A stretch of DNA of 64,000 bases from positions 124,001 to 188,000 of the forward strand of contig NZ_BMPB01000007.1 in the NCBI RefSeq assembly GCF_014647375.1, written 5' to 3'. The stretch is from Parabacteroides faecis (GTDB lineage Bacteria; Bacteroidota; Bacteroidia; Bacteroidales; Tannerellaceae). Positions 1 through 64,000 of the stretch are shown piece by piece (position 1 is the first letter of the stretch; each line of letters begins with the position of its first letter). The position numbers and the translations under genes were made by a program. The notes below the pieces were generated by a model that did not search any database, had not been told where the DNA came from, and worked only from the letters and a program-made list of their open reading frames with translations.

Positions 1-878
1 CCGACGAGTTGACATACAACGATTATATCCGCCTGCAATCCATATTCAACCCGAAAGAAACAGGTAATGCAACCGCCTTGATGAGAACCCTGCGCGAGAT
101 CAAAACACCGTGGGAAATCTCGCAGTTCCGTATCTCAGCCGAAAAACATGCCAAGACATACTCGGAAATTACCGAATGTTTCCGTCCGGGAATGACCGAC
201 CTCGAATTTCAGTATGAAATAGAAAAACGCATGCGTCAGAACGGTTCGATCGGAATCTTCCGTGCATTCGGAGCTAACATGGATATCTTTATGGGAAGTA
301 TCCTGGCAGGTGAAAATGCAGAAGCTCCCTCTCCTTTCGACTTTGCCCTGGGAGGCAACGGCATGGACGCATCCTGCCCGCTCGGAGCTAACGGCACAAT
401 CCTGAAAGACGGGACAGCCATCATGGTAGATATGGCAGGTAATTATACACCGTATATGACCGACATGACCCGCGTATTTTCTGTCGGTAAACTGACGGAA
501 GATGCTTATCGTGCGCACCAGACCTCATTAACGATACAAAATGAAATAGAAAATGTCGTCCGTCCGGGTGTCGTCTGTTCGGAATTATATAACATTGCTG
601 CCGGTATCGCAGAGAAAGAAGGATTTGCCGGAAACTTCATGGGAACCAAACAGCAGGCTAAATTCGTCGGACACGGTATCGGTATCCAGATCAACGAGCT
701 TCCGGTGCTGACTCCCCGTTCCAAAGAAGAGCTGCAACCGAATATGGTATTTGCCCTCGAACCTAAATTCGTCATTCCGGGCGTAGGAGCCGTCGGTATC
801 GAGAACAGTTTCCTGGTTACCGAAACAGGTATCGAGAAACTGACTCATTTCGTAGAAGAGATCATTCAATTACATTAA
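1..878 (+). CDS. M24 family metallopeptidase (Xaa-Pro aminopeptidase-like), 5' truncated by window
   Basis: The reading frame is open to the left edge (codons for Asp-Glu precede the first possible TTG at 9), so the N-terminus lies outside the window. The visible part is a pita-bread creatinase/aminopeptidase fold that removes N-terminal residues next to proline or acts on related dipeptides, presumably in the cytoplasm. All five expected metal ligands are visible in order: Asp in MVDMAG, Asp in MTDMTR, His in GHGIGI, Glu in ALEPKF and Glu in GIENSF. Two metal ions are therefore likely bound. The stop is followed after 20 bases by the alkaline phosphatase gene on the same strand. Family assignment is firm; the exact substrate cannot be read from sequence. 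Confidence 0.9.
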   Translation, partial: DELTYNDYIRLQSIFNPKETGNATALMRTLREIKTPWEISQFRISAEKHAKTYSEITECFRPGMTDLEFQYEIEKRMRQNGSIGIFRAFGANMDIFMGSILAGENAEAPSPFDFALGGNGMDASCPLGANGTILKDGTAIMVDMAGNYTPYMTDMTRVFSVGKLTEDAYRAHQTSLTIQNEIENVVRPGVVCSELYNIAAGIAEKEGFAGNFMGTKQQAKFVGHGIGIQINELPVLTPRSKEELQPNMVFALEPKFVIPGVGAVGIENSFLVTETGIEKLTHFVEEIIQLH

Positions 879-898
879 TTAATAAACAATAAAAGCAC

Positions 899-2593
899 AT
901 GAAAAAGACGATTACTTTTCTGCTTCTACTGGCATTCATCTTTATGCCGGCAAAAGCTGCAGATGTAGAAAATGTAAAACCGGTCAAGAACGTTATTCTT
1001 CTGATACCGGACGGAACTTCACTGGCTACCGTTTCTATGGCACGCTGGTTGCAATGGTATACCAACCCGGACAAACCCAACCTGAATCTGGACCCGTACC
1101 TGTGCGGTACCGTACGTACACACTCTTCGAACGCTCCGATCGGTGACTCCGCTCCGACTACTTCCTGTTATATGACAGGCTATCCGAGCCGTACCGGTTA
1201 TGTCTCTACTTATCCGGAAAATGACGGTGACAACGATATCTATCCGACCGATCCCGAACGTGCTTTCCAGCCACTTACAACTGTGTTGGAAGCCGCAAAA
1301 ATAACACAGGGCAAATCGACCGGCCTTGTTTTCACCTGTGAATTTCCTCATGCTACACCGGCAGACTGTTCCGCCCATAGCTACAACCGTGGCAAATATG
1401 AATGGATCGCTCCACAGATGGCTCATAACGATCTGAATGTAGTGATCGGTGGTGGTGTTTCCCTCCTTCCGGAAGAAAGTGAGGCCTACCTGAAAGGTAA
1501 CGGATACGGCGTATTCAAAAACGACATCAACGGTATGCGCAACTATAACGGCGACAATATGTGGGCTTTATTCGCAGACCGCGAAATGGCTTACGACATC
1601 GACCGTGACCCGGCTCAACAACCGGACCTAGAAGAGATGACCCGCATCGCTATCCAGAAACTATCCAAAAACCCGGAAGGTTTCTTCCTGATGGTAGAAG
1701 GCAGTAAAGTAGACTGGGCCGCTCACGCAAACGACCCTGTCGGCATGGCTACAGACATGTTGGCTTACGACCGTGCCTGCGGTGCCGCACTCGAATTTGC
1801 CCGCCAGAACGGTGAAACAGCCGTTATCATGGTTCCGGATCACGGAAACAGCGGCATCAGTATCGGTAGTTCCAGATGTCCGGGTTACGACAAACTTAGC
1901 AAAGACCAGTTATTCCACCAGTTCTCACAGTATAAACTGACGGCTGAAGGTTTCGCAAAAAAAATAAACAGCGAACCAAATTCGGAAGTACAGAACATCT
2001 TCCGTAAATACGCAGGATTAGAACTGACAGCCGAAGAACTGGATGCTTTGAACCATTGTAAAGACTATAAAAACAGTCCGATCCCAGAAGCCGAACGCAA
2101 AACTGAAGGCAAAGGTTCACTGTATAGCGGTTCGCTGACCTCTTTCATGTCGAAACTGCTTACCTCAAAAACCTGTTTCGGATTTACCACCGGCGGTCAT
2201 ACCGGCGAAGATGTCTTCCTGGCAGCCTATCATCCCGACAAGGCCAGCCTGCCGATCGGTATGCATACCAATATCGAACTGAACGCCTACCTGTGTGCTT
2301 TGTTCGGCATGGACCGCGATAAGCTGGATGAACTTACGGCAGAGAACTTCGCCCCTCACACAGAAGTATTCGAAGACTACCAATGTGAGATTATCCCCGC
2401 TAAAGATGAGAAAGGTTCTCCTTCATTAATCGTAAAGAATAAGAAGAAACAGATCAACATCACACCGTTCAGCAATATCGTTACAATCGGTAAGAAAGGA
2501 CAGGAAGAAGTCCGGCTGAATTCAGTCGTTGTCTATGTAGATAAGAACAATACATTCTATCTCCCGACGAAGCTGGCAGATTATCTGAAATAA
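899..2593 (+). CDS. Alkaline phosphatase family protein, secreted
   Basis: A 564-residue phosphomonoesterase of the PhoA superfamily. Residues 1-20 are a Sec signal peptide ending in AKA, so the enzyme is exported. Asp38 in IPDGTS is a metal ligand, and Ser84 in GDSAPT occupies the position of the phosphorylated nucleophile. Further metal-site motifs are VEGSKVDWAAH, VPDHG and TTGGHTGED. It should release inorganic phosphate from organic phosphates in the periplasm or at the surface. It follows the M24 peptidase by 20 bases, and a strong intrinsic terminator lies just after its stop, so the two may share a transcript that ends here. The length is somewhat above that of E. coli PhoA. No PHO-type operator was recognised. 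Confidence 0.9.
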   Translation: MKKTITFLLLLAFIFMPAKAADVENVKPVKNVILLIPDGTSLATVSMARWLQWYTNPDKPNLNLDPYLCGTVRTHSSNAPIGDSAPTTSCYMTGYPSRTGYVSTYPENDGDNDIYPTDPERAFQPLTTVLEAAKITQGKSTGLVFTCEFPHATPADCSAHSYNRGKYEWIAPQMAHNDLNVVIGGGVSLLPEESEAYLKGNGYGVFKNDINGMRNYNGDNMWALFADREMAYDIDRDPAQQPDLEEMTRIAIQKLSKNPEGFFLMVEGSKVDWAAHANDPVGMATDMLAYDRACGAALEFARQNGETAVIMVPDHGNSGISIGSSRCPGYDKLSKDQLFHQFSQYKLTAEGFAKKINSEPNSEVQNIFRKYAGLELTAEELDALNHCKDYKNSPIPEAERKTEGKGSLYSGSLTSFMSKLLTSKTCFGFTTGGHTGEDVFLAAYHPDKASLPIGMHTNIELNAYLCALFGMDRDKLDELTAENFAPHTEVFEDYQCEIIPAKDEKGSPSLIVKNKKKQINITPFSNIVTIGKKGQEEVRLNSVVVYVDKNNTFYLPTKLADYLK

Positions 2594-2600
2594 ATATAAA

Positions 2601-2629
2601 GCGGAGACTATTCGGTCTCCGCTTTTTTT
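2601..2629 (+). terminator. Intrinsic terminator after alkaline phosphatase
   Basis: GCGGAGAC and GTCTCCGC form a perfect 8-bp stem (2601-2622) around a 6-base loop, followed by seven T. It sits 7 bases after the phosphatase stop and immediately before the pyrB promoter, separating the two transcription units. Confidence 0.92.
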
Positions 2630-2630
2630 A

Positions 2631-2638
2631 TACTTTTG
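2631..2638 (+). promoter_or_regulatory. Bacteroidetes -7 promoter box for pyrB
   Basis: TACTTTTG matches TAnnTTTG exactly. Transcription would start near 2645, which places the upstream TTG at 2636 outside the message and supports the ATG at 2663 as the pyrB start. No convincing -33 TTTG is seen. Confidence 0.7.
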
Positions 2639-2662
2639 CAAGAAAGACAGATTATACACAAA

Positions 2663-3583
2663 ATGAAAAGTAAAAGTTTAGTTTCTATCGATCAATGTTC
2701 CAAAGAGGACATTCTTCGTATTCTGGATAACGCCAGGAAGTTTGAGGAAAACCCGAACCGAAAGGTGCTGGAAGGCAAAGTTGCTGCCACCCTGTTTTTT
2801 GAACCCTCTACACGCACGCGATTAAGCTTCGAAACAGCTGTCAACCGCCTGGGCGGACGAGTGATCGGATTTCAGGATGCCTCTACGACCAGTTCTTCCA
2901 AAGGGGAAACACTGAAAGATACGATCCTGATGGTCAGCAATTATGTCGACCTGATCATTATGAGACACCATCTGGAAGGTGCAGCACGCTATGCTTCGGA
3001 AGTAACCGATATTCCAATCATCAACGCAGGAGACGGAGCAAACCAGCATCCCTCGCAAACCATGCTCGACCTGTATTCGATCCAAAAGACACAAGGAAAA
3101 CTGACCGACCTGAATATCACAATGGTGGGCGACCTGAAATATGGCCGTACGGTACATTCGCTGATCGTCGGCATGTCGCACTTCAATCCTACTTTTCATT
3201 TCGTGGCTCCGGACGAACTTCGCATGCCGGACGAATACAAGAATTTCTGCGACGAACACGGCATCAAATATTACGAGCATACCACTTTCGACGAAGAGGT
3301 GATCAACCAATCCGATATCCTTTACATGACCCGCGTACAGCGCGAACGCTTTACCGACCTGGAAGAATACGAACGGGTAAAGAATGTGTATATCCTGCGT
3401 AACAAAATGTTGGAAGGAAGCCGCGAAAATCTCCGTATCCTCCACCCGCTGCCCCGCGTAAACGAGATCGCTTACGATGTGGATGATAATCCGAAAGCCT
3501 ACTATATCCAGCAGGCACGCAACGGATTATTTGCCCGTCAGGCTATTATTTGTGAAGTTCTAAATATTTCAGTTGACAAGTGA
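2663..3583 (+). CDS. pyrB: Aspartate carbamoyltransferase catalytic subunit
   Basis: A 306-residue enzyme that condenses carbamoyl phosphate with L-aspartate to N-carbamoyl aspartate, the committed step of pyrimidine synthesis in the cytoplasm. The carbamoyl-phosphate loop STRTRLSFE and the motif HPLPRVNE are intact, and length is normal for the family. I chose ATG 2663 because the in-frame TTG at 2636 overlaps the -7 box. The regulatory subunit gene pyrI follows, so this should form the allosteric dodecamer. An oddity is that the last codons and the TGA stop lie inside the left arm of a 22-bp perfect inverted repeat (3571-3634), so the repeat encodes the C-terminal Val-Asp-Lys. Confidence 0.96.
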
Positions 3584-3634
3584 CAGTTGACAATTGACAG
3601 ATAATAAATAACTGTCAACTGTCACTTGTCAACT
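3571..3634. repeat. Perfect 22-bp inverted repeat, GTTGACA/TGTCAAC family
   Basis: Bases 3571-3592 are the exact reverse complement of 3613-3634, with a 20-base loop. The arms consist of overlapping GTTGACA, GTGACAG and TTGACA words. The repeat spans the pyrB stop and ends 25 bases before pyrI. Closely related sequence recurs at 17018-17067 and 17143-17185. It could fold as a strong RNA hairpin between pyrB and pyrI. Confidence 0.9.
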
Positions 3635-3658
3635 GTCAACTTCTAAATAAACAAAGTT

Positions 3659-4123
3659 ATGTCAGTAGAAAAGAAAAGAGAATTGCAGGTTGCCGCCCTG
3701 GAGAACGGAACTGCTATCGACCATATTCCTCCCAGCCAGTTATTTAAAGTCGCCAAATTGTTGGGACTTGAAAATATGGACAACACGATCACGATCGGCA
3801 ACAATTTCCAAAGCAAGAAGATGGGTTGTAAAGGCGTGATCAAAATATCCGATAAGTTCTTCGAAGAAGATGAGATCAACCGTATCGCACTGATCGCTCC
3901 GAAAGTGATTCTGAACATTATCCGCGACTATGAGGTTGTAGAGAAAAAAACGGTTACTTTGCCGGACGAACTGGTCGGACTGGTTAAATGTAACAATCCG
4001 AAATGTATCACCAATAATGAACCGATGCCGAGCCGTTTCGAAGTGATCGACAAAGAGAAAGGCACGATCAAATGTCATTATTGCGAACGCAAGATAAATA
4101 AAGAAGACATTATTATTAAATAA
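3659..4123 (+). CDS. pyrI: Aspartate carbamoyltransferase regulatory subunit
   Basis: A 154-residue allosteric subunit that binds nucleotide effectors in its N-terminal domain and joins catalytic trimers through a C-terminal zinc domain. The four zinc ligands are visible: Cys in KCNNPKC (two) and CHYC (two), around residues 107-140, as in E. coli PyrI. It is 75 bases after pyrB, separated by the inverted repeat, and 6 bases before the flavin reductase gene, so all are probably one operon. The family is unmistakable. Confidence 0.96.
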
Positions 4124-4129
4124 GTTTGT

Positions 4130-4696
4130 ATGAAGCAAGACTGGAAGCCCGGTACCATGATCTATCCTTTACCGGCCGTAATGGTTAGTTGTGGTAGCGA
4201 ACCTTCAGAATATAATATTATAACAGTGGCGTGGGTCGGTACGATTTGTACCAATCCACCCATGTGTTATATATCCGTACGTCCGGAACGCCATTCGTAT
4301 CCGATCCTAAAAAAGAATATGGAATTTGTGATCAACCTGACCACGCGCGAGTTGGCTTATGCCACCGACTGGTGCGGCGTTAATTCAGGAAAAGATCATC
4401 ATAAGTTTGAAGAAATGGGACTGACGCCGGGTAAAGCAACATTGGTGAATTGCCCCACCATCGAAGAAGCACCGCTTTGCATCGAATGCCGGGTAAAAGA
4501 AGTGGTTGCACTGGGTAGCCACGATATGTTCATCGCCGATGTTCTCAATGTCCAGGCGGATGATAAATATCTGGATCCGCAAACAGGTGCATTCGATATG
4601 CAACGGGCAGACCTGCTGGCTTATTCGCACGGTAAATATTATGGATTAGGTGAGTTTGTAGGTAAATTCGGCTGGTCCGTAAAAAAGAAAAAATAA
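4130..4696 (+). CDS. Flavin reductase family protein (flavoredoxin-like)
   Basis: A 188-residue protein of the FMN-binding split-barrel flavin reductase/flavoredoxin family. The N-terminal block with YPLPAVMVSCG, ITVAWVGTICTNPPMCYISVRPERHSY (positions approx. 12-55) is the typical flavin-binding core, and TRELAYATDWCGVNSGKDHHKF follows. Such proteins bind FMN and pass electrons to partner proteins or flavins in the cytoplasm; the partner is unknown. It starts 6 bases after pyrI and ends 4 bases before the next gene, which implies co-transcription with pyrBI. A link to dihydroorotate oxidation or another redox step would be speculation. Confidence 0.87.
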   Translation: MKQDWKPGTMIYPLPAVMVSCGSEPSEYNIITVAWVGTICTNPPMCYISVRPERHSYPILKKNMEFVINLTTRELAYATDWCGVNSGKDHHKFEEMGLTPGKATLVNCPTIEEAPLCIECRVKEVVALGSHDMFIADVLNVQADDKYLDPQTGAFDMQRADLLAYSHGKYYGLGEFVGKFGWSVKKKK

Positions 4697-4700
4697 GCAT

Positions 4701-5417
4701 ATGAAAAAGATTCTCCTTCTATTGCCGCTGTTCCTCCTTTGCATTTCAGTCCATGCACAGAAGTTCATATATATTGAGGATAAAGCTTTCAACTTTGGTG
4801 CAAAGGTGGGAGTCAATTCTACATTCCCGATCATTAACTCATTGACAATAGACGGTGTCGAAGCCGAAAATATCCGTCTGCAATATAAAGTCGGTTATCA
4901 GGCTTCTTTCTTTTGCAGGATCAATATCGACCGCTTCTTTATCCAACCGGACTTGACATGGTCGCGCAAGCAAGGAGATGTTCTTTTTTCATTGCCGCAA
5001 ACTACCGAATCAGACCAGGCAGCCGGAAGTATTTCGGAAACAGACCGGCTCCAACTAAAAACGACTTCACTGGAAATGCCTGTCATGATCGGTTATTATC
5101 TTGTAAAGGAAGGTCCTTATGCCCTCAGCCTGATGGTGGGACCCAAAGTGAAATACAACTACAAGTCACGTTATACGACCCATTTCTCTGAAGTCACCAA
5201 CGAATACATCAATAACAGTACACCGTTCGGACTGGGCATCGCCACAGGGCTGGGCGTGAGTATCTGGCGTCTGTTTTTCGAATTCACTTACGAATTCGGG
5301 CTTAACAAGGTTGAGTCCGATTTTAAGGACAAATCCTCGTTAACCCCGATAGAAAGAAATATCTCGATAGACAAGCGGACCAATATGATGAGCTTCTCGC
5401 TCGGTTTCCTGTTCTGA
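4701..5417 (+). CDS. Outer membrane beta-barrel protein (PorT-like family)
   Basis: A 238-residue protein with a Sec signal peptide (MKKILLLLPLFLLCISVHAQ) followed by alternating amphipathic strands: FNFGAKVGVNS, YKVGYQASFFCRI, RFFIQPDLTWSR, PVMIGYYLV, YALSLMVGPKVKY, FGLGIATGLGVS, FEFTYEFG and MMSFSLGFLF. It ends on Phe, as outer membrane barrels do. This fits the small eight-strand barrel family that includes PorT. I do not assign it as the T9SS component PorT itself, because many paralogues exist in these genomes. It is translated 4 bases after the flavin reductase stop. Confidence 0.82.
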   Translation: MKKILLLLPLFLLCISVHAQKFIYIEDKAFNFGAKVGVNSTFPIINSLTIDGVEAENIRLQYKVGYQASFFCRINIDRFFIQPDLTWSRKQGDVLFSLPQTTESDQAAGSISETDRLQLKTTSLEMPVMIGYYLVKEGPYALSLMVGPKVKYNYKSRYTTHFSEVTNEYINNSTPFGLGIATGLGVSIWRLFFEFTYEFGLNKVESDFKDKSSLTPIERNISIDKRTNMMSFSLGFLF

Positions 5418-5437
5418 TCCGTTTGATTTTTCTCCGT

Positions 5438-8320
5438 CTATTTTCCGCATATATCCTTGAAAGGACACCAGGCACAGGCTTTTTCCGTCGTCGTCTGCAC
5501 GAACGGAGTTTCCTGTCCGAATATCTCATCCAGACAACGGCGCAGTTCCGCTTCAAAGTCGGCCGAATAGACAGAGAAATCCGTTACCGGCTCTGTTTTC
5601 ATCCGCTCCACGCGCCGGCTCACAGCTGCATCGAACGAATCGGAAAAGAGCGTACGCATATAATAAATTCCCGGCTGAAGGGTCTTTCCTGCAGGCACGT
5701 CGCCCAGCATCCACGAGTACATGAAAACCTGCATCACGGCTTTGGCACGGTCTTTATCTTCTTTATCGAACAGACTCTCTATAGAAGTAAATACCGAAGT
5801 CCCACTCCCACTCTTATAATCGATGATGCGGACCGTATCACGCACCTCATCGATCCGGTCGATAAAACCTTTCAACTGGATTTCCGTCCGACCGTCACCC
5901 AGGGTAAACAGGCGGTTGATCTTCCGCTCCGATTCGATATAACGGAAAGGTGTCAGTTTACTGTCACGCTCCAGTATCTTTTCCACATATTTCCGGATCA
6001 TCTCACCGATCAGAAAGTTCTGCCCCGTCAAAGGACGTACGACATCCGACATGAAAAAGATCTCCGCAAATGCCCGTGCAATAGCACCGGTCAGGACAGG
6101 TGTATCTTTCTTAATCGCCTTCAGTAAATCGGCTGTTACCATCTTTCCGCAAAGAGGCATGTACAACTCTTCCATCACTTTGTGCAAGATACTTCCGAAC
6201 ACATTGCTCTCGATCGTTTCACTGACCTCCTCTTCCTCCTGTATACCTTCGACCACCGAAAAATAGAACTTCAGCGGACAATCCAAATAGGTATTGACCG
6301 CACTGGCAGAAATGGCCCTGTGCCCTCCTTTATGGAAAGCCTCCAACCGTTGCATCACTTCGTCCGTTTTCCGGACCTGCAAAGCCGGGGTTTTCGCGGA
6401 CGAGACATTATAGACGACCAGTTTGTTCTGCAACGGCTCTTCATAATGGTAGTGCAGCTGATGGACAAAACGGCTGACTTCGCCTGTCTGCAAACCATTA
6501 CTGCGGGTATCGTAGAGCAGGCTGACATGGCTCGCCCGATAAATCAGACGATAAAAATGGTAAGCCCATACACTGTCCTGATGCTCATAAGTGGGCAGGC
6601 CGAAACCTCTTCGCAAGTTATAAGGGATAAACGAGTTGGCCGCTTTCCTGAGTGGGAATATACCCTCATTCATGGAAAGGATGATCAGCCGGTCGAAATC
6701 CAGTGCACGGGTTTCAAGAACTCCCATGATCTGCAGACCGGACAACGGTTCGCCCCGGAAAGGGATAGTTATCGTATCGGTCACCCGTTTGAGCAAGCGG
6801 AAATAGGTGTCGATCTTCATCTCGATCCCGGCATCCTGCATGATCTCTTTCATACGGTTGACGGTCGTGAAGTAATGGAAGATAAATTCCTGCTCCAGGT
6901 CGTTGGTGCGCTGGGTGGCATCTTCTTCCTCTTCACCGGAGGATGATAAAGCGTGCATCACCTTATTCAGTTCCTGCAGGACATTGATCAGGTAATCGGA
7001 AAAGGTATTGACATCTGTTACCGGCAGGAAGAGGACGGACAAAAGAGGCGTCTTTCCCAGATCGGCGGCAGAAATATATATCTTGTTGTTTTCCGCAATA
7101 TCTTTCACCAGGGCATTGACCGTTTCCGGACCGGTCGAACTGATATACCGATGGTTCAGGATAGGCAGCACGTCACGGAAATAGAAAACCGGCTGACGAT
7201 CTACATAACGTACATTTTTCTGCAATGCCAGGATATACTCCATCAAAGAAGCGACTGGCGTACCTGCCAACGGATACCCCATCGTCACATTGATACGGCG
7301 TATCTGTTCGGGAATGGCATTCAGTACCGGAATAAGCAAATGTTCATCAGGTAGGATAACGGCTGTACGCAACGCTTCCTCGGGCGACATTTCATCCTCC
7401 TTGCAAAGTTCGTTCAGCAATGTGTACACCTGTTTTGCCTGACCGATACCGGAAGGAATACCGATCACCTCAATCTGCGTTTCCGTTTTTTCCTCCGGAG
7501 GAAGCGGATACTGCGACGGGAAGTTTTTAAGATTCCGTTCGACAAAATAGGACGCTTTATTATCCCGGTCCGTCACTTTATCCGAAGCATAATCCCAATA
7601 AAAATCAGCGATTCCCCGTTTCTGCAACTGCATCAGGAAACGTTCCTCCGCGACAGACAAGGCATTCAGACCGACAAAGACCACCTTCAGATAAGGCAGG
7701 TCACAACAGTCATCCTGCTCCATCTGTTCAACGACTTCACGGAAGATCATACCTTCATAGCCTCTTCCCTCCGCCACCAACGCTTCACGCAGATCGGTGT
7801 ACAACGTATACAGAATTTTCCAGACAGCCAGAAATTCTTCCTGGTTCGGAGAATCTCCCTTCGGATAGAAAGACGACCAGAATGTACGGATTGCCGCTAT
7901 CTGATCTTCATCCAGGAAACTGAAATCGTTCTCTATCTCCCGCAGGTCCGTCACATTCGTAAACAACATGCGGGCATCTGCCATATATTTATCGACATCA
8001 TCAAAGTCGTTCAACAGCATTTCCCCCCAATAGAGGAACTCGTCAAAGGTTTCCATCGAGCCGCTATGCCGGATATAGATATCGTACAGCATGAACAGCA
8101 TATTGATCTTATCTGCCGCCTGTTTGCCGCTCAACTGCACAAACAGGTCGTTGATGGTCAGGATCGTCGGAGAGAAAAGCGGCTTGTCCGCCACCTCCGA
8201 AAGATATTTTTGAAAGAACAGGCCTGTTCGCCGGTTAGGGAAAACAAATGCCAGCTTACTGACCTCCGCTCCGTATTGCTGATAAAACAAAGAGGCTACC
8301 TGGTATAAGAATGGTGTCAT
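5438..8320 (-). CDS. AddB-like PD-(D/E)XK nuclease/inactive helicase
   Basis: A 960-residue protein with the layout of AddB (RexB/RecC-like): an N-terminal SF1-helicase-like region with FVFPNRRTGLFFQ in the Walker A position (no GKT/S, so probably not an ATPase), and a C-terminal RecB-type nuclease domain. The nuclease active site is read in IDRIDEVRDTVRIIDYKSGSG (about residues 810-830), and a 4Fe-4S site is suggested by CPLKFYF near residue 680 with CAWCPFKDIC at the end. The expected role is DNA end resection for recombinational repair with AddA. AddA is not next to it. Its ATG overlaps the aldo/keto reductase stop (ATGA), so it is translationally coupled to an unrelated enzyme. Confidence 0.85.
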   Translation of the reverse strand: MTPFLYQVASLFYQQYGAEVSKLAFVFPNRRTGLFFQKYLSEVADKPLFSPTILTINDLFVQLSGKQAADKINMLFMLYDIYIRHSGSMETFDEFLYWGEMLLNDFDDVDKYMADARMLFTNVTDLREIENDFSFLDEDQIAAIRTFWSSFYPKGDSPNQEEFLAVWKILYTLYTDLREALVAEGRGYEGMIFREVVEQMEQDDCCDLPYLKVVFVGLNALSVAEERFLMQLQKRGIADFYWDYASDKVTDRDNKASYFVERNLKNFPSQYPLPPEEKTETQIEVIGIPSGIGQAKQVYTLLNELCKEDEMSPEEALRTAVILPDEHLLIPVLNAIPEQIRRINVTMGYPLAGTPVASLMEYILALQKNVRYVDRQPVFYFRDVLPILNHRYISSTGPETVNALVKDIAENNKIYISAADLGKTPLLSVLFLPVTDVNTFSDYLINVLQELNKVMHALSSSGEEEEDATQRTNDLEQEFIFHYFTTVNRMKEIMQDAGIEMKIDTYFRLLKRVTDTITIPFRGEPLSGLQIMGVLETRALDFDRLIILSMNEGIFPLRKAANSFIPYNLRRGFGLPTYEHQDSVWAYHFYRLIYRASHVSLLYDTRSNGLQTGEVSRFVHQLHYHYEEPLQNKLVVYNVSSAKTPALQVRKTDEVMQRLEAFHKGGHRAISASAVNTYLDCPLKFYFSVVEGIQEEEEVSETIESNVFGSILHKVMEELYMPLCGKMVTADLLKAIKKDTPVLTGAIARAFAEIFFMSDVVRPLTGQNFLIGEMIRKYVEKILERDSKLTPFRYIESERKINRLFTLGDGRTEIQLKGFIDRIDEVRDTVRIIDYKSGSGTSVFTSIESLFDKEDKDRAKAVMQVFMYSWMLGDVPAGKTLQPGIYYMRTLFSDSFDAAVSRRVERMKTEPVTDFSVYSADFEAELRRCLDEIFGQETPFVQTTTEKACAWCPFKDICGK

Positions 8321-9306
8321 ATCGATTCAATCCTTTCCAGTTCCTCTGATGTAAAACTAATATTATTCAACGCCTTCAAATTATCCAGTAACTGTTCTAC
8401 CGAACTGGCTCCGACAAGGACGCTAGTCACACGATCGTCTTTCAGCAACCATGCCAACGCCATTTCAGCCAACGTCTGCCCGCGTTCCATAGCCAACTCG
8501 TTCAAGCGGCGTATCTTGTTTATTTTTTCCTCTGTCACCTGCTCACGCTGCAAATGTCCTGTCGACCTGGCAGCTCTTGAGTTTTCCGGTATTCCGTGCA
8601 GATATTTGTTGGTCAGCATCCCCTGTGCCAAAGGAGAAAAAGCAATCATGCCTACGCCTTCTTTCTTCAATAAAGGTAACAAATCAGGTTCCGTCCAACG
8701 GTCGAACATGGAATAACGTGCCTGATGGATCAGGCAAGGAACACGATATTCTCTTAATACGGCCAGTGCCTTTTCCGTCTGTTCGGCATTATAGTTTGAA
8801 ATGCCCACATACAATGCTTTCCCCTGGCGGACAATATCCGCCAAAGCCCCCATTGTTTCCTCTATCGGTGTTTCCGGATCAGGACGGTGGGAATAGAAGA
8901 TATCCACATAATCGAGTCCCATCCGTTTCAAACTCTGATCGAGACTGGCTATCAAATACTTCCGGCTACCCCAATTCCCATACGGACCGGGCCACATATC
9001 GTAACCGGCTTTTGTCGAAATAAGCAGCTCATCCCGATAAGCTCCCAGTCCTTTCTTCAGAATCCTGCCGAAATTTTCTTCTGCAGAACCGTAGACTGGC
9101 CCGTAATTATTCGCCAGGTCAAAATGGGTAATCCCGTTATCGAAAGCCGTATGGGCAATCTTGATAAAGTTATTGAAAACATCCACACTGCCGAAGTTAT
9201 GCCATAACCCCAGAGAAATAGCTGGCAATAAGATACCGCTGCGTCCACAACGACGATACGTCATCTCCGCGTATCTGTTTTCATTTGGTGTATATATACT
9301 TTCCAT
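8317..9306 (-). CDS. Aldo/keto reductase, YghZ/MgrA-like
   Basis: A 329-residue NADPH-dependent aldo/keto reductase. The TIM-barrel active site is recognisable in FDLANNYGP (Asp and Tyr), STKAGYDMWPGPYG and YSHRPDP, and the cofactor-binding end has SVLVGASSVEQLLDNL. The opening RRCGRSGILLPAISLGLWHNFG resembles the L-glyceraldehyde 3-phosphate reductase group, which detoxifies methylglyoxal or reduces short aldehydes. The start is 19 bases downstream of a -7 box (9325-9332). The stop overlaps the start of the AddB-like gene. Confidence 0.9.
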   Translation of the reverse strand: MESIYTPNENRYAEMTYRRCGRSGILLPAISLGLWHNFGSVDVFNNFIKIAHTAFDNGITHFDLANNYGPVYGSAEENFGRILKKGLGAYRDELLISTKAGYDMWPGPYGNWGSRKYLIASLDQSLKRMGLDYVDIFYSHRPDPETPIEETMGALADIVRQGKALYVGISNYNAEQTEKALAVLREYRVPCLIHQARYSMFDRWTEPDLLPLLKKEGVGMIAFSPLAQGMLTNKYLHGIPENSRAARSTGHLQREQVTEEKINKIRRLNELAMERGQTLAEMALAWLLKDDRVTSVLVGASSVEQLLDNLKALNNISFTSEELERIESI

Positions 9307-9324
9307 GGTGCATTTTATTTCTTA

Positions 9325-9332
9325 CAAATGTA
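9325..9332 (-). promoter_or_regulatory. -7 box for the aldo/keto reductase
   Basis: On the minus strand this reads TACATTTG, an exact TAnnTTTG match, 19 bases before the ATG. No good -33 element is seen. The repeat-rich gap up to 9889 lies upstream of it. Confidence 0.6.
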
Positions 9333-9393
9333 TATAAAAATTGCATATCGGACACAGTCTTTTTTTAGTGTCGAACATAGTTTTGCACAAATC

Positions 9394-9889
9394 AACTATC
9401 ATACCATCATATTTTCGGCATACCGATTGAATTTCATGCAACACAAACATGATAGTTACCCAAAACAACTATCATGCAACGATCATAAACTGTCATTCAA
9501 CTATCATTTTGGCCCTTTTCATCGAAAAATAAGGTATCCAAAAGCATTACAAAACAGGCTATTTTGCACAGAACATACTCTTTTTTTCAGCAATACTACG
9601 TCTTATTTAGCAGAAAACAAGCAGAAATCTTCTCCAAGTCTCCCATCTGAATGCCATTTACACCCCCATCTGAACGATGCTAAGACCCGGGTCTTGAAGG
9701 TGTCGAGACCCGGGTCTCAATAATATTTAGTAAGTATGTCATTGAAAATAAGAAGTATACTTCGTGAAAACAAACAGGTATTTTTATGATAGTATGACAG
9801 TACAATTTCATACTATCATACATACTATCACAGAGTAAATAGCATGAATTTCAATGTATTCAAAACATAGAATGATAGTATGACAGTTA
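9394..9889. repeat. Cluster of ACTATCAT/ATGATAGT motifs in a 610-bp non-coding gap
   Basis: The gap 9307-9916 has no credible gene. AACTATCAT occurs at 9394, 9467 and 9499, with a variant AACTGTCAT at 9488. The inverse ATGATAGTT is at 9449. ATGATAGTATGACAGT occurs at 9786 and 9872, and TACTATCAT or TACTATCAC at 9811 and 9823. Bases 9786-9795 and 9810-9819 form a perfect 10-bp hairpin stem. Confidence 0.8.
9642..9718. repeat. 23-bp-period repeat with two AGACCCGGGTCT palindromes
   Basis: CCCATCTGA occurs at 9642 and 9665 (23 apart). It is followed by perfect 14-bp palindromes AAGACCCGGGTCTT (9682-9695) and GAGACCCGGGTCTC (9705-9718), whose centres are also 23 apart. GGGTCT and AGACCC on either side of 9695-9705 can also pair with each other. 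Confidence 0.75.
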
Positions 9890-9916
9890 CTTTTTCAATC
9901 TACTAGTTATAAAAGA

Positions 9917-12900
9917 TCACCACAAAATAATCATCTTCTTTGCTTCCGTTGCTTCTTTAGAATTATCAGTACTTACCGCTGCGCGATAAATATAAACACC
10001 CGGACGCACATGAGTTCCCGAATTATTTCTCAAATCCCAGTCTATCGTATAGTCTTTGAACAGTTCGGAAGAACCTGTCTCTTCATGCTTCCAATGCAGA
10101 CGACCTGTCATGTCGTAGACCATGATACCTACTTTCATCCGGGATTCCGGACGGTTGTGCGTAATATGAAATTCGACATTTCCCCTCGCAGGTGTAGGAG
10201 TTGCGATCACATTGGTGATGAAAGGTTTTAGACCTTCAACAACATTAAAACTAAATGTATAAGTAGCCGAATTATTCATGATATCCCAAATTTTGAATTC
10301 TGCATGATGTAACCCCGGAGTTAAAACCGGAATACCGAATTTCACCATACCTTCCCCATCACTACCTATTATATTTTCATAATAGCTATTGAGAATATAA
10401 CTACTATTCGGATTATTATCTATAGACAATGTAATACCATGCCCTATACTACTCTCTGTTATATTGATTCCACTTTCATCCCACACTTTTGCATAGAAAT
10501 AAGGAGTAGAATTCACATCACCACCATCAATAAAAGTAGTATCGTTCAAAAAGAGTGACCGTATTTCCGGAGGCATATTATCATCTTTCGGATTATCCGA
10601 AGTCCCAAAAACAGAGAATTTCTTAAACGAGCCGCTTGCATCCCTTTTACTTTCACTTTCATAGGCATACATAGTTATTTTTCCGTTTTTACCAACTTTG
10701 TAAGATATGTCTTTAGGTACAAAAAAAGATATCTTGAACCTTCCGTTCCGTACAGAGTCACTGCCTAAAAAAATCGTATTGATATAATCTTTATATCTGA
10801 TTTTAGGAACAGAATCCCGATATAGAGGTTTCCCATCTTTTTCACCATACTTAAATGAAATTTTATTATTACCCATAGTTTCTTTTTCATCAAGTGCGTC
10901 AAACACCCGGACGTTCAAAACTCCATTAAAATCCGACAGTAAATCATCAGAGGCAGTGCAGACAATTCCTTCCAACTCTACTTTATCCTGTGACTTAAAC
11001 TCAAAAGAACTATCAGCCACGTCTTTTCCATTGATCGTACTTAACCTGAGCCGATATTTAGGGTAAGATAACTTCAATGCCGGGTCACCGATCAGACTGA
11101 AACCGAGCTTGCGAAGTGATGGTTTCTGCTTAGTACTAAAAAAAATATCTCCTAGCGCCTTTCTCTCATTATCCGATCCAAACAGTTCCTTAACCAAATT
11201 TTCATTGATATTCTTATTGTCTCTAGAAAAAGCTACACGGGTAGTTGTAAACAAAGCAATTCCTCCGCTTACTTTATTCAGGAAAACATCTTCTCCGGCT
11301 GAAGTAGCAACCTGATCAAACGGACAGAAATCGCAGGATGCAGTGATCCATATCGGTAAATACCTATAAGTGGATTGAATAATATCGCTTTGAGTAATCA
11401 CAGCCTCCTCGCTTAATGATTTAGCACTACCATGTCCGGTATAATTCAACATGAAGCATCCTTCTTTTAATGTCTTCTGGATAAGCGGGGGAATATCCGG
11501 ATAGGAACTTTTACCTGACCGGTCCTTTTTAAAAGCATCAAAAAGTATCTTGGTTGAAACATATTCAGCATGATTCTCTTCTAATGTGTCAGCCAATTCA
11601 TCCGCATACTTTTGATGGTAAGTAGCATATTGATCAGCGTTACTTCCATCATCACCTATAAAGCAAACCTTATTCTTCCAGTCGCCAACGGGAGCATTCA
11701 TATAAGAGATCACTTTATTCACAGCATTCCGGGCTTCAGTGATTGTCCGGACCGGAAAGCGTCCTATTCCGATATCTATTATGTCATTACTAATATTCAC
11801 GCCTTCATTATCATCCAGTAGTCCAAAATAATCATCAACCACATACGAAGTATCATCTAATGATTCATTTGTCTGATAAGTCAACAACATATTATTTTTC
11901 ATACCTGAAGGAAAAAGTTTCCATTCACTGGAAACAAACCGGTTATCATAGGCTCCATCTCCAAAAAGTAATAAATATTTAGGTGCGTTCGACTGTTCAT
12001 TTTTGCTTCGGTCATAAAACATTTTCATCAGACGTCTGTAAGCTGTAGCATCCGGCGTTCCGCTGGAAAACTCATTATAGATTTCTTCTGGGGTAACAAC
12101 CAGGATATTCTCCAATTGATCATGCTCTTCGTGTGCTTGTTTCAATCTTTCCGCTTCACTCTTAAAGGCAGATGGAGAAATGATCACCATATCTGCCTGT
12201 CGTAAAGCATGTAAATTTTGCTCTGCTACCTTTTGGCTATTATTCGCACTGATAACAGGAACAGAGTTGTCCAGCCTGAAAACCACAAACTCTCTCAACC
12301 GATCCTCTTTAGGAATAACAAATGAGAAATTGCTTTCATTCAACACTCCTTCAATTATCCGAGGATTTAAAGCATCAGTCACATCAAGTACAATCGTATT
12401 CGCATCAGCATTCTTTATTGTAAAACATGATTTATTTCCTATCGATGAGAGAGTTCGGAAGAACGTCGGTTGACCATAGACTTGCAAAGACCTCTGCAAC
12501 TGTATATAGATATAATCCAGATAAGCCGTATTATTTCCTTTCTCTGAATAATCAACTTTGACGGAAAAACTATTTTCTTTTCTACCTTTCCAAATTCCAT
12601 AGGCTTCTGCCGACCGGGCTTTTATATATTCATAAAGATCCAAATTAGGCGATACACCATTGATATAACTCTTCACAACCTCTTCCCCATTAATTGAAAG
12701 AACAAAATTTTTTGCATCGTTTGTTTTAGCTATTAAACGACAGTCAACAAAAGCATCTGTATCCAATATACCTTCTACCTTTTCAAAAGGAATAGAAACA
12801 GTGGAATACAGCGATTCACCAAAAAGTTCACGCCCGGACTTATTAACCGAAACCAAATCTTTCTCATGCAAAAGATAATCATCAAAATAGTCAAATTCTA

Positions 12901-13402
12901 TAGTAGCATCTTTCGTTTCAGATGGGACAATATCCATTTCTTTTACCTCTGAAGAAGTGGTAAGAAAATAATATCCGTAAAGGGAATAGGGATTATTGGT
13001 ATGTACAAATTTATTTCTTTTACTGTCTTTTCTATAGCTCACTTCTTTATATTCCCATTTCGTCGTTCCTCTTCCATAAAAAAGTATATAATTATCCTTT
13101 CTCAATACCGGAACAGCAGGCAAATCATCCACATAGGGTTTGGTAAAATCTTCCTCCAACGGCCAACCGCCATAGCCATAGACTGCGACTTTTGAAGGAT
13201 CGTCGAAACCCATATTCTTCAATTCGGAATAAGTCAGTTTATATATTCCGTCTTTTTCGATCTGTATTTTCACCCAGTGTCCTTTGCTTAATACAGAATT
13301 GTCCGCATAGCGTCCACTTGCTTCCAATGAAAAAGAAAGGCAGAAACAAAGTAGGAATGCAATACTTGTTATTGCTGAGAATCTTTTTTCGTGTAGCTTC
13401 AT
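9917..13402 (-). CDS. porU: Type IX secretion system sortase PorU (gingipain-fold C25 peptidase)
   Basis: A 1161-residue outer membrane-associated cysteine peptidase homologue that removes C-terminal sorting domains from T9SS cargo and attaches them to the surface. There is an N-terminal signal peptide (to about residue 29), then a long beta-rich region, then the C25 catalytic domain with LLLFGDGAYDN (about 480), catalytic His in NYTGHGSAKS (about 654) and Cys in TASCDFCPFD (about 690). The C-terminus (VEFHITHNRPE, VYDMTGRLHW, PGVYIYRA) is itself a sorting-domain-like Ig fold, a known trait of PorU. The gene stands alone, with the next gene divergent after 124 bp. It implies a working T9SS elsewhere in the genome. 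PorV and other Por genes are not in the window. Confidence 0.92.
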   Translation of the reverse strand: MKLHEKRFSAITSIAFLLCFCLSFSLEASGRYADNSVLSKGHWVKIQIEKDGIYKLTYSELKNMGFDDPSKVAVYGYGGWPLEEDFTKPYVDDLPAVPVLRKDNYILFYGRGTTKWEYKEVSYRKDSKRNKFVHTNNPYSLYGYYFLTTSSEVKEMDIVPSETKDATIEFDYFDDYLLHEKDLVSVNKSGRELFGESLYSTVSIPFEKVEGILDTDAFVDCRLIAKTNDAKNFVLSINGEEVVKSYINGVSPNLDLYEYIKARSAEAYGIWKGRKENSFSVKVDYSEKGNNTAYLDYIYIQLQRSLQVYGQPTFFRTLSSIGNKSCFTIKNADANTIVLDVTDALNPRIIEGVLNESNFSFVIPKEDRLREFVVFRLDNSVPVISANNSQKVAEQNLHALRQADMVIISPSAFKSEAERLKQAHEEHDQLENILVVTPEEIYNEFSSGTPDATAYRRLMKMFYDRSKNEQSNAPKYLLLFGDGAYDNRFVSSEWKLFPSGMKNNMLLTYQTNESLDDTSYVVDDYFGLLDDNEGVNISNDIIDIGIGRFPVRTITEARNAVNKVISYMNAPVGDWKNKVCFIGDDGSNADQYATYHQKYADELADTLEENHAEYVSTKILFDAFKKDRSGKSSYPDIPPLIQKTLKEGCFMLNYTGHGSAKSLSEEAVITQSDIIQSTYRYLPIWITASCDFCPFDQVATSAGEDVFLNKVSGGIALFTTTRVAFSRDNKNINENLVKELFGSDNERKALGDIFFSTKQKPSLRKLGFSLIGDPALKLSYPKYRLRLSTINGKDVADSSFEFKSQDKVELEGIVCTASDDLLSDFNGVLNVRVFDALDEKETMGNNKISFKYGEKDGKPLYRDSVPKIRYKDYINTIFLGSDSVRNGRFKISFFVPKDISYKVGKNGKITMYAYESESKRDASGSFKKFSVFGTSDNPKDDNMPPEIRSLFLNDTTFIDGGDVNSTPYFYAKVWDESGINITESSIGHGITLSIDNNPNSSYILNSYYENIIGSDGEGMVKFGIPVLTPGLHHAEFKIWDIMNNSATYTFSFNVVEGLKPFITNVIATPTPARGNVEFHITHNRPESRMKVGIMVYDMTGRLHWKHEETGSSELFKDYTIDWDLRNNSGTHVRPGVYIYRAAVSTDNSKEATEAKKMIILW

Positions 13403-13484
13403 ATTTTCAACTATTCAATGATCTTTTAACGCTTTCTGTTTTGATTTATTATAAAAGAGCTGGAGAATCAAAAAATAAGTTCAC

Positions 13485-13492
13485 TAACTTTG
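13485..13492 (+). promoter_or_regulatory. -7 box for the aldose-1-epimerase-like gene
   Basis: TAACTTTG matches TAnnTTTG exactly, 34 bases before the ATG at 13527. Confidence 0.55.
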
Positions 13493-13526
13493 TTGAAATT
13501 GAAAATGACTTAAACAAACAGATCAG

Positions 13527-14405
13527 ATGAAGAAAACATTATCGAATAACCTGTTGACTATTCAGGTGTCACCACATGGAGCCGAACTCAGCAGCATCGT
13601 TGCCAACGCGACCGGTAAAGAATTTTTATGGCAGGCAGATCCGGCTTTCTGGAAACGCCATTCACCCGTTTTATTCCCTATCGTGGGCAGTGTGTGGAAT
13701 AACGAATACCGCCATAACGGAAAGACATACAAACTATCGCAACACGGTTTTGCACGGGACCGGGAGTTTGAACTAATAAAGGAAACTGATACGGAATTGC
13801 GTTTCCGGCTACAAGAAAACGAAGAAACATTGCAGATATATCCTTTCCCGTTCTGCCTGGAGATCGGTTATAAACTGGCCGGTAACCAGATCGAAGTTTT
13901 ATGGTACGTAAAAAATACCGGAAACGAAGAACTTCATTTCCAGATCGGGGCACATCCGGCTTTCTATTTTCCGGACTACGACAAAGAAGATCAGAAAAGA
14001 GGTTTCTTTGCCTTTGATAAAACACAGGGATTGACATACAAACTGGTCGAGGAGAAAGGATGCATCGGAGAGAAAGAATATCCGCTTGTACTTGACAAAG
14101 AAGGATTGTTACCACTGGATACACACACTTTCGACAAAGATGCGTTAGTCATTGAAAACAACCAGATCAACCGGGTCGACTTATTGAAACAGGACGGAAG
14201 CACCTCACTCTCCGTATATTTCACGGCACCGGTTGTCGGCCTTTGGTCGCCTCCTGCTAAAAATGCGCCTTTTGTTTGCATCGAACCGTGGTACGGACGC
14301 TGTGACCGGGTCAATTATACGGGAGAATATAAGGATAAAGACTGGATGCAACATTTGGAGCCGGGAGAAGTGTTTGAGGCTTCCTATTTTATCGAAATTT
14401 ATTAA
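13527..14405 (+). CDS. Aldose 1-epimerase family protein (LacX-like)
   Basis: A 292-residue galactose-mutarotase-fold protein. It shows SPHGAELSSIVANATGKEFLWQADP (strictly typical N-terminus), QHGFARDREFE, IGAHPAFYFP with the catalytic His, and WSPPAKNAPFVCIEPWYGRCD with the conserved Glu. Members interconvert the alpha and beta anomers of sugars or hexose 6-phosphates in the cytoplasm. The LacX/YihR-like subgroup has poorly known substrates. It is transcribed divergently from porU and ends exactly where a 453-bp palindromic repeat begins. Confidence 0.88.
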   Translation: MKKTLSNNLLTIQVSPHGAELSSIVANATGKEFLWQADPAFWKRHSPVLFPIVGSVWNNEYRHNGKTYKLSQHGFARDREFELIKETDTELRFRLQENEETLQIYPFPFCLEIGYKLAGNQIEVLWYVKNTGNEELHFQIGAHPAFYFPDYDKEDQKRGFFAFDKTQGLTYKLVEEKGCIGEKEYPLVLDKEGLLPLDTHTFDKDALVIENNQINRVDLLKQDGSTSLSVYFTAPVVGLWSPPAKNAPFVCIEPWYGRCDRVNYTGEYKDKDWMQHLEPGEVFEASYFIEIY

Positions 14406-14858
14406 TTACTTTTGGCTTGATCCAAAAGTAATCAAAAGATCAAGGCTGCACCTGCCTCGCTACTCCGCATCCTGCGTTCGCTGTCGCCTCCGAAACTCGC
14501 TACGCTCAAACAGCGGATGCTCCAGGCGCTCACTCCGGCTGCTGCGCTTAACGCTCGTCAGCTGAGGCCTTTCATAGAACGCAAAGCGTTCTCTTGTGAT
14601 TGCCGATACTGCTTGTTAAAACAGAAAGCACCTGTTATAATATATAGGTGTCGATATCGGCGATCCTAAGAGGAAGCAGAACTTCCTTGGAAAGGCCTCA
14701 GCGGGTGAGCGTCCGCGAAGGGGAAAGACGAAGCGGTTAAAAAAATCCGTTGTTTGAGCGTAGCGAGTTTCGGATTTTTGAGCGTAGTCTTTCACCGTAG
14801 CAGCGAAGCCGGTGCAGCCTTGATCTTTTGGTTACTTTTCTATCAAGAGAAAAGTAAC
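14406..14858. repeat. 453-bp giant imperfect palindrome filling a convergent intergenic gap
   Basis: The element begins on the base after the epimerase stop and ends next to the M3 peptidase stop. Arms match around one centre near 14632: 14424-14450 pairs with 14813-14839 (26 of 27), AAACTCGCTACGCTCAAAC near 14495 pairs with its complement near 14755, and CTGAGGCCTTTC (14562-14573) pairs with 14690-14701. Each end also has its own hairpin (14406-14431 and 14831-14858). It is GC-rich inside AT-rich ends. No open frame in it resembles a protein. A non-autonomous mobile or REP-like repeat is the best guess. Confidence 0.85.
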
Positions 14859-14859
14859 T

Positions 14860-16974
14860 CTACTTTAAGCCTCTATTCTTCAGCAGCGGTTCCGTATTCG
14901 GTTCCTTGCCACGGAAGTTTTTATACATATCCATTGCATCATCGATACCGCCCGGAGTAAGAACATACTGGCGGAATTTCTGAGCTACGTCTTGATTGAA
15001 AAGATCACCGCTTTCCTTATAAGCCTGATAAGCATCGGCATCCAATACTTCCGCCCAGATATAACTATAATAACCGGCCGTATATCCGCCACCCATCGTA
15101 TGATTGAAATAAGTCGTACGATAACGGGAAGGAATCTGTTTCAACAAGCCACGGTCACCCAGGACAGCCTCTTCAAACTTCATCACATCGGCACCTTCAT
15201 GTACTTCTTTCAATACATGGAAATCCATATCCAGCAAAGAAGCAGCCAGATATTCGGTCGTTGCAAAACCCTGTCCGTATTTACCGCTCTTATCCAGTTT
15301 CTCGATCAGTCCGGCAGGAATCACTTCATTTGTTTCGTAATGTCTTGCATATTCTTTCAGCAACTCCGGTTCAAACACCCAATGTTCCATAACCTGTGAT
15401 GGCAGTTCCACGAAATCGCGGGGAACACCCGATACGCCATAATAATGCACGTCCTTAAACAGGTTATGCAGGCCATGACCGAACTCATGGAATAATGTTT
15501 CCGCCTCGTCTGCACTCAGCAAAGCAGGTTGTCCGGGAGCCGGTTGGGAAAAATTACATACAATCGTAACAACCGGACCGAGACGTTTGCCATCTTTGTA
15601 AGTTTGCGAACGATATGTTCCACACCAAGCTCCGCCACGTTTGCTGGCACGAGGGAAGAAATCCATATACAGAACCCCCAGATGCGTACCGTCTTTATCC
15701 TTACATTCGAAAGCCTGAGCATCCGAATGAGGTAACGGTATATCTTTGATCGGAGTAAATGTTATACCATATAACTTGTTAGCCAAAAGGAAAGCGCCGT
15801 CACGCACATTTTCAAGCTTCAGATAAGGACGGACCTGATTCTCGTCCAGATCGAACTTAGCCTTTTTAGCTTTCTCGAAATAATAACGCCAGTCCCAACC
15901 TTCCGCTTCAAAATTGCCGCCTTCTTTCTTGATCTCAGTATTGATATCAGCCAGTTCGTCTTTAGCTTTAGCCAGTGCAGGTTTCCATATCTCATCCAAA
16001 AGAGCATATACCTGTTCCGGCGTTTTTGCCATACGATCTTCCAACACAAAAGAAGCGTAGTTGTCATAACCCATCAGTTTGGCTTTTTCCAGACGGAGAG
16101 TGATCAATTTAAGTACAACGTCTTTGTTGTCGGCATCATTACCATTGTTTCCTCGGTTGATATAACCTTTGAAAATCTTTTCACGCAACGCACGGTTGTC
16201 GGCATATTGCAGGAAAGGCATCACACTCGGATTATGCAACGTGAAAAGCCATTTGCCTTCCAGACCAGCCGAACGGGCAGCTACTTCAGCATTCATGATC
16301 AGACTCTCCGGTAATCCGGCAAGGTCGTCCTTATTATCTACAATTAATTGGAAAGCATTCGTTTCTTTCAGCATATTTTGTCCGAAAGTCAACTGAAGCA
16401 TGGATATTTCGCTATTCAGTTCACGCAAACGGGCCTGTTGTTCTGCATCCAGGTTTGCTCCGCCACGGACAAAACTTTTATAGGTTTCTTCCAGTAATTT
16501 CTTCTGTTCTTTATTGAGATTCATCGATTCCTGATTCTCATACACCGTTTTTACACGGGCAAACAAATCCGGATTCATACGAATATCATCACTGTTCTTT
16601 GAAAGTAACGGAGATAATTCACGGCTCAATGCCTGCATCTCATCATTTGTATTCGCACTGTTGAGCCCGTAGAAAATTGCACTTACCTTACGCAGCAGAT
16701 CACCACTCTGGTCGAGTGCGACAATCGTATTTTCAAAATCGGGAGCAGCTTTCTGTTTTACAATCTCTTCTACTTCCTTTTGCTGTAGAGCGATACCTTC
16801 TTTAAAAGCAGGCATATAATCATCCAGTTCGATCTTATCGAAAGGAGGAACACCGAACGGAGTTTTGAACTCAGTTAAAAGAGGGTTTTCTGTCATGGTT
16901 TCTGTTTTATTTCCTGACGAACCACAGGCTGTCAAGACAGCGGCTAATCCGGCAGCCATAATTGTTTTCTTCAT
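14860..16974 (-). CDS. M3 family peptidyl-dipeptidase, lipoprotein (Dcp-like)
   Basis: A 704-residue zinc metallopeptidase that likely releases dipeptides from peptide C-termini or cleaves oligopeptides. A lipoprotein signal ends in LTACGSS (Cys17), so it is probably periplasmic and lipid-anchored, unlike cytoplasmic E. coli Dcp. The zinc site HEFGH is near residue 495 (ETLFHEFGHGLHNLF), with the third ligand in FVELPSQVMEHW. It forms a tandem pair with the next gene on the same strand, clearly homologous along the full length, with an inverted repeat between them. It has its own -7 box at 17003-17010. The 3' end abuts the giant palindrome. Confidence 0.93.
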   Translation of the reverse strand: MKKTIMAAGLAAVLTACGSSGNKTETMTENPLLTEFKTPFGVPPFDKIELDDYMPAFKEGIALQQKEVEEIVKQKAAPDFENTIVALDQSGDLLRKVSAIFYGLNSANTNDEMQALSRELSPLLSKNSDDIRMNPDLFARVKTVYENQESMNLNKEQKKLLEETYKSFVRGGANLDAEQQARLRELNSEISMLQLTFGQNMLKETNAFQLIVDNKDDLAGLPESLIMNAEVAARSAGLEGKWLFTLHNPSVMPFLQYADNRALREKIFKGYINRGNNGNDADNKDVVLKLITLRLEKAKLMGYDNYASFVLEDRMAKTPEQVYALLDEIWKPALAKAKDELADINTEIKKEGGNFEAEGWDWRYYFEKAKKAKFDLDENQVRPYLKLENVRDGAFLLANKLYGITFTPIKDIPLPHSDAQAFECKDKDGTHLGVLYMDFFPRASKRGGAWCGTYRSQTYKDGKRLGPVVTIVCNFSQPAPGQPALLSADEAETLFHEFGHGLHNLFKDVHYYGVSGVPRDFVELPSQVMEHWVFEPELLKEYARHYETNEVIPAGLIEKLDKSGKYGQGFATTEYLAASLLDMDFHVLKEVHEGADVMKFEEAVLGDRGLLKQIPSRYRTTYFNHTMGGGYTAGYYSYIWAEVLDADAYQAYKESGDLFNQDVAQKFRQYVLTPGGIDDAMDMYKNFRGKEPNTEPLLKNRGLK

Positions 16975-17002
16975 TATGTTTTGTTTAAGTTACTAATTTG
17001 CA

Positions 17003-17032
17003 CAAAGATAGAAAAAAGTTGACAGTTGACAA
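17003..17032 (-). promoter_or_regulatory. Promoter of the first M3 peptidase gene
   Basis: The minus strand has TATCTTTG at 17003-17010 (exact TAnnTTTG). A TTG at 17030-17032 lies 19 bases upstream as a candidate -33 element. That TTG falls inside the GTTGACA-family inverted repeat. Confidence 0.6.
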
Positions 17033-17185
17033 GACAGATGACAGTTGACAGGTGACAGTTGACAGATAAACTTTACGCTTATATATTGTCTCCTATCATT
17101 TGCCAACTGTCAATAATAAATTTAGCCAGTCAACCTAACCGTAACTGTCAACTGTCACTTGTCAACTGTCAACTGTCTTGTCAAC
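17018..17185. repeat. GTTGACA/TGTCAAC inverted repeat between the M3 peptidase genes
   Basis: The left block 17018-17067 has five overlapping TGACAG/GTTGACA words. The right block 17143-17185 carries the complementary CTGTCAAC and TTGTCAAC words and ends at the stop codon of the downstream-coordinate M3 gene. A further TGTCAA word is at 17108-17113. The same words build the inverted repeat at pyrB (3571-3634), so this is a dispersed family. Confidence 0.85.
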
Positions 17186-19308
17186 TATTTCAGTCCCCTG
17201 TTTTTCAGCAACGGCTCGATGCTCGGCTCCTTTCCCCGGAAATTGGTATACATATCCATAGCGTCATCGATACCACCCGGAGTAAGGACATACTGACGGA
17301 ATTTTGCAGCAACTTCTTGATTAAAGATATCACCAGTTTCCTTATAAGCTTCAAAAGCATCGGCATCCAATACTTCCGCCCAGATGTAACTGTAATAACC
17401 GGCAGTATATCCTCCCTCCATCGTATGGCCGAAATAAGTTCCCCAGTAACGAGGTGCTATCTGAGTCGGCAAACCGCGACCATACATCGCTTTCCCTTCA
17501 TATTTCTCAATATCCAGGTCGGCCGGAATTTCTTTCATTACATGGTAATCCATATCCAACAAAGAAGAAGCCAGATATTCTACTGTAGCAAAACCTTGTC
17601 CGTACTTACCACTCTTCACGATCTTATCTACCAGTTCCTGGGGAATAACTTCGCCCGTCTTATAATGTTTGGCATATACTTTCAATACTTCAGGTTCAAA
17701 TGCCCAATGCTCATTGACCTGCGAAGGCAGTTCTACGAAATCGCGAGGGACATCGGCAACGCCATAATAATGAACATCGCCAAACAATGCGTGCAGTGCA
17801 TGACCGAATTCATGGAAAACGGTTTCTGCTTCATCGGTACTCAGCAGGGCAGGTTGTCCGGCTGCCGGTTTACTGAAGTTAAAGACAGTCGTTACCACCG
17901 GAGTGATCTTTTTACCGTCTTTATAAGTCTGCGAACGATAACCGCCACACCATGCTCCGCCACTCTTGCCGGGACGGGTATAGAAGTCCATATACAGAAC
18001 ACCCAACGGAGAACCGTCTTTGTCCTTACATTCGAATGCATAGGCATCGGGATCTGGTTTCGGAATGTCTGTTATTTCTGTAAAGGTGATACCGTACAGT
18101 TTGTTTGCCACATAAAAGGCCCCTTCACGTACATGGTTCAGCTCCAGATACGGACGCACTTCGTTCTCGTCCAGGTCGAACTTTGCCCGACGTGCTTTAT
18201 CGGCATAATAACGCCAGTCCCAGGCTTCAGCCTTGAAGTTGCCACCTTCTTTCTTTATTTCGGCATTGATGTCGGCCAATTCTTCATTTGCCTTTGCCAA
18301 CGCCGGTTTCCAAAGCTGATCCAACAGTTGGTATACATTCTTTTCGTTCTTTGCCATGTTCTCTTCCAGGACGTAAGCGGCAAAGTCTTCGTAACCCAAC
18401 AGTTTGGCCTTTTCGAGACGGGCGGTAACCAGTTTCTTTATTACTTCTTTGTTGTCGTTGGCATTATTGTTATTTCCCCGGCAAACATAGGCATTAAACA
18501 TCTTTTCGCGCAATGCCCGGTTATCTGCATATTGCAGGAAAGGCATTACACTCGGGTTGTGAAGCGTGAAAACCCACTTGCCTTCCATCGAGTCGGCAGT
18601 AGCTGTCTCGGCGGCAGCGGCGATCAGGGTTTCAGGTAAGCCTGAGAGGTCTTCTTTGTTATCGATAACCAATTTAAAAGCATTTGTTTCTTTCAGGGTG
18701 TTCTGTCCGAAGGTCAGTTCCAGTACTGAGATCTGCTCGTTCAGTTCACGCAGTTTAGCCTGCTTGTCGGCATCGAGGTTGGCACCGCTGCGAACAAAAC
18801 CTTTATAGGTTTCTTCCAGTAGCTTCTTTTGTTCCTTATCCAGGTTAAGCGAAGCCTGATTGTCGTAAACAGCTTTCACACGGGCAAAAAGGGCCGGGTT
18901 CAAACTGATATCATCAGAATGGGCAGAGAGAATAGGATACAATTCTTGCTCGAGTTCCTGTATCTCGTCGGTTGTGTTCACACTCGACTGCCCACTGAAA
19001 GCATACATAACTTTATTCAGTAACTCGCCTGCCTGGTCGAGGGCAACGATCGTATTCTCAAAGGTTGGCTTTTCCGAATTATTCACCAGGACATCGATCT
19101 CTTTCTTATGCTCCGCCATTCCCTTCTCGAAAGCCGGTTTATAATGTGCTACTTCTATTTTATCGAAAGGAGGAACACCGAACGGAGTTGTATATTCCGA
19201 GAAAAAAGGATTGGGTGCAGCATCTGCTACATCGCTTTTCTTTGAGGAGTTACAGGCTCCCAAAACTACTGCCAGACTGGCAGCCATAAGCGTTTTATTC
19301 ATAACCAT
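17185..19308 (-). CDS. M3 family peptidyl-dipeptidase, lipoprotein (tandem paralogue)
   Basis: A 707-residue paralogue of the neighbouring M3 enzyme, colinear from lipobox to the C-terminal NRGLK. The lipoprotein signal ends LGACNSS; the start could be the first ATG (19308) or the third codon ATG (19302), and the second gives a more usual signal peptide. The zinc site HEFGH is near residue 500 (ETVFHEFGHALHALF). Both active sites look intact, so this is a duplication without obvious decay. A separate -7 box is at 19359-19366. Expected role is periplasmic peptide breakdown; the substrate difference from its sister is unknown. Confidence 0.93.
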   Translation of the reverse strand: MVMNKTLMAASLAVVLGACNSSKKSDVADAAPNPFFSEYTTPFGVPPFDKIEVAHYKPAFEKGMAEHKKEIDVLVNNSEKPTFENTIVALDQAGELLNKVMYAFSGQSSVNTTDEIQELEQELYPILSAHSDDISLNPALFARVKAVYDNQASLNLDKEQKKLLEETYKGFVRSGANLDADKQAKLRELNEQISVLELTFGQNTLKETNAFKLVIDNKEDLSGLPETLIAAAAETATADSMEGKWVFTLHNPSVMPFLQYADNRALREKMFNAYVCRGNNNNANDNKEVIKKLVTARLEKAKLLGYEDFAAYVLEENMAKNEKNVYQLLDQLWKPALAKANEELADINAEIKKEGGNFKAEAWDWRYYADKARRAKFDLDENEVRPYLELNHVREGAFYVANKLYGITFTEITDIPKPDPDAYAFECKDKDGSPLGVLYMDFYTRPGKSGGAWCGGYRSQTYKDGKKITPVVTTVFNFSKPAAGQPALLSTDEAETVFHEFGHALHALFGDVHYYGVADVPRDFVELPSQVNEHWAFEPEVLKVYAKHYKTGEVIPQELVDKIVKSGKYGQGFATVEYLASSLLDMDYHVMKEIPADLDIEKYEGKAMYGRGLPTQIAPRYWGTYFGHTMEGGYTAGYYSYIWAEVLDADAFEAYKETGDIFNQEVAAKFRQYVLTPGGIDDAMDMYTNFRGKEPSIEPLLKNRGLK

Positions 19309-19358
19309 GATATTGTAAGAATTAATTTATGTCTACATTAATTATACGATAGGATGCA

Positions 19359-19366
19359 CAAAGATA
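19359..19366 (-). promoter_or_regulatory. -7 box for the second M3 peptidase
   Basis: The minus strand reads TATCTTTG, an exact TAnnTTTG match identical to that of the sister gene. It lies 51-57 bases before the two possible start codons. Confidence 0.55.
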
Positions 19367-19415
19367 GGGAAGTTTTATCTTTCTTTGTTCTTTTAACATT
19401 ATAATTAGAATAACC

Positions 19416-20366
19416 ATGAATAGAATATGTGAATTGTTTGGCATCAAATATCCTATTATACAAGGCGGAATGGTTTGGTGCAGCGGATGGCGGCTTGCTT
19501 CGGCTGTAAGTAACGCCGGAGGACTGGGATTATTGGGAGCCGGCTCTATGCATCCCGAAGTATTACGCGAACATATCCGGAAATGCAAAGCGGCAACCGA
19601 CAAGCCTTTCGGTGTTAATGTTCCGTTGTTGTATCCGGAAATAGATACACTGATGCAACTGATCGTGGAAGAAGGAGTAAAAATAGTCTTTACGTCTGCC
19701 GGAAGTCCGAAGAAATGGACACCTTTTCTGAAAGGGCATGGTATCACCGTCGTGCATGTGGTAAGTAGTTCCGTATTTGCCGTTAAATGCGAAGAGGCCG
19801 GTGTCGATGCTGTCGTTGCCGAAGGTTTTGAAGCCGGAGGTCATAACGGACGTGAAGAGACGACAACACTCTGCCTGATCCCTGCCGTACGCCGTGCTAC
19901 CTCGCTCCCACTGATGGCCGCCGGAGGAATAGGAACCGGTGACGCAATGCTCGCCACTTTCGCCCTCGGTGCGGAAGGCGTACAGATCGGAACACGTTTT
20001 GCCCTGACAACCGAAAGTTCCGCTCACGAGAAATTCAAACAACTCTGCTTCAACCTCAACGAAGGCGATACAAAGTTACTCCTCAAGAAATTGGCTCCTA
20101 CCCGGCTCGCAAAAGGTGATTTCAAAACAGCAGTGGAAGAAGCCGAAGCACAGGGTGCATCTGCAGAAGATATGCGCGCTTTACTAGGCAAAGGAAGAGC
20201 CAAAAAAGGTATGTTCGAAGGTAATCTGGAAGAAGGAGAACTGGAAATCGGACAGGTTGCCGCCTTATTCAGAAAAGAACAGACAGTTAGTGAAGTGATG
20301 GCAGAACTTGTTGCCGATTATCGTAAAGCACTTGCCGGATTGAACAACGAAGCAAATCTTTTCTAA
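19416..20366 (+). CDS. NPD/FabK-type flavin-dependent oxidoreductase (nitronate monooxygenase or enoyl-ACP reductase II)
   Basis: A 316-residue FMN TIM-barrel protein. The N-terminus IKYPIIQGGMVWCSG, the block VSNAGGLGLLGAG, the central VAEGFEAGGHNG with its conserved His (about residue 144) and the phosphate site MAAGGIGTGDAMLATFALGAEGVQIGTRF are all typical. Nitronate monooxygenases and FabK share this architecture; FabK would reduce enoyl-ACP in fatty acid synthesis. I cannot separate the two functions from sequence alone, and no other fatty acid genes are adjacent. The gene is divergent from the second M3 peptidase. Confidence 0.85.
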   Translation: MNRICELFGIKYPIIQGGMVWCSGWRLASAVSNAGGLGLLGAGSMHPEVLREHIRKCKAATDKPFGVNVPLLYPEIDTLMQLIVEEGVKIVFTSAGSPKKWTPFLKGHGITVVHVVSSSVFAVKCEEAGVDAVVAEGFEAGGHNGREETTTLCLIPAVRRATSLPLMAAGGIGTGDAMLATFALGAEGVQIGTRFALTTESSAHEKFKQLCFNLNEGDTKLLLKKLAPTRLAKGDFKTAVEEAEAQGASAEDMRALLGKGRAKKGMFEGNLEEGELEIGQVAALFRKEQTVSEVMAELVADYRKALAGLNNEANLF

Positions 20367-20399
20367 CCGAGCATCCGGTGTCCTGATAATTTCCTCGTT

Positions 20400-20505
20400 A
20401 GGAAATTGGAGTTTCTTGCCTGGGAAACGCCAGTTCCCTGCCGAGGAAATCACAGTTCCCCGCGCAGGAAACTACAGTTTCCTTATTAAAAAAATTTAGG
20501 AAACT
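20400..20505. repeat. 22-bp tandem hairpin array, arms GGAAA/TTTCC
   Basis: GGAAA begins at 20401, 20423, 20445 and 20467, an exact 22-bp period. Each unit is GGAAA-N6-TTYCY-N6, and the fourth is a perfect 18-bp stem-loop (20466-20483) followed by T/A-rich sequence. A fifth GGAAACT is at 20499. It lies in the 182-bp gap between convergent genes. Confidence 0.88.
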
Positions 20506-20548
20506 GCAAGCCCCTGACTGATAACCTGTTTAGGCAAAACCGAAGAGA

Positions 20549-22570
20549 TCACTTTATTTTCCCTTGAAAGTCTGTATTTTCGACCAGCCATTGCAGGTTA
20601 AACCGATAATGATTCCGGCTACTCAACAGATGGATAATCTGATTCGGTGTCTGTGTCGCTGCCAGATAACCGCGAGGTTCGGCATGCGTCTGATCCATAT
20701 CGAAGAAACCTGTCCAGGCGCCTCCATCCATGAAACGACTTTTACCGTCTGTCAGTAACTTTTTTACGGGCCATGTTTTTCCTTCGTCAAAAGAAAGGGC
20801 AGCATACATTCCATACCCTGTATATTCCCGTCCGTTTTTATCTTTAAAGGTCATTCCGTTCAATCCGTTCTTCAGGCGGAAAGGATGGTTCGTAAAAGAG
20901 ACCAGTAAAAGAGGACCTTCTTTCAACCGCATCAATACCAGGCGCTGACCGCCGTCTATCGGAGGAAACTCCGAAGCACTATATGTCCAGGTACGACCAT
21001 TATCTTCCGACAGGCTCATAGGCATACGTTCCAGACCGTCTTTATCGACAATGCCGTCACCACGCCCCAAAGCCATAAGACGACCGTCTGACAGTTGTAC
21101 TACACCAGCATGAATTCCGGCAATGGTTCCACCCGAAGCACCGGCTTCGAAAGTTCCGGGATTGGTCTTTCCCATATCTTCCCAGGTCAGACCGTTATCT
21201 TTACTGAGATGCAAGGCAGTACCTCCATTACTCCGGGGTGTTGCATCAGCGGCTTGTATCAGCCAACCCTCTTTCGTTTTAGAGGAGCCTGCTATTACCT
21301 GATGGCGACGGGCATGTTCCGGGGCAACAAGATGGGGGCGACTCCAGGTGGCTCCGTTATCTTTACTGGTACGCATCACCATAGCCAGTGTTTCCCAGGT
21401 CCCGGCAGCCTCCACTCCATTCATATGAATCAGTGTCCCATCATTATTCAGGAGAGACGAGCCTGTCACATTCCGGTCGGGGACTCTAAAGAATTCACGC
21501 GGTTCGCTCCATTCAGCAGTACCTTGTTTCAGACGGCTTTCCAAAATAACCATTTCCCTACCCGACTCCTCGTCACAAGTGAACCAGATTGCCAATAAAT
21601 CGCCGTTATCACACCAACTGACAGCCGGACAATGGTTATGCTTATAAAACGGGACACCCGAAGAACAGTCCGGAGTTTTTACATAAACGAGAGGCTCAGC
21701 AAAGAACGGGGTTTTCAACGGAGTTCCCCAATTATATTTTTGTTGGGAAATATTTTCCTGCGAAGCAGGTTCGATAGCAGGTAAAGGCCGGGTTTGCGGC
21801 ATATCAGCCTGGACAACCCGGAATCCGGTCAACCAATGTTTATCTTCCGGAATCATTGCCAGACGGTTGGCGGAGCGCAGAAATCGTTCCGGCGTACTAT
21901 GGCTTCCACCACGCGTTACTTTATATAATCCGTCAGCACGCCCCACAGGGTCTGTCTGCGGAAAAGCCTCGTAAGGTCCGTACCAGTCGCAGCACCATTC
22001 CTCTACATTTCCGTGCATATCGTACAAGCCGAAAGGATTGGCCGGTGTTTTGCCGACCTTTAGATTGATAGTCGAATCAGTTCCCCATACATTCTGCTGA
22101 TTTTTATGATAAACAGCATGTAGTCCGTCATCCATCCAAAAGTTCCAGTAGGAACCGGCACGACAGGCATATTCCCATTCGGCTTCAGTCGGCAGGCGAT
22201 ATGTTTTTCCTTCCTTTTCCGAAAGCCATTTACAGAAGGCTTCCGCTTCCCGGTAATTGACGAAGATCACAGCTTCGTCGTCTTCTTTTGAAAGACCGTA
22301 TTTTCCCCGTAATTCTTTATGGGAAGGATCGAATTGTTCGTACTGGGCGTTTGTCACTTCAGTTGTTCCCATCAGGAAAGGTTTTGTGATCGTTACCGGA
22401 TGGATCGGGGCTTCATCGTAGTCCTCTCCCTGTCCGTGGCTTCCCATATGGAAAGACCCTGCCGGAATCCGGGCAAATTGCATTCCCAGACTATTCGTTT
22501 CCTGTGCGTTAATAGTAAAGGCACCTAATGCTATCAGGCAGTAACATAAGATTGTAGCGTTTCTCATCAT
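20549..22570 (-). CDS. Secreted SUMF1-like domain fused to a BNR sialidase-like domain
   Basis: A 673-residue exported protein (signal peptide to about residue 22). Residues 25-255 are a formylglycine-generating-enzyme-like domain with IPAGSFHMGS, LPTEAEWEYACRAG, GLYDMHGNVEEWC, RGGSHSTPERFLRSANR and GFRVV. The catalytic cysteines that true sulfatase activators carry after RGGS are absent, so this domain is probably structural or binding. Residues 290-670 form a sialidase-type beta-propeller with four Asp boxes, SxDxGxTW, near 401, 455, 522 and 597. It may hydrolyse or bind a glycan at the cell surface or in the periplasm; sialidase activity is not certain. It is next to aldA on the same strand but 144 bp away with a terminator between. 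Confidence 0.85.
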   Translation of the reverse strand: MMRNATILCYCLIALGAFTINAQETNSLGMQFARIPAGSFHMGSHGQGEDYDEAPIHPVTITKPFLMGTTEVTNAQYEQFDPSHKELRGKYGLSKEDDEAVIFVNYREAEAFCKWLSEKEGKTYRLPTEAEWEYACRAGSYWNFWMDDGLHAVYHKNQQNVWGTDSTINLKVGKTPANPFGLYDMHGNVEEWCCDWYGPYEAFPQTDPVGRADGLYKVTRGGSHSTPERFLRSANRLAMIPEDKHWLTGFRVVQADMPQTRPLPAIEPASQENISQQKYNWGTPLKTPFFAEPLVYVKTPDCSSGVPFYKHNHCPAVSWCDNGDLLAIWFTCDEESGREMVILESRLKQGTAEWSEPREFFRVPDRNVTGSSLLNNDGTLIHMNGVEAAGTWETLAMVMRTSKDNGATWSRPHLVAPEHARRHQVIAGSSKTKEGWLIQAADATPRSNGGTALHLSKDNGLTWEDMGKTNPGTFEAGASGGTIAGIHAGVVQLSDGRLMALGRGDGIVDKDGLERMPMSLSEDNGRTWTYSASEFPPIDGGQRLVLMRLKEGPLLLVSFTNHPFRLKNGLNGMTFKDKNGREYTGYGMYAALSFDEGKTWPVKKLLTDGKSRFMDGGAWTGFFDMDQTHAEPRGYLAATQTPNQIIHLLSSRNHYRFNLQWLVENTDFQGKIK

Positions 22571-22638
22571 TATTCATTTTTCCATATTCCGGAATAAAGA
22601 TAAATATATTATCGGAAATACAATCCGGGATATTTATC

Positions 22639-22674
22639 AAAAAAAATTCCTGATAATCTTTGACTACCAGGAAT
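22639..22674 (-). terminator. Intrinsic terminator after aldA
   Basis: On the minus strand ATTCCTG (22668-22674) pairs with CAGGAAT (22646-22652), followed by a run of T (22639-22646). It is about 40 bases after the aldA stop. Confidence 0.85.
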
Positions 22675-22714
22675 CTCCTTTCTATATATTCTGTTTAATC
22701 GTACCGGATTTACA

Positions 22715-24151
22715 TTAACCCTGTGTCTCCAGATAAACGACATGAGTCTGAAGATATTCTTCCAAACCATGCTTACCGTCAGCACCACCAATACCCGATT
22801 TACGCCAACCGGCATGGAATCCCTGCATTGCCTCAAAGTTCTCACGATTGATATAAGTTTCACCGAACTTCAAGGAACGCATCAGTTTAAAGGCCATATC
22901 CAGATTCTGTGTATAGACCGAAGAGGTCAGTCCGTACTCACAGTCATTCGCCCAGGCAATAGCATCTTCCACTTCTGTAAATTCTACAATCGGGAGAACG
23001 GGACCGAATGTTTCTTCCTGGATAATATCCATCTTCTGTGTACAATTAGTCAAAAGTGTCGGTTCAAAGAAATATCCCTGGGTCCCGATACGTTTGCCGC
23101 CATAAGCCAGGATTGCACCTTGCTTAACAGCTTTCTCTACTTTTTCTTCCACTGATTTCAAGGCACCGGCATCGATCAGCGGTCCCATATCCAGGTCTGT
23201 GATCTCACTGGGGTTACCCACTTTCACCTTACCAAAGCCATCCAGTAACTTTTCAATAAAGGCATCTTTAATACTGGAATGTACATAAACACGTTCACAA
23301 CAGTTACATACCTGTCCGGTATTGATAACACGGGAAGCAATGATCGACTTCACAGTCAGATCCAGATCCGCATCCGGCATAACGATAGCCGGAGCCTTTC
23401 CTCCCAATTCCAACGACACTTTTGTCACATTGGCCGAAGCAGCTTCCATGGTCTGTACACCTGCTGATACACTTCCTGTCAGGCTGACCATACCGACTTT
23501 CGGATTAGCAGCCATCTCGTGCCCGACAACCGATCCGCGACCGTTTACGATATTGAATACACCTTTAGGCACTCCCACTTCATCCACGATCTGGGCAAAG
23601 ACATAAGCATTCTCCGGAGTCAACTGACTTGGTTTCAACACAATCGTATTTCCCGTCAACATAGCTGGAGCAGCCTTACGGGCAACCAGGAAGAACGGGA
23701 AGTTCCACGGTAATATACCTGTTGTCACTCCGATAGGTTTCTTAAAGACAAAGATAGTTTCATGAGGACGGTCACTGGGAATGATTTCTCCTTCATAACG
23801 GCGTGCCCAACCGGCCATATAATCGATATAATCAGCAGTAAAGTTAACTTCGACATTAGCTAATCCCTGGGTCTTACCACCTTCACGTACAATAATGTCT
23901 GTCAGTTCTTTTTCCCTGTTACGAATTCCCTGTGCTATTTTAGTAAGATACTGTGCGCGTTCTATGGAAGTCAGGCGCTCCCATGCACCTTGTGCTTTCT
24001 CTGCGGCATCGATGGCTGTACGGACATCTTCTACTGTCCCGTCAGGCATACGGGAGATAACTTCTTCTGTAGAAGGATTCAACACATTGATCCACTTTCC
24101 GGATCGATTCTCGATGAACTGCCCATCGATGTACATTTTTAAATCTTTCAT
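22715..24151 (-). CDS. aldA: Lactaldehyde/glycolaldehyde dehydrogenase
   Basis: A 478-residue NAD-dependent aldehyde dehydrogenase that oxidises L-lactaldehyde (from fucose or rhamnose breakdown) to lactate, and glycolaldehyde to glycolate, in the cytoplasm. It resembles E. coli AldA along the whole chain as I recall it: MYIDGQF near the start, FTADYIDYMAGWARRYEGE, GVTTGILPWNFPFF, the Glu in LELGGKAPAIV, the catalytic Cys in GQVCNC (about residue 282), and the C-terminus NFEAMQGFHAGWRKSGIGG. It is a single-gene unit with a terminator. The rhamnosidase in the PUL and the possible sugar-acid operon in this window could both feed lactaldehyde to it, which is inference. Confidence 0.93.
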   Translation of the reverse strand: MKDLKMYIDGQFIENRSGKWINVLNPSTEEVISRMPDGTVEDVRTAIDAAEKAQGAWERLTSIERAQYLTKIAQGIRNREKELTDIIVREGGKTQGLANVEVNFTADYIDYMAGWARRYEGEIIPSDRPHETIFVFKKPIGVTTGILPWNFPFFLVARKAAPAMLTGNTIVLKPSQLTPENAYVFAQIVDEVGVPKGVFNIVNGRGSVVGHEMAANPKVGMVSLTGSVSAGVQTMEAASANVTKVSLELGGKAPAIVMPDADLDLTVKSIIASRVINTGQVCNCCERVYVHSSIKDAFIEKLLDGFGKVKVGNPSEITDLDMGPLIDAGALKSVEEKVEKAVKQGAILAYGGKRIGTQGYFFEPTLLTNCTQKMDIIQEETFGPVLPIVEFTEVEDAIAWANDCEYGLTSSVYTQNLDMAFKLMRSLKFGETYINRENFEAMQGFHAGWRKSGIGGADGKHGLEEYLQTHVVYLETQG

Positions 24152-24336
24152 GGTCTCTTTTAATTGATAATTAATACTATTGGTTTCCCTTTGTCAAGGA
24201 ATCAAATATTTGTTATACATGGTATTTTAAGAAAATCTGCTATACATTCCCTGAGTAAAAAAGAACCTTGTAAAAATAAAAAATTATTTGTACAATAAAA
24301 AACAATTAGTCGGCTTTATCATCTTTTATCATGAAA

Positions 24337-25656
24337 CTAATTTCGTGCAAATGAATGTAAACTTTTTTCGAAGAACCGAAGGCTCTCTTCTATCCAATTC
24401 TCCATATGATCGTATGCCGCCAAATGTCCCGACAGAGGATAACAAATCCATCGTTTGGGAGAACGAATTTGATTATAGGCTGCAAAATTTGTATGAGGCG
24501 GCGTTATATCATCCTGTAATCCGAACCCCATCAACACAGGACAGGTGATACGTTCCGTCAAGTTCTTCAAATCGAAATAACTCATTACCGACAAGACCTC
24601 ATCCTGTGTGAGATTTTGTTTTCCGGCTTCTGCATAAACTAAGCTGGCAGGCCACGGAACTATTCGGAAATAATCCGGATAATCTGCTAAAAACGGAACT
24701 ATGGGGGCAGCCGCAGTCACACGTTTATCGAGCGATGCTGCAACCAAGCATAATCCTCCCCCCTGGGAAATGCCTGTCACAAAAAGATTCTTTCCATCAT
24801 ATTCAGATTGTTCAAAAACAAAGTCTATACTCCGAACCGTATCCATAAATGCTCCCCGATAATAATAGCGTAACGGAGAATCAAGGCCGTAAGTCATCCA
24901 TTCCCCAAACCGATTATACGGCAGGTTGAGCCCTTGTCCGCGAGGAGGAATGACCAGTACACACCATCCGGGATAATCATTTTCACCAGGAATCCAGGTG
25001 GTCGCTCCATAACCCTGATAAACGACTACGGCCGGATGTTTGCCTTTATCTGTAGGAGCAGCCCAATACCCCCGTATTGTCTCACCTTCCAAAGATTTCA
25101 TTTCCACTTCATAAACCTGACGTTCTAACGTCGAGGCCTCTTTCAGAAGCGACATTTTATATTCGGGTTTCACACTTTCCAACTCAGCCAGGGTCTGTTG
25201 CCAGAACTGATCGAACCCTTCCGGTTTATCCGGTTCCGACAGGATCATCTCCGGTTCATACCCAAATGAAAATTGTCGAAGAGTATCCTTTTCCGCAAGA
25301 ATCGTCACATGATAAAAGCTGGGAATAAGGTCTTTCAATTCAAATGATATATGGCTGCGAAAACCAAGACTGTCTAAAACCGGAGAATCGGTTGCAAATG
25401 TATATTTTTCTGTTTGTGAAGAAATAATTTCACCAAAATCTGTCGTTACATTTATAAGGAGAGAGCCATCAATACATTCGGGAGATGTCAGTGTCAGGGA
25501 AAAATGAGGAAGGTGCTTTTGATCAAATATCCAATTTCTGTCCACCGCAATATCCAACTGTAAAGGTGAGGGAACTGTCTGAGCGAGAACAACCGATACC
25601 GGAGAAAACAGGTAACCGATAAAAAGCAGAAAAGAAAAAAAGATATCTCGTTTCAT
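24337..25656 (-). CDS. Acetyl xylan esterase family (CE7) secreted esterase
   Basis: A 439-residue exported alpha/beta hydrolase of the acetyl xylan esterase/cephalosporin-C deacetylase family. A signal peptide (to about residue 25) precedes a beta-sandwich-like N-terminal domain (30-130). The catalytic domain has the oxyanion motif RGQG, the nucleophile Ser in GISQGGG (about 297), Asp in LQDDITPPH and His in SGHLAAYDH. It should remove O-acetyl groups from oligosaccharides in the periplasm. It is the last gene of the SusCD-side cluster, 130 bases after the fused GH36 gene, with a stem-loop in the gap. The fit with the PUL is that acetylated hemicellulose would need it. Confidence 0.88.
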   Translation of the reverse strand: MKRDIFFSFLLFIGYLFSPVSVVLAQTVPSPLQLDIAVDRNWIFDQKHLPHFSLTLTSPECIDGSLLINVTTDFGEIISSQTEKYTFATDSPVLDSLGFRSHISFELKDLIPSFYHVTILAEKDTLRQFSFGYEPEMILSEPDKPEGFDQFWQQTLAELESVKPEYKMSLLKEASTLERQVYEVEMKSLEGETIRGYWAAPTDKGKHPAVVVYQGYGATTWIPGENDYPGWCVLVIPPRGQGLNLPYNRFGEWMTYGLDSPLRYYYRGAFMDTVRSIDFVFEQSEYDGKNLFVTGISQGGGLCLVAASLDKRVTAAAPIVPFLADYPDYFRIVPWPASLVYAEAGKQNLTQDEVLSVMSYFDLKNLTERITCPVLMGFGLQDDITPPHTNFAAYNQIRSPKRWICYPLSGHLAAYDHMENWIEESLRFFEKSLHSFARN

Positions 25657-25727
25657 TCGACAAATGATAAATAGTATTTATGATCAATAAATATCTATGA
25701 AAACAAGTTTCGTATCGAGAAGAGATA

Positions 25728-25757
25728 GGAGAGCAGAATTTATATATTCTGCCCTCC
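25728..25757 (-). other. Intercistronic stem-loop
   Basis: Bases 25728-25739 and 25746-25757 form a 12-bp stem with one mismatch and a 6-base AT loop. It sits just after the fused GH36 stop on the minus strand. There is no following T run, so it is more likely an mRNA stability or processing element than a terminator. Confidence 0.6.
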
Positions 25758-25786
25758 CACTGCGGAACCATTTCATTGAAACTTTA

Positions 25787-28700
25787 TTACTTCTCTCTTA
25801 AAAGAATAACAGAATTAATCGGCAACGTATAGAAGAACTCATTTCCTCCTTTCATAACCCGTTTTTCCGGTGAGATTTGCTTATCTCCTTTCGGCAAAGC
25901 ATTCTGAGCATATTTATAAACTTCATATGTTCCTTTCGCACCGACATACTTATTACTGATTTTTATCTTTTTCTCCTGAGCTGTACCGTTCGCAAATATA
26001 TACACCCATTTCCCATCTTTATTTTTTATTGCAGTACCCACATAAAATTCATCTGGGGTCGATATCGGATAAACTTCTGCTCCGGGACGAATAAAACGAG
26101 TCAGCAGGGAATAGGCAAAATATTGAGGACGAACTTCATAGTCTACCGTCATATTCTCATAACAGGTATCCTGCGCATAAGCATTCTTTACATATTTCCA
26201 TAATCCTAATTGCTGCATCCCCTCGTAGCTGTCATTTTTACCATAATATTGATCTATCAAACTCCAATAACTGACACCACTTGCACCGGCATTCAATAAA
26301 TTAATTGCTATACGTACCATTAACACGCCACGTTCATATAAATTAATATCCTTCTGCCTGGCAGCTCCGACACATTGATTTCCTCCGAATTCTCCGACAA
26401 AATGAGGTTTTCCTGCCGACTTGGATAATTCATAATTCTGTCTTTCCCAATCCAGAATAGTTGAATTTGGTGTTTCATACCCGAAAATATAAGTATGGGA
26501 GTTAAAAACATCCGCCACATCCGCCAACTCACGGGTACAGGCTGCCAGGTATTTATGCGTACCTATGCCTCCGTCGGAATTATCCGACAAGCTGAAATCG
26601 ACCAGTTCACGTATTCCATCCTTTTTAAAACGCCGGTCCAAAGCCTTACACATTTCAATGTATTTTGCAGTAGAAGCCCTCTTCCCATTAACCAGGAACG
26701 ACCAATCCGGTTCATTGACCGGAGTAATCTCTTTTATACAGGTATATTTCTTTTCTTTTATCAAATATTGGATTAGTGCCGAAAAGTTTTCACTCCATTC
26801 CTCGTTGCTTTCAGGGGCAACAACCCAATTCCCACTATTGCAGCCTGCCAGGAAATGTTTGTCGGGAGCACCCCATAATGTCAATGTCACTTCCATTTGT
26901 TGCTGCTGTGCCAAATCCAGTTCACGGTATAGTGATTGCATCTCCGGGGAGTTGAATGTAAACTTATCCCAATTTATTAAACCGGGGTCGTCATTATCAT
27001 TCTCCGGTTCATACCACTGCGGCAATACCATTACACGGAGACGATGAATGTCCATATCCTTGATTCGCTTTTCTATGATATTCTTCCAATCCTTTTCTTT
27101 AGCTCCATCATTCCGGGTTACATTCTGAGAAAGGAAGTGAGGATCAAATTCTGCACCTATAGCCTGTAATACCGCATCTGTCTTCTCCCCGACAACCAGA
27201 TCATGTACTGGTTCGGACAGATCACTTTGATATCTGATTATCATGCTGCTTCTAGGTTCGTTCAATGTCAGTGTCAAACCTTCGGAAAGCTCTTTTCCGG
27301 TTTTTCTTATCGAATCGCCGGTATCTTTATTGATGAGTAAATAAGTTTTATCCGGGTTCACTCCGGATAATTCAACCCTGCAATCTTTATCCGGACATTC
27401 TTTACGGCGAAAAGCAACGATATAACCACTGTCATCCGATTTGCGGTACAACTGATAAGCCAGCCATGTATTTTCAGCGGTTGTATTATCTATACCACTC
27501 AAAGGATAGTAGTCTTCCAAAAAGTAAGGACGCAATTCTTCAAACTCAGCTTGTCTGTCTCTCATATCATAAATAGAGACGCCTGCTTCCGTTATCTTCC
27601 AGTTGAACGTTACAGCAGAACTTAAACTGGAACGGCAGGTATATTTATCTACTCCCCATGCGCCGGTCCCATGCAACGGCAGATAGAAATTCAATCCGTA
27701 TGTATGGCACTGATAACCATCCGGTTCTCCATAACTGTAGTCCGTCCTCCATAAAGGGGCACTTCGGGTAGTCGTTTCCAGATCCAGACGACGGCCGCCA
27801 CTGGCACAATTATCGATCAGTAAATTCGGAAAACGTTCCAGCAGATAATCCCAGAAAGCATATAAACCTTCAATATATTTGATCTCGCATATACCCTGCC
27901 GTCCCGGTTCATCATTTGCTTCCCAGAAACCTGCCGGTTCGATATTAAAATCCTGCCGGTAATAATCGATGTTATTCTCTTCTATAAAATCGCCGATATA
28001 TTCACTCATCCACCGGCAAGCCTTCGGATTTCCCAAATTGACGAGGCAAGCATCCGCACCAGGTCTTTCCAACATATATTCGGGATGTTCGATTGCCCAG
28101 GCAGAACCATAATAAACCCTTTCCGGCTCAAACCAAACCATAAACTTAGAGCCTACCTTATGTATCTCGTCCGCAATGGGCTTCAACCCTTCCGGAAAAC
28201 GAACGGAATCGACCGTCCAGTTACCAACCGTATTTGCCCAATTCTTATTATTGGCAACATCTGCCGACTGATCATACCAACCGGCGTCGAGCCAGAAAAC
28301 TTCCGGCAGGAGTTTAAATTGTTTGTACCTTTTGACCAATGCGATGGCATAATCGGCAGTCAAACAGGTATATTCATTACACGGGCTCGGATCACCATAA
28401 TTAAATCCTTTACAAAACGGGTATTGAGCTGGTTTCCCATCTACTTTACGGGTATGATGCGCTAATATGAAACGACGGAATTGGTTATGTCCGATCATAC
28501 GGTCATTCCCTTGCCAGAATAATAGACAGACACTCGATGTACGAATAGTTTCTTTGGGATAAAGATATGCCTTCAAACGTTCTATTCCTGATTTAAGCTG
28601 AATACTTTGTGCATCTGTGCAACGTACATCGGAGAACCAGGTTCCTGTCCATCCTATTGCAACCATCACACCCTGACCGGATGGCGATTCTATATTAAAG

Positions 28701-29263
28701 AAAGGAAAAGCCGTATGAGAAGAACGCCCGCCATCAGGGCGCATATACAGGTTCTCACCCGAAGTCAATTCTTTCAAACGGGGAGCAAAATCTGCTTTGG
28801 ACGGAAAACTTCCATTCGCATAATGCAAACGAAAGTTGCCCGGCCGGTCATACCGGAAAACGATATCGGAAACACAGACATTCGCTATCTCAGGGGTATT
28901 TCCGGATCCGGTATTCGTAAAATGAAGTACCCATTCTACAGCTTGTGAGTCTGTAAAACCTTTTACATCACAATCAACCTTCAGACCGCTCGCAGGGTCC
29001 TGATAGGTATAGCAATATCTGACTTCATGCTGATCGTCGCTTTTCAGGGGTTTAGCCGAATATGCCCAATCTTTGATAAATTCTTTGGATGGCTTTCCTC
29101 CGTATTCGAATGAAAAAGGAGGAACAGTTCCTTGTGCAAAATGCGAGGATATCCAATGTTCCACATCGGTCGGCCGACTATCCATCGACGCAATTGTTTG
29201 CCCTATACATATATATGGATATATAATCAGGGCAACCACAAAATAAAATAATTTTTTTCTCAT
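25787..29263 (-). CDS. Two-enzyme fusion: GH36-like alpha-galactosidase plus clan GH-A-like glycosidase
   Basis: A 1158-residue exported protein (signal peptide to about residue 21). Residues 30-690 match the neighbouring 708-residue GH36-like enzyme along its length: VFWLDAGWYDQ, the likely nucleophile Asp in YYRQDFNIEP (about 438), CASGGRR and the acid/base Asp in WRTDYSYGE (about 507). Residues 720-1158 are a second hydrolase, a TIM barrel of the clan A type with the acid/base Glu in TPVNEPDW (about 850), a nucleophile Glu in VGEFGG (about 956) and a C-terminal beta-sandwich. The second domain resembles GH5, GH30 or GH39 members; I cannot fix the family. The protein could remove alpha-galactosyl branches and cut the backbone together. 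Its ATG overlaps the upstream GH36 stop (ATGA). Confidence 0.85.
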   Translation of the reverse strand: MRKKLFYFVVALIIYPYICIGQTIASMDSRPTDVEHWISSHFAQGTVPPFSFEYGGKPSKEFIKDWAYSAKPLKSDDQHEVRYCYTYQDPASGLKVDCDVKGFTDSQAVEWVLHFTNTGSGNTPEIANVCVSDIVFRYDRPGNFRLHYANGSFPSKADFAPRLKELTSGENLYMRPDGGRSSHTAFPFFNIESPSGQGVMVAIGWTGTWFSDVRCTDAQSIQLKSGIERLKAYLYPKETIRTSSVCLLFWQGNDRMIGHNQFRRFILAHHTRKVDGKPAQYPFCKGFNYGDPSPCNEYTCLTADYAIALVKRYKQFKLLPEVFWLDAGWYDQSADVANNKNWANTVGNWTVDSVRFPEGLKPIADEIHKVGSKFMVWFEPERVYYGSAWAIEHPEYMLERPGADACLVNLGNPKACRWMSEYIGDFIEENNIDYYRQDFNIEPAGFWEANDEPGRQGICEIKYIEGLYAFWDYLLERFPNLLIDNCASGGRRLDLETTTRSAPLWRTDYSYGEPDGYQCHTYGLNFYLPLHGTGAWGVDKYTCRSSLSSAVTFNWKITEAGVSIYDMRDRQAEFEELRPYFLEDYYPLSGIDNTTAENTWLAYQLYRKSDDSGYIVAFRRKECPDKDCRVELSGVNPDKTYLLINKDTGDSIRKTGKELSEGLTLTLNEPRSSMIIRYQSDLSEPVHDLVVGEKTDAVLQAIGAEFDPHFLSQNVTRNDGAKEKDWKNIIEKRIKDMDIHRLRVMVLPQWYEPENDNDDPGLINWDKFTFNSPEMQSLYRELDLAQQQQMEVTLTLWGAPDKHFLAGCNSGNWVVAPESNEEWSENFSALIQYLIKEKKYTCIKEITPVNEPDWSFLVNGKRASTAKYIEMCKALDRRFKKDGIRELVDFSLSDNSDGGIGTHKYLAACTRELADVADVFNSHTYIFGYETPNSTILDWERQNYELSKSAGKPHFVGEFGGNQCVGAARQKDINLYERGVLMVRIAINLLNAGASGVSYWSLIDQYYGKNDSYEGMQQLGLWKYVKNAYAQDTCYENMTVDYEVRPQYFAYSLLTRFIRPGAEVYPISTPDEFYVGTAIKNKDGKWVYIFANGTAQEKKIKISNKYVGAKGTYEVYKYAQNALPKGDKQISPEKRVMKGGNEFFYTLPINSVILLREK

Positions 29264-31386
29264 TTCTTTATAGTATTAACAGGTTCATATTTCAATAAAA
29301 GGGAAGAGCGAGGGTTCTCCAGCTCAAGCATCAATCCGTCAGTTAATTCCTTTCCTGACATATTGAGTACTTTACCGGTATCCATATTTGTAATTTTATA
29401 TTCCTTTTTGGGAGTTACTCCCCGGAGGTTCACATTGATTCTATTCTCTCCGCACTCAGGACGCCTGAAAGCAACAATGATTCCACTGCCATCCGACGGA
29501 CAGTGTAACTGATAAGCTATCCAAATATTCAGAGGGGTAATATCTCCCGTTCCTGTCAATGGATAATAATCTTCATAATAATAAGGCCGGATTTCATGGA
29601 ACTCTTTCAAGCATTGTTGCATTTCCGGTATGGATGCCTGGGTATTTGTTACTTTCCAATTATAGATAAGGGCGGAACTCATGCTGGAACGGAAAGAATA
29701 CTTATCCGTATTAAGGCTTCCCGTACCATGTATAGGTAAGAAAAATTCAAGTCCGTACGTCTGGTTCTGCAGTCCGTCCGTATCATAATAATGATAATAA
29801 TCACTCCTCCATAAAGGTGCGCTTCTGCCCGTAGTCTCCCAATCGATTCTCCGTCCACCGCTAGCACAGTTGTCGATCAGAAGATTTGGGAAACGTTCCA
29901 ACAAATAATCCCAGAAACGATACAGACCTTCTACATACCGGATCTCTTTCATGCCGATACGTCCGGGTTCATCGTTTGCTTCCCAATAATCAGCCGGTTC
30001 TATATTGCAATCTTGCCGGTAATAATCTATGCCATTCTTTTCAAGCATATCACCGATATACTTCGATAACCATTCACAAGCCTCCGGATTTCCTAAATCA
30101 AATAAAAGCCAGGTATTATCTTCCCGGTTCGGATCTCCCTGCATCGTTTTTTCAAGCATCCATTCAGGGTATTCCACGGCCCATTGGGTTCCTCTTACAA
30201 CCCGTTCAGGTTCAAACCAAACCATAAATTTAGTCCCGACCTGATGTATCACATCTGCTACAGGCCGTAAACCTTCCGGAAAACGCAGGGTATCGATAGT
30301 CCAGTTTCCTGTCGTATTAGCCCACGATTTTCCATGTTCAAAATCAGACGCATCCGTATGCCAGCCCGCATCCAACCAGAACACTTCCGGTTTCAATCCA
30401 AACTGGATATATCTCTTTACCATAGCTATCGCGTAATCACTCGCAATGCAGGAATATTCCCCGCAAGGAGAAGGATCCCGGTAATTAAATCCGCTGGATA
30501 GTGGATATTCAGCCAATTTTCCATTGATCTTCCGGCTGTTATGTGCCAAAATGAAACGTCTGAACTGATTATGTCCATCCATCCGGTCTTTACTTTCCCA
30601 AAACATGAGGCTGACACTCGGAGTACGGATACTTTCATCCGGATATAAATATAAATTCATTCTTTTCATACCGGCGGCCATAGCCACTGTATTCTTATCC
30701 TTCGCAGAAATATTTGCCTGCCAGGTTCCGGTCCATCCGACACTCATAACCACTCCCTGACTTGCCGGTGACTCTATATTAAAAAACGGCAAATAATCTC
30801 CCTGGGAAGAACGTCCTCCTTCCGGACTCATTCGTTTCATTTCGCCTGTAACCAATTCTATGGAGCGGGGATGGAAATCGTATTTGGAAATATGACTGCC
30901 ATCTGAATAATGAAGGTGAAAAGCCCCTTCCGCAGGATATTGTATGGATAAATCACATACATTTACATCTGTTATCTCTCGTGAATTTTCCGGACTTTTA
31001 TTCGTGAAGTTCAGAACCCATTCCACGCCATGATAATCCGAATATCCTTTCACATTACATATGACTGATAATCCATTAGTCGGATTTATATATGTGAATA
31101 TGTATTCGACTACATCCGGTTCGTCTACAGTCAGTTTCTCTGCCGAATACTTCCATTGTTCAATAAAGCTCTCTGACGGCTGTCCATCATAAACGAAAGA
31201 AAAAGGAGGTATTTTCCCTTCGGCAAAGTGCTCTTCGATCCATTGCTCTATACCGGGTAAGTGCTTCGACATTCTGACAGTAGTTTGCCCCACTACACTA
31301 AAACAACCTGTATATATCAGTAATAATGACAGCAATATTTTCCAACTATATGCTATACCTTTTAACTTGAATTGCCTGTTCTCCAT
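29260..31386 (-). CDS. GH36-like alpha-galactosidase, exported
   Basis: A 708-residue enzyme predicted to hydrolyse terminal alpha-galactosides in the periplasm. A signal peptide region covers about residues 12-33. The beta-sandwich N-domain (40-300) is followed by the catalytic barrel with VFWLDAGWHTD, MVWFEPERV, the likely nucleophile Asp in YYRQDCNIEP (about 458), LLIDNCASGGRR and the acid/base Asp in WRSDYYHY (about 528). It is a full-length paralogue of the N-terminal part of the next gene. It starts 231 bases after susD, with a stem-loop and a 22-bp repeat array in between, and is translationally coupled to the fusion gene. An alpha-N-acetylgalactosaminidase role is a less likely alternative. 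Confidence 0.87.
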   Translation of the reverse strand: MENRQFKLKGIAYSWKILLSLLLIYTGCFSVVGQTTVRMSKHLPGIEQWIEEHFAEGKIPPFSFVYDGQPSESFIEQWKYSAEKLTVDEPDVVEYIFTYINPTNGLSVICNVKGYSDYHGVEWVLNFTNKSPENSREITDVNVCDLSIQYPAEGAFHLHYSDGSHISKYDFHPRSIELVTGEMKRMSPEGGRSSQGDYLPFFNIESPASQGVVMSVGWTGTWQANISAKDKNTVAMAAGMKRMNLYLYPDESIRTPSVSLMFWESKDRMDGHNQFRRFILAHNSRKINGKLAEYPLSSGFNYRDPSPCGEYSCIASDYAIAMVKRYIQFGLKPEVFWLDAGWHTDASDFEHGKSWANTTGNWTIDTLRFPEGLRPVADVIHQVGTKFMVWFEPERVVRGTQWAVEYPEWMLEKTMQGDPNREDNTWLLFDLGNPEACEWLSKYIGDMLEKNGIDYYRQDCNIEPADYWEANDEPGRIGMKEIRYVEGLYRFWDYLLERFPNLLIDNCASGGRRIDWETTGRSAPLWRSDYYHYYDTDGLQNQTYGLEFFLPIHGTGSLNTDKYSFRSSMSSALIYNWKVTNTQASIPEMQQCLKEFHEIRPYYYEDYYPLTGTGDITPLNIWIAYQLHCPSDGSGIIVAFRRPECGENRINVNLRGVTPKKEYKITNMDTGKVLNMSGKELTDGLMLELENPRSSLLLKYEPVNTIKK

Positions 31387-31474
31387 TTTATTATAATTAA
31401 GTTACTATTCTGCAGAGTCAAAACACCTGTATTATTTCTATTCCTTATCTTTATCAGATGCTCTGTTGTACTAT

Positions 31475-31562
31475 TTGTCCAATTATTTCATCCCTATGAA
31501 ACAGTTGTTTCTCTAAGGTGAAACTATTGTTTCATTCTAATGAAACACATATTCCATTTGAA
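31475..31562. repeat. 22-bp tandem hairpin array, arms TGAAAC/GTTTCA
   Basis: TGAAAC begins at 31497, 31519 and 31541, an exact 22-bp period. Units read TGAAAC-N4-GTTTCW-N6; a weaker unit precedes at 31475, and the unit at 31541 has a degenerate right arm (ATTCCA). It lies in the susD-GH36 intergenic gap, so it is probably transcribed. Confidence 0.82.
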
Positions 31563-31572
31563 ACTACAGCAA

Positions 31573-31607
31573 TACCAGTGACCACTTTTTAATAGTGGCC
31601 ACTGGTA
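31573..31607 (-). other. Stem-loop directly after susD
   Basis: TACCAGTGACCACT (31573-31586) pairs with 31594-31607 (13 of 14 positions) around a 7-base loop, 11 bases after the susD stop. No T run follows on the minus strand. It probably protects or partly terminates the abundant susCD message before the glycosidase genes. Confidence 0.75.
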
Positions 31608-31617
31608 GATCAAATCA

Positions 31618-33483
31618 TTAATACCCCGGATTCTCCACCAAATTCGGATTAGCAGAAGTACGGCCATGCCCGATAGGCAAATAATAATTCTTTTCAGGGA
31701 AAGTCGGTGTTTGCGGTCTTCCGTCGATATCATCGACAAAATCCAAACGATACTTTCCACTGGCTGCATCATAGATATACCGTAAACCGGAATATGTACG
31801 TGTAAGAGCTGTAACGGCAGTTCTCCAACGTCTTAAGTCCCAATAACGATGGTTCTCGAAAACTAATTCTACTTTTCTTTCATGATGTATCTTTTCCCGG
31901 TCGATAGAAGTTAATTTGGCAATTCCAGCACGTTCACGAATCTGATTGACAGCGTCCAACGCATCACTGGTTCTACCCAGTTCAAACGCTGCTTCTGCAT
32001 AATTCAATAAAACCTCACCGAAGCGGAAAATCAGATAATCGGTTGTCGACTCACTGAACCAGTTCATATTATTTGCCGTTGGATCAAGGTATTTCATTAC
32101 ACCGAACCCTGTATTAGTACAGCTAAGCTCTTTAAAACGTGTCAGCTGATCTCCGATTGCAGCAACACCCTCGTAGGAATCATAACGCCCGTCGATCAGT
32201 GTTCCATCTTTCGAAATGATGCCATTATGCATGTCTATTGTATTCTCACCCAATACACCACCTACAGCATCCGGCCATGAGGTTCCATTCGTCCAGATAG
32301 AAGCAGCGAACCGGGGATCTTTATTCCCCCATAATTCCTCCATCGTCCACAGACGGTTTTTTGCATATGCCCGGTCAATCTTACCAGGAGTGCCGTCTAT
32401 ATATTCGAATTCTTCCGCCATATCCAGATAAGGACCATGATAGTTACCGACACCCCAGACATTCGGACGAGGACATTCCGTCATATCCCATGACCATCTG
32501 TTCTTTCCGCCATCCGAAGCACTTGGACCGGTATGTTGCTTTACCATAATTGCTTCACAATTACCTTTTTTCAAAAATATATTCTTAAAGTTCTCCACTT
32601 TATCTGCATCCGCATTATAAAGGGCATACGGGCTTTCACTCATGATCTTCTTACTGGCATCATAACAAATCTGATAATACAGTGAAGCCTCTCCATTAGG
32701 AAAACCCAATAATCCGTCCAGTTGTACCGAACCAAATTGAGCGATGCTTCCTGCGTATAATGCAGCTCTGCTTCGAAGAGCTAATGCAGCCCATTTATTG
32801 GCACGCCCCGCATCCGTAGCAGAAGGAAGGATTTCAGATATTTCATCTGTCTCTTTCAGGATGAAGTCGTACAATTCTTTTTCCGTATTACGTTTCGGAT
32901 ACAATGCAGTGGAATCCGCATCGATAGACTGGACCTCAGTAATCAAAGGTACTCCTCCATAACGTTTTACCATTGCGAAATAACAAAATGCCCTTAAAAA
33001 ACGAGCTTCAGCAATTCGCTCATTCACATTCGAAATAGAGGACTCAGCTGCACGCTCAATAAAGTCATTCAAATTCCGAATGGTATAATAAGCATTTCCC
33101 CACCACTGCATCTGAGTAGAGTTTACCTGAAATCCGTTATCTTTTATATCGAGCATATGAGCTTGTGCCCCGAAATTATACTTTGCCTCATCTGTAATTT
33201 CGAGCATTCTGACAGTACCTTCCATCTGCTCACTGTATCCCATAACGGTTCCCCAATCATTACCATCACGATTCATAGGCGAACTGTCATATAAACATGT
33301 CGCATCATTAATCATCACCGGCGTACAAGCATAAAGCTCTGCCAGATACATATCAAGTAATGCAGGATCATTCCATACTACAGCATCCGTATACCGATCG
33401 GTCGGAACTTTGTCCAATACATCATAACACGACGTCATTGTCGCAGCCAAAGCGACTATTGCTATATTTAATTTCGTTTTCAT
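31618..33483 (-). CDS. RagB/SusD-family glycan-binding lipoprotein
   Basis: A 621-residue surface lipoprotein that captures the oligosaccharide and closes the lid over its SusC partner. The signal peptide ends MTSC-Y (Cys19). The TPR-containing SusD fold is shown by the N-terminal block YDVLDKVPTDRYT, RFLRAFCYFAMVKRYGGVPLI (about 145-165) and the C-terminal block ERKVELVFENHRYWDLRRW (about 540-560), all hallmarks of the family. The gene follows susC by 11 bases. The specificity cannot be read from the sequence. Confidence 0.95.
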   Translation of the reverse strand: MKTKLNIAIVALAATMTSCYDVLDKVPTDRYTDAVVWNDPALLDMYLAELYACTPVMINDATCLYDSSPMNRDGNDWGTVMGYSEQMEGTVRMLEITDEAKYNFGAQAHMLDIKDNGFQVNSTQMQWWGNAYYTIRNLNDFIERAAESSISNVNERIAEARFLRAFCYFAMVKRYGGVPLITEVQSIDADSTALYPKRNTEKELYDFILKETDEISEILPSATDAGRANKWAALALRSRAALYAGSIAQFGSVQLDGLLGFPNGEASLYYQICYDASKKIMSESPYALYNADADKVENFKNIFLKKGNCEAIMVKQHTGPSASDGGKNRWSWDMTECPRPNVWGVGNYHGPYLDMAEEFEYIDGTPGKIDRAYAKNRLWTMEELWGNKDPRFAASIWTNGTSWPDAVGGVLGENTIDMHNGIISKDGTLIDGRYDSYEGVAAIGDQLTRFKELSCTNTGFGVMKYLDPTANNMNWFSESTTDYLIFRFGEVLLNYAEAAFELGRTSDALDAVNQIRERAGIAKLTSIDREKIHHERKVELVFENHRYWDLRRWRTAVTALTRTYSGLRYIYDAASGKYRLDFVDDIDGRPQTPTFPEKNYYLPIGHGRTSANPNLVENPGY

Positions 33484-33494
33484 AATTGTACATG

Positions 33495-36400
33495 TTAAAA
33501 AATAAGATTACAACCTATGCTCATCGTATATTGCTGAGGATAATAAGTACCGGCTCCATAATTTTCCGGCATTTCAGGGTCAACTCCATATTTGTGCAGT
33601 GAATTTATTGTAAAAAGATTCGTTCCTGCAAAATAGATTCTCAATTTGCTGACTCTTATTTTTGACAACAATTCAGTAGGGATCTCGTATCCGAATGTCA
33701 TGTTCTTCAAACGCAGATAAGTTGTATTATGGTTGTTGTGATCCGAATAGAAACCATTGGTAGACGAACCTCCCGGCCGTGCGATCAAAGCATCAGGATC
33801 GTTTGTCCTGTCATTCCACGTATTCTGATAACGGAAAGATGTTTCCGCCAGATAAGTCACAAACGTTGTGTAGCCGGATGCTCCCTGGAAAAGGGCTGAC
33901 AAGTCAAAGTTTCTGTATTTCAGATTCAAATTGAATCCAAACATCCAATGAGGAGTCGCACCTTTACCTATTTCTTTCTGGTCACGCCAGTTGATCACTC
34001 CGTCGCCATTTAAATCCTTATATTTGGCATCTCCGGGACGTAAAGAAGAATTGTCGTTGTTCAAATCTTCGAAAGTGCAATTCCATGCATTTATCTCCTC
34101 CTGACTTGTGAACAATCCGTCGAAAACATATCCGTACCGGCGATCCGTATATCTTCCACTGTTCTTATATAATCTTTCCTGATCAGGATCCGTATATTCC
34201 GGCTCATCATAATAGTTCCATTTGGATCTGGAATAAGAAACATTACCTGAAATATCATATGCAACACTTCCTATATTACCTGTCGTACCGAGTCTTAATT
34301 CAAATCCTTTCGTATTGATACTATTCAGGTTTTCCGTAGGTAATGCAGCTCCGAAAGAAGATGGTAAAGAACTTGAGCGGGTTCCCGGAATTCCACTACG
34401 TTTACGGTAAAAGAACTCTGCATCCCCGTAAAGTTTACGGTTCCACAATGAATAATCGACACCGGCATTATAAATTTTCATTCTCTCCCAGGTCAGATTT
34501 ATATTGGGTAATCCAGACGGTGTTAACCCTGAAATCAAATTAGAACCCAACGTATAACTCGAATCAAATGTATATCCGGTCAAATAAGCAAAATTAGCTA
34601 CTGCGTCATATCCAGATTCACCATAACTTAATCGTATCTTCAGATTGTCAACAAAATTCAGTTGCTTCATAAAAGTTTCTTCTGCCATATTCCAACCTAA
34701 AGACACACTGGGAAAATATCCCCATCTATGCCCCTTGGCAAACCTTGAAGAAGCATCGGCTCTCAGAATAGTTTCTACCATATAACGATCCAGATAACTG
34801 TAATTTATTCGTCCGATCCAACTTACACGTCCCACGGCCGAGCTCGATGAATTATTCGCAGCAGTTGTGGAACTCCCGGCAAATAACTCATCCAATGCCG
34901 TTGATACAAAACCTGTACGCGAAGCGTTTAGATTTTTGCTTTTTTCATCAACTGATTCAAACATGAACAGACCAGATATGTGATGAGATTTTGCAAAAGT
35001 CTCATCATAATTCAGTGAATACTGCTGAATTAATTTTGTATTATTGGAGGCCCCCATATTCAAAGATGTCGGGTCCTGCGAATTGCGTACCAATGTATAC
35101 TGATCTGTTTCCGAATTATATGTATAAAATGAAGCCTGTTTTTTAAAGGTTTTCTGATCGTACGAATCATTCCGGTAAATAATAGTTCCTTTGGCTTTTA
35201 ATCCCGGAATATATTTGAAATCATACTGTAACGCTCCTTTAAACTGCGTGATATTATTTATCCGCTCTACATAACCGGCCAATTCAGAGTTCGTTGCAAA
35301 AACGGGACTACCCATCGTTACTTCAGCATAAGCCAGTTTGGAAGGATCAGGCAATTCCAAAGGATACATCGGGCTGGCCCTGTAGATCAAATCATTCCAG
35401 AAATTATTATTACTGGATATCATATCCGCACCGGATGTATAATAACGCTGTTCCTTGATATACATTAAATCCATTGTCGCTGAAAGGCGGTCCGTTATCT
35501 TTGTATCGACATTAGACTGGAAGTTATAACGGTCATAATGCCCTCCATTCTTCTTCAAAATGGTTTCCTGCGTATTATAACCAAAATAGCCATAATATTT
35601 CATCTTTTCATTACCACCGGATATAGAGACATTATGATTCTGCTGAGGAGCAAATTTCCGGATAGAAGCTGCATACCAGTCAGTATTCAAATACTTAGGA
35701 TCTGTACCATCCTTATATTTCTGAATTTCTTCCTCTGTGTAAGGAGCAGTCTCTGCCGGGTTCCCCGAATATATCCATGTATCTCTGGAATATTGGGCTC
35801 TTTCAGCCGAACTACCGGACTTCATTACATTCGTCGATCCCTGAAGTGTATACGAACTGTTCACTGTGATAGTCGGTTTGGATGATTTACCACGTTTTGT
35901 CGTGATCAAAATTACTCCGTTACCGGCTCGTGCTCCATATATGGAAGCTGCACCGTCTTTCAGAATAGAAATGGACTCTATTTGATTGGCATCAATATTA
36001 TTGAAACTTGTCTCCATTCCATCCACTATGATTAACGGGGCATCAAAACCACGTATATTCAAGCTGGCATCGTCAAGCCCCGGAAGACCGGAGGTCTGTT
36101 TACTAACCAAACCTGGAAGTTGTCCGGCCAACATATTACTGACATTGGCAACAGGAGCTACAGCTATTTTCTCCGTCTTTATTTGAGATACAGAACCTGT
36201 TACCGTAGCAACCCTTTGTTGTCCGTATCCGATTACCACAACTTCATCCAGTGCTTTTATATTTTCCTCTAGTGTGACAGTCAGCATTTTCCCAGGAGTT
36301 GTTTGTACCTGTTGAGTGACATAACCTATATAAGAAATATCTAACATAGCATTCTTCTTCACTGATAAAGAAAATACGCCATTTATATCTGTTATTGTGC

Positions 36401-36623
36401 CATTAGTAGGCGTCCCCGCTTCTACTACAGATGCACCAATAACCGGTTCACCATTCACATCAACAACCTTTCCTGAAATTGTATTCTCCTGTTGCTGACT
36501 AATTAAATTATTACTTGCCTTCTTAATGTCGGGTAGTACATCGGGCTCAGCATTCCGCGCATTAGCACATAATGAAAAAACGGCTAGTATACAAAATGCC
36601 ATTACGGAATATGTATTTTTCAT
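33495..36623 (-). CDS. SusC/RagA-family TonB-dependent outer membrane transporter
   Basis: A 1042-residue barrel that imports oligosaccharides with TonB energy. After the signal peptide (about 1-22), residues 48-130 are a carboxypeptidase-regulatory-like domain ([27 protein letters not shown]). The plug follows ([70 protein letters not shown]) and then the 22-strand barrel, ending in [12 protein letters not shown] with a terminal Phe. No extra N-terminal signalling domain is present, so it is not regulated through an ECF sigma/anti-sigma pair. SusD is 11 bases downstream. The 208-bp upstream gap holds only AT-rich sequence with a weak promoter-like TACTTTG (36666-36672, minus). Confidence 0.96.
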   Translation of the reverse strand: [1042 protein letters not shown]

Positions 36624-36831
36624 AATCTGTAAATAATTAAATTTAAAAGTTTATAATTCCTTTAACAAAGTATTTTCATACTTTCGAGACATACTGCTAT
36701 AAAACGCTATATACTATATTCAATCACAAATATTATCTGAAGAGTTTTTTCTCCATATTTATTATCAATTTTCCATAGGCATTATTTCTAAAATTGTTAG
36801 ACATATTATTACAAATCCTGACTATTTGATG

Positions 36832-37989
36832 TTATAAAAACGATTTTACTTTCCGGATAAGTCCTATCAAATAACACCAAACTATTACCAGTATAATTAT
36901 TGCAGTAACCTGGGTATGGGTAATATCCGTTGCCATTCCGATAATAGGTGGTAATATTGCTCCCCCAAATACACCGGAAATAAGTAATGCAGACACTTCA
37001 TTTGCTTTTTCAGGTACTCTCTTCAATGAAAAAGAAAACAGAATCGAAAACAAATTAGCATATCCTATTCCAAATACGGCAACACATCCCAGAATAAACC
37101 ATAGATTAGTTCCTAAAGCCATTAATATCAGGCCAGCGATCGCAATCCATACACTGTAAATAAAAAATTTACCTGCTGAATATCTCATTAACAAAATACC
37201 ACCGACAAAAGCACTGATTGTTCTGAAAAAGAAATAAACACTATTCCCCATCCCCGCATCTGCTAACGATAAACCACAACGTTCCATCAGATATTTAGGG
37301 AAAGTCATATTAATACTCACATCAATACCGACCAATACCAATATGCCAATAAAGAATGCCGCAAGATATTTATCCTTCAATAAATCGAATGTAACTTTAA
37401 CAGAGATATTTTTCTGTTCCAGTTTTTTCTCTTTTACAGGTGTCAGTAAGAGCCAGATCAATGCTAACAAAGACATAAATGCATAAATCGGAAAAATCAT
37501 TTTCCATCCTAAAAAACTTCCGACAATACCGGCTGTTAATAACGGGCCTAAGAAAGAACTGACTGCTTTAATAAATTGTCCCAGAGTAAGACTGCCTGTA
37601 AGCCGTTCACTTGTAACAACATCTGTTACCAAAGGATTTAATGAAGCTTGTAAAATGGTATTCCCTATTCCAATCAAAGCAAATGCTATTATTATTGATA
37701 TAAAGCTATAATTGATCAGTGGAAAACACATCGCTAATGTCGTTATCAGAAAACTCAATAACACGGTCTTTTTCCGTCCGATTTTATTCATCAACAGACC
37801 TGTCGGTATGGATAAGATCAAAAACCACAGAAAACAAAAGAATGAAATAAGATTAACCCTGGAATCAGTCAATTCGCTAAAATCATTTTTGACATAACTT
37901 GTAGCAATTCCAATAATGTCTACGAATCCCATAATGAAGAACCCAAACATAACGGAATAAATACTGTATTTCAAATTGTCCTTTTTCAT
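36832..37989 (-). CDS. Major facilitator superfamily sugar transporter
   Basis: A 385-residue inner membrane protein with about 12 hydrophobic segments and the MFS signature GLLMNKIGRKKT between helices 2 and 3 (about 64-75). It begins MFGFFIMGFVDIIGIAT and ends in a basic cytoplasmic tail. It is 22 bases after the GmhA-type isomerase gene and probably imports the mono- or disaccharide that the ROK kinase phosphorylates. The FHS fucose/glucose permease group is a possible relative, but I cannot confirm it. Confidence 0.85.
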   Translation of the reverse strand: MKKDNLKYSIYSVMFGFFIMGFVDIIGIATSYVKNDFSELTDSRVNLISFFCFLWFLILSIPTGLLMNKIGRKKTVLLSFLITTLAMCFPLINYSFISIIIAFALIGIGNTILQASLNPLVTDVVTSERLTGSLTLGQFIKAVSSFLGPLLTAGIVGSFLGWKMIFPIYAFMSLLALIWLLLTPVKEKKLEQKNISVKVTFDLLKDKYLAAFFIGILVLVGIDVSINMTFPKYLMERCGLSLADAGMGNSVYFFFRTISAFVGGILLMRYSAGKFFIYSVWIAIAGLILMALGTNLWFILGCVAVFGIGYANLFSILFSFSLKRVPEKANEVSALLISGVFGGAILPPIIGMATDITHTQVTAIIILVIVWCYLIGLIRKVKSFL

Positions 37990-38011
37990 AATCTTTACTG
38001 CTTATTTAAGA

Positions 38012-38590
38012 TTAACTAACTTTCAAAATCTCTTCTATGACCTGAATAAGAATATGAATCACCTTTATATGAATTTCCTGTATCCGGTCCGAATGCGCTG
38101 CACTTGGAGTACTGATTGCCACATCAGCTTTCTCAATCAATTCATTTTTCCCCAAAGATGTAAGAACTATCACTTTCATCCTATTTATATGTGCCTGATC
38201 TACCGCACTTATAATATTCCTGGAGTGTCCGCTTGTACTTATTGCCAGTAGCACATCTCCCTCCTTTCCCATAGCATCCACATAACGGGAAAAAATCTCA
38301 TCAAATGAAAAATCATTCCCTACACAAGTCATATATGCCGGATCATTGATTGCCAATGCCGGTAAAGGACGACGATCATTCCGGAAACGACCTGTTAACT
38401 CTTCGGCAAAATGGGTAGCATCACATAAAGAACCTCCGTTTCCACAACTAATGATCTTATGTCCTGTTTGTAATGCTTCAGCACATATATCTGCAGCGTT
38501 ATAAATACTTTCAACATTCGCCTCATTATTTATAAAGGTTTCCAATATGGATCGGGTTTCCCTTAAACTATCTCGAATAATCTCTTTCAT
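38012..38590 (-). CDS. gmhA: Phosphoheptose isomerase-type SIS protein
   Basis: A 192-residue SIS-domain enzyme that closely follows E. coli GmhA: SCGNGGSLCDATHFAEELTGR (about 48-68), TCVGNDFSFDEIFSRYVDA (about 89-107), GDVLLAISTSGHS and the C-terminal DRIQEIHIKVIHILIQ with the catalytic Glu/His. GmhA converts sedoheptulose 7-phosphate to glycero-manno-heptose 7-phosphate for envelope heptose synthesis. Here no other heptose genes are nearby; the neighbours are a ROK kinase (14 bases upstream) and an MFS transporter. A catabolic sugar-phosphate isomerase role is therefore possible. An operator-like motif is 7 bases upstream of its ATG. Confidence 0.85.
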   Translation of the reverse strand: MKEIIRDSLRETRSILETFINNEANVESIYNAADICAEALQTGHKIISCGNGGSLCDATHFAEELTGRFRNDRRPLPALAINDPAYMTCVGNDFSFDEIFSRYVDAMGKEGDVLLAISTSGHSRNIISAVDQAHINRMKVIVLTSLGKNELIEKADVAISTPSAAHSDRIQEIHIKVIHILIQVIEEILKVS

Positions 38591-38596
38591 AACTAT

Positions 38597-38608
38597 TTAA
38601 TCGGTTAA
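38597..38608. promoter_or_regulatory. Putative LacI-family operator before gmhA
   Basis: TTAATCGGTTAA is a near-palindrome (10 of 12) with a central CG step, typical of LacI-family operators. It overlaps the stop codon of the ROK gene and ends 7 bases before gmhA. The same 12-mer occurs at 44651 and 45717. Confidence 0.65.
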
Positions 38609-39573
38609 GTAAATACAATTGAAAGAGCTGCATAATCGCCGATGTGCTCTTCTAAAGCAGCCGGTTTAATGATACAAACACGACTTGAATTAGATAATGC
38701 TTCCCTTTTTATGATCTTTTGCACTACAGATTCCATCATTTCCCTGTTACGGGAATAAATTCCTCCTACGACTATCACTTCCGGATTTAACAGATCGATG
38801 ACAATAGATAATCCTTTTCCCAAATAAATAGCAGACGTTTCATAAATACTCCGGGCTAATTCATCTCCCTTAATAGCCTCTTCTGCAACTTTTTGGGCAG
38901 TCACTTGATCCAACTCTTGTAAAGTACACCAAGGGACCTTTTCCCCTTTCTGGAGTTTTTCCGAAATAAACATCTTTGCCAACTGGGCGATGCCTCCTCC
39001 ACTGGCAAAACCTTCCAGAGATCCCCTTTTTCCATAACCCACCGGTCCGAATTCTGCCATACGGATATGCCCTAGTTCACCAGCATTATCATTCGTGCCT
39101 GAATAAAGCATGCCATTCAATATTAACCCCGCTCCTAAGCCAGTTCCAAATGTAAGGAACACCATGTTCTTCGTTCCTTTTCCTGCACCGAGCTTCCATT
39201 CCGCTAATGCACAAGCATTAGCATCATTCTGAAGCGTGGCTTTTATCCCTACTCTCTTTTCTACAATAGACACAATCGGTATATTATCCCAGCCCGGTAA
39301 ATTAGGAGGTGATAAAATAACTCCTTTATGGCTATCAAGAGGACCACCGCATGAAATACCTATTGCCTTCGTATTTAAAGAGGTAAGACCATGAATTTTC
39401 ATTATCTCTTCAATCCCGGACAAAATAGTTTCAATAGTTTCATCCACATTTGTTGTTGCAAATCTTTTTTTATCTACAAGCATCAAATTTTCATTCTTTT
39501 GAACACCATAGATAACCGCACATTTGGTTCCGCCAATGTCTATTCCCAGCAAATTACTTTCTATCTCCATCAT
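38605..39573 (-). CDS. ROK-family sugar kinase
   Basis: A 322-residue cytoplasmic kinase. The phosphate loop is GIDIGGTKCAV (about 9-19); the sugar-binding and catalytic parts are GISCGGPLDSHKG, LQNDANACALAEWKLGAGKG with the catalytic Asp (NDAN), FGTGLGAGLILNG and GELGHIR with the sugar-binding Glu and His. The usual zinc motif CxCGxxGCxE is replaced by GYGKRGSLEG, so the structural zinc is probably lost. There is no HTH, so it is a kinase and not a repressor. Its start overlaps the stop of the beta-mannosidase (ATGA), and gmhA follows. The substrate could be mannose, glucose or a heptose. Confidence 0.88.
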   Translation of the reverse strand: MMEIESNLLGIDIGGTKCAVIYGVQKNENLMLVDKKRFATTNVDETIETILSGIEEIMKIHGLTSLNTKAIGISCGGPLDSHKGVILSPPNLPGWDNIPIVSIVEKRVGIKATLQNDANACALAEWKLGAGKGTKNMVFLTFGTGLGAGLILNGMLYSGTNDNAGELGHIRMAEFGPVGYGKRGSLEGFASGGGIAQLAKMFISEKLQKGEKVPWCTLQELDQVTAQKVAEEAIKGDELARSIYETSAIYLGKGLSIVIDLLNPEVIVVGGIYSRNREMMESVVQKIIKREALSNSSRVCIIKPAALEEHIGDYAALSIVFT

Positions 39574-41972
39574 TTTACAGTATATAAATTAGTTTTCTGC
39601 AATAACTGCTTATATTCCTTCAGCTTAAAGGGAGGTTCACCGTATAAATAGTGATTGGTAAATTCCTGATTCCCCACTTTATAACGAATTAATAAAATAC
39701 CCTGTCCCTTTTGTTCGGGTAGCGATGAGATCTGCACTCTACCATTAGCTGGTACATAGAACTTTCCTTCAAAAATTTGTTTGCCCGATGCTACATCTGT
39801 CACTTTCACATCTCCCTCGCTAGCATGGCGAGTGTCATTGACAGCAACAAGCGGATGATTACCATCTCTGGCATCATTCATAAAAATACAAACGTCTTTC
39901 TGAACATTCCTGATATAGTAATAAGCCATTTTCTTTGAATTATAATAATCCACTATCGCATCAGAAATCAAAGGCCATCCATCTCTCAAATTCCACCAGA
40001 TAATCCCGGTTTTATTGAATTTATTGCCACGCCACATCTCAATAAAGTATTTCATTGCTTCTGCCTGTACAGATTGCGATGCAAAAATGAAATCTTCAAG
40101 TTTTGACGGGACTTCACCAAATAATAAACGGACCTGATTAATCATCAAATTATTCCTATCAAATGTCTTTCCCCAAACAGGAAAACGTCTGACAGACTTG
40201 GTCACCCATTCATCATTCCACTCATGATCCTTTACCCAAGGATATACACAATCTTCTGTCATCATCTTTTTCAAACTTTCCAGATTAGGACAACCATGAT
40301 AGCCTATTTCACTGACAAAAGCACATTGTGCATCTATGTAGAATGGATCTTTGTAATATCCCCTCGGTCCCCAAAGATGATTTTCCGGCCAATACTTTTC
40401 ATCACAACCTTTTTGATAGACAGCCTCACTGATATAAGGAGAACTGGGAAGATAAGGCCTTGTCGGATCGAACTCATAAAGAACCGAAGGAATGACCTGG
40501 CGCGTTACTACATCACGGTTCGGATCCAGATTAAAAGGTAATAAAGACCAACGCAAAGCTATATCATCTTCATTGTTACCTGACCATAAAGCAACAGACG
40601 GATGATTACGTAATTTACAGACAACTGATATCACCTCTTCTTCTATATTCCGGGTAAAGGAAGAGCGCTGTGGATAAAAAGTACATCCCATCGCAAAATC
40701 CTGCCAAATCAAAATTCCATTTTCATCGCATAAATCAAAGAAATGATGATCTTCATAAACGCTTCCTCCCCAGCATCGGATCATATTACAATTCAGATCA
40801 ACCGCCATCTCTATCGCTTCATCAACCAACGAATTATCCCGGCTGTGCAAAGCATCCAACGGGACCCAATTAGTACCATGAATAAAAATACGTTCTCCGT
40901 TTACTATAAAACAAAACTTTCCTGGATCATCCGGCAAATTAATATCTGTCCTCTCCAACTGTACAGTCCTTAAACCAATACGTTTGGTATCAGTCGCCAA
41001 AACGGAACCATCTTCATCCACTAATTCCACCTTTGCTTCATACAACGCAGGTTCACCGTATCCTCTCGGCCACCATAAATCAGCATTCTTCAATTCCATT
41101 ATATAACGGAATGCTGGTGAAACCACAGCGGTAGTTCCTTTATAGGCCTCTTTTCCATTTCGATTTAAAGTATATACAGCTTTCACTTTATCAAATTTCT
41201 CAAAAGGAAGTTTCAATTGAGCATCAATATACAAACGGACATTACGTTGTGCCGTATCCAAATTAGCCACCATATAATGTACATCTTTAAATCGTGCTTG
41301 TTCTAATACACGTAATTCCACATCACGCCACAGACCAGCACTGACCAACCTAGGCAATATATCCCAACCATAAGCATGAGGAGCTTTACGAATAAATGTA
41401 GATTCTTCCGATGGGAAATTACCAATACTAAAAGAGCCTAAGAAATAATTTTGCCCTTCAATAACGGAAGAACGAATAATGACTTGCAGCAGGTTATTCT
41501 CTCCTTGCTTAATTTCATTTGTTACATCAAATGAATGTTCGATCAACATATTTTCAGGCTTTCCTATACGTTTGCCATTTAACCAAATATCAGCCAGACA
41601 ATCTATTCCACCAAAAAACAATTGAAGGCGTTGCCCTTTTTCTAGCTGCGGAGAAGTGAAAGATTTCGAATAGCACCATTGAAATTCTTCCCATTTGCGC
41701 AATTCATTTACATTATTCCCTATCATAGGATCATCGATTAGACCGGCAGAAAGCAAGTCTAATTCTACATTCCCGGGAACAGTGGCAGTAATAGTCTTTA
41801 CTTCCATCTGTTTCATTCCGTCAGGGGACAATACCGGTTGCTCCGGTTGCTTCCAATATGACAGTTCCCACTTCCCGTTAAGAGAGATTATACCATCATC
41901 AGAACTCGCTGAAACTTCCAGGCTTATAAACGAAAGGAACACTGCAAAAATGCAAATAAGCTGTTTATTCAT
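39570..41972 (-). CDS. GH2 beta-mannosidase, exported
   Basis: An 800-residue periplasmic enzyme (signal peptide to about residue 22). The sugar-binding beta-sandwich (25-210), Ig-like domain and TIM barrel are in GH2 order. NMIRCWGGSVYEDHHFFDLCDENGILIWQDF is characteristic of beta-mannosidases. The acid/base Glu lies in WSGNNEDD (about 467) and the nucleophile Glu in FVSEIGYHG (about 554). It should release mannose from the non-reducing ends of beta-mannosides. It starts 21 bases after the GH78 gene and overlaps the ROK gene by four bases, so the kinase is tightly coupled to it. Confidence 0.9.
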   Translation of the reverse strand: MNKQLICIFAVFLSFISLEVSASSDDGIISLNGKWELSYWKQPEQPVLSPDGMKQMEVKTITATVPGNVELDLLSAGLIDDPMIGNNVNELRKWEEFQWCYSKSFTSPQLEKGQRLQLFFGGIDCLADIWLNGKRIGKPENMLIEHSFDVTNEIKQGENNLLQVIIRSSVIEGQNYFLGSFSIGNFPSEESTFIRKAPHAYGWDILPRLVSAGLWRDVELRVLEQARFKDVHYMVANLDTAQRNVRLYIDAQLKLPFEKFDKVKAVYTLNRNGKEAYKGTTAVVSPAFRYIMELKNADLWWPRGYGEPALYEAKVELVDEDGSVLATDTKRIGLRTVQLERTDINLPDDPGKFCFIVNGERIFIHGTNWVPLDALHSRDNSLVDEAIEMAVDLNCNMIRCWGGSVYEDHHFFDLCDENGILIWQDFAMGCTFYPQRSSFTRNIEEEVISVVCKLRNHPSVALWSGNNEDDIALRWSLLPFNLDPNRDVVTRQVIPSVLYEFDPTRPYLPSSPYISEAVYQKGCDEKYWPENHLWGPRGYYKDPFYIDAQCAFVSEIGYHGCPNLESLKKMMTEDCVYPWVKDHEWNDEWVTKSVRRFPVWGKTFDRNNLMINQVRLLFGEVPSKLEDFIFASQSVQAEAMKYFIEMWRGNKFNKTGIIWWNLRDGWPLISDAIVDYYNSKKMAYYYIRNVQKDVCIFMNDARDGNHPLVAVNDTRHASEGDVKVTDVASGKQIFEGKFYVPANGRVQISSLPEQKGQGILLIRYKVGNQEFTNHYLYGEPPFKLKEYKQLLQKTNLYTVK

Positions 41973-41993
41973 ATTACCTCCTTTTTAATAATA

Positions 41994-44636
41994 TTATTCA
42001 CATATGAATTTTAATTGATGTTCTCCTGCTGTCAGCTCCACATTCTGTCCCTCAGCTTTTACCGTTGCAGTCGTGTTAGCCGGAACCGCAACTTTTAATA
42101 AGATTTCATTACCAGAACGTTCCCATTCAGAGCATATCAATCCTTTAATAGAATGATATTCTGCTTTGACCCAATCCAAACCTTTCACAAAATGAGGTTG
42201 AAACAGAATATGCCTGAATCCCGGAGATTTTTCATCATAGTTGATCCCTGCCAATACATTATACATCCATGCGGAAATATCTCCAAGAAATACATGATTC
42301 AGTGATGCATCTTTAAAAGTAGGCGAAAGATTCCAGGTTTCGGGTAAAGTAGTCAATCCCCTCTTTATCCAATTACCCCATGAAGGAACATCTTCCTGAA
42401 TAGCCAGCTCATACGCCTGATCGGCATAACCATATTTAGCAAGCATACGTAATACGGTTTTACTTCCCAACATACCAAAATCAAGATGATTATGGTTATT
42501 TGTTATTATGCGACTCAGGTTATCTGCCACTTTCTGTTCATATTCAGCCGGTACTATTTCTAAAAACAGGGCAACTCCCTGTGCTGCCTGTGAGCCATTG
42601 GCATATAAACCTTTTTCCTTGTCAAGATAGCGGCTATTAATAAATGCTTTAAGCGAATCTGCTTTTTGTGCATAAACGGTACCGTCTTTTCCTATCAGTC
42701 GAGCAAAACGAGACATATACAAATTGTCCAAATAATAATAACAGGTTGTCGTATAATCTGTAGGGGTTTGCGTATCATAAAATACCCAGTCCCCAATGCC
42801 ATAGGTTACAGTTCCATCCGAATCTTCACGCGCCGCCAAATAGGCAAGATATTTCTCGCATACAGGCCATATCGTTTCAATTGACTTTGTATCACCATAA
42901 TAATTATAAATAGCCATCGGGACAATAAACATTGCGGCATCCCATACAGGTCCTATCCAATCATCATATCCCCATCCTGAACTAGGAATAATTCCCGAGA
43001 TTCGTCCTTCCTCATTCTGATTATCCACGATATCATCGACCCACTTTTCATAAAAAGTGATCCCATTGAAATTTAGTAATCCCAAATCCATACAAATATG
43101 TGCATCTGCCGTCCAGCCATTCTTCTCACGTTGAGGACAATCTGTCGGAATACTCATCAAGTTAGACAGATAAGACTGATTAGTCGCTTGCCAAATTTTA
43201 TTGAGAAGATCATTGGAACAACTAAATCTTCCGACAGGTGGTACCGCAGTGTGAAAGAATAAGGCTTTTAAACTTCCTTGAGTCAATTTAACAGGGCAAT
43301 CAGCTTTTACTTCTACATATTGAAATCCATGGTAAGTAAAATTCGGACTCAGCACTTCGTCTCCGCCATTTAAGATATAAATATCAGTTTGAAAAGGCAC
43401 ATCTGGCTGAGACTTGTAATATACATCTATATTTCCTGTTTCAATATGCCCGTCAGCTTTCTGTATCTCAGCATGCCTCAATGTTATTTTCGTTCCTTTT
43501 TCTCCATTCACTGAAAGACGACAAAAACCAGTCATATTAATTCCGAAATCATATACATATATACTGTCTCCGAAATTTTTCATGGAAACTGCATCTATTT
43601 CACGTTCTACCTCAATGGCCGGCATCGTTTGAGCAACCAACAACGATGAAGGAGCCGTTACATGTCTGGCATTACTCCATGACGAATCATCAAATCCGGG
43701 TTTCTCCCACCCGTTTATTTCCAAACGAGCATCGTATATATCCCCTCCATAAATATTATTCTGGGTATACGGACCTGTTGCTGTCTTCCAGGATTCATCA
43801 GAGTTTACTATTTGAGAAGTGCCGTCAGCATATTTAATATGTAACTCGCAAATCATCCGTGCCCGGTTTCGCCAGCGTGCTTTTTCAAAATCCCATGTGG
43901 CAACTGGTGCTATTTCATTATAGAAACCATTACCCAGCACAGCAGACAAGACATTTTCCCCAGTTCCCAACAACGAAGTTACATCAAATACACTGTATAA
44001 ATTCCTTTTGTCATAATGTGTATAGCCTGGATTTAACAAAGAGGCAGATACCGGACTTCCATTAATTTCCATCTTACAATAAGCAGCAGCACTCATAAAT
44101 AATCTTGCCTGTATAACTTCCTTATTATTGACAACAAATGATTTTCGCAGCATAGGAGCCGGATCAAAATCTTTATCATGACCATCGGTAATCCAGTTAC
44201 CCAACCATTCTTTCTGATTCATTTTAGCCGTTTCGAAGCTATCTACAGGAGATATTACTGTATTCCCGTTCTTATCAAAAGCCTTGACTTGCCAATAGTA
44301 CTTAGTGTGTGATAATAATTTATCATTTCCCGTATATTTGCCGAAAGATTCCTCTGTATTTATAAGGCCTGAATTCCAATTAAACAGATCATCTCTAGTT
44401 AAACCATTCAGAGATTGCTTGTCAACATATATATATAAGCAGTATCCTTCTTGATCAAAACCAGCCTCTGAATAATAATTCCAGATAAACCGTGGATGTG
44501 GACTATCTACGCAAATAGGATTTACCGAATATTCACAATACATCCCGGTAATTTCAACCTTATTATTTTTACATGCACACAGTAAAAAGGTTCCTAATAC
44601 AATAGTATAAATTCCGTATTTCATATTCATTTTCAT
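41994..44636 (-). CDS. GH78 alpha-L-rhamnosidase, lipoprotein
   Basis: An 880-residue enzyme that should remove terminal alpha-L-rhamnose. I place the start at ATG 44636 because the longer frame (to 44666) would run through the operator at 44651-44662; ATGs at 44630 and 44624 are alternatives. A lipoprotein signal ends LLCACKNN. The beta-sandwich modules (35-420) include the typical NPICVDSPHPRFIW and the MTGFCRLSVNG block. The (alpha/alpha)6 barrel carries the general acid in DCPQREKNGWTADAHIC (about 500) and GWGYDDWIGPVWDAA. It is first in an operon with beta-mannosidase, ROK kinase, gmhA and MFS, all behind a putative LacI operator. Confidence 0.9.
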   Translation of the reverse strand: MKMNMKYGIYTIVLGTFLLCACKNNKVEITGMYCEYSVNPICVDSPHPRFIWNYYSEAGFDQEGYCLYIYVDKQSLNGLTRDDLFNWNSGLINTEESFGKYTGNDKLLSHTKYYWQVKAFDKNGNTVISPVDSFETAKMNQKEWLGNWITDGHDKDFDPAPMLRKSFVVNNKEVIQARLFMSAAAYCKMEINGSPVSASLLNPGYTHYDKRNLYSVFDVTSLLGTGENVLSAVLGNGFYNEIAPVATWDFEKARWRNRARMICELHIKYADGTSQIVNSDESWKTATGPYTQNNIYGGDIYDARLEINGWEKPGFDDSSWSNARHVTAPSSLLVAQTMPAIEVEREIDAVSMKNFGDSIYVYDFGINMTGFCRLSVNGEKGTKITLRHAEIQKADGHIETGNIDVYYKSQPDVPFQTDIYILNGGDEVLSPNFTYHGFQYVEVKADCPVKLTQGSLKALFFHTAVPPVGRFSCSNDLLNKIWQATNQSYLSNLMSIPTDCPQREKNGWTADAHICMDLGLLNFNGITFYEKWVDDIVDNQNEEGRISGIIPSSGWGYDDWIGPVWDAAMFIVPMAIYNYYGDTKSIETIWPVCEKYLAYLAAREDSDGTVTYGIGDWVFYDTQTPTDYTTTCYYYLDNLYMSRFARLIGKDGTVYAQKADSLKAFINSRYLDKEKGLYANGSQAAQGVALFLEIVPAEYEQKVADNLSRIITNNHNHLDFGMLGSKTVLRMLAKYGYADQAYELAIQEDVPSWGNWIKRGLTTLPETWNLSPTFKDASLNHVFLGDISAWMYNVLAGINYDEKSPGFRHILFQPHFVKGLDWVKAEYHSIKGLICSEWERSGNEILLKVAVPANTTATVKAEGQNVELTAGEHQLKFICE

Positions 44637-44650
44637 AATAAATACTTTAC

Positions 44651-44662
44651 TTAATCGGTTAA
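44651..44662. promoter_or_regulatory. Putative LacI-family operator at the GH78 promoter
   Basis: The second copy of TTAATCGGTTAA, 15 bases before the chosen GH78 start. A near-consensus -7 box on the minus strand (TTTATTTG at 44664-44671) touches its upstream edge, so bound repressor would block initiation. Confidence 0.72.
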
Positions 44663-44690
44663 ACAAATAAATAAAAAAATATCAATAGTA

Positions 44691-45704
44691 TTATAGAGTT
44701 GAAATTTTACAATGCAAAACCACTGTTTCCACTTTCTTCTTCTCTTTGGACTGCTCCTGATGGCTCTCTATTGATTTCAATAAAATCCTCACAGCATTCT
44801 CTCCAATTTCATCAATAGGCATGAATGCTATATTTATTTTAGGAGCCAGTGCCCGAAAAGAAGGAATACTATGGATACAAGCTAATTCATATTTTTTCAA
44901 ATCGATACCCTTGTCATAAAAATAGCGAAAAGCTTCAATAGCCAATATATGGGTCGAAAAGAAAAAGCCATCCACATCCGGTACATCATGAAATATCGTA
45001 TCTAATGTCTTATCGATGTTATGCTCATAATCTACAAAAGGAACTTCTCCATAGAGTTCGGGTTCGACAGGAAAATCCATCTCCATTAAAGCCCTGGCGT
45101 AGCCTTCCCGCCTCATATTCATTGTCCGCAGATAGGAGTTCGTTGTAATTATAGCTATTTTACGAGCACCGTCCACAATCATTTTCCGCACTAATTGATA
45201 ACTACTTTCCTCATTATCAATAATGACGTAATTTGTATCAATCTGTGGAAAATAACGGTCAAACAGAACTAACGGAAAAGATTCATCGACTAAAGTTTCT
45301 ATTTCACTTTTTGAAACTTTCGTCGGTGCCAATATAATACCATCCACCTGTTTAGCTTTAAAAAGACGGATCAGTTTATTTTCTTTTTCAATTTTAGATT
45401 CAGAGTTACCTATCATAACCGAATAGCCTTGCTCATCTGCTTCTTTTTCTATAACACAAGCTATTTTGGAATAAAAAGAGTCTGTAATATCAGGAATAAT
45501 CAAACCGATAGTTTTAGAATATCCTCTATGTAGACTTCTGGCTAACAAATTAGGTTGGTAATTCAATTCTTTAGCACACTGAAAAACTTTTTCTTGCGTG
45601 GCTAAACTTATACCCTTCTCATCACCCTTTCCAGAAAGAGTCCATGAAATCGTCGCTTTCGACAATTTCAATTTTTCTGCTATATCTTTAAGTGATGTTC
45701 TCAT
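44691..45704 (-). CDS. LacI-family transcriptional regulator
   Basis: A 337-residue repressor. The HTH and hinge region is LKDIAEKLKLSKATISWTLSGKG followed by YQPNLLARSLHRG (residues 5-61), and residues 62-337 are a periplasmic-binding-protein-like sugar sensor (TIGLIIPDITDSFYSKI, DGIILAPT, FPLVLFDRY). It lies just upstream of the GH78 operon in the same orientation. Copies of TTAATCGGTTAA at its own start and at GH78 and gmhA suggest autorepression and control of that operon, relieved by a sugar or sugar phosphate. LacI regulators are less common in PULs than hybrid two-component or SusR types. Confidence 0.92.
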   Translation of the reverse strand: MRTSLKDIAEKLKLSKATISWTLSGKGDEKGISLATQEKVFQCAKELNYQPNLLARSLHRGYSKTIGLIIPDITDSFYSKIACVIEKEADEQGYSVMIGNSESKIEKENKLIRLFKAKQVDGIILAPTKVSKSEIETLVDESFPLVLFDRYFPQIDTNYVIIDNEESSYQLVRKMIVDGARKIAIITTNSYLRTMNMRREGYARALMEMDFPVEPELYGEVPFVDYEHNIDKTLDTIFHDVPDVDGFFFSTHILAIEAFRYFYDKGIDLKKYELACIHSIPSFRALAPKINIAFMPIDEIGENAVRILLKSIESHQEQSKEKKKVETVVLHCKISTL

Positions 45705-45716
45705 GATACATACCGT

Positions 45717-45728
45717 TTAATCGGTTAA
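45717..45728. promoter_or_regulatory. Putative LacI-family operator at the lacI-type gene
   Basis: The third copy of TTAATCGGTTAA, 12 bases upstream of the regulator ATG and just downstream of its -7 box (45735-45742), over the expected transcription start. Confidence 0.72.
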
Positions 45729-45734
45729 GTGATG

Positions 45735-45742
45735 CAAATATA
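45735..45742 (-). promoter_or_regulatory. -7 box of the LacI-type gene
   Basis: The minus strand reads TATATTTG, an exact TAnnTTTG match. Transcription would begin near 45728, inside the operator-like motif. Confidence 0.62.
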
Positions 45743-45862
45743 TTAACTTGTTTCAAAAAACAAAGAATAGTGAAGTTAATTTTATTTAATCTGATTCATT
45801 TGTTTATAAGATAAGATTAATCCCATCTAAAAGGGCTCATAAATAAGCTCCATAAACAGAAG

Positions 45863-45897
45863 AAAAAAAGGTTCACATCTGAAAAGACATGAACCTT
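45863..45897 (-). terminator. Intrinsic terminator of the metal efflux operon
   Basis: On the minus strand AAGGTTCA (45890-45897) pairs with TGAACCTT (45868-45875), followed by a T run (45863-45869). It is about 24 bases after the TolC-type stop. Confidence 0.88.
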
Positions 45898-45920
45898 AAT
45901 CTTTTAACTCTAAAGGAAGA

Positions 45921-47102
45921 CTACAACTTATATTTATAAAGTTGTGACATCACCTTCTGATATTCATTCTGTAATTGCATATAATTCTGCATACTCTGAT
46001 ACAAAGTCGTTATATCGACAAAATATTCGATCATGCTAATCTGTCCGGTCTGGATTGCCTTGTTCAGCAAAGCCAAGCTATTCTGGCTCTTCAGTACCGT
46101 ATTGTATTCATCCATCGAAGTTCGCAAAGCAACCGACTGATTATACAACTGGTGCAATTCGCTTTCAATAGCGGTCGTTGTACTCTCCAACTGTAAATCT
46201 GTGTAAAGAGCCTGTGCCTTTGCCTGCTTAACATTGTTCCTGTTAGAGAACAAAGGGATGCTGACTCCCACCAGGAAACCGTTAAAGCGTTCGCCACCGG
46301 AAGCTGTATTCAGACGATAGCCCAACTCAAAACCCGGCAAGCCTTTCGACTTATTGACACTTATCTGGCGACGAGCTGTCACCTGTTCACTTTTCAATGT
46401 CAATAACTGTGGATTGGAAGTGACAGCTTCCTGACAGAGTTCTTCAAAAGAGAGAATGTCTTCAACCGGAGCATACGTCGTATCGTTAAACTCGATAGCG
46501 ATCCCGCCGTTCAATGTAGCCAACTCCTGCAATTTAGCGATACGGGCAGATTCATTCATACGGGCTTCCGTCTTTGCATTCAACAATTCCAGATTGATCT
46601 TGTTTGTCTCCAGAATATTGGCATCACCCGATTCCAACCGGGTAGCATACAAAGCGGCTAACTGTTCCGCGTTTTCCCGCCGCTGGTCCAACAATGCTTT
46701 TTGCTGATTCAGTAAAACCAGATCCAGACAGACTTCTTTAGCCTGCAGCAAAATCTGCTGACGGAATTCGGCCCCCTGACGATCGAAGCCGACAGCCTGC
46801 GACTTAATCAACTTACTCCGCTGAGCATACACGGTCGGGAAGTCGAATGATTGGGAAGCGACCAACTCTCCCTGCATCCCCATCCCCTCACGGTTACCGT
46901 ATTGATGTACATACGATACCGACGGGTCGGCCAGGTTATTATCCAGCTTTACCTCCAGTTTCTTGGAAGCTGTAAGCTGCTTATTCGCCTGCAATTCTTT
47001 ATTGTTGGCTTCGATACTGCGCAGAACCCCATCTATGGAATGTTGTCCGCTCGCAGAAAGTACGGTCGAAGCCAACAGAGTGATTACTATGAATTGTTTC
47101 AT
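45921..47102 (-). CDS. TolC-family outer membrane efflux protein (CusC/CzcC-like)
   Basis: A 393-residue exported protein (signal peptide MKQFIVITLLASTVLSASGQ) with long alpha-helical coiled segments of the outer membrane efflux family, e.g. residues 25-55, 110-180 and 290-370. It forms the outer membrane duct of the tripartite pump. Its ATG overlaps the RND pump stop (ATGA), so stoichiometry is coupled. At 393 residues it is shorter than E. coli TolC-type proteins but normal for Bacteroidetes CzcC-like ones. A terminator follows. Confidence 0.88.
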   Translation of the reverse strand: MKQFIVITLLASTVLSASGQHSIDGVLRSIEANNKELQANKQLTASKKLEVKLDNNLADPSVSYVHQYGNREGMGMQGELVASQSFDFPTVYAQRSKLIKSQAVGFDRQGAEFRQQILLQAKEVCLDLVLLNQQKALLDQRRENAEQLAALYATRLESGDANILETNKINLELLNAKTEARMNESARIAKLQELATLNGGIAIEFNDTTYAPVEDILSFEELCQEAVTSNPQLLTLKSEQVTARRQISVNKSKGLPGFELGYRLNTASGGERFNGFLVGVSIPLFSNRNNVKQAKAQALYTDLQLESTTTAIESELHQLYNQSVALRTSMDEYNTVLKSQNSLALLNKAIQTGQISMIEYFVDITTLYQSMQNYMQLQNEYQKVMSQLYKYKL

Positions 47103-50100
47103 TTCTCCTTATTCATTAAAAGATAGACAATAGGAATAATAAATCCGTTCAGGAAGGTAGACGTCAGCAACCCTCCCAGGATCACAGTGGCCATCGGGCT
47201 TTGTATTTCGTTACCCGGCAGATCTCCGTTCAATGCCAGCGGGATCAAAGCCAGCGCAGAACTCAAGGCTGTCATCAGGATCGGATTCAAACGATCCAGC
47301 GAACCGTGTATCACTGCATCATATACAGAAAAACCTTCACTGCGCAACTGAGTATAGTGGCTGATCAGCAACATACCGTTTCGGGTAGCAATACCGAACA
47401 GGGAGATAAAACCGATAATAGCCGGAATACTGATCTCACCGGATGTCATCCACAAGATCAGCACACCACCGATCAACGCTAACGGCAGGTTCAACAGGAT
47501 CACACCGCTCTCCTTCGCATTCTTGAATTCATTATAAAGCAACAGGAAGATTACCAGTAAAGACATCAAAGATGTCAATAACAAAGTCCGGCTGGCAGCC
47601 TGTTCGCTTTCGAACTGTCCGCCGTATTCGATATGATAACCTTCGGGCAACTGGATAGAATTCCCGATCTTGTTCTGGATATCATTTACGACACTACGCA
47701 GGTCACGTTCGGATACGTTTGCACTGATGACCAGCTTACGTTGTACATTCTCGCGGTTGATCGTATTCGGACCCGTTACGGAACGGACTTCGGCAATATA
47801 ACTCAACGGTATCTTCTTCCCTCCGGCATCGATCATCAGATTACGAATATCCTCCATAGTTGCACGGCTTTCGTCGGAAGTCTTTACGGTCAGGTCGAAT
47901 GTCTTTCCGTCATCATATACCTGACTGACTACTTCACCTCCTAACATGACATTAATATACTCTTCAAACTCCGGCAGAGGTATTCCATATTTAGCCATAA
48001 GTTCCCGTTTGGGAGTAATGGTCAGCTGTGGACGTTCGATCTGCTGCTCCACCTTCAAATCGACCAGGCCCGGAATACTCTGGATAGAGTTTTTGATATC
48101 ATTACCGATCGTAAACAAACGGTTCAAATCGGTTCCGAACAGTTTGATCGCAATATTGGCCTCCGTTCCCGAAAGCATCGCATCGATACGGTGGGAAATA
48201 GGCTGGCCGATTTCGATATTGGCTCCGCTGATGGTTGACAGCTTCTTGCGTACATCGTTCATAACTGTTTCCCTGCTGCGATCTTTCAAGACGAACGGAG
48301 CTTCTATTTCCGATACGTTTACACCCAGGGCATGTTCATCCAGTTCGGCACGTCCTGTCTTACGAGCCACAGTCTGGATCTCCGGAACCTGCATCAACAA
48401 TTCTTCCGCACGGTGTCCCATCTTATCAGACTCATCCAATGAAATCCCAGGTAAGGAACTTACATTGATAGTGAAAGATCCTTCATTGAAAGGAGGAAGG
48501 AAACTACGTCCCAACGTAAAAAATATTCCCAACGATACGACAAACAATCCTACCGTACAACCCAACACGATCGATTTATGTGCCAAAGCCACCTTCAACG
48601 CTGCGCCATACACCTTTTTCAGCTTATTGGCAACCCACGATTCTTTATCTATTCTCTTATCGGTTGCTTTACGGTTCAGCAAATAACTACACAAAACCGG
48701 TGTCAAAGTAAGTGCCACAACTGTAGAAGCGAACAAAGCGACAATAAATGCAATTCCCAGCGGAACCAGCATACGCCCTTCCATCCCATGAAGGAAAAAC
48801 AAAGGCACAAAACTCACCACAATGATCAACGTCGAGTTCAGGATCGGCATACGCACTTCACGAGAAGCATCATATACAACATCCAGGATCGAACGCCTGT
48901 CGTCGGGAGGCAACATCCGGTTTTCACGTATCCGCTTATATACATTCTCGACATCGACAATGGCATCATCAACCAACGATCCGATAGCAATCGCCATACC
49001 TCCCAGCGACATCGTATTAATGGTCAGCCCCATATAATGCAAAACCAGGATAGAGACCAGCAATGACAAAGGCAACGCCACCAATGAGATCACCGTTGTG
49101 CGGATATTCATCAGGAAAAGGAAGAGCACAATCACAACGAAGATACTTCCTTCAAACAAACTATTCTTTACATTATTAATAGAACTGTCGATGAAACGGC
49201 TCTGACGGAAAATATCGGTAGATATATTTACATCGGCAGGCAAGCTCTTTTGAAGGTCAGCCACAATTTCATCCAGTTTATTTGTCAGGTCGATCGTACT
49301 GGTATTCGGCTGCTTGGTAACCGTGATAAGGACAGCATGTTTGCCCCGTTCGGATGCCGTACCCAATTTAGGACTTTTGCTTCCTACTTTCACCGTAGCC
49401 ACATTCTCCAGCAGAACAGGAAAACCGTCCACAGTCTTGATCACACCTTTTGCCAGTTCTTCCGCTTTCGGAGTAGAAAGGACACCACGAATGATATACT
49501 CATTGTCGTATTCGTACAAGACACCACCATTTGCATTACGGTTCATGTTACGGCAAACCGTCAGCACCTCATTCAACCCTACTCCATAATGTTTCATGCG
49601 GGCAGGATCGAGTAAGATCTGATATTCTTTGATATCTCCCCCAATTACGGCTACCTGTGCCACACCTCCGGTAGATAATAAACGCGGGCGGATTGTCCAG
49701 TCGGCTATCGTACGCAGGTCCATCTGTGTCGTCGGGAGAGTACCTTCACCTGAGGCTTTTGTTTCGTCTGTCGTCAGCCCGATGATCATCATTTCACCCA
49801 GGATAGAAGACTGCGGCCCCAACGTCGGTTTCCCTACATTCTCGGGAAGACTTTCACTTACAACCGCCAGTTTCTCGGAAACGATCTGACGGGCACGGTA
49901 AATATCCGTTCCCCAGTCGAACTCCACCCATACAACCGAAAATCCGGTGGTAGAAGAAGAACGTACACGGCGTACATCCATCGCTCCGTTTACAGCCGTT
50001 TCGACCGGGAAAGTAACCAGACGTTCCACTTCTTCAGGAGCCATCCCGTTTGCTTCGGTCATGATAACCACGGTCGGAGCATTCAGGTCGGGGAACACGT

Positions 50101-50209
50101 CTACATCCGTATGAAAGGCTGTATAAGTTCCCGCTATCATCAGCAGCAATGCACAGATCAGGACTACCAATCTGTTATGCAGCGAGTAATATATTATCTG
50201 ATTCAACAT
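47099..50209 (-). CDS. Heavy-metal RND efflux pump (CusA/CzcA family)
   Basis: A 1036-residue inner membrane proton-driven transporter with the HME-RND layout: helix 1 at 13-33, a large periplasmic loop, helices near 340-550, a second loop and helices near 865-1030. Signature blocks are TDVDVFPDLNAPTVVIMTEANGMAPEEVE, the acidic helix-4 motif GSLVDDAIVDVENVYKR (about 405-420) and the C-terminal HGSLDRLNPILMTALSSALALIPLA. It should export metal cations from periplasm or cytoplasm. The helix-4 motif does not let me choose between Cu/Ag and Zn/Co/Ni. The adaptor's His-rich tail and the small His/Cys protein upstream fit copper or zinc. Confidence 0.93.
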   Translation of the reverse strand: MLNQIIYYSLHNRLVVLICALLLMIAGTYTAFHTDVDVFPDLNAPTVVIMTEANGMAPEEVERLVTFPVETAVNGAMDVRRVRSSSTTGFSVVWVEFDWGTDIYRARQIVSEKLAVVSESLPENVGKPTLGPQSSILGEMMIIGLTTDETKASGEGTLPTTQMDLRTIADWTIRPRLLSTGGVAQVAVIGGDIKEYQILLDPARMKHYGVGLNEVLTVCRNMNRNANGGVLYEYDNEYIIRGVLSTPKAEELAKGVIKTVDGFPVLLENVATVKVGSKSPKLGTASERGKHAVLITVTKQPNTSTIDLTNKLDEIVADLQKSLPADVNISTDIFRQSRFIDSSINNVKNSLFEGSIFVVIVLFLFLMNIRTTVISLVALPLSLLVSILVLHYMGLTINTMSLGGMAIAIGSLVDDAIVDVENVYKRIRENRMLPPDDRRSILDVVYDASREVRMPILNSTLIIVVSFVPLFFLHGMEGRMLVPLGIAFIVALFASTVVALTLTPVLCSYLLNRKATDKRIDKESWVANKLKKVYGAALKVALAHKSIVLGCTVGLFVVSLGIFFTLGRSFLPPFNEGSFTINVSSLPGISLDESDKMGHRAEELLMQVPEIQTVARKTGRAELDEHALGVNVSEIEAPFVLKDRSRETVMNDVRKKLSTISGANIEIGQPISHRIDAMLSGTEANIAIKLFGTDLNRLFTIGNDIKNSIQSIPGLVDLKVEQQIERPQLTITPKRELMAKYGIPLPEFEEYINVMLGGEVVSQVYDDGKTFDLTVKTSDESRATMEDIRNLMIDAGGKKIPLSYIAEVRSVTGPNTINRENVQRKLVISANVSERDLRSVVNDIQNKIGNSIQLPEGYHIEYGGQFESEQAASRTLLLTSLMSLLVIFLLLYNEFKNAKESGVILLNLPLALIGGVLILWMTSGEISIPAIIGFISLFGIATRNGMLLISHYTQLRSEGFSVYDAVIHGSLDRLNPILMTALSSALALIPLALNGDLPGNEIQSPMATVILGGLLTSTFLNGFIIPIVYLLMNKEK

Positions 50210-50224
50210 ATTCTGCTCCTCCCA

Positions 50225-51463
50225 TTAATGATTGTGAGTATGAGCCGGAATAGCATTAGAAGCAGAGGCGAGTTTAATCTGATAAGCGCCTTGTGTTACG
50301 ACCACGTCACCCGGTTTCAAGCCGGATAATATCTGTACTTCAGAACCATTATTCGCTCCCAGTTTTACTTCCTGCTTTTTATAACCTTCTTCATCGAGAC
50401 GGATAAATACAGAATAAATTCCTTGTTCTTCTATCAGGGAGGAAACAGGGACACTCAACACCTCCTGCATCGGAGTAGCAAGCAGATAAATCTCGACGAA
50501 AGAACCGGGAATAACGGCCCCTTTATTGTCAAACTCAAAAGTAACAGGAATATAGAATGAATTGGCATCCGATGCTTTTCCATACGAAAGCAGCCGTCCG
50601 TGAAGCTCGGAAAGCTTATATACCTGCTCATCATAAGGAGTACGGAAATTAGCAGACTGAACAGCCGGAAGATATTGATAATACTTTTCCGAAACCTCGG
50701 CACGAAGCACCAGACGGCTATTCTGAGAGATAGTTGCCAGCGGTTGCCCCACTGTCACATAGTCCCCTTCTTTTACCTGAAGATTCTTCAAATATCCGTT
50801 CATCGGAGATACCACCGACACGCCATTCTCTGTCTGCTTACCGGCAACAGCATCATAAGCAGCCTTTGCGTTTTCATAATTCAAACGTGCCTGTTCAAAA
50901 TCTTTAGCCGAAACAATCTTATCTCCTACCAACTGCTGCATACGCTCATATTCTTTCCTGGCTGTTTCGTATGCATATTTGGCACGGGCAGCTACATTCC
51001 CTTCCGACAGGGAGCTGGAAGCCAGGCTCAGGATCGCCTGCCCTTTCTTTACCGGAGTACCGTCAACAAATGATAAACGACCGAATGTCACAATACCGGG
51101 AACAGTCGCAACCACCGTTGTTTCATCCCCCTGTGCTGCCAATACGCTTCCACTGGTTTTTATAACATCCGTAAAAGAAGCCGGTTCCATCACTTTTGTC
51201 TGCAACCCGACAGCTTTCGCCAATTCTTCTTTAAAAATGATTTCGTTGGAATGTGCACCTGCTGCAGCTTCGTTCCCATGATCATGGCCTTCATGCTCGT
51301 CTCCCTCGTGTTCGTGATCATGACCTTCATGTTCGTGATCGTGTCCTTCTTCATGTTCATGTGCTTCATGATCATGGTTATGCTCTTCAGGCTTAGCAGC
51401 TCCGCCACTACAGCTTGCGAATATGTAGGTACATAAAACCCACAATAAATATATCTTTCTCAT
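50225..51463 (-). CDS. RND periplasmic adaptor with His-rich metal-binding N-terminus (CusB-like)
   Basis: A 412-residue lipoprotein (signal ends in YIFASCSGG). Residues 22-70 are a His/Glu/Asp-rich stretch made of repeated HDHE-type words, a likely flexible metal-binding tether. After it come the beta-barrel, the lipoyl halves (ILSLASSSLSEGNV and SPMNGYLKNLQVKEGDYVTVGQPLATI) around an alpha-hairpin (about 165-210), and the membrane-proximal domain. It links the RND pump to the TolC-type protein. The gene is 15 bases before the pump gene. Confidence 0.92.
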   Translation of the reverse strand: MRKIYLLWVLCTYIFASCSGGAAKPEEHNHDHEAHEHEEGHDHEHEGHDHEHEGDEHEGHDHGNEAAAGAHSNEIIFKEELAKAVGLQTKVMEPASFTDVIKTSGSVLAAQGDETTVVATVPGIVTFGRLSFVDGTPVKKGQAILSLASSSLSEGNVAARAKYAYETARKEYERMQQLVGDKIVSAKDFEQARLNYENAKAAYDAVAGKQTENGVSVVSPMNGYLKNLQVKEGDYVTVGQPLATISQNSRLVLRAEVSEKYYQYLPAVQSANFRTPYDEQVYKLSELHGRLLSYGKASDANSFYIPVTFEFDNKGAVIPGSFVEIYLLATPMQEVLSVPVSSLIEEQGIYSVFIRLDEEGYKKQEVKLGANNGSEVQILSGLKPGDVVVTQGAYQIKLASASNAIPAHTHNH

Positions 51464-51556
51464 TGTATTATAATATGTTATAAATGCAAATAAAATAGTT
51501 CGGCGTCTTGCTTAAAACACCGGAATGCGAATAAGGTTCGCTCCTATCAGAAACAA

Positions 51557-51946
51557 TTATAACACAGGAGGGGCACGCAGTCCGCCGGAGCACGTGATCC
51601 AGGTATCGTGCAGAGACTCAATATAAAAGGCTCGTTCACGATCGAACGTTTGTCCGTACAACAACGGAACAGGAGGGTTAATATAATCAAATAAAACTTG
51701 CAAAGGGAAAAGTAAGTGACTTACATCACCATCTGTCACATGTGACAAAAGAGATATAAAAAGGGCCAGATTATGCCCGTTGCATCCGCAATCGTGGGAA
51801 GACGAACTTTTATGGTTATGTTCAGTCAACGATTTGAAACAAGGCATACCGTTACTGTGATGATGATGTGGCACCACAACCGAAAGCAGCATGATGATAC
51901 TTGCCACCAGCATTATGTAACGGATTATATATTTCTTCGCTCTCAT
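51557..51946 (-). CDS. Small membrane-anchored His/Cys-rich protein, first gene of the metal efflux operon
   Basis: A 129-residue protein I cannot name with certainty. Residues 8-24 form one hydrophobic segment (signal or anchor), followed directly by PHHHHSNGMPCF and then HNHKSSSSHDCGCNGHN (about 43-59): a dense set of His and Cys residues suited to bind soft or borderline metals. The remainder is without recognisable domains. It has an excellent promoter of its own (51958-51988) and is 93 bases before the adaptor gene, so it is probably a periplasmic metal chaperone or sensor co-expressed with the pump. Confidence 0.75.
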   Translation of the reverse strand: MRAKKYIIRYIMLVASIIMLLSVVVPHHHHSNGMPCFKSLTEHNHKSSSSHDCGCNGHNLALFISLLSHVTDGDVSHLLFPLQVLFDYINPPVPLLYGQTFDRERAFYIESLHDTWITCSGGLRAPPVL

Positions 51947-51957
51947 GATTTATGTTG

Positions 51958-51988
51958 CAAAAGTAAAAAGTTTATTTTGCAACTCAAA
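51958..51988 (-). promoter_or_regulatory. Complete Bacteroidetes promoter of the metal efflux operon
   Basis: The minus strand has TTTG (51985-51988), 19 bases, then TACTTTTG (51958-51965): both -33 and -7 elements match consensus with ideal spacing. It is 12 bases before the ATG of the His/Cys-rich protein. Confidence 0.82.
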
Positions 51989-52008
51989 GGCAAACAGCAG
52001 ATATATAG

Positions 52009-52092
52009 AAAAAAAAGACCGGCCGAGAGTCACCTCCCAGCCGGACAGTTGTTCATGGTATTAGCATTAGTGGTCTACTCATTCTGATTATA
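52009..52092 (-). ncRNA. Possible small RNA or leader with intrinsic terminator
   Basis: The gap 51947-52474 has no full gene. On the minus strand, bases 52019-52029 and 52034-52044 form an 11-bp GC-rich stem with a GTGA-type loop, followed by eight T (52009-52016), a strong terminator with no annotated gene upstream of it. TTGACC (52111-52116) and TATAAT (52087-52092) lie upstream, 18 apart, a sigma70-type arrangement unusual in this phylum. A nine-codon frame (52053-52082) lies between. It could be an sRNA of about 70 nt or a leader attenuator for the metal operon. Confidence 0.45.
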
Positions 52093-52290
52093 CAAGCAAA
52101 TGTTTGGTTAGGTCAATAATTTATAAACAAAAAATCTAAGACTAAAATAAAATAAAGTTCATCCATTCTAATGCTATTTCAATTAACATCACTTAGTATT
52201 AATATTAAACTGCAATAACTATTCGTTCAAACCATCATTGCCGTCTCTCTTAATTGAGATATGCGAATTTACGAAGCAAATACGGGAGTT

Positions 52291-52385
52291 CTATTTCGCA
52301 AATAAGGTATTTTGAGATGCGTCTATTTCTCATTCAAGTATTTACCGACTCGTCTTTTTCGAAAATAAGTAACATGGAGACACTT
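52291..52385. repeat. Imperfect 31-32-bp direct repeats upstream of an HTH-like gene
   Basis: CTATTTCGCAAATAAG (52291), CTATTTCTCATTCAAG (52323) and CTTTTTCGAAAATAAG (52354) are spaced 32 and 31 bases apart, each preceded by T or GT. They lie 90-180 bases before the gene at 52475 and could be binding sites, for instance for its own product. Confidence 0.5.
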
Positions 52386-52474
52386 TAACGTCTATTGTTG
52401 CGTTTTCCGAAACAATACGCATTGTTTATTGTTTAATAATTGAACATATATATTATTTAAAAGGGAGAATTGGA

Positions 52475-53437
52475 ATGAATACAGATGTATTAAATACAAA
52501 TCTGATCGAGGTAATGAAAGATAAAATTCCGGATGGGGTCAACTTAGCGAACACCCTGATGGATATTCTTTATATAGGAAAAGAAGCCGTATACAGAAGA
52601 TTACGCGGCGAAGTCCCTTTCACCCTCAATGAAGCTTCTATAATTTCAAAGAAATTGGGAGTTTCCCTGGATCAGATCGTGGGTATAAGCTATACCAATA
52701 ACGCAATGTTCGACCTGAATCTTTTACATTATTCAGATCCTATCAAAACGTATTACGCGATTCTTGACCACTACGTTGAATTATTTGAATCCTTACGGGA
52801 TGATCCGACCTCGGAACTTAGTACGGCTTCAAATATGATCCCCCAGACTTATTACCTGAAATACGATAATTTGTCCAGGTTCCGGCTATTCAAATGGATG
52901 TACCAGAATGAAAAGGTAAATTGTGTAAAGAACTTTTCAGAACTGAATATATCCGATGATCTTAAGCGTGCCCAAAAGGCATTTGTCGAAGCTAGTTCAT
53001 ATATACAAACAACACATTATATATGGGATAGCATGATGTTTAACTATCTGGTGAACGATATAAAATATTTCGCCAGTATTCATTTAATTACAGAAGAAGA
53101 AGTCACTAAATTACAAGAAGAACTCCTCAAGCTATTAGACGATTTGGAAACTATTGCTTCCAAAGGCAAATTTGATACAGGTAAAGATATACATATATAT
53201 ATATCTAACATCAATTTTGAAGCTACATACAGCTATGTGGAAACATCGAGCCTGCAATTAAGCCTGATCCGGATTTTTTCAATCAACTCGATCACTTCGA
53301 GGGATAAAGAGATGTGCAAAAATATGAAGGAATGGATTCAGTCCTTACGTAAATTCTCCACGATGATATCCGAAAGCGGCGAAATGCAACGGATACAGTT
53401 CTTCAAGAAACAACGGGAGATTGTAGAGAATATGTAA
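52475..53437 (+). CDS. Putative XRE-like DNA-binding regulator of unknown role
   Basis: A 320-residue protein without a name I can defend. Residues 15-75 look like a helix-turn-helix of the Cro/XRE type: NTLMDILYIGKEAVYRRLRGEVPFTLNEASIISKKLGVSLDQI. The remaining 240 residues are predicted mostly alpha-helical and soluble, with no enzyme motif (YYAILDHYVELFESL, KRAQKAFVEASSYI, LQEELLKLLDDLETI). This layout is common in Bacteroidales single-component regulators. The gene is isolated, with a repeat-rich leader upstream and a bidirectional terminator downstream. Confidence 0.7.
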   Translation: MNTDVLNTNLIEVMKDKIPDGVNLANTLMDILYIGKEAVYRRLRGEVPFTLNEASIISKKLGVSLDQIVGISYTNNAMFDLNLLHYSDPIKTYYAILDHYVELFESLRDDPTSELSTASNMIPQTYYLKYDNLSRFRLFKWMYQNEKVNCVKNFSELNISDDLKRAQKAFVEASSYIQTTHYIWDSMMFNYLVNDIKYFASIHLITEEEVTKLQEELLKLLDDLETIASKGKFDTGKDIHIYISNINFEATYSYVETSSLQLSLIRIFSINSITSRDKEMCKNMKEWIQSLRKFSTMISESGEMQRIQFFKKQREIVENM

Positions 53438-53468
53438 AAAGGCATGAGTTTTTATGTTACTATAATTG

Positions 53469-53507
53469 AAAAAGGACGGTTATCTTCTATAGATTTCCGT
53501 CCTTTTC
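53469..53507. terminator. Bidirectional intrinsic terminator
   Basis: AAAAGGACGG (53470-53479) pairs with CCGTCCTTTT (53497-53506), with A-rich sequence on the left and T-rich on the right. It serves the HTH-like gene on the plus strand and thi4 on the minus strand. Confidence 0.88.
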
Positions 53508-53528
53508 ATATGATATCATTATCTGATC

Positions 53529-54299
53529 TTACTTATTCAGCTTTTCACAGATAAGTTCTGCGGCTTTCTTTCCGCTCATCAGCATACCGCCGAAGATCGG
53601 CCCCATACGGAAACTTCCGCTAACTCCGTTGGCAGCCATACCGGAAACAAATAATCCCGGATAGATCTCTTTTGTGTTTTCAACGGTAGTCTGTTCACCC
53701 AGTTCCACATTCAATGAACGTTCACCGATCACACCTCCTGTCGGAGTATTCAGTCGGATATCGTTCTTGCGGGCAACTGTACGGGCTACTTCGCAGTCAT
53801 GTCCTGTACCTTCCAATACAGCTTTAGCCATAATAGTCAGCGGGTCCACATGCATACCTTCGCGGATTACCGGAGCCCAGTTCACTACAACACCGGCTAC
53901 GGCATCGTTATGGAATACTACGTCTTCCACCGAATAACAGTTAAAGATAGTAGCACCGGCTTTTGTTGCCTGATAGATCAATGCAGAAGTAGTATGAACC
54001 GAATCCATTATATAAGTACCGTTGCCTGCATCATGATAAGAAACACCCAGCTCCTTTACGATCGGCATAGCTTCTTCCTGTACGACAATATCATTAAACA
54101 TCATAGCACCGCCCCACATACCTCCGCCGGGAGCCAGTTTACGGTCGAAAAGAGCCACTTTCTTACCGGCTTTAGCCAGATAATAAGCTGCTACGATACC
54201 GGAAGGGCCACCACCTACGATAGCCACATCAATTGATAAGTTGCTCTTCAGTTTTGCAAAATAAGAGTCAATAATTCCTGTTGAAACGATCTGTTCCAT
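53529..54299 (-). CDS. thi4: Sulfide-dependent adenosine diphosphate thiazole synthase (Thi4)
   Basis: A 256-residue enzyme that builds the thiazole half of thiamin from NAD and glycine. The dinucleotide-binding motif is VAIVGGGPSGIVAAYYLAKAGKKVALFDRK (about 25-54), then GGGMWGGAMMFN and the C-terminal GMAANGVSGSFRMGPIFGGMLMSGKKAAEL. Yeast Thi4 donates sulfur from an active-site Cys; here the aligned region reads EGMHVDPLTI with His in that place, as in archaeal Thi4 that uses free sulfide and turns over repeatedly. It is preceded by a TPP riboswitch and promoter. A single gene under thiamin control, typical for anaerobes. Confidence 0.92.
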   Translation of the reverse strand: MEQIVSTGIIDSYFAKLKSNLSIDVAIVGGGPSGIVAAYYLAKAGKKVALFDRKLAPGGGMWGGAMMFNDIVVQEEAMPIVKELGVSYHDAGNGTYIMDSVHTTSALIYQATKAGATIFNCYSVEDVVFHNDAVAGVVVNWAPVIREGMHVDPLTIMAKAVLEGTGHDCEVARTVARKNDIRLNTPTGGVIGERSLNVELGEQTTVENTKEIYPGLFVSGMAANGVSGSFRMGPIFGGMLMSGKKAAELICEKLNK

Positions 54300-54377
54300 T
54301 ACATTAAATAATTAGTGTTTAAACATCAGAGAGCACATAGAGGTAAAGCTCTCCTTTATTTAGCAATTCTACCGATT

Positions 54378-54448
54378 CTCCCTTCACGGCATTACCCGGG
54401 CAGGTTCTATGGGTATAATCTCAGCCTGTATATTAAGGCACCCCTATG
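54378..54448 (-). ncRNA. TPP (THI-box) riboswitch
   Basis: On the minus strand the leader reads AGGGGTGCC near 54447, then GGCTGAGATTATACCCATAG (about 54405-54425), AACCTG, CCGGGTAATGCCG and AAGGGAGAA: the standard P2/P3 and P4/P5 cores of the thiamin pyrophosphate aptamer. It starts a few bases after the predicted transcription start and ends about 80 bases before the thi4 ATG, so it probably controls translation or early termination of thi4. Confidence 0.96.
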
Positions 54449-54459
54449 ATAAGTCGCAG

Positions 54460-54467
54460 CAAAGATA
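54460..54467 (-). promoter_or_regulatory. -7 box for the TPP riboswitch-thi4 transcript
   Basis: The minus strand reads TATCTTTG (exact TAnnTTTG). Initiation would be near 54452, just ahead of the aptamer. It lies 5 bases after the stop of the preceding kinase gene. Confidence 0.65.
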
Positions 54468-54472
54468 ATAAA

Positions 54473-55114
54473 TTATCCGAAATGTGGCGGCCGCTTATTC
54501 ATTTTCCGTTCAACAAAGTCTTTGATAAACCCTACTGTTTCGTCTACACCCAATACAGATACATCGATAGAGAAATTATAAGAAGAAGCAACTCCCCACT
54601 CTTTATTGGTGTAATAATTATAGTAAGCGGCACGCGATTTATCGGTTTTCATCATCAATTCTTTTGCCTGCTCGACAGTTACATCTTGTCTTTCTATAAT
54701 ACGCTGGATACGATGTTCGGGAGTGGTATGAATAAAGAAACTCAGGCAGTCGGGATCGTCACGCAGGATATAGTCTGCACAACGTCCTACCAAGACACAC
54801 GACTGCTCAGCCGCCAACTTGCGGATAGCGTCACTCTGAAACTTGAATAATCCGTCGTTCGACAAAATGTCGTTGTAAGGTGTAAACATTCCCATATAGG
54901 AATATCCCATAGTAAATGCATATGACAGTCCGCTGGAAGCCCGTTCGTCCGCTTTCTCAAAAAACTCCTCACTCAAGCCGCTCTCTTTCGCTGCTATCGC
55001 CATCAATTCCTTATCATAATAAGCGATGCCCAGCGCTTTCGCCAACTTCTGCCCTACTTCTCGTCCACCGCTGCCAAATTGACGGCCAATGGTCAATATG
55101 ATCTTGTTATCCAT
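54473..55114 (-). CDS. Cytidylate kinase-like protein
   Basis: A 213-residue P-loop protein. The ATP site is TIGRQFGSGGREVG (about 7-20), followed by YYDKELMAIAAKESGLSEEFFEKADE, the typical opening of the cytidylate kinase-like family common in Bacteroidetes. VLVGRCADYILRDDPDCLSFFIH and the C-terminal DFVERK support it. It differs from canonical Cmk, so the phosphorylated substrate is not certain; a nucleotide-kinase fold is all I can claim. It is 45 bases after the MATE gene on the same strand. Confidence 0.85.
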   Translation of the reverse strand: MDNKIILTIGRQFGSGGREVGQKLAKALGIAYYDKELMAIAAKESGLSEEFFEKADERASSGLSYAFTMGYSYMGMFTPYNDILSNDGLFKFQSDAIRKLAAEQSCVLVGRCADYILRDDPDCLSFFIHTTPEHRIQRIIERQDVTVEQAKELMMKTDKSRAAYYNYYTNKEWGVASSYNFSIDVSVLGVDETVGFIKDFVERKMNKRPPHFG

Positions 55115-55159
55115 AAATTACCAGATTTGATTATCCTGCGATAAATATACAATATTTTT

Positions 55160-56512
55160 TTAGTTTGGTACATGTTTAAACTTCTTGAATTGATTTACCA
55201 GTACAATTGCTGTTACGACCGTTGCGATCGTGTCGGCTACCGGCATACTGATCCAGACACCTAACGTTCCGAAGAAACGGGGAAGGATGATCAAACAAGG
55301 GATCAGGAACAATAACTGACGGGTAAGCGACAAAAAGATCGCTTTCTTTGACATACCGATCGAAAGGAAGAAGTTGGTTGCCACCATCTGGAACCCCACG
55401 ATCGGGAAGACGGCAAATACGATATGAAGACCGAACACGGCAGCTTTCACCAATTCATCGTCGGTTGTAAACATATTCACGATCAGGGTCGGGAACAACT
55501 GGCATAACAGGAAACCCGTCGTTGCAACGCCTATCGCCCACTTCATCGTTAGCTTGGTCACTTCCGTCACACGAGGATATAAACGGGCGCCGAAATTATA
55601 TCCGGCAATCGGCTGCATACCCTGGTTGAAGCCCATAATGATCATTACAAACAGGAAGATGATACGGTTTACAATACCATAGGCCCCGATAGCCATATCT
55701 CCGCCATACTCCTTCAATCCACGGTTGATCAGGATAACGATCAGACAAGAACAGAGATTCATCAGGAAAGGAGACATACCGATATACAGGATACCTTTTA
55801 CTATCTCCTTCTTCAATTTATAAATACCTTTCTTAAAATGAAGCAATTGCGACAGTCTGGAAAAATGGATCATCTGCCCGGTCAGTGAAATCACCTGAGA
55901 AATTACAGTAGCCCATGCGGAACCTTTGATTCCCCAGCCGAATCCAAAGATAAAGATCGGATTCAATATACAGTTTATCACGACCGAAGCCAGTGTCGCA
56001 TACATGGCCAGTTTCGGGAAACCGGATGAACGCAATACAGCATTCAATCCCAAATACATGTGTGTGACCACATTTCCATAGAGAATAATCTGCATATAAT
56101 CGCGTGCATACGATATCGTATTCTCACTAGCCCCAAAGAAATAAAGGATCGGATCGAGAAGGAATAAAAAGACAAAGGTAAAAGCGACGCCGAGAAGAAC
56201 ATTCAGCACTAATACATTGCCGAGAACCCGGTTTGCACCTTCGTAATCTTTCTGCCCTAATTTAACAGACACAAGCGTAGAAGCCCCTACCCCGACCAAC
56301 GAACCGAAAGCTGCCGCCAGGTTCATAAGCGGAAAGGTCAGAGCCAGACCGGAGATAGCCAGCGGCCCAACCCCATGTCCGATAAAAATACTGTCTGCCA
56401 TATTATAAAGCGAAGATGCCGTCATGGCGATAATCGCCGGAATAGCGTATTGCGTAAGCAGTTTTCCAATACGTTCGGTACCTAATACCAGAGGAGAGTT
56501 TTCTTTTGCCAT
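55160..56512 (-). CDS. MATE family efflux transporter
   Basis: A 450-residue inner membrane protein with 12 predicted helices in two similar halves, e.g. LLTQYAIPAIIAMTASSLYNMADSIFIGHGVG at the start and the mirrored segment near 245-275. It would export cationic drugs or metabolites with a sodium or proton gradient. I choose ATG 56512 (MAKEN) over a TTG at 56521, because the -7 box at 56530-56537 predicts transcription starting near 56523, and AKENSPLVLGTERIGKLL is a normal MATE N-terminus. It is divergent from the fRMsr gene. Confidence 0.9.
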   Translation of the reverse strand: MAKENSPLVLGTERIGKLLTQYAIPAIIAMTASSLYNMADSIFIGHGVGPLAISGLALTFPLMNLAAAFGSLVGVGASTLVSVKLGQKDYEGANRVLGNVLVLNVLLGVAFTFVFLFLLDPILYFFGASENTISYARDYMQIILYGNVVTHMYLGLNAVLRSSGFPKLAMYATLASVVINCILNPIFIFGFGWGIKGSAWATVISQVISLTGQMIHFSRLSQLLHFKKGIYKLKKEIVKGILYIGMSPFLMNLCSCLIVILINRGLKEYGGDMAIGAYGIVNRIIFLFVMIIMGFNQGMQPIAGYNFGARLYPRVTEVTKLTMKWAIGVATTGFLLCQLFPTLIVNMFTTDDELVKAAVFGLHIVFAVFPIVGFQMVATNFFLSIGMSKKAIFLSLTRQLLFLIPCLIILPRFFGTLGVWISMPVADTIATVVTAIVLVNQFKKFKHVPN

Positions 56513-56529
56513 AAAAACCAATTGATATG

Positions 56530-56566
56530 CAAAGGTACGGATATTTCCGATTAATTTTTACCTTTG
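56530..56566. promoter_or_regulatory. Back-to-back promoters for MATE and fRMsr genes
   Basis: The minus strand has TACCTTTG at 56530-56537 for the MATE gene. The plus strand has the identical TACCTTTG at 56559-56566 for the sulfoxide reductase. Both match TAnnTTTG exactly, separated by 21 bp. Confidence 0.75.
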
Positions 56567-56588
56567 TTCTACTATAATAGTTTAAAAG

Positions 56589-57056
56589 ATGGCAGAGAAC
56601 TTAATCATAAGCGTTGGAAATAAAGAGCAGCAGTATCAAACACTATTCCCCCAGATAGAGTCATTACTGGCTGGTGAAAACGACACAATCGCCAATATGG
56701 CAAATGTAGCAGCAGCGCTGAAACAGACATTCAATTTCTTTTGGGTCGGTTTCTATATCGTCAAAGACGATATGCTGGTGCTCGCTCCTTTTCAGGGACC
56801 GATAGCTTGCACACGTATCCGGTATGGCAAAGGCGTTTGCGGTACGGCATGGAAAGAAGCAGCCACTCAAATTGTTCCTGACGTAGATCTATTCCCCGGA
56901 CATATTGCCTGTAACTCCGATTCGAAATCTGAAATTGTAGTTCCGGTTATTCGTGACGGGAAAGTGGTAGCTGTACTCGATATCGACAGCGATGAGTTGA
57001 ATAGTTTCGATGAGACAGATGCTGTTTATCTGGAGAAGATATGCCGGTTGATTTAA
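56589..57056 (+). CDS. Free methionine-(R)-sulfoxide reductase (GAF domain)
   Basis: A 155-residue single GAF-domain enzyme that reduces free L-methionine-R-sulfoxide in the cytoplasm. The three redox cysteines of the family are present: ACTRIRYGKGVCGTAW gives two (about 78 and 88) and GHIACNSDSKSEIVVP the third (about 112). Length is typical of YebR/fRMsr. It stands alone and is divergent from the MATE gene with a shared 67-bp promoter region. The call is firm from the cysteine pattern. Confidence 0.93.
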   Translation: MAENLIISVGNKEQQYQTLFPQIESLLAGENDTIANMANVAAALKQTFNFFWVGFYIVKDDMLVLAPFQGPIACTRIRYGKGVCGTAWKEAATQIVPDVDLFPGHIACNSDSKSEIVVPVIRDGKVVAVLDIDSDELNSFDETDAVYLEKICRLI

Positions 57057-57076
57057 TAACAATAATGAGACCATAA

Positions 57077-57161
57077 TATAAATGAAGATGTGCCAGAATT
57101 GATATTTACCGGACGCAGATAACGCAGACGGTTTATTTATTTTGACACATCTTCATTTATA
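57077..57161. repeat. 16-bp perfect inverted repeat between convergent genes
   Basis: Bases 57077-57092 (containing AAATGAAGATGTG) are the exact reverse complement of 57146-57161. The 53-base loop carries GGACGCAGATAACGCAGACGG. It ends 14 bases before the GH2 stop and begins 20 after the fRMsr stop; it may act as a bidirectional terminator or be a dispersed repeat. No T run follows. Confidence 0.75.
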
Positions 57162-57175
57162 GGCTTTTGTAATAT

Positions 57176-60157
57176 TTAGAAGACAATCTCCACCTTCCCA
57201 TAACAAGGGTTAGCCTCCAATGTCTTACAATAATTTCCCCAGGCAATTTCCGGATAATCCCAACGATTGTTGACGTACAGGATCAACTGACCATCTGCGC
57301 GCTTACTTGAACGGCAGGCAACAGTGGCATCCGGTGAAAGAACCGATAAGCCTTTTCCTGTATTACCGGCATTCAAAATATAGAAATAGATATTTTCTTT
57401 CATTCCTTTTGCCATCTGAGTAAGCGGGCGATCGCAATTCGCTCCGGCATCTGCCCAATAATAATAATTGTGCGTATCACTCTGCCAGGGTTGCTCCGGA
57501 CGGAAACCGTAAGGCACTTTGTTCGGATTATAGAGAGAGGTTTCTCCTTCATTGCCTGCAAAAGCACCGGAAGGATAATAGCTCCAATGTCCCCGGCGTT
57601 TCCATTTCAGCCGGTCCATCGTTTCAGGAAGATAAAAAGAAAGACCTGTTTCACGCAGGAAACCATTCGGTTGTCCGTTCGTCAGGTAATTGATCTCCAT
57701 ACGTCCTTCGGGAGAGATCAATAGACGGATATCCGTATCCACATCATTATAACGACCGTTCAGGATAACCAGGACATTATCGCCTTGTTTTGTATAAGTG
57801 ATGCTCTGCTTCTGCCAGTCGGCATCCGATGTAAGGAACTTGGTTGCACTCTTACGCACTTCGGCTCCCGTCAGATGGTTCAGGTTGATATCCAGATTCA
57901 GGAAAGGACCTTTTTCTATAAAGACCTGTCCGTCGGCCGTTGCATGACAGATCAGGCCGGTTTCTTTACTGAACGGGATTTCAAAACGATCGCCTTTTAC
58001 CACGATACGGTCAGCACTTTCCTCGACCAGTAGCGAACCTTTACGATCCGGTTGCGGCAGTGTGATTTTAGGTTGCCCTAATGTGACAAGCGAGGCATCG
58101 ATCAAATCTCCCTCCGCTGTAAGGAAACTGACAAGCAGTTCGCCGCCTTCTTTCCAGTCTTCAGCGGGAAGGATCAGGACACCTTTCTGATGCGGTTCGA
58201 TGGAAGCCATCCGGATATCTTTTTCCATCCCGTTATATTGGTAATGTACTTTTATCTCATTCAGGTTCGTATGATCGAAACGGTTATATACCGGAAGAAC
58301 CAGACGTTCACCCGTTGTATAATCACTGACCTGCTCCGCTAACAAGCGTACTGGTGAATAGGCTTTCTTGGTAGACCAGAACTCCGGTTTCTCACGACGC
58401 CATACATCTACTATTCCCCATTCGCCATATCCTACGCAGTTTCCCTGAAAGTCTTCCGGCTTGGCAGTACGGGCAAACTCCTTCCAGAAAGAAGTACCCA
58501 TCTTAGGCTCGGGTAACATAAATGTCTCGTCGATATATCCCCAGATGGCACCACCCAAACCGCCGGGAGCATCGAACAAACCGCTCCACATCTTATCGAG
58601 GGAGATTCCCCAGAACTCACGGATATTCGGATCATCCTGTAATGTTTTATAGGTATAACAAGCAGGATGTGCCCATTCGTCGAAAAGAGCCGGAATACCA
58701 TGTCCCTGGAAGTTACGGGTGGCGCGTCCCCATTGGTTCAGGTTTCCATCCACATCTTGATAATGCATGCTCAGAATATCATATATCGGCTTCTTCTCGC
58801 CTATCGAACCGGGATAACTGAAGATAACAGGGCGAGTCGTATCCGTCGCTTTCACCCAATCCCAACAAGCCTGAAAATTCTTTCCGTACACACTCTCATT
58901 ACCGATCGACCAGAAAAGGATCGATGGATGCGAGCGGAACGACTTTACCATTTCACGGCATTGCGACAAATAACGAGGTGTAAATTCTGCACTATCCTGT
59001 GTCTTGCCCGGCGCATAATTCTTCTGGCGATAGGTATCGACGAAACAAACAGCCGTTTCACACTCTACATAGATACCGAAGCGGTCGCAATACTCAAGGA
59101 ACTTTTCAGAAGGCGGATAATGCGAAGTACGCACAAAGTTCATATTCGATTGTTTGAAACGGAGGGCATCGAGACTATCGAGTTCGGCAGTCGTGGTGCG
59201 TCCCAATGTGGGATGGATATCGTGGCGGCAAGCACCGCGTAACTTGACCGGCTTTCCGTTAACCAGCATACGGTCTTTTACGATCTTTACATCCCGAAAG
59301 CCGACCTTCTTAATGAAGCGGCTGATCTCCTTTCCTCCTTCACGAAGGGCTACGGTAAGGGTATAAAGGTTCGGATGCTCGGCATCCCATTTCAAAGGGG
59401 CAGACACCGGAAGTTCATGGATATTATCATTCTCTTTCAGTGCAAAAACAGATTGAGACAACGGAACATTCTTTCCGGAAGGATCGGTCAAGGCATAGGT
59501 AACCTCTGTATTTCCCGTGGTCCTACCGGTATAGGATACTTTCAGCACGGCATCGCGGTAAAGCGTATCGAGGTGTGTCTCCGCTGCAAAATCAAAGAAA
59601 CAGGTTTCCGGCAAAGCAAAAACAGTCACATCACGCAGGATACCGCCTATCGGATGATGGGCGTATCCGGAAGCATAAGAGATATCGTCTATACGGTCGG
59701 TTACTTCCAGTTGTATCTCATTTTTCGCACCCGGACGAACATAATCCGTCACGTCCGTTTCCCAACGGGTAAAGCCGCCATGATGCTCACGGACCTGTTT
59801 TCCGTTTATTGAAAGAACAGCATGGCTATATACACCGTCGAAACGCAGTATCGTACGTTTGCCTTTATAATCCGCAGGAAGAGTGAATGATTTACGATAA
59901 AGGTATGGAGTATCGTGTTGGATGGCATAACCTTGCATAGCCAGTTCGCCGGGAACCTGGACGGTATTCCATTTTCCTTTCGGAGAAAAACGGAATTGCC
60001 AATCGCCATTCAATAGCAAAGAGGGTGAATCTACCCCCGCTATTTTACAAGGGATCAGGAAAGAAGACTCCGGAGAGAGTGTCTCCGATGACTCTGCCGC
60101 ACCTATTCCCTGACTGAGCAGGAAACAACTACTCAAGAGTAATAATGTTTTTTTCAT
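57176..60157 (-). CDS. GH2 beta-galactosidase-like enzyme, exported
   Basis: A 993-residue glycosidase. I place the start at ATG 60157, where the signal peptide MKKTLLLLSSCFLLSQGIGA begins; a longer frame to 60208 would overlap the symporter gene and lacks a signal. The order is sugar-binding domain (30-200), Ig-like domain, TIM barrel and C-terminal beta-sandwich domains. The acid/base Glu is in FWSIGNESVYG and the nucleophile Glu in ALFDEWAHP. It probably cleaves terminal beta-galactosides (or beta-glucuronides, less likely) in the periplasm. It is last in an operon after the sodium symporter, 35 bases away. Confidence 0.87.
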   Translation of the reverse strand: MKKTLLLLSSCFLLSQGIGAAESSETLSPESSFLIPCKIAGVDSPSLLLNGDWQFRFSPKGKWNTVQVPGELAMQGYAIQHDTPYLYRKSFTLPADYKGKRTILRFDGVYSHAVLSINGKQVREHHGGFTRWETDVTDYVRPGAKNEIQLEVTDRIDDISYASGYAHHPIGGILRDVTVFALPETCFFDFAAETHLDTLYRDAVLKVSYTGRTTGNTEVTYALTDPSGKNVPLSQSVFALKENDNIHELPVSAPLKWDAEHPNLYTLTVALREGGKEISRFIKKVGFRDVKIVKDRMLVNGKPVKLRGACRHDIHPTLGRTTTAELDSLDALRFKQSNMNFVRTSHYPPSEKFLEYCDRFGIYVECETAVCFVDTYRQKNYAPGKTQDSAEFTPRYLSQCREMVKSFRSHPSILFWSIGNESVYGKNFQACWDWVKATDTTRPVIFSYPGSIGEKKPIYDILSMHYQDVDGNLNQWGRATRNFQGHGIPALFDEWAHPACYTYKTLQDDPNIREFWGISLDKMWSGLFDAPGGLGGAIWGYIDETFMLPEPKMGTSFWKEFARTAKPEDFQGNCVGYGEWGIVDVWRREKPEFWSTKKAYSPVRLLAEQVSDYTTGERLVLPVYNRFDHTNLNEIKVHYQYNGMEKDIRMASIEPHQKGVLILPAEDWKEGGELLVSFLTAEGDLIDASLVTLGQPKITLPQPDRKGSLLVEESADRIVVKGDRFEIPFSKETGLICHATADGQVFIEKGPFLNLDINLNHLTGAEVRKSATKFLTSDADWQKQSITYTKQGDNVLVILNGRYNDVDTDIRLLISPEGRMEINYLTNGQPNGFLRETGLSFYLPETMDRLKWKRRGHWSYYPSGAFAGNEGETSLYNPNKVPYGFRPEQPWQSDTHNYYYWADAGANCDRPLTQMAKGMKENIYFYILNAGNTGKGLSVLSPDATVACRSSKRADGQLILYVNNRWDYPEIAWGNYCKTLEANPCYGKVEIVF

Positions 60158-60192
60158 ATATGTTTCATGTTTTATAGTTGTTATTTCTAATG

Positions 60193-61755
60193 TCACCACC
60201 AGAACCAATAGAATGCGACCAATATAGCTATCACGACCAACGACAGGATATTGAACAGGCGGCTCGTATGGAATAATCCGGGCCGATGCGTCGTATAGGC
60301 ATTTTCCATCGGCTTACGGCTACCCAGTAGGATGATCAATCCGCAACAGAGGAAGAAAACGATCATCATACGATCCATCCACGGTAAACCGGGACAGAGG
60401 AACTTCATCAACGTAGAGAATACAAACGATCCGAAAGCAGCCGCTAATGCTCCGTTTGCCGTCGCCCGTTTATAGAAGAACCCAGCCAGGAAGATCGACA
60501 AAGCACCCGGACTGATAAATCCGGTGAACTCCTGAATATACTGGAACGCCTGATCCAGTCCCGACAACATCGGTGCGATCAATACGGCAACCAGCAACGA
60601 CCCAAAACTCGCCCATCTTCCAGTCTTTACCAATTCATGCTGCCCGGCTTCCTTCCTGAAAAAGGACTTATAAATATCCATTGTAAAGATAGTGGATATA
60701 CTGTTCATCATCGAAGCCAGCGAACTGACAATCGCCGCCGTCAACGCCGCAAAAGCAATCCCTTTCACTCCTACCGGAAGCAGGTTGCTGAGTAGCCAGG
60801 GATAAGCCTCGTCCGACTTTTCCAACGGAGCATTCAAAGCAAACGCAGCAATCCCCGGTATCACGACCAGCAACGGAACCAACAGTTTGATAAACCCGGC
60901 AAACAACATACCGTTCTGCGCCTCTCCCACCGACTTGGCAGCCAAAGCCCGTTGAATAATATATTGGTTGCATCCCCAGTAATACAGGTTTGCCACCCAC
61001 AGTCCACCGAGAATAACAGAGATACCGGGCAAGTCTTTGTAGCTCGGATGCGATTTATCGAGGATCAGATGAAACTTATCTTCTGCCTGTGCATACAGGT
61101 TCGTGACACCCTGCCATACTCCCTCACCAGCTCCCAGCAAGTCCAAGGCAATATAAGTCGTTATCAGTCCGCCTCCAATAAGGAAGATCACCTGAATGAC
61201 ATCAGTCAAAGCAACCGCTTTCAATCCTCCGTAGATAGAGTAGATACCGGCAAAGGCGGCCAGCCCGACTACCCCCCAAAACAGAGGAATACCCATGACC
61301 TTCTCGATCGTCAGTGCTCCGAGATACAGTATGGAAGTCAGGTTGATAAAGATAAAAACCGCCAGCCAGAAGACAGCCATGACCGTCTTCACCCGCTTAT
61401 CGAACCGCTCTTCCAGGAACTGCGGCATCGTGAATATCTTCTTTTCCAGAAATATCGGAATAAAGTATTTGGCTACGATAATCAATCCCAATGCGGCGAT
61501 CCATTCATAAGTAGCCATTGCCAGCCCGATCGCATACCCGGAGCCGGACATACCGACAAACTGTTCGGCAGAGATGTTCGACGCAATGATCGAAGCACCG
61601 ATCGCCCACCAAGCAAGTCCGCGTCCGGCAAGGAAATAATCGCCGGCATCCCGTTCTTCGCCTTTCTTCTTTCGTGAGACAAACAATCCTACGAAGAGGA
61701 TCAGGGCACAGTAAGCAATAAAAACAATCAGATCTATTGTGTTCATGGTATTCAT
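60193..61755 (-). CDS. Sodium:solute symporter (SGLT-like)
   Basis: A 520-residue inner membrane protein with about 14 helices of the SSS family. Typical blocks are SRKKKGEERDAGDYFLAGRGLAWWAIGASIIASNISAEQFVGMSGSGYAIGLAMATYEW at the start, and AAIVSSLASMMNSISTIFTMDIYK (about 340-365) with the sodium-binding serines. It probably imports the sugar or sugar acid made by the operon with sodium. It lies 35 bases before the GH2 gene and 106 after the SDR gene, with a 22-bp repeat array in the latter gap. Confidence 0.92.
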   Translation of the reverse strand: MNTMNTIDLIVFIAYCALILFVGLFVSRKKKGEERDAGDYFLAGRGLAWWAIGASIIASNISAEQFVGMSGSGYAIGLAMATYEWIAALGLIIVAKYFIPIFLEKKIFTMPQFLEERFDKRVKTVMAVFWLAVFIFINLTSILYLGALTIEKVMGIPLFWGVVGLAAFAGIYSIYGGLKAVALTDVIQVIFLIGGGLITTYIALDLLGAGEGVWQGVTNLYAQAEDKFHLILDKSHPSYKDLPGISVILGGLWVANLYYWGCNQYIIQRALAAKSVGEAQNGMLFAGFIKLLVPLLVVIPGIAAFALNAPLEKSDEAYPWLLSNLLPVGVKGIAFAALTAAIVSSLASMMNSISTIFTMDIYKSFFRKEAGQHELVKTGRWASFGSLLVAVLIAPMLSGLDQAFQYIQEFTGFISPGALSIFLAGFFYKRATANGALAAAFGSFVFSTLMKFLCPGLPWMDRMMIVFFLCCGLIILLGSRKPMENAYTTHRPGLFHTSRLFNILSLVVIAILVAFYWFWW

Positions 61756-61774
61756 ATTCGTTATCTAATTCTTT

Positions 61775-61862
61775 TGCCATGCCTTTGGCAGAATACTGCC
61801 ACTACGATGGCAGAGCTCTGCCAAAGGTATGGCAGGGTTCTGCCATCGTAGTGGCAAAACCC
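61775..61862. repeat. 22-bp tandem hairpin array, arms TGCCA/TGGCA
   Basis: TGCCA begins at 61775, 61797, 61819 and 61841: an exact 22-bp period. Every unit reads TGCCA-N6-TGGCA-N6. The N6 loops are TGCCTT, CTACGA, AAGGTA and TCGTAG. Loop 2 is the exact complement of loop 4 and loop 1 nearly that of loop 3, giving an 18-bp long stem (61797-61814 with 61839-61856). It fills the SDR-symporter gap. Confidence 0.9.
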
Positions 61863-62653
61863 TATTCATCTTGCATCAGAGCCGACCGGCCACCGTCCAT
61901 CAGGATCGTTGTCCCACTAATGAAACGCGCCATAGGCGATGCAAGATAGACACAGAGGTCACCCACCTCCTCTACTGTCCCGATCCGTTTGACCGGATGC
62001 AGGTTGATCGTACGTAAACGCTCTTCCCGGGCATCCGGAAAAGAGTCGAACCAGGTATCGTTGCCCGCCGTATCGATGAAGCCCGGAGCGACACCGACCG
62101 TACGGATAGCAGGCCCCCACTCGATCGCCAGGTTACGGACCAGGCCGGTGATCGCCGTTTTCGTCACGCTATACGGAAAGCATCCGGGAATCGTTCCGAA
62201 CGCATGGTTGGAAGTCATCAACAGGATAACGCCTTCCCCACTCTGTTCCAGATAGGGTTTGCATAGCTTCGACAACCGCCAGTGGGATGCCAGGTTCAGA
62301 TCCAGGTTATACTGCCAGCGTTCTTCCGTACACCCGGCTGCACCCTCGAATACATTCATTCCCGCACTGGAGACCAGAATATCCAACCGCCCGAAAGTAC
62401 GGATCGTTTCCTCCACCAGCTGCCCCAGTTGTTCGGGACAAGTGACGTCGGTCTGCACATACAGCGACCGGACTCCCTGTGACTCGACAGCCTCCCGGAA
62501 TGCGGCTGCCGACGGATCATCCGCCGCTTTTCGTGCACATCCGGCGACATGAGCACCCGCCCGGGCAAACTCCCGGGCAGTACCCAGACCGATACCGGAA
62601 GATACACCGGTAACAAGTACCACTTTATCTTTATAGTCTATCGTAAAGCTCAT
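61862..62653 (-). CDS. Short-chain dehydrogenase/reductase (sugar dehydrogenase-like)
   Basis: A 263-residue cytoplasmic oxidoreductase. The NAD(P)-binding motif is VTGVSSGIGLGTAREF (about 14-29), the catalytic Ser and YxxxK are in MTSNHAFGTIPGCFPYSVTK (about 147-166), and GGRSALM closes the C-terminus. Asp-type acceptor residues after the second strand are absent (GCARKA), so NADP use is possible. It is 5 bases after the dehydratase-like gene, so it is in one operon. In this context it would oxidise an aldose to a lactone or reduce a keto-acid; I cannot choose. Confidence 0.87.
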   Translation of the reverse strand: MSFTIDYKDKVVLVTGVSSGIGLGTAREFARAGAHVAGCARKAADDPSAAAFREAVESQGVRSLYVQTDVTCPEQLGQLVEETIRTFGRLDILVSSAGMNVFEGAAGCTEERWQYNLDLNLASHWRLSKLCKPYLEQSGEGVILLMTSNHAFGTIPGCFPYSVTKTAITGLVRNLAIEWGPAIRTVGVAPGFIDTAGNDTWFDSFPDAREERLRTINLHPVKRIGTVEEVGDLCVYLASPMARFISGTTILMDGGRSALMQDE

Positions 62654-62658
62654 ACCAA

Positions 62659-63828
62659 TCAGATATAGAAGTTATCAGGCGCGTTCGTCGTAATACCCGG
62701 ATGTTTTTCCATCTCTTCCTCCACCAGGTCTACGCCCAGTCCCGGACGGTCGGACAGATGCAGATGGCCGTCGTACACCATTTCCGCTATCGGATGGTCG
62801 ATCACCGTATCCCTCCAGGGAACATCATTGAACATAAATTCCTGACGGAAGAAATTCGGGATCGCAGCACACACATGCGAAGAAGCAAGCGTTGATAAAG
62901 GCCCGTTCGGGTTATGGGGAGCGATCAGGACGTTGTAGGCTTCCGCCATCGTCGCCATCCGCTTCATTTCAGACGGTCCGCCGCAACGGGTGATATCCGG
63001 CATGATGACATCACATACATGTTTCTCCAACAAAGAACGGATACCGAAGCGGGTATAATGGCGTTCGCCTACGCAGATAGCGACATCGGAAGGGATACGT
63101 TCACGCATAGCACGTAAGGTCTGCGAACTTTCCGGTCCGGCAGGCTCCTCATACCAGGTTATATCCAGCTTCGCCAGACGTTCGGCCATCTTCACCGCCA
63201 CCCGGTAATTCAGCATGGCATGTGTCTCGATCATAATATCGAACTCCGGTCCTACCGCATCACGTACCGCCTTCGATACGTCGAAAGCCAAGTCTTGTTG
63301 TTCTGCCGTCAGGGTCAGATTGGAAGCCAGGTCTTCCCCATAGAAATAGTTCGTATGTGCGAACGGGTCAAACTTCAGTCCGGTAAAACCAGCCTCCTTT
63401 ACTTTCAACGCCTGTTCCGTATAGTCTTTGGCATTATGTCCGCCACCGGTAAACCAGTAGTTGGCATATAATAAAACGTTTTTGCGATAAGCGCCGCCCA
63501 GCAACTCATAGCAGGGAACGCCCAGCACTTTTGCCTTCAGGTCCAGCAAAGCCATATCGATACCGCTGATGGCGCAAAGGCTGGCACCGTACGGGCCGAT
63601 CCAGTTCAGATCGCGATAGAGCTTCGTCCAGATAAAATCCGTCTTCATCGGATCGAGGCCGATGATACGCTGCCCTACATGCTTGGCAGCTTCAAAGACG
63701 ATCGGGCTTCCCGGCCAGTTGGTCGCTTCGCCCACACCGGTATATCCTTCGTCCGTATATATTTTAAGTAGCGTCCAGTTGTATTTGATACCTTGTACCA
63801 ACCATACCTTTACATCTGTGATCTTCAT
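62659..63828 (-). CDS. Mandelate racemase/muconate lactonizing family dehydratase, galactonate dehydratase-like
   Basis: A 389-residue enolase-superfamily enzyme. Residues 1-120 are the capping domain and 130-370 the barrel. Metal ligands are Glu in IETHAML (about 200), Glu in WYEEPAG (about 226) and Glu in CVGERH (about 254); a general-base His is in APHNPNGPLST (about 303), and KFDPF carries a conserved Lys. The order resembles D-galactonate dehydratase, which forms 2-keto-3-deoxygalactonate from an aldonate. Other acid-sugar dehydratases (fuconate, rhamnonate) are possible. The gene is 17 bases after the RraA-like gene and 5 before the SDR gene. Confidence 0.87.
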   Translation of the reverse strand: MKITDVKVWLVQGIKYNWTLLKIYTDEGYTGVGEATNWPGSPIVFEAAKHVGQRIIGLDPMKTDFIWTKLYRDLNWIGPYGASLCAISGIDMALLDLKAKVLGVPCYELLGGAYRKNVLLYANYWFTGGGHNAKDYTEQALKVKEAGFTGLKFDPFAHTNYFYGEDLASNLTLTAEQQDLAFDVSKAVRDAVGPEFDIMIETHAMLNYRVAVKMAERLAKLDITWYEEPAGPESSQTLRAMRERIPSDVAICVGERHYTRFGIRSLLEKHVCDVIMPDITRCGGPSEMKRMATMAEAYNVLIAPHNPNGPLSTLASSHVCAAIPNFFRQEFMFNDVPWRDTVIDHPIAEMVYDGHLHLSDRPGLGVDLVEEEMEKHPGITTNAPDNFYI

Positions 63829-63845
63829 TGTCTATTTCGATTTAA

Positions 63846-64000
63846 TTACATGATTCCAAACTGGTCGAAAGCATCGCGGGCTTTCATTCCTTCCTGTATC
63901 TTCTTCAATACCATCCGTTCGCCACGGGCTTTTTCAAGGGCACGGGTAAAGACTTCTTCCTCAATAACGCGGGGAACGACACATACACCGTCGATATCTC
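63846..64000 (-). CDS. RraA family protein, C-terminal part (cut by window edge)
   Basis: Only the last 51 codons are inside the window. They read through DIDGVCVVPR and EEEVFTRALEKARGERMVLKKI to a final QFGIM and TAA stop. D-DGV-VVPR followed by a basic helix is the standard C-terminus of the RraA/4-hydroxy-4-methyl-2-oxoglutarate aldolase family, metal-dependent aldolases and decarboxylases of keto-acids. It is the first gene of the operon visible here, 17 bases before the dehydratase-like gene, and fits cleavage of a keto-deoxy sugar acid. The rest lies beyond 64000. Confidence 0.75.
   Translation of the reverse strand, partial: DIDGVCVVPRVIEEEVFTRALEKARGERMVLKKIQEGMKARDAFDQFGIM

Follow-up and report, generated by a model that had tools for sequence, protein, structure and literature searches.

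The question raised by this locus is what kind of element is formed by a row of short inverted repeats lying between two convergent genes, and whether its 22-bp geometry can persist while the letters that build it are exchanged. We analyzed the whole 64-kb stretch of DNA around it (the window), related genomes, and shuffled sequences. Direct reading confirmed the GGAAA words described in an earlier note at 20401, 20423, 20445, and 20467, each with a partner TTYCY 6 bases on; the array begins with the letters TTTCC at 20390, and a longer variant unit closes it near 20504. Two further arrays with a 22-bp period, as the note had proposed, were located at 31486-31567, after a SusD-family gene, and at 61772-61859, directly after a dehydrogenase gene (Table 1). 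The arms had been called entirely different; this is correct for array 3, whose TGCCA/TGGCA arms are unrelated to the rest, but not for arrays 1 and 2: the arm core of both is GTTTC/GAAAC, and the outermost base is the sole difference. The ends of array 3 read TTTTGCCA and TGGCAAAA, with little beyond its own arms. Tandem Repeats Finder (TRF) reported period 22 in the window at 20423-20483 and 31480-31547, and array 3 is not among the TRF repeats of the window. Predicted folding z-scores of the three arrays range from -3.3 to -10.5 on both strands, and no Rfam match at the gathering score was found in the 64 kb. The window also carries tandem heptamers (AGTTGAC/AACTGTC) in facing orientations at 3570-3641 and 17017-17186.

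Table 1. Arrays, array units, and neighboring genes of the window (position 1 is its first letter)
Feature	Position	Strand	Description	Basis or setting
Array 1	20390..20504	.	Four 22-bp units TTYCY-N6-GGAAA plus a long variant unit	Sequence, dispersed relatives, orthologues
Array 1 units	20390-20405, 20412-20427, 20434-20449, 20456-20471		TTYCY-N6-GGAAA
Array 1 long variant unit	20478-20504		TTTCC-N16-GGAAAC
Array 2	31486..31567	.	Three units TTTCW-N6-TGAAA plus a decayed fourth	Sequence, dispersed relatives
Array 2 units	31486-31501, 31508-31523, 31530-31545		TTTCW-N6-TGAAA
Array 3	61772..61859	.	Four units TGCCA-N6-TGGCA	Sequence, relatives without the array at the site, core changes
Nitronate monooxygenase-family gene	19416..20366	+	PF03060, E 4.3e-63	Ends 23 bp before array 1
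FGE-sulfatase plus BNR-repeat protein gene	20549..22570	-	PF03781, PF13088	Convergent toward array 1
Melibiase-like gene	29260..31386	-	PF02065	Downstream of array 2
SusD-family gene	31618..33483	-	PF07980	Ends ~50 bp before array 2
Sodium:solute symporter gene	60193..61755	-	PF00474	Downstream of array 3
Short-chain dehydrogenase gene	61862..62653	-	PF13561	Stop adjoins array 3

The period of these rows is sharp. Our scan disregarded the identity of the arms and asked for three successive units whose left arms agree and whose right arms are the reverse complement of the left, in any letters. We ran it on 864 kb of own-genome DNA that contained the window, with arms of 5, three units, up to 4 mismatches, and periods from 14 to 60; it returned 24 arrays at period 22, with 4 at 21, 2 at 23, 7 at 44, 4 at 33, and no more than 3 at each remaining period. 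Five Markov shuffles of the same DNA gave 0, 1, 0, 0, and 1 at period 22, and with 5 mismatches allowed the count was 29 versus 0, 3, 0, 0, and 1; a genome scan against shuffled controls, which the note had suggested, thus places period-22 arrays far above the shuffles. Eighty loci from other genomes (1.42 Mb, periods 16 to 49, up to 4 mismatches) behaved alike: 39 arrays at 22, 9 at 21, 5 at 23, 10 at 44, 8 at 42, 4 at 32, and at most 2 elsewhere, with none at period 22 in three shuffles. The pooled scan (3.47 Mb of Parabacteroides and relatives, at most 3 mismatches) yielded 69 at 22, 16 at 21, 8 at 23, and no more than 3 at each remaining period between 14 and 69. Here an array with a period outside 21-23 entered the count only when it was free of overlap with any array of period 21-23, a rule that removes harmonics and favors 22. 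In agreement with this, TRF found 66 at period 22, 20 at 14, 19 at 21, 14 at 12, and 9 at 23 with at least 2.5 copies, and at most 8 at each remaining period up to 60; the second commonest period, 14, may or may not correspond to the heptamer repeats of the window. The consensus was at least 70% palindromic in 27 of the 66, so under half of the 22-bp tandem repeats reach the palindrome threshold. The unit has two dyad axes 11 bp apart, and most arrays hold 2 to 5 good units, with a maximum of 8. Such rows are spread more widely than first noticed, and Parabacteroides and its relatives in the gut have many of them. For the 6.66-Mb own genome, the 27 arrays counted in 1.064 Mb extrapolate to roughly 170.

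The geometry is shared by arrays of very different lettering. Among 88 arrays we counted 51 five-base arm words, some of them shifted readings of one another, and within most arrays the arms are constant and the cores variable, which together with the sharp period bears out the proposal that geometry is conserved while arms are alike within an array and vary between arrays. Because the letters differ, the arrays are largely hidden from homology searches. One lettering was followed with a free-gap GTTTC/GAAAC pattern (periods 15 to 30 allowed, last gap fixed at 8), which occurred in 4 of the 5 genomes of the order group of the window, own genome included, and in none of 144 others of the class; its reversed control gave 0. 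Among the 35 distinct places listed, 33 have period 22, one has 21, and one has 23, although some places share one array and the list covers 13 of 33 places for genome G125 and 13 of 14 forward places for the own genome. Seven further Bacteroidota genomes, totaling 400 kb, had no array at period 22, and neither did 50 kb of Escherichia coli taken as a control. Exact two-unit GTTTC matches occurred in 4 viral contigs, with no three-unit array found in the viral stretches covered, and array 1 had no match in plasmid or phage records. Among named organisms, Parabacteroides goldsteinii is the one closest to the window (92% identity in one protein).

All three window families are dispersed in the own genome, where searches returned 12 rows for array 1, 10 for array 2, and 8 for array 3, each including the array itself and some being one place counted on both strands. 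Sequence similarity between dispersed copies mostly stops no more than about 50 bp from the detected array; for copies of the three window arrays, compared with 200-bp flanks, it stops within about 25 bp, and no longer shared element was found in those flanks. With similarity stopping so close to the array, most copies do not look like decayed IS ends, which makes it less likely that the arrays are decayed copies of one IS end, the outcome named in the earlier note as a refutation. Three loci (L011, L013, and L018) have longer common flanks. The GTTTCA arrays of these loci, that of L018 being the same place as L199 at about 2050-2260, sit inside a longer dispersed repeat; by eye, no transposase is present in the ORFs beside the array of L199 or L013, and L011 has an integrase-like ORF about 290 bp from its array.

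Mobilization of REP/BIME-type elements by a Y1 HUH (RAYT) transposase would suit arrays that are palindromic, intergenic, and dispersed, and PMC6006769 describes a Bacteroidetes subclass of TnpAREP that has atypical secondary structures on its flanks, with further copies at other places in the genome. We nevertheless consider this origin very improbable: Y1_Tnp matches appear in only 9 of 39 genomes of the genus, genome G004 has none although the 280 kb sampled from it, including 16 kb in runs of N, contain 11 arrays, and the single Y1_Tnp copy of the own genome has no such array in the surrounding 3.3 kb. Since Y1 genes do not track the arrays, RAYT-driven REPs were rejected. The locus with this only own Y1_Tnp match (L237, about 1350-1850) has hairpin copies with GTCAGTT/AACTGAC arms on both flanks.

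Location was examined for 81 arrays in 3.07 Mb with a simple in-house gene caller. Two arrays fall inside called genes, 37 in tandem gaps, 21 in convergent gaps, 16 in gaps called divergent, a class that may include missed genes, and 5 at sequence edges, so that 79 of the 81 lie outside called genes while called coding sequence makes up 88% of the DNA. Density per kb is 0.52 in convergent, 0.21 in tandem, and 0.16 in divergent gaps. In tandem gaps, 26 of the 37 arrays are closer to the stop of the upstream gene (p 0.02), and the final fifth of the gap contains none of them. REP/BIME elements, too, are often found near gene ends. Of 80 loci with the NMO gene, 47 were examined downstream of it, and 5 of these had a period-22 array (at most 5 arm mismatches) within 230 bp, a recurrence that we judge to be no more than gene-end enrichment could give.

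This distribution, with the highest density between convergent genes and a bias toward the upstream stop, and the strong predicted folds would be expected of RNA elements in the sense transcript, acting at transcript ends as intrinsic terminators or 3' stabilizers. The strand-specific evidence makes that rather unlikely. In the 37 tandem arrays, the sense strand has 89 G-T and 91 A-C pairs, giving no sign that sense RNA is the selected strand, and sense-RNA hairpins under G-U-tolerant selection were rejected on these counts; in the five edge arrays, the two counts are uneven (6 and 19). Runs of T5 in the sense strand number 15 and runs of A5 number 19. Terminator-like sites occur in 8 of 79 array/strand cases versus 98 of 823 ordinary gene ends used as controls; with hairpin plus T-run not enriched, intrinsic terminators were rejected. 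Moreover, 16 of the 81 arrays are in gaps called divergent, and at L199 a terminator-like hairpin with a T-run, read by eye, stands before the array. Together, the equal G-T and A-C counts, the lack of enrichment in T-runs or terminator sites, and the absence of Rfam matches lean toward a structure at the DNA level or one that is neutral to the strand.

The feature that is new here is an above-chance complementarity between the cores of next-but-one units (i and i+2). We defined the core as the 6 bases at whichever dyad axis varies more and a match as a reverse complement at 5 or 6 of 6 positions, and we compared cores in 81 arrays (63 in a discovery set and 18 in a replication set), after leaving aside 7 of 70 first-set arrays with the axis on a base and units with more than 2 arm mismatches; the arm-quality filter was added after a first look. 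Array 3 illustrates the pattern, with cores TGCCTT, CTACGA, AAGGTA, and TCGTAG, of which 1 and 3 (5/6) and 2 and 4 (6/6) are complementary. Matching cores were found in 18/113 pairs at distance 2, compared to 8/174 at distance 1, 2/56 at distance 3, and 1/24 at distance 4; in the first set without the arm filter, the values were 18/170 at distance 2, 9/224 at 1, 4/108 at 3, and 5/57 at 4. Complement-only and reverse-only controls at distance 2 gave 0/113. When cores were permuted within arrays, 9.05 matches were expected at distance 2 versus the 18 observed (0 of 3,000 permutations as high), and 15.2 between neighbors versus 8 observed. The discovery set alone gave 14 versus 6.9 (p = 0.0006) and the replication set alone gave 4 versus 2.2 (p = 0.12, not significant), so the signal is carried mostly by the set in which it was first noticed; the arrays are also not fully independent, as some are paralogues and array 1 of the window and L067 are orthologues. 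The excess suggests folding. Loop-loop pairing and an extended duplex between i and i+2 are indistinguishable in this test because the arms are complementary by construction.

Direct core copies are frequent too (17/113 at distance 2, as common as inverted ones, and 25/174 at distance 1, where they are commoner), and so duplication also shapes the arrays. They could even be a mutational by-product, palindromic minisatellites generated by slippage and template switching and tolerated between genes, which would fit core copies that are both direct and inverted as well as the exclusion from coding DNA. Comparison between species adds to this. Array 1 is common to the own genome and P. goldsteinii (L067), has one unit fewer, exactly 22 bp, in genome G038, and is replaced in the same gap of G009 by four GTTTCW units, that is, by other arms. 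Array 3 is present in the own genome (G000), G038, and G013 and absent at the orthologous site in G009, G014, G015, G021, and G026, where 8 to 31 bp separate the matching flanks versus about 111 in the own genome; the exact junctions are too diverged for a target duplication to be visible. Between the own genome and G013, array 3 differs at 10/24 core, 4/18 linker, 0/40 arm, and 5/119 flank positions, and the core changes (0, 3, 1, and 6 for cores 1 to 4) cluster in cores 2 and 4, whose pairing in the own genome and G038 is not kept in G013. The unit loss in G038, the clustered changes, and the near-identical units of some arrays (L122 and L125) all speak for such a by-product. Even so, we regard a purely mutational origin as unlikely, since it leaves a single period across unrelated arms unexplained, and snap-back copying should leave linkers as complementary as cores. 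No such excess was seen: linkers averaged 2.46 of 6 complementary bases in 13 core-matching triplets versus 2.96 in 69 others. L122 (2697-2908) and L125 (3374-3606) are Bacteroides GTTTC arrays with near-identical cores and a unit number that differs between the loci, likely reflecting recent expansion.

A length of 22 bp is about two helical turns. Iteron-like arrays, with a protein dimer on each dyad on the same DNA face two turns apart, would therefore account for the period and for dyad axes 11 bp apart, as well as for arms that are constant and spacers that are free within an array and for arm words that recur across species (GTTTC/GAAAC). However, 51 arm words in 88 arrays would call for many proteins, and complementarity between i and i+2 cores is not predicted, which leaves protein binding quite unlikely.

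The reading we favor, at somewhat less than an even chance, is that these are short dispersed noncoding intergenic repeats of 22-bp inverted-repeat units that work as a folded strand. The strand, more likely DNA or either strand than sense mRNA, would form a row of small hairpins with a 5- to 6-bp stem, a loop of about 6 nt, and a linker of 4 to 6 nt, and each loop could pair with the loop of the next hairpin but one. Selection, or a copying process, may keep this geometry and pairing and not the letters. The cellular role is the weakest step; by analogy with BIMEs and BrickBuilt, the arrays most likely act, or are simply tolerated, as structured spacers at gene ends. More tentatively, they could represent a geometry-first repeat class, in which what is maintained is the hairpin module of 22 bp together with the pairing of each loop with the next but one, and the arm letters are exchangeable, so that one gene junction can carry different sequences across species. 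If geometry and loop pairing are indeed maintained, the arrays would be a structural feature found commonly in these chromosomes; should they be mutational instead, they would reveal a copying process with a 22-bp ruler.

The order Bacteroidales includes Porphyromonas gingivalis. We file the arrays among dispersed intergenic palindromic minisatellites, for which BrickBuilt is the best comparison. PMC4596501 presents BrickBuilt (also cited in PMC5771137) as a 23-nt minisatellite MITE of P. gingivalis that forms a single sequence family; the unit is repeated 1 to 22.8 times, and the element has a leader and a tail segment and, in many copies, small terminal inverted repeats. Both elements occur in Bacteroidales. 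The features that BrickBuilt, so described, has in common with the arrays are a dispersed, intergenic location (always intergenic for BrickBuilt; the arrays outside called genes include the 5 at edges), a tandem unit of short length, long stem-loops by prediction, the lack of an Rfam match, a copy number that differs between strains, and variable positions within the unit. They are set apart by the same description: its unit is 23 nt versus 22 in the window, where period 23 accounts for only 8 of 93 arrays of 21-23; a leader and tail with terminal inverted repeats are lacking in the window arrays, and homology among the arrays mostly stops near the array; and it is one sequence family, versus many arm words. 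The statement of the earlier note that no named element behaves in this way needs qualification, then, because BrickBuilt is a named relative in kind, yet the window arrays differ from it in unit length and in leader and tail. In the literature we searched, and for that search alone, no prior description of these 22-bp multi-arm arrays was found. REP/BIME elements (GTAG and CGTC repeats in the portion of PMC3733652 concerned) are likewise extragenic and palindromic but are sequence-tagged and tied to RAYT genes, whereas the arms of the arrays vary and Y1 genes do not follow them. PINSR of Prevotella intermedia is also an intergenic lineage-specific repeat from a related genus, but the account of it in PMC4755523 gives a 188-bp single consensus, with no description there as a 22-bp array. 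PMC4596501 also mentions that P. gingivalis W83 has tandem repeats of 22 and of 41 nt; by this mention, the former have the same 22-nt period in a related organism, and the latter recall a 41-bp palindromic array in G013. At the site of own array C8:68297, where G009 keeps the 22-bp array, G013 has six TCAG-N6-CTGA palindromes exactly 41 bp apart (L301, G013:C2:103500-104500, at 418-640).
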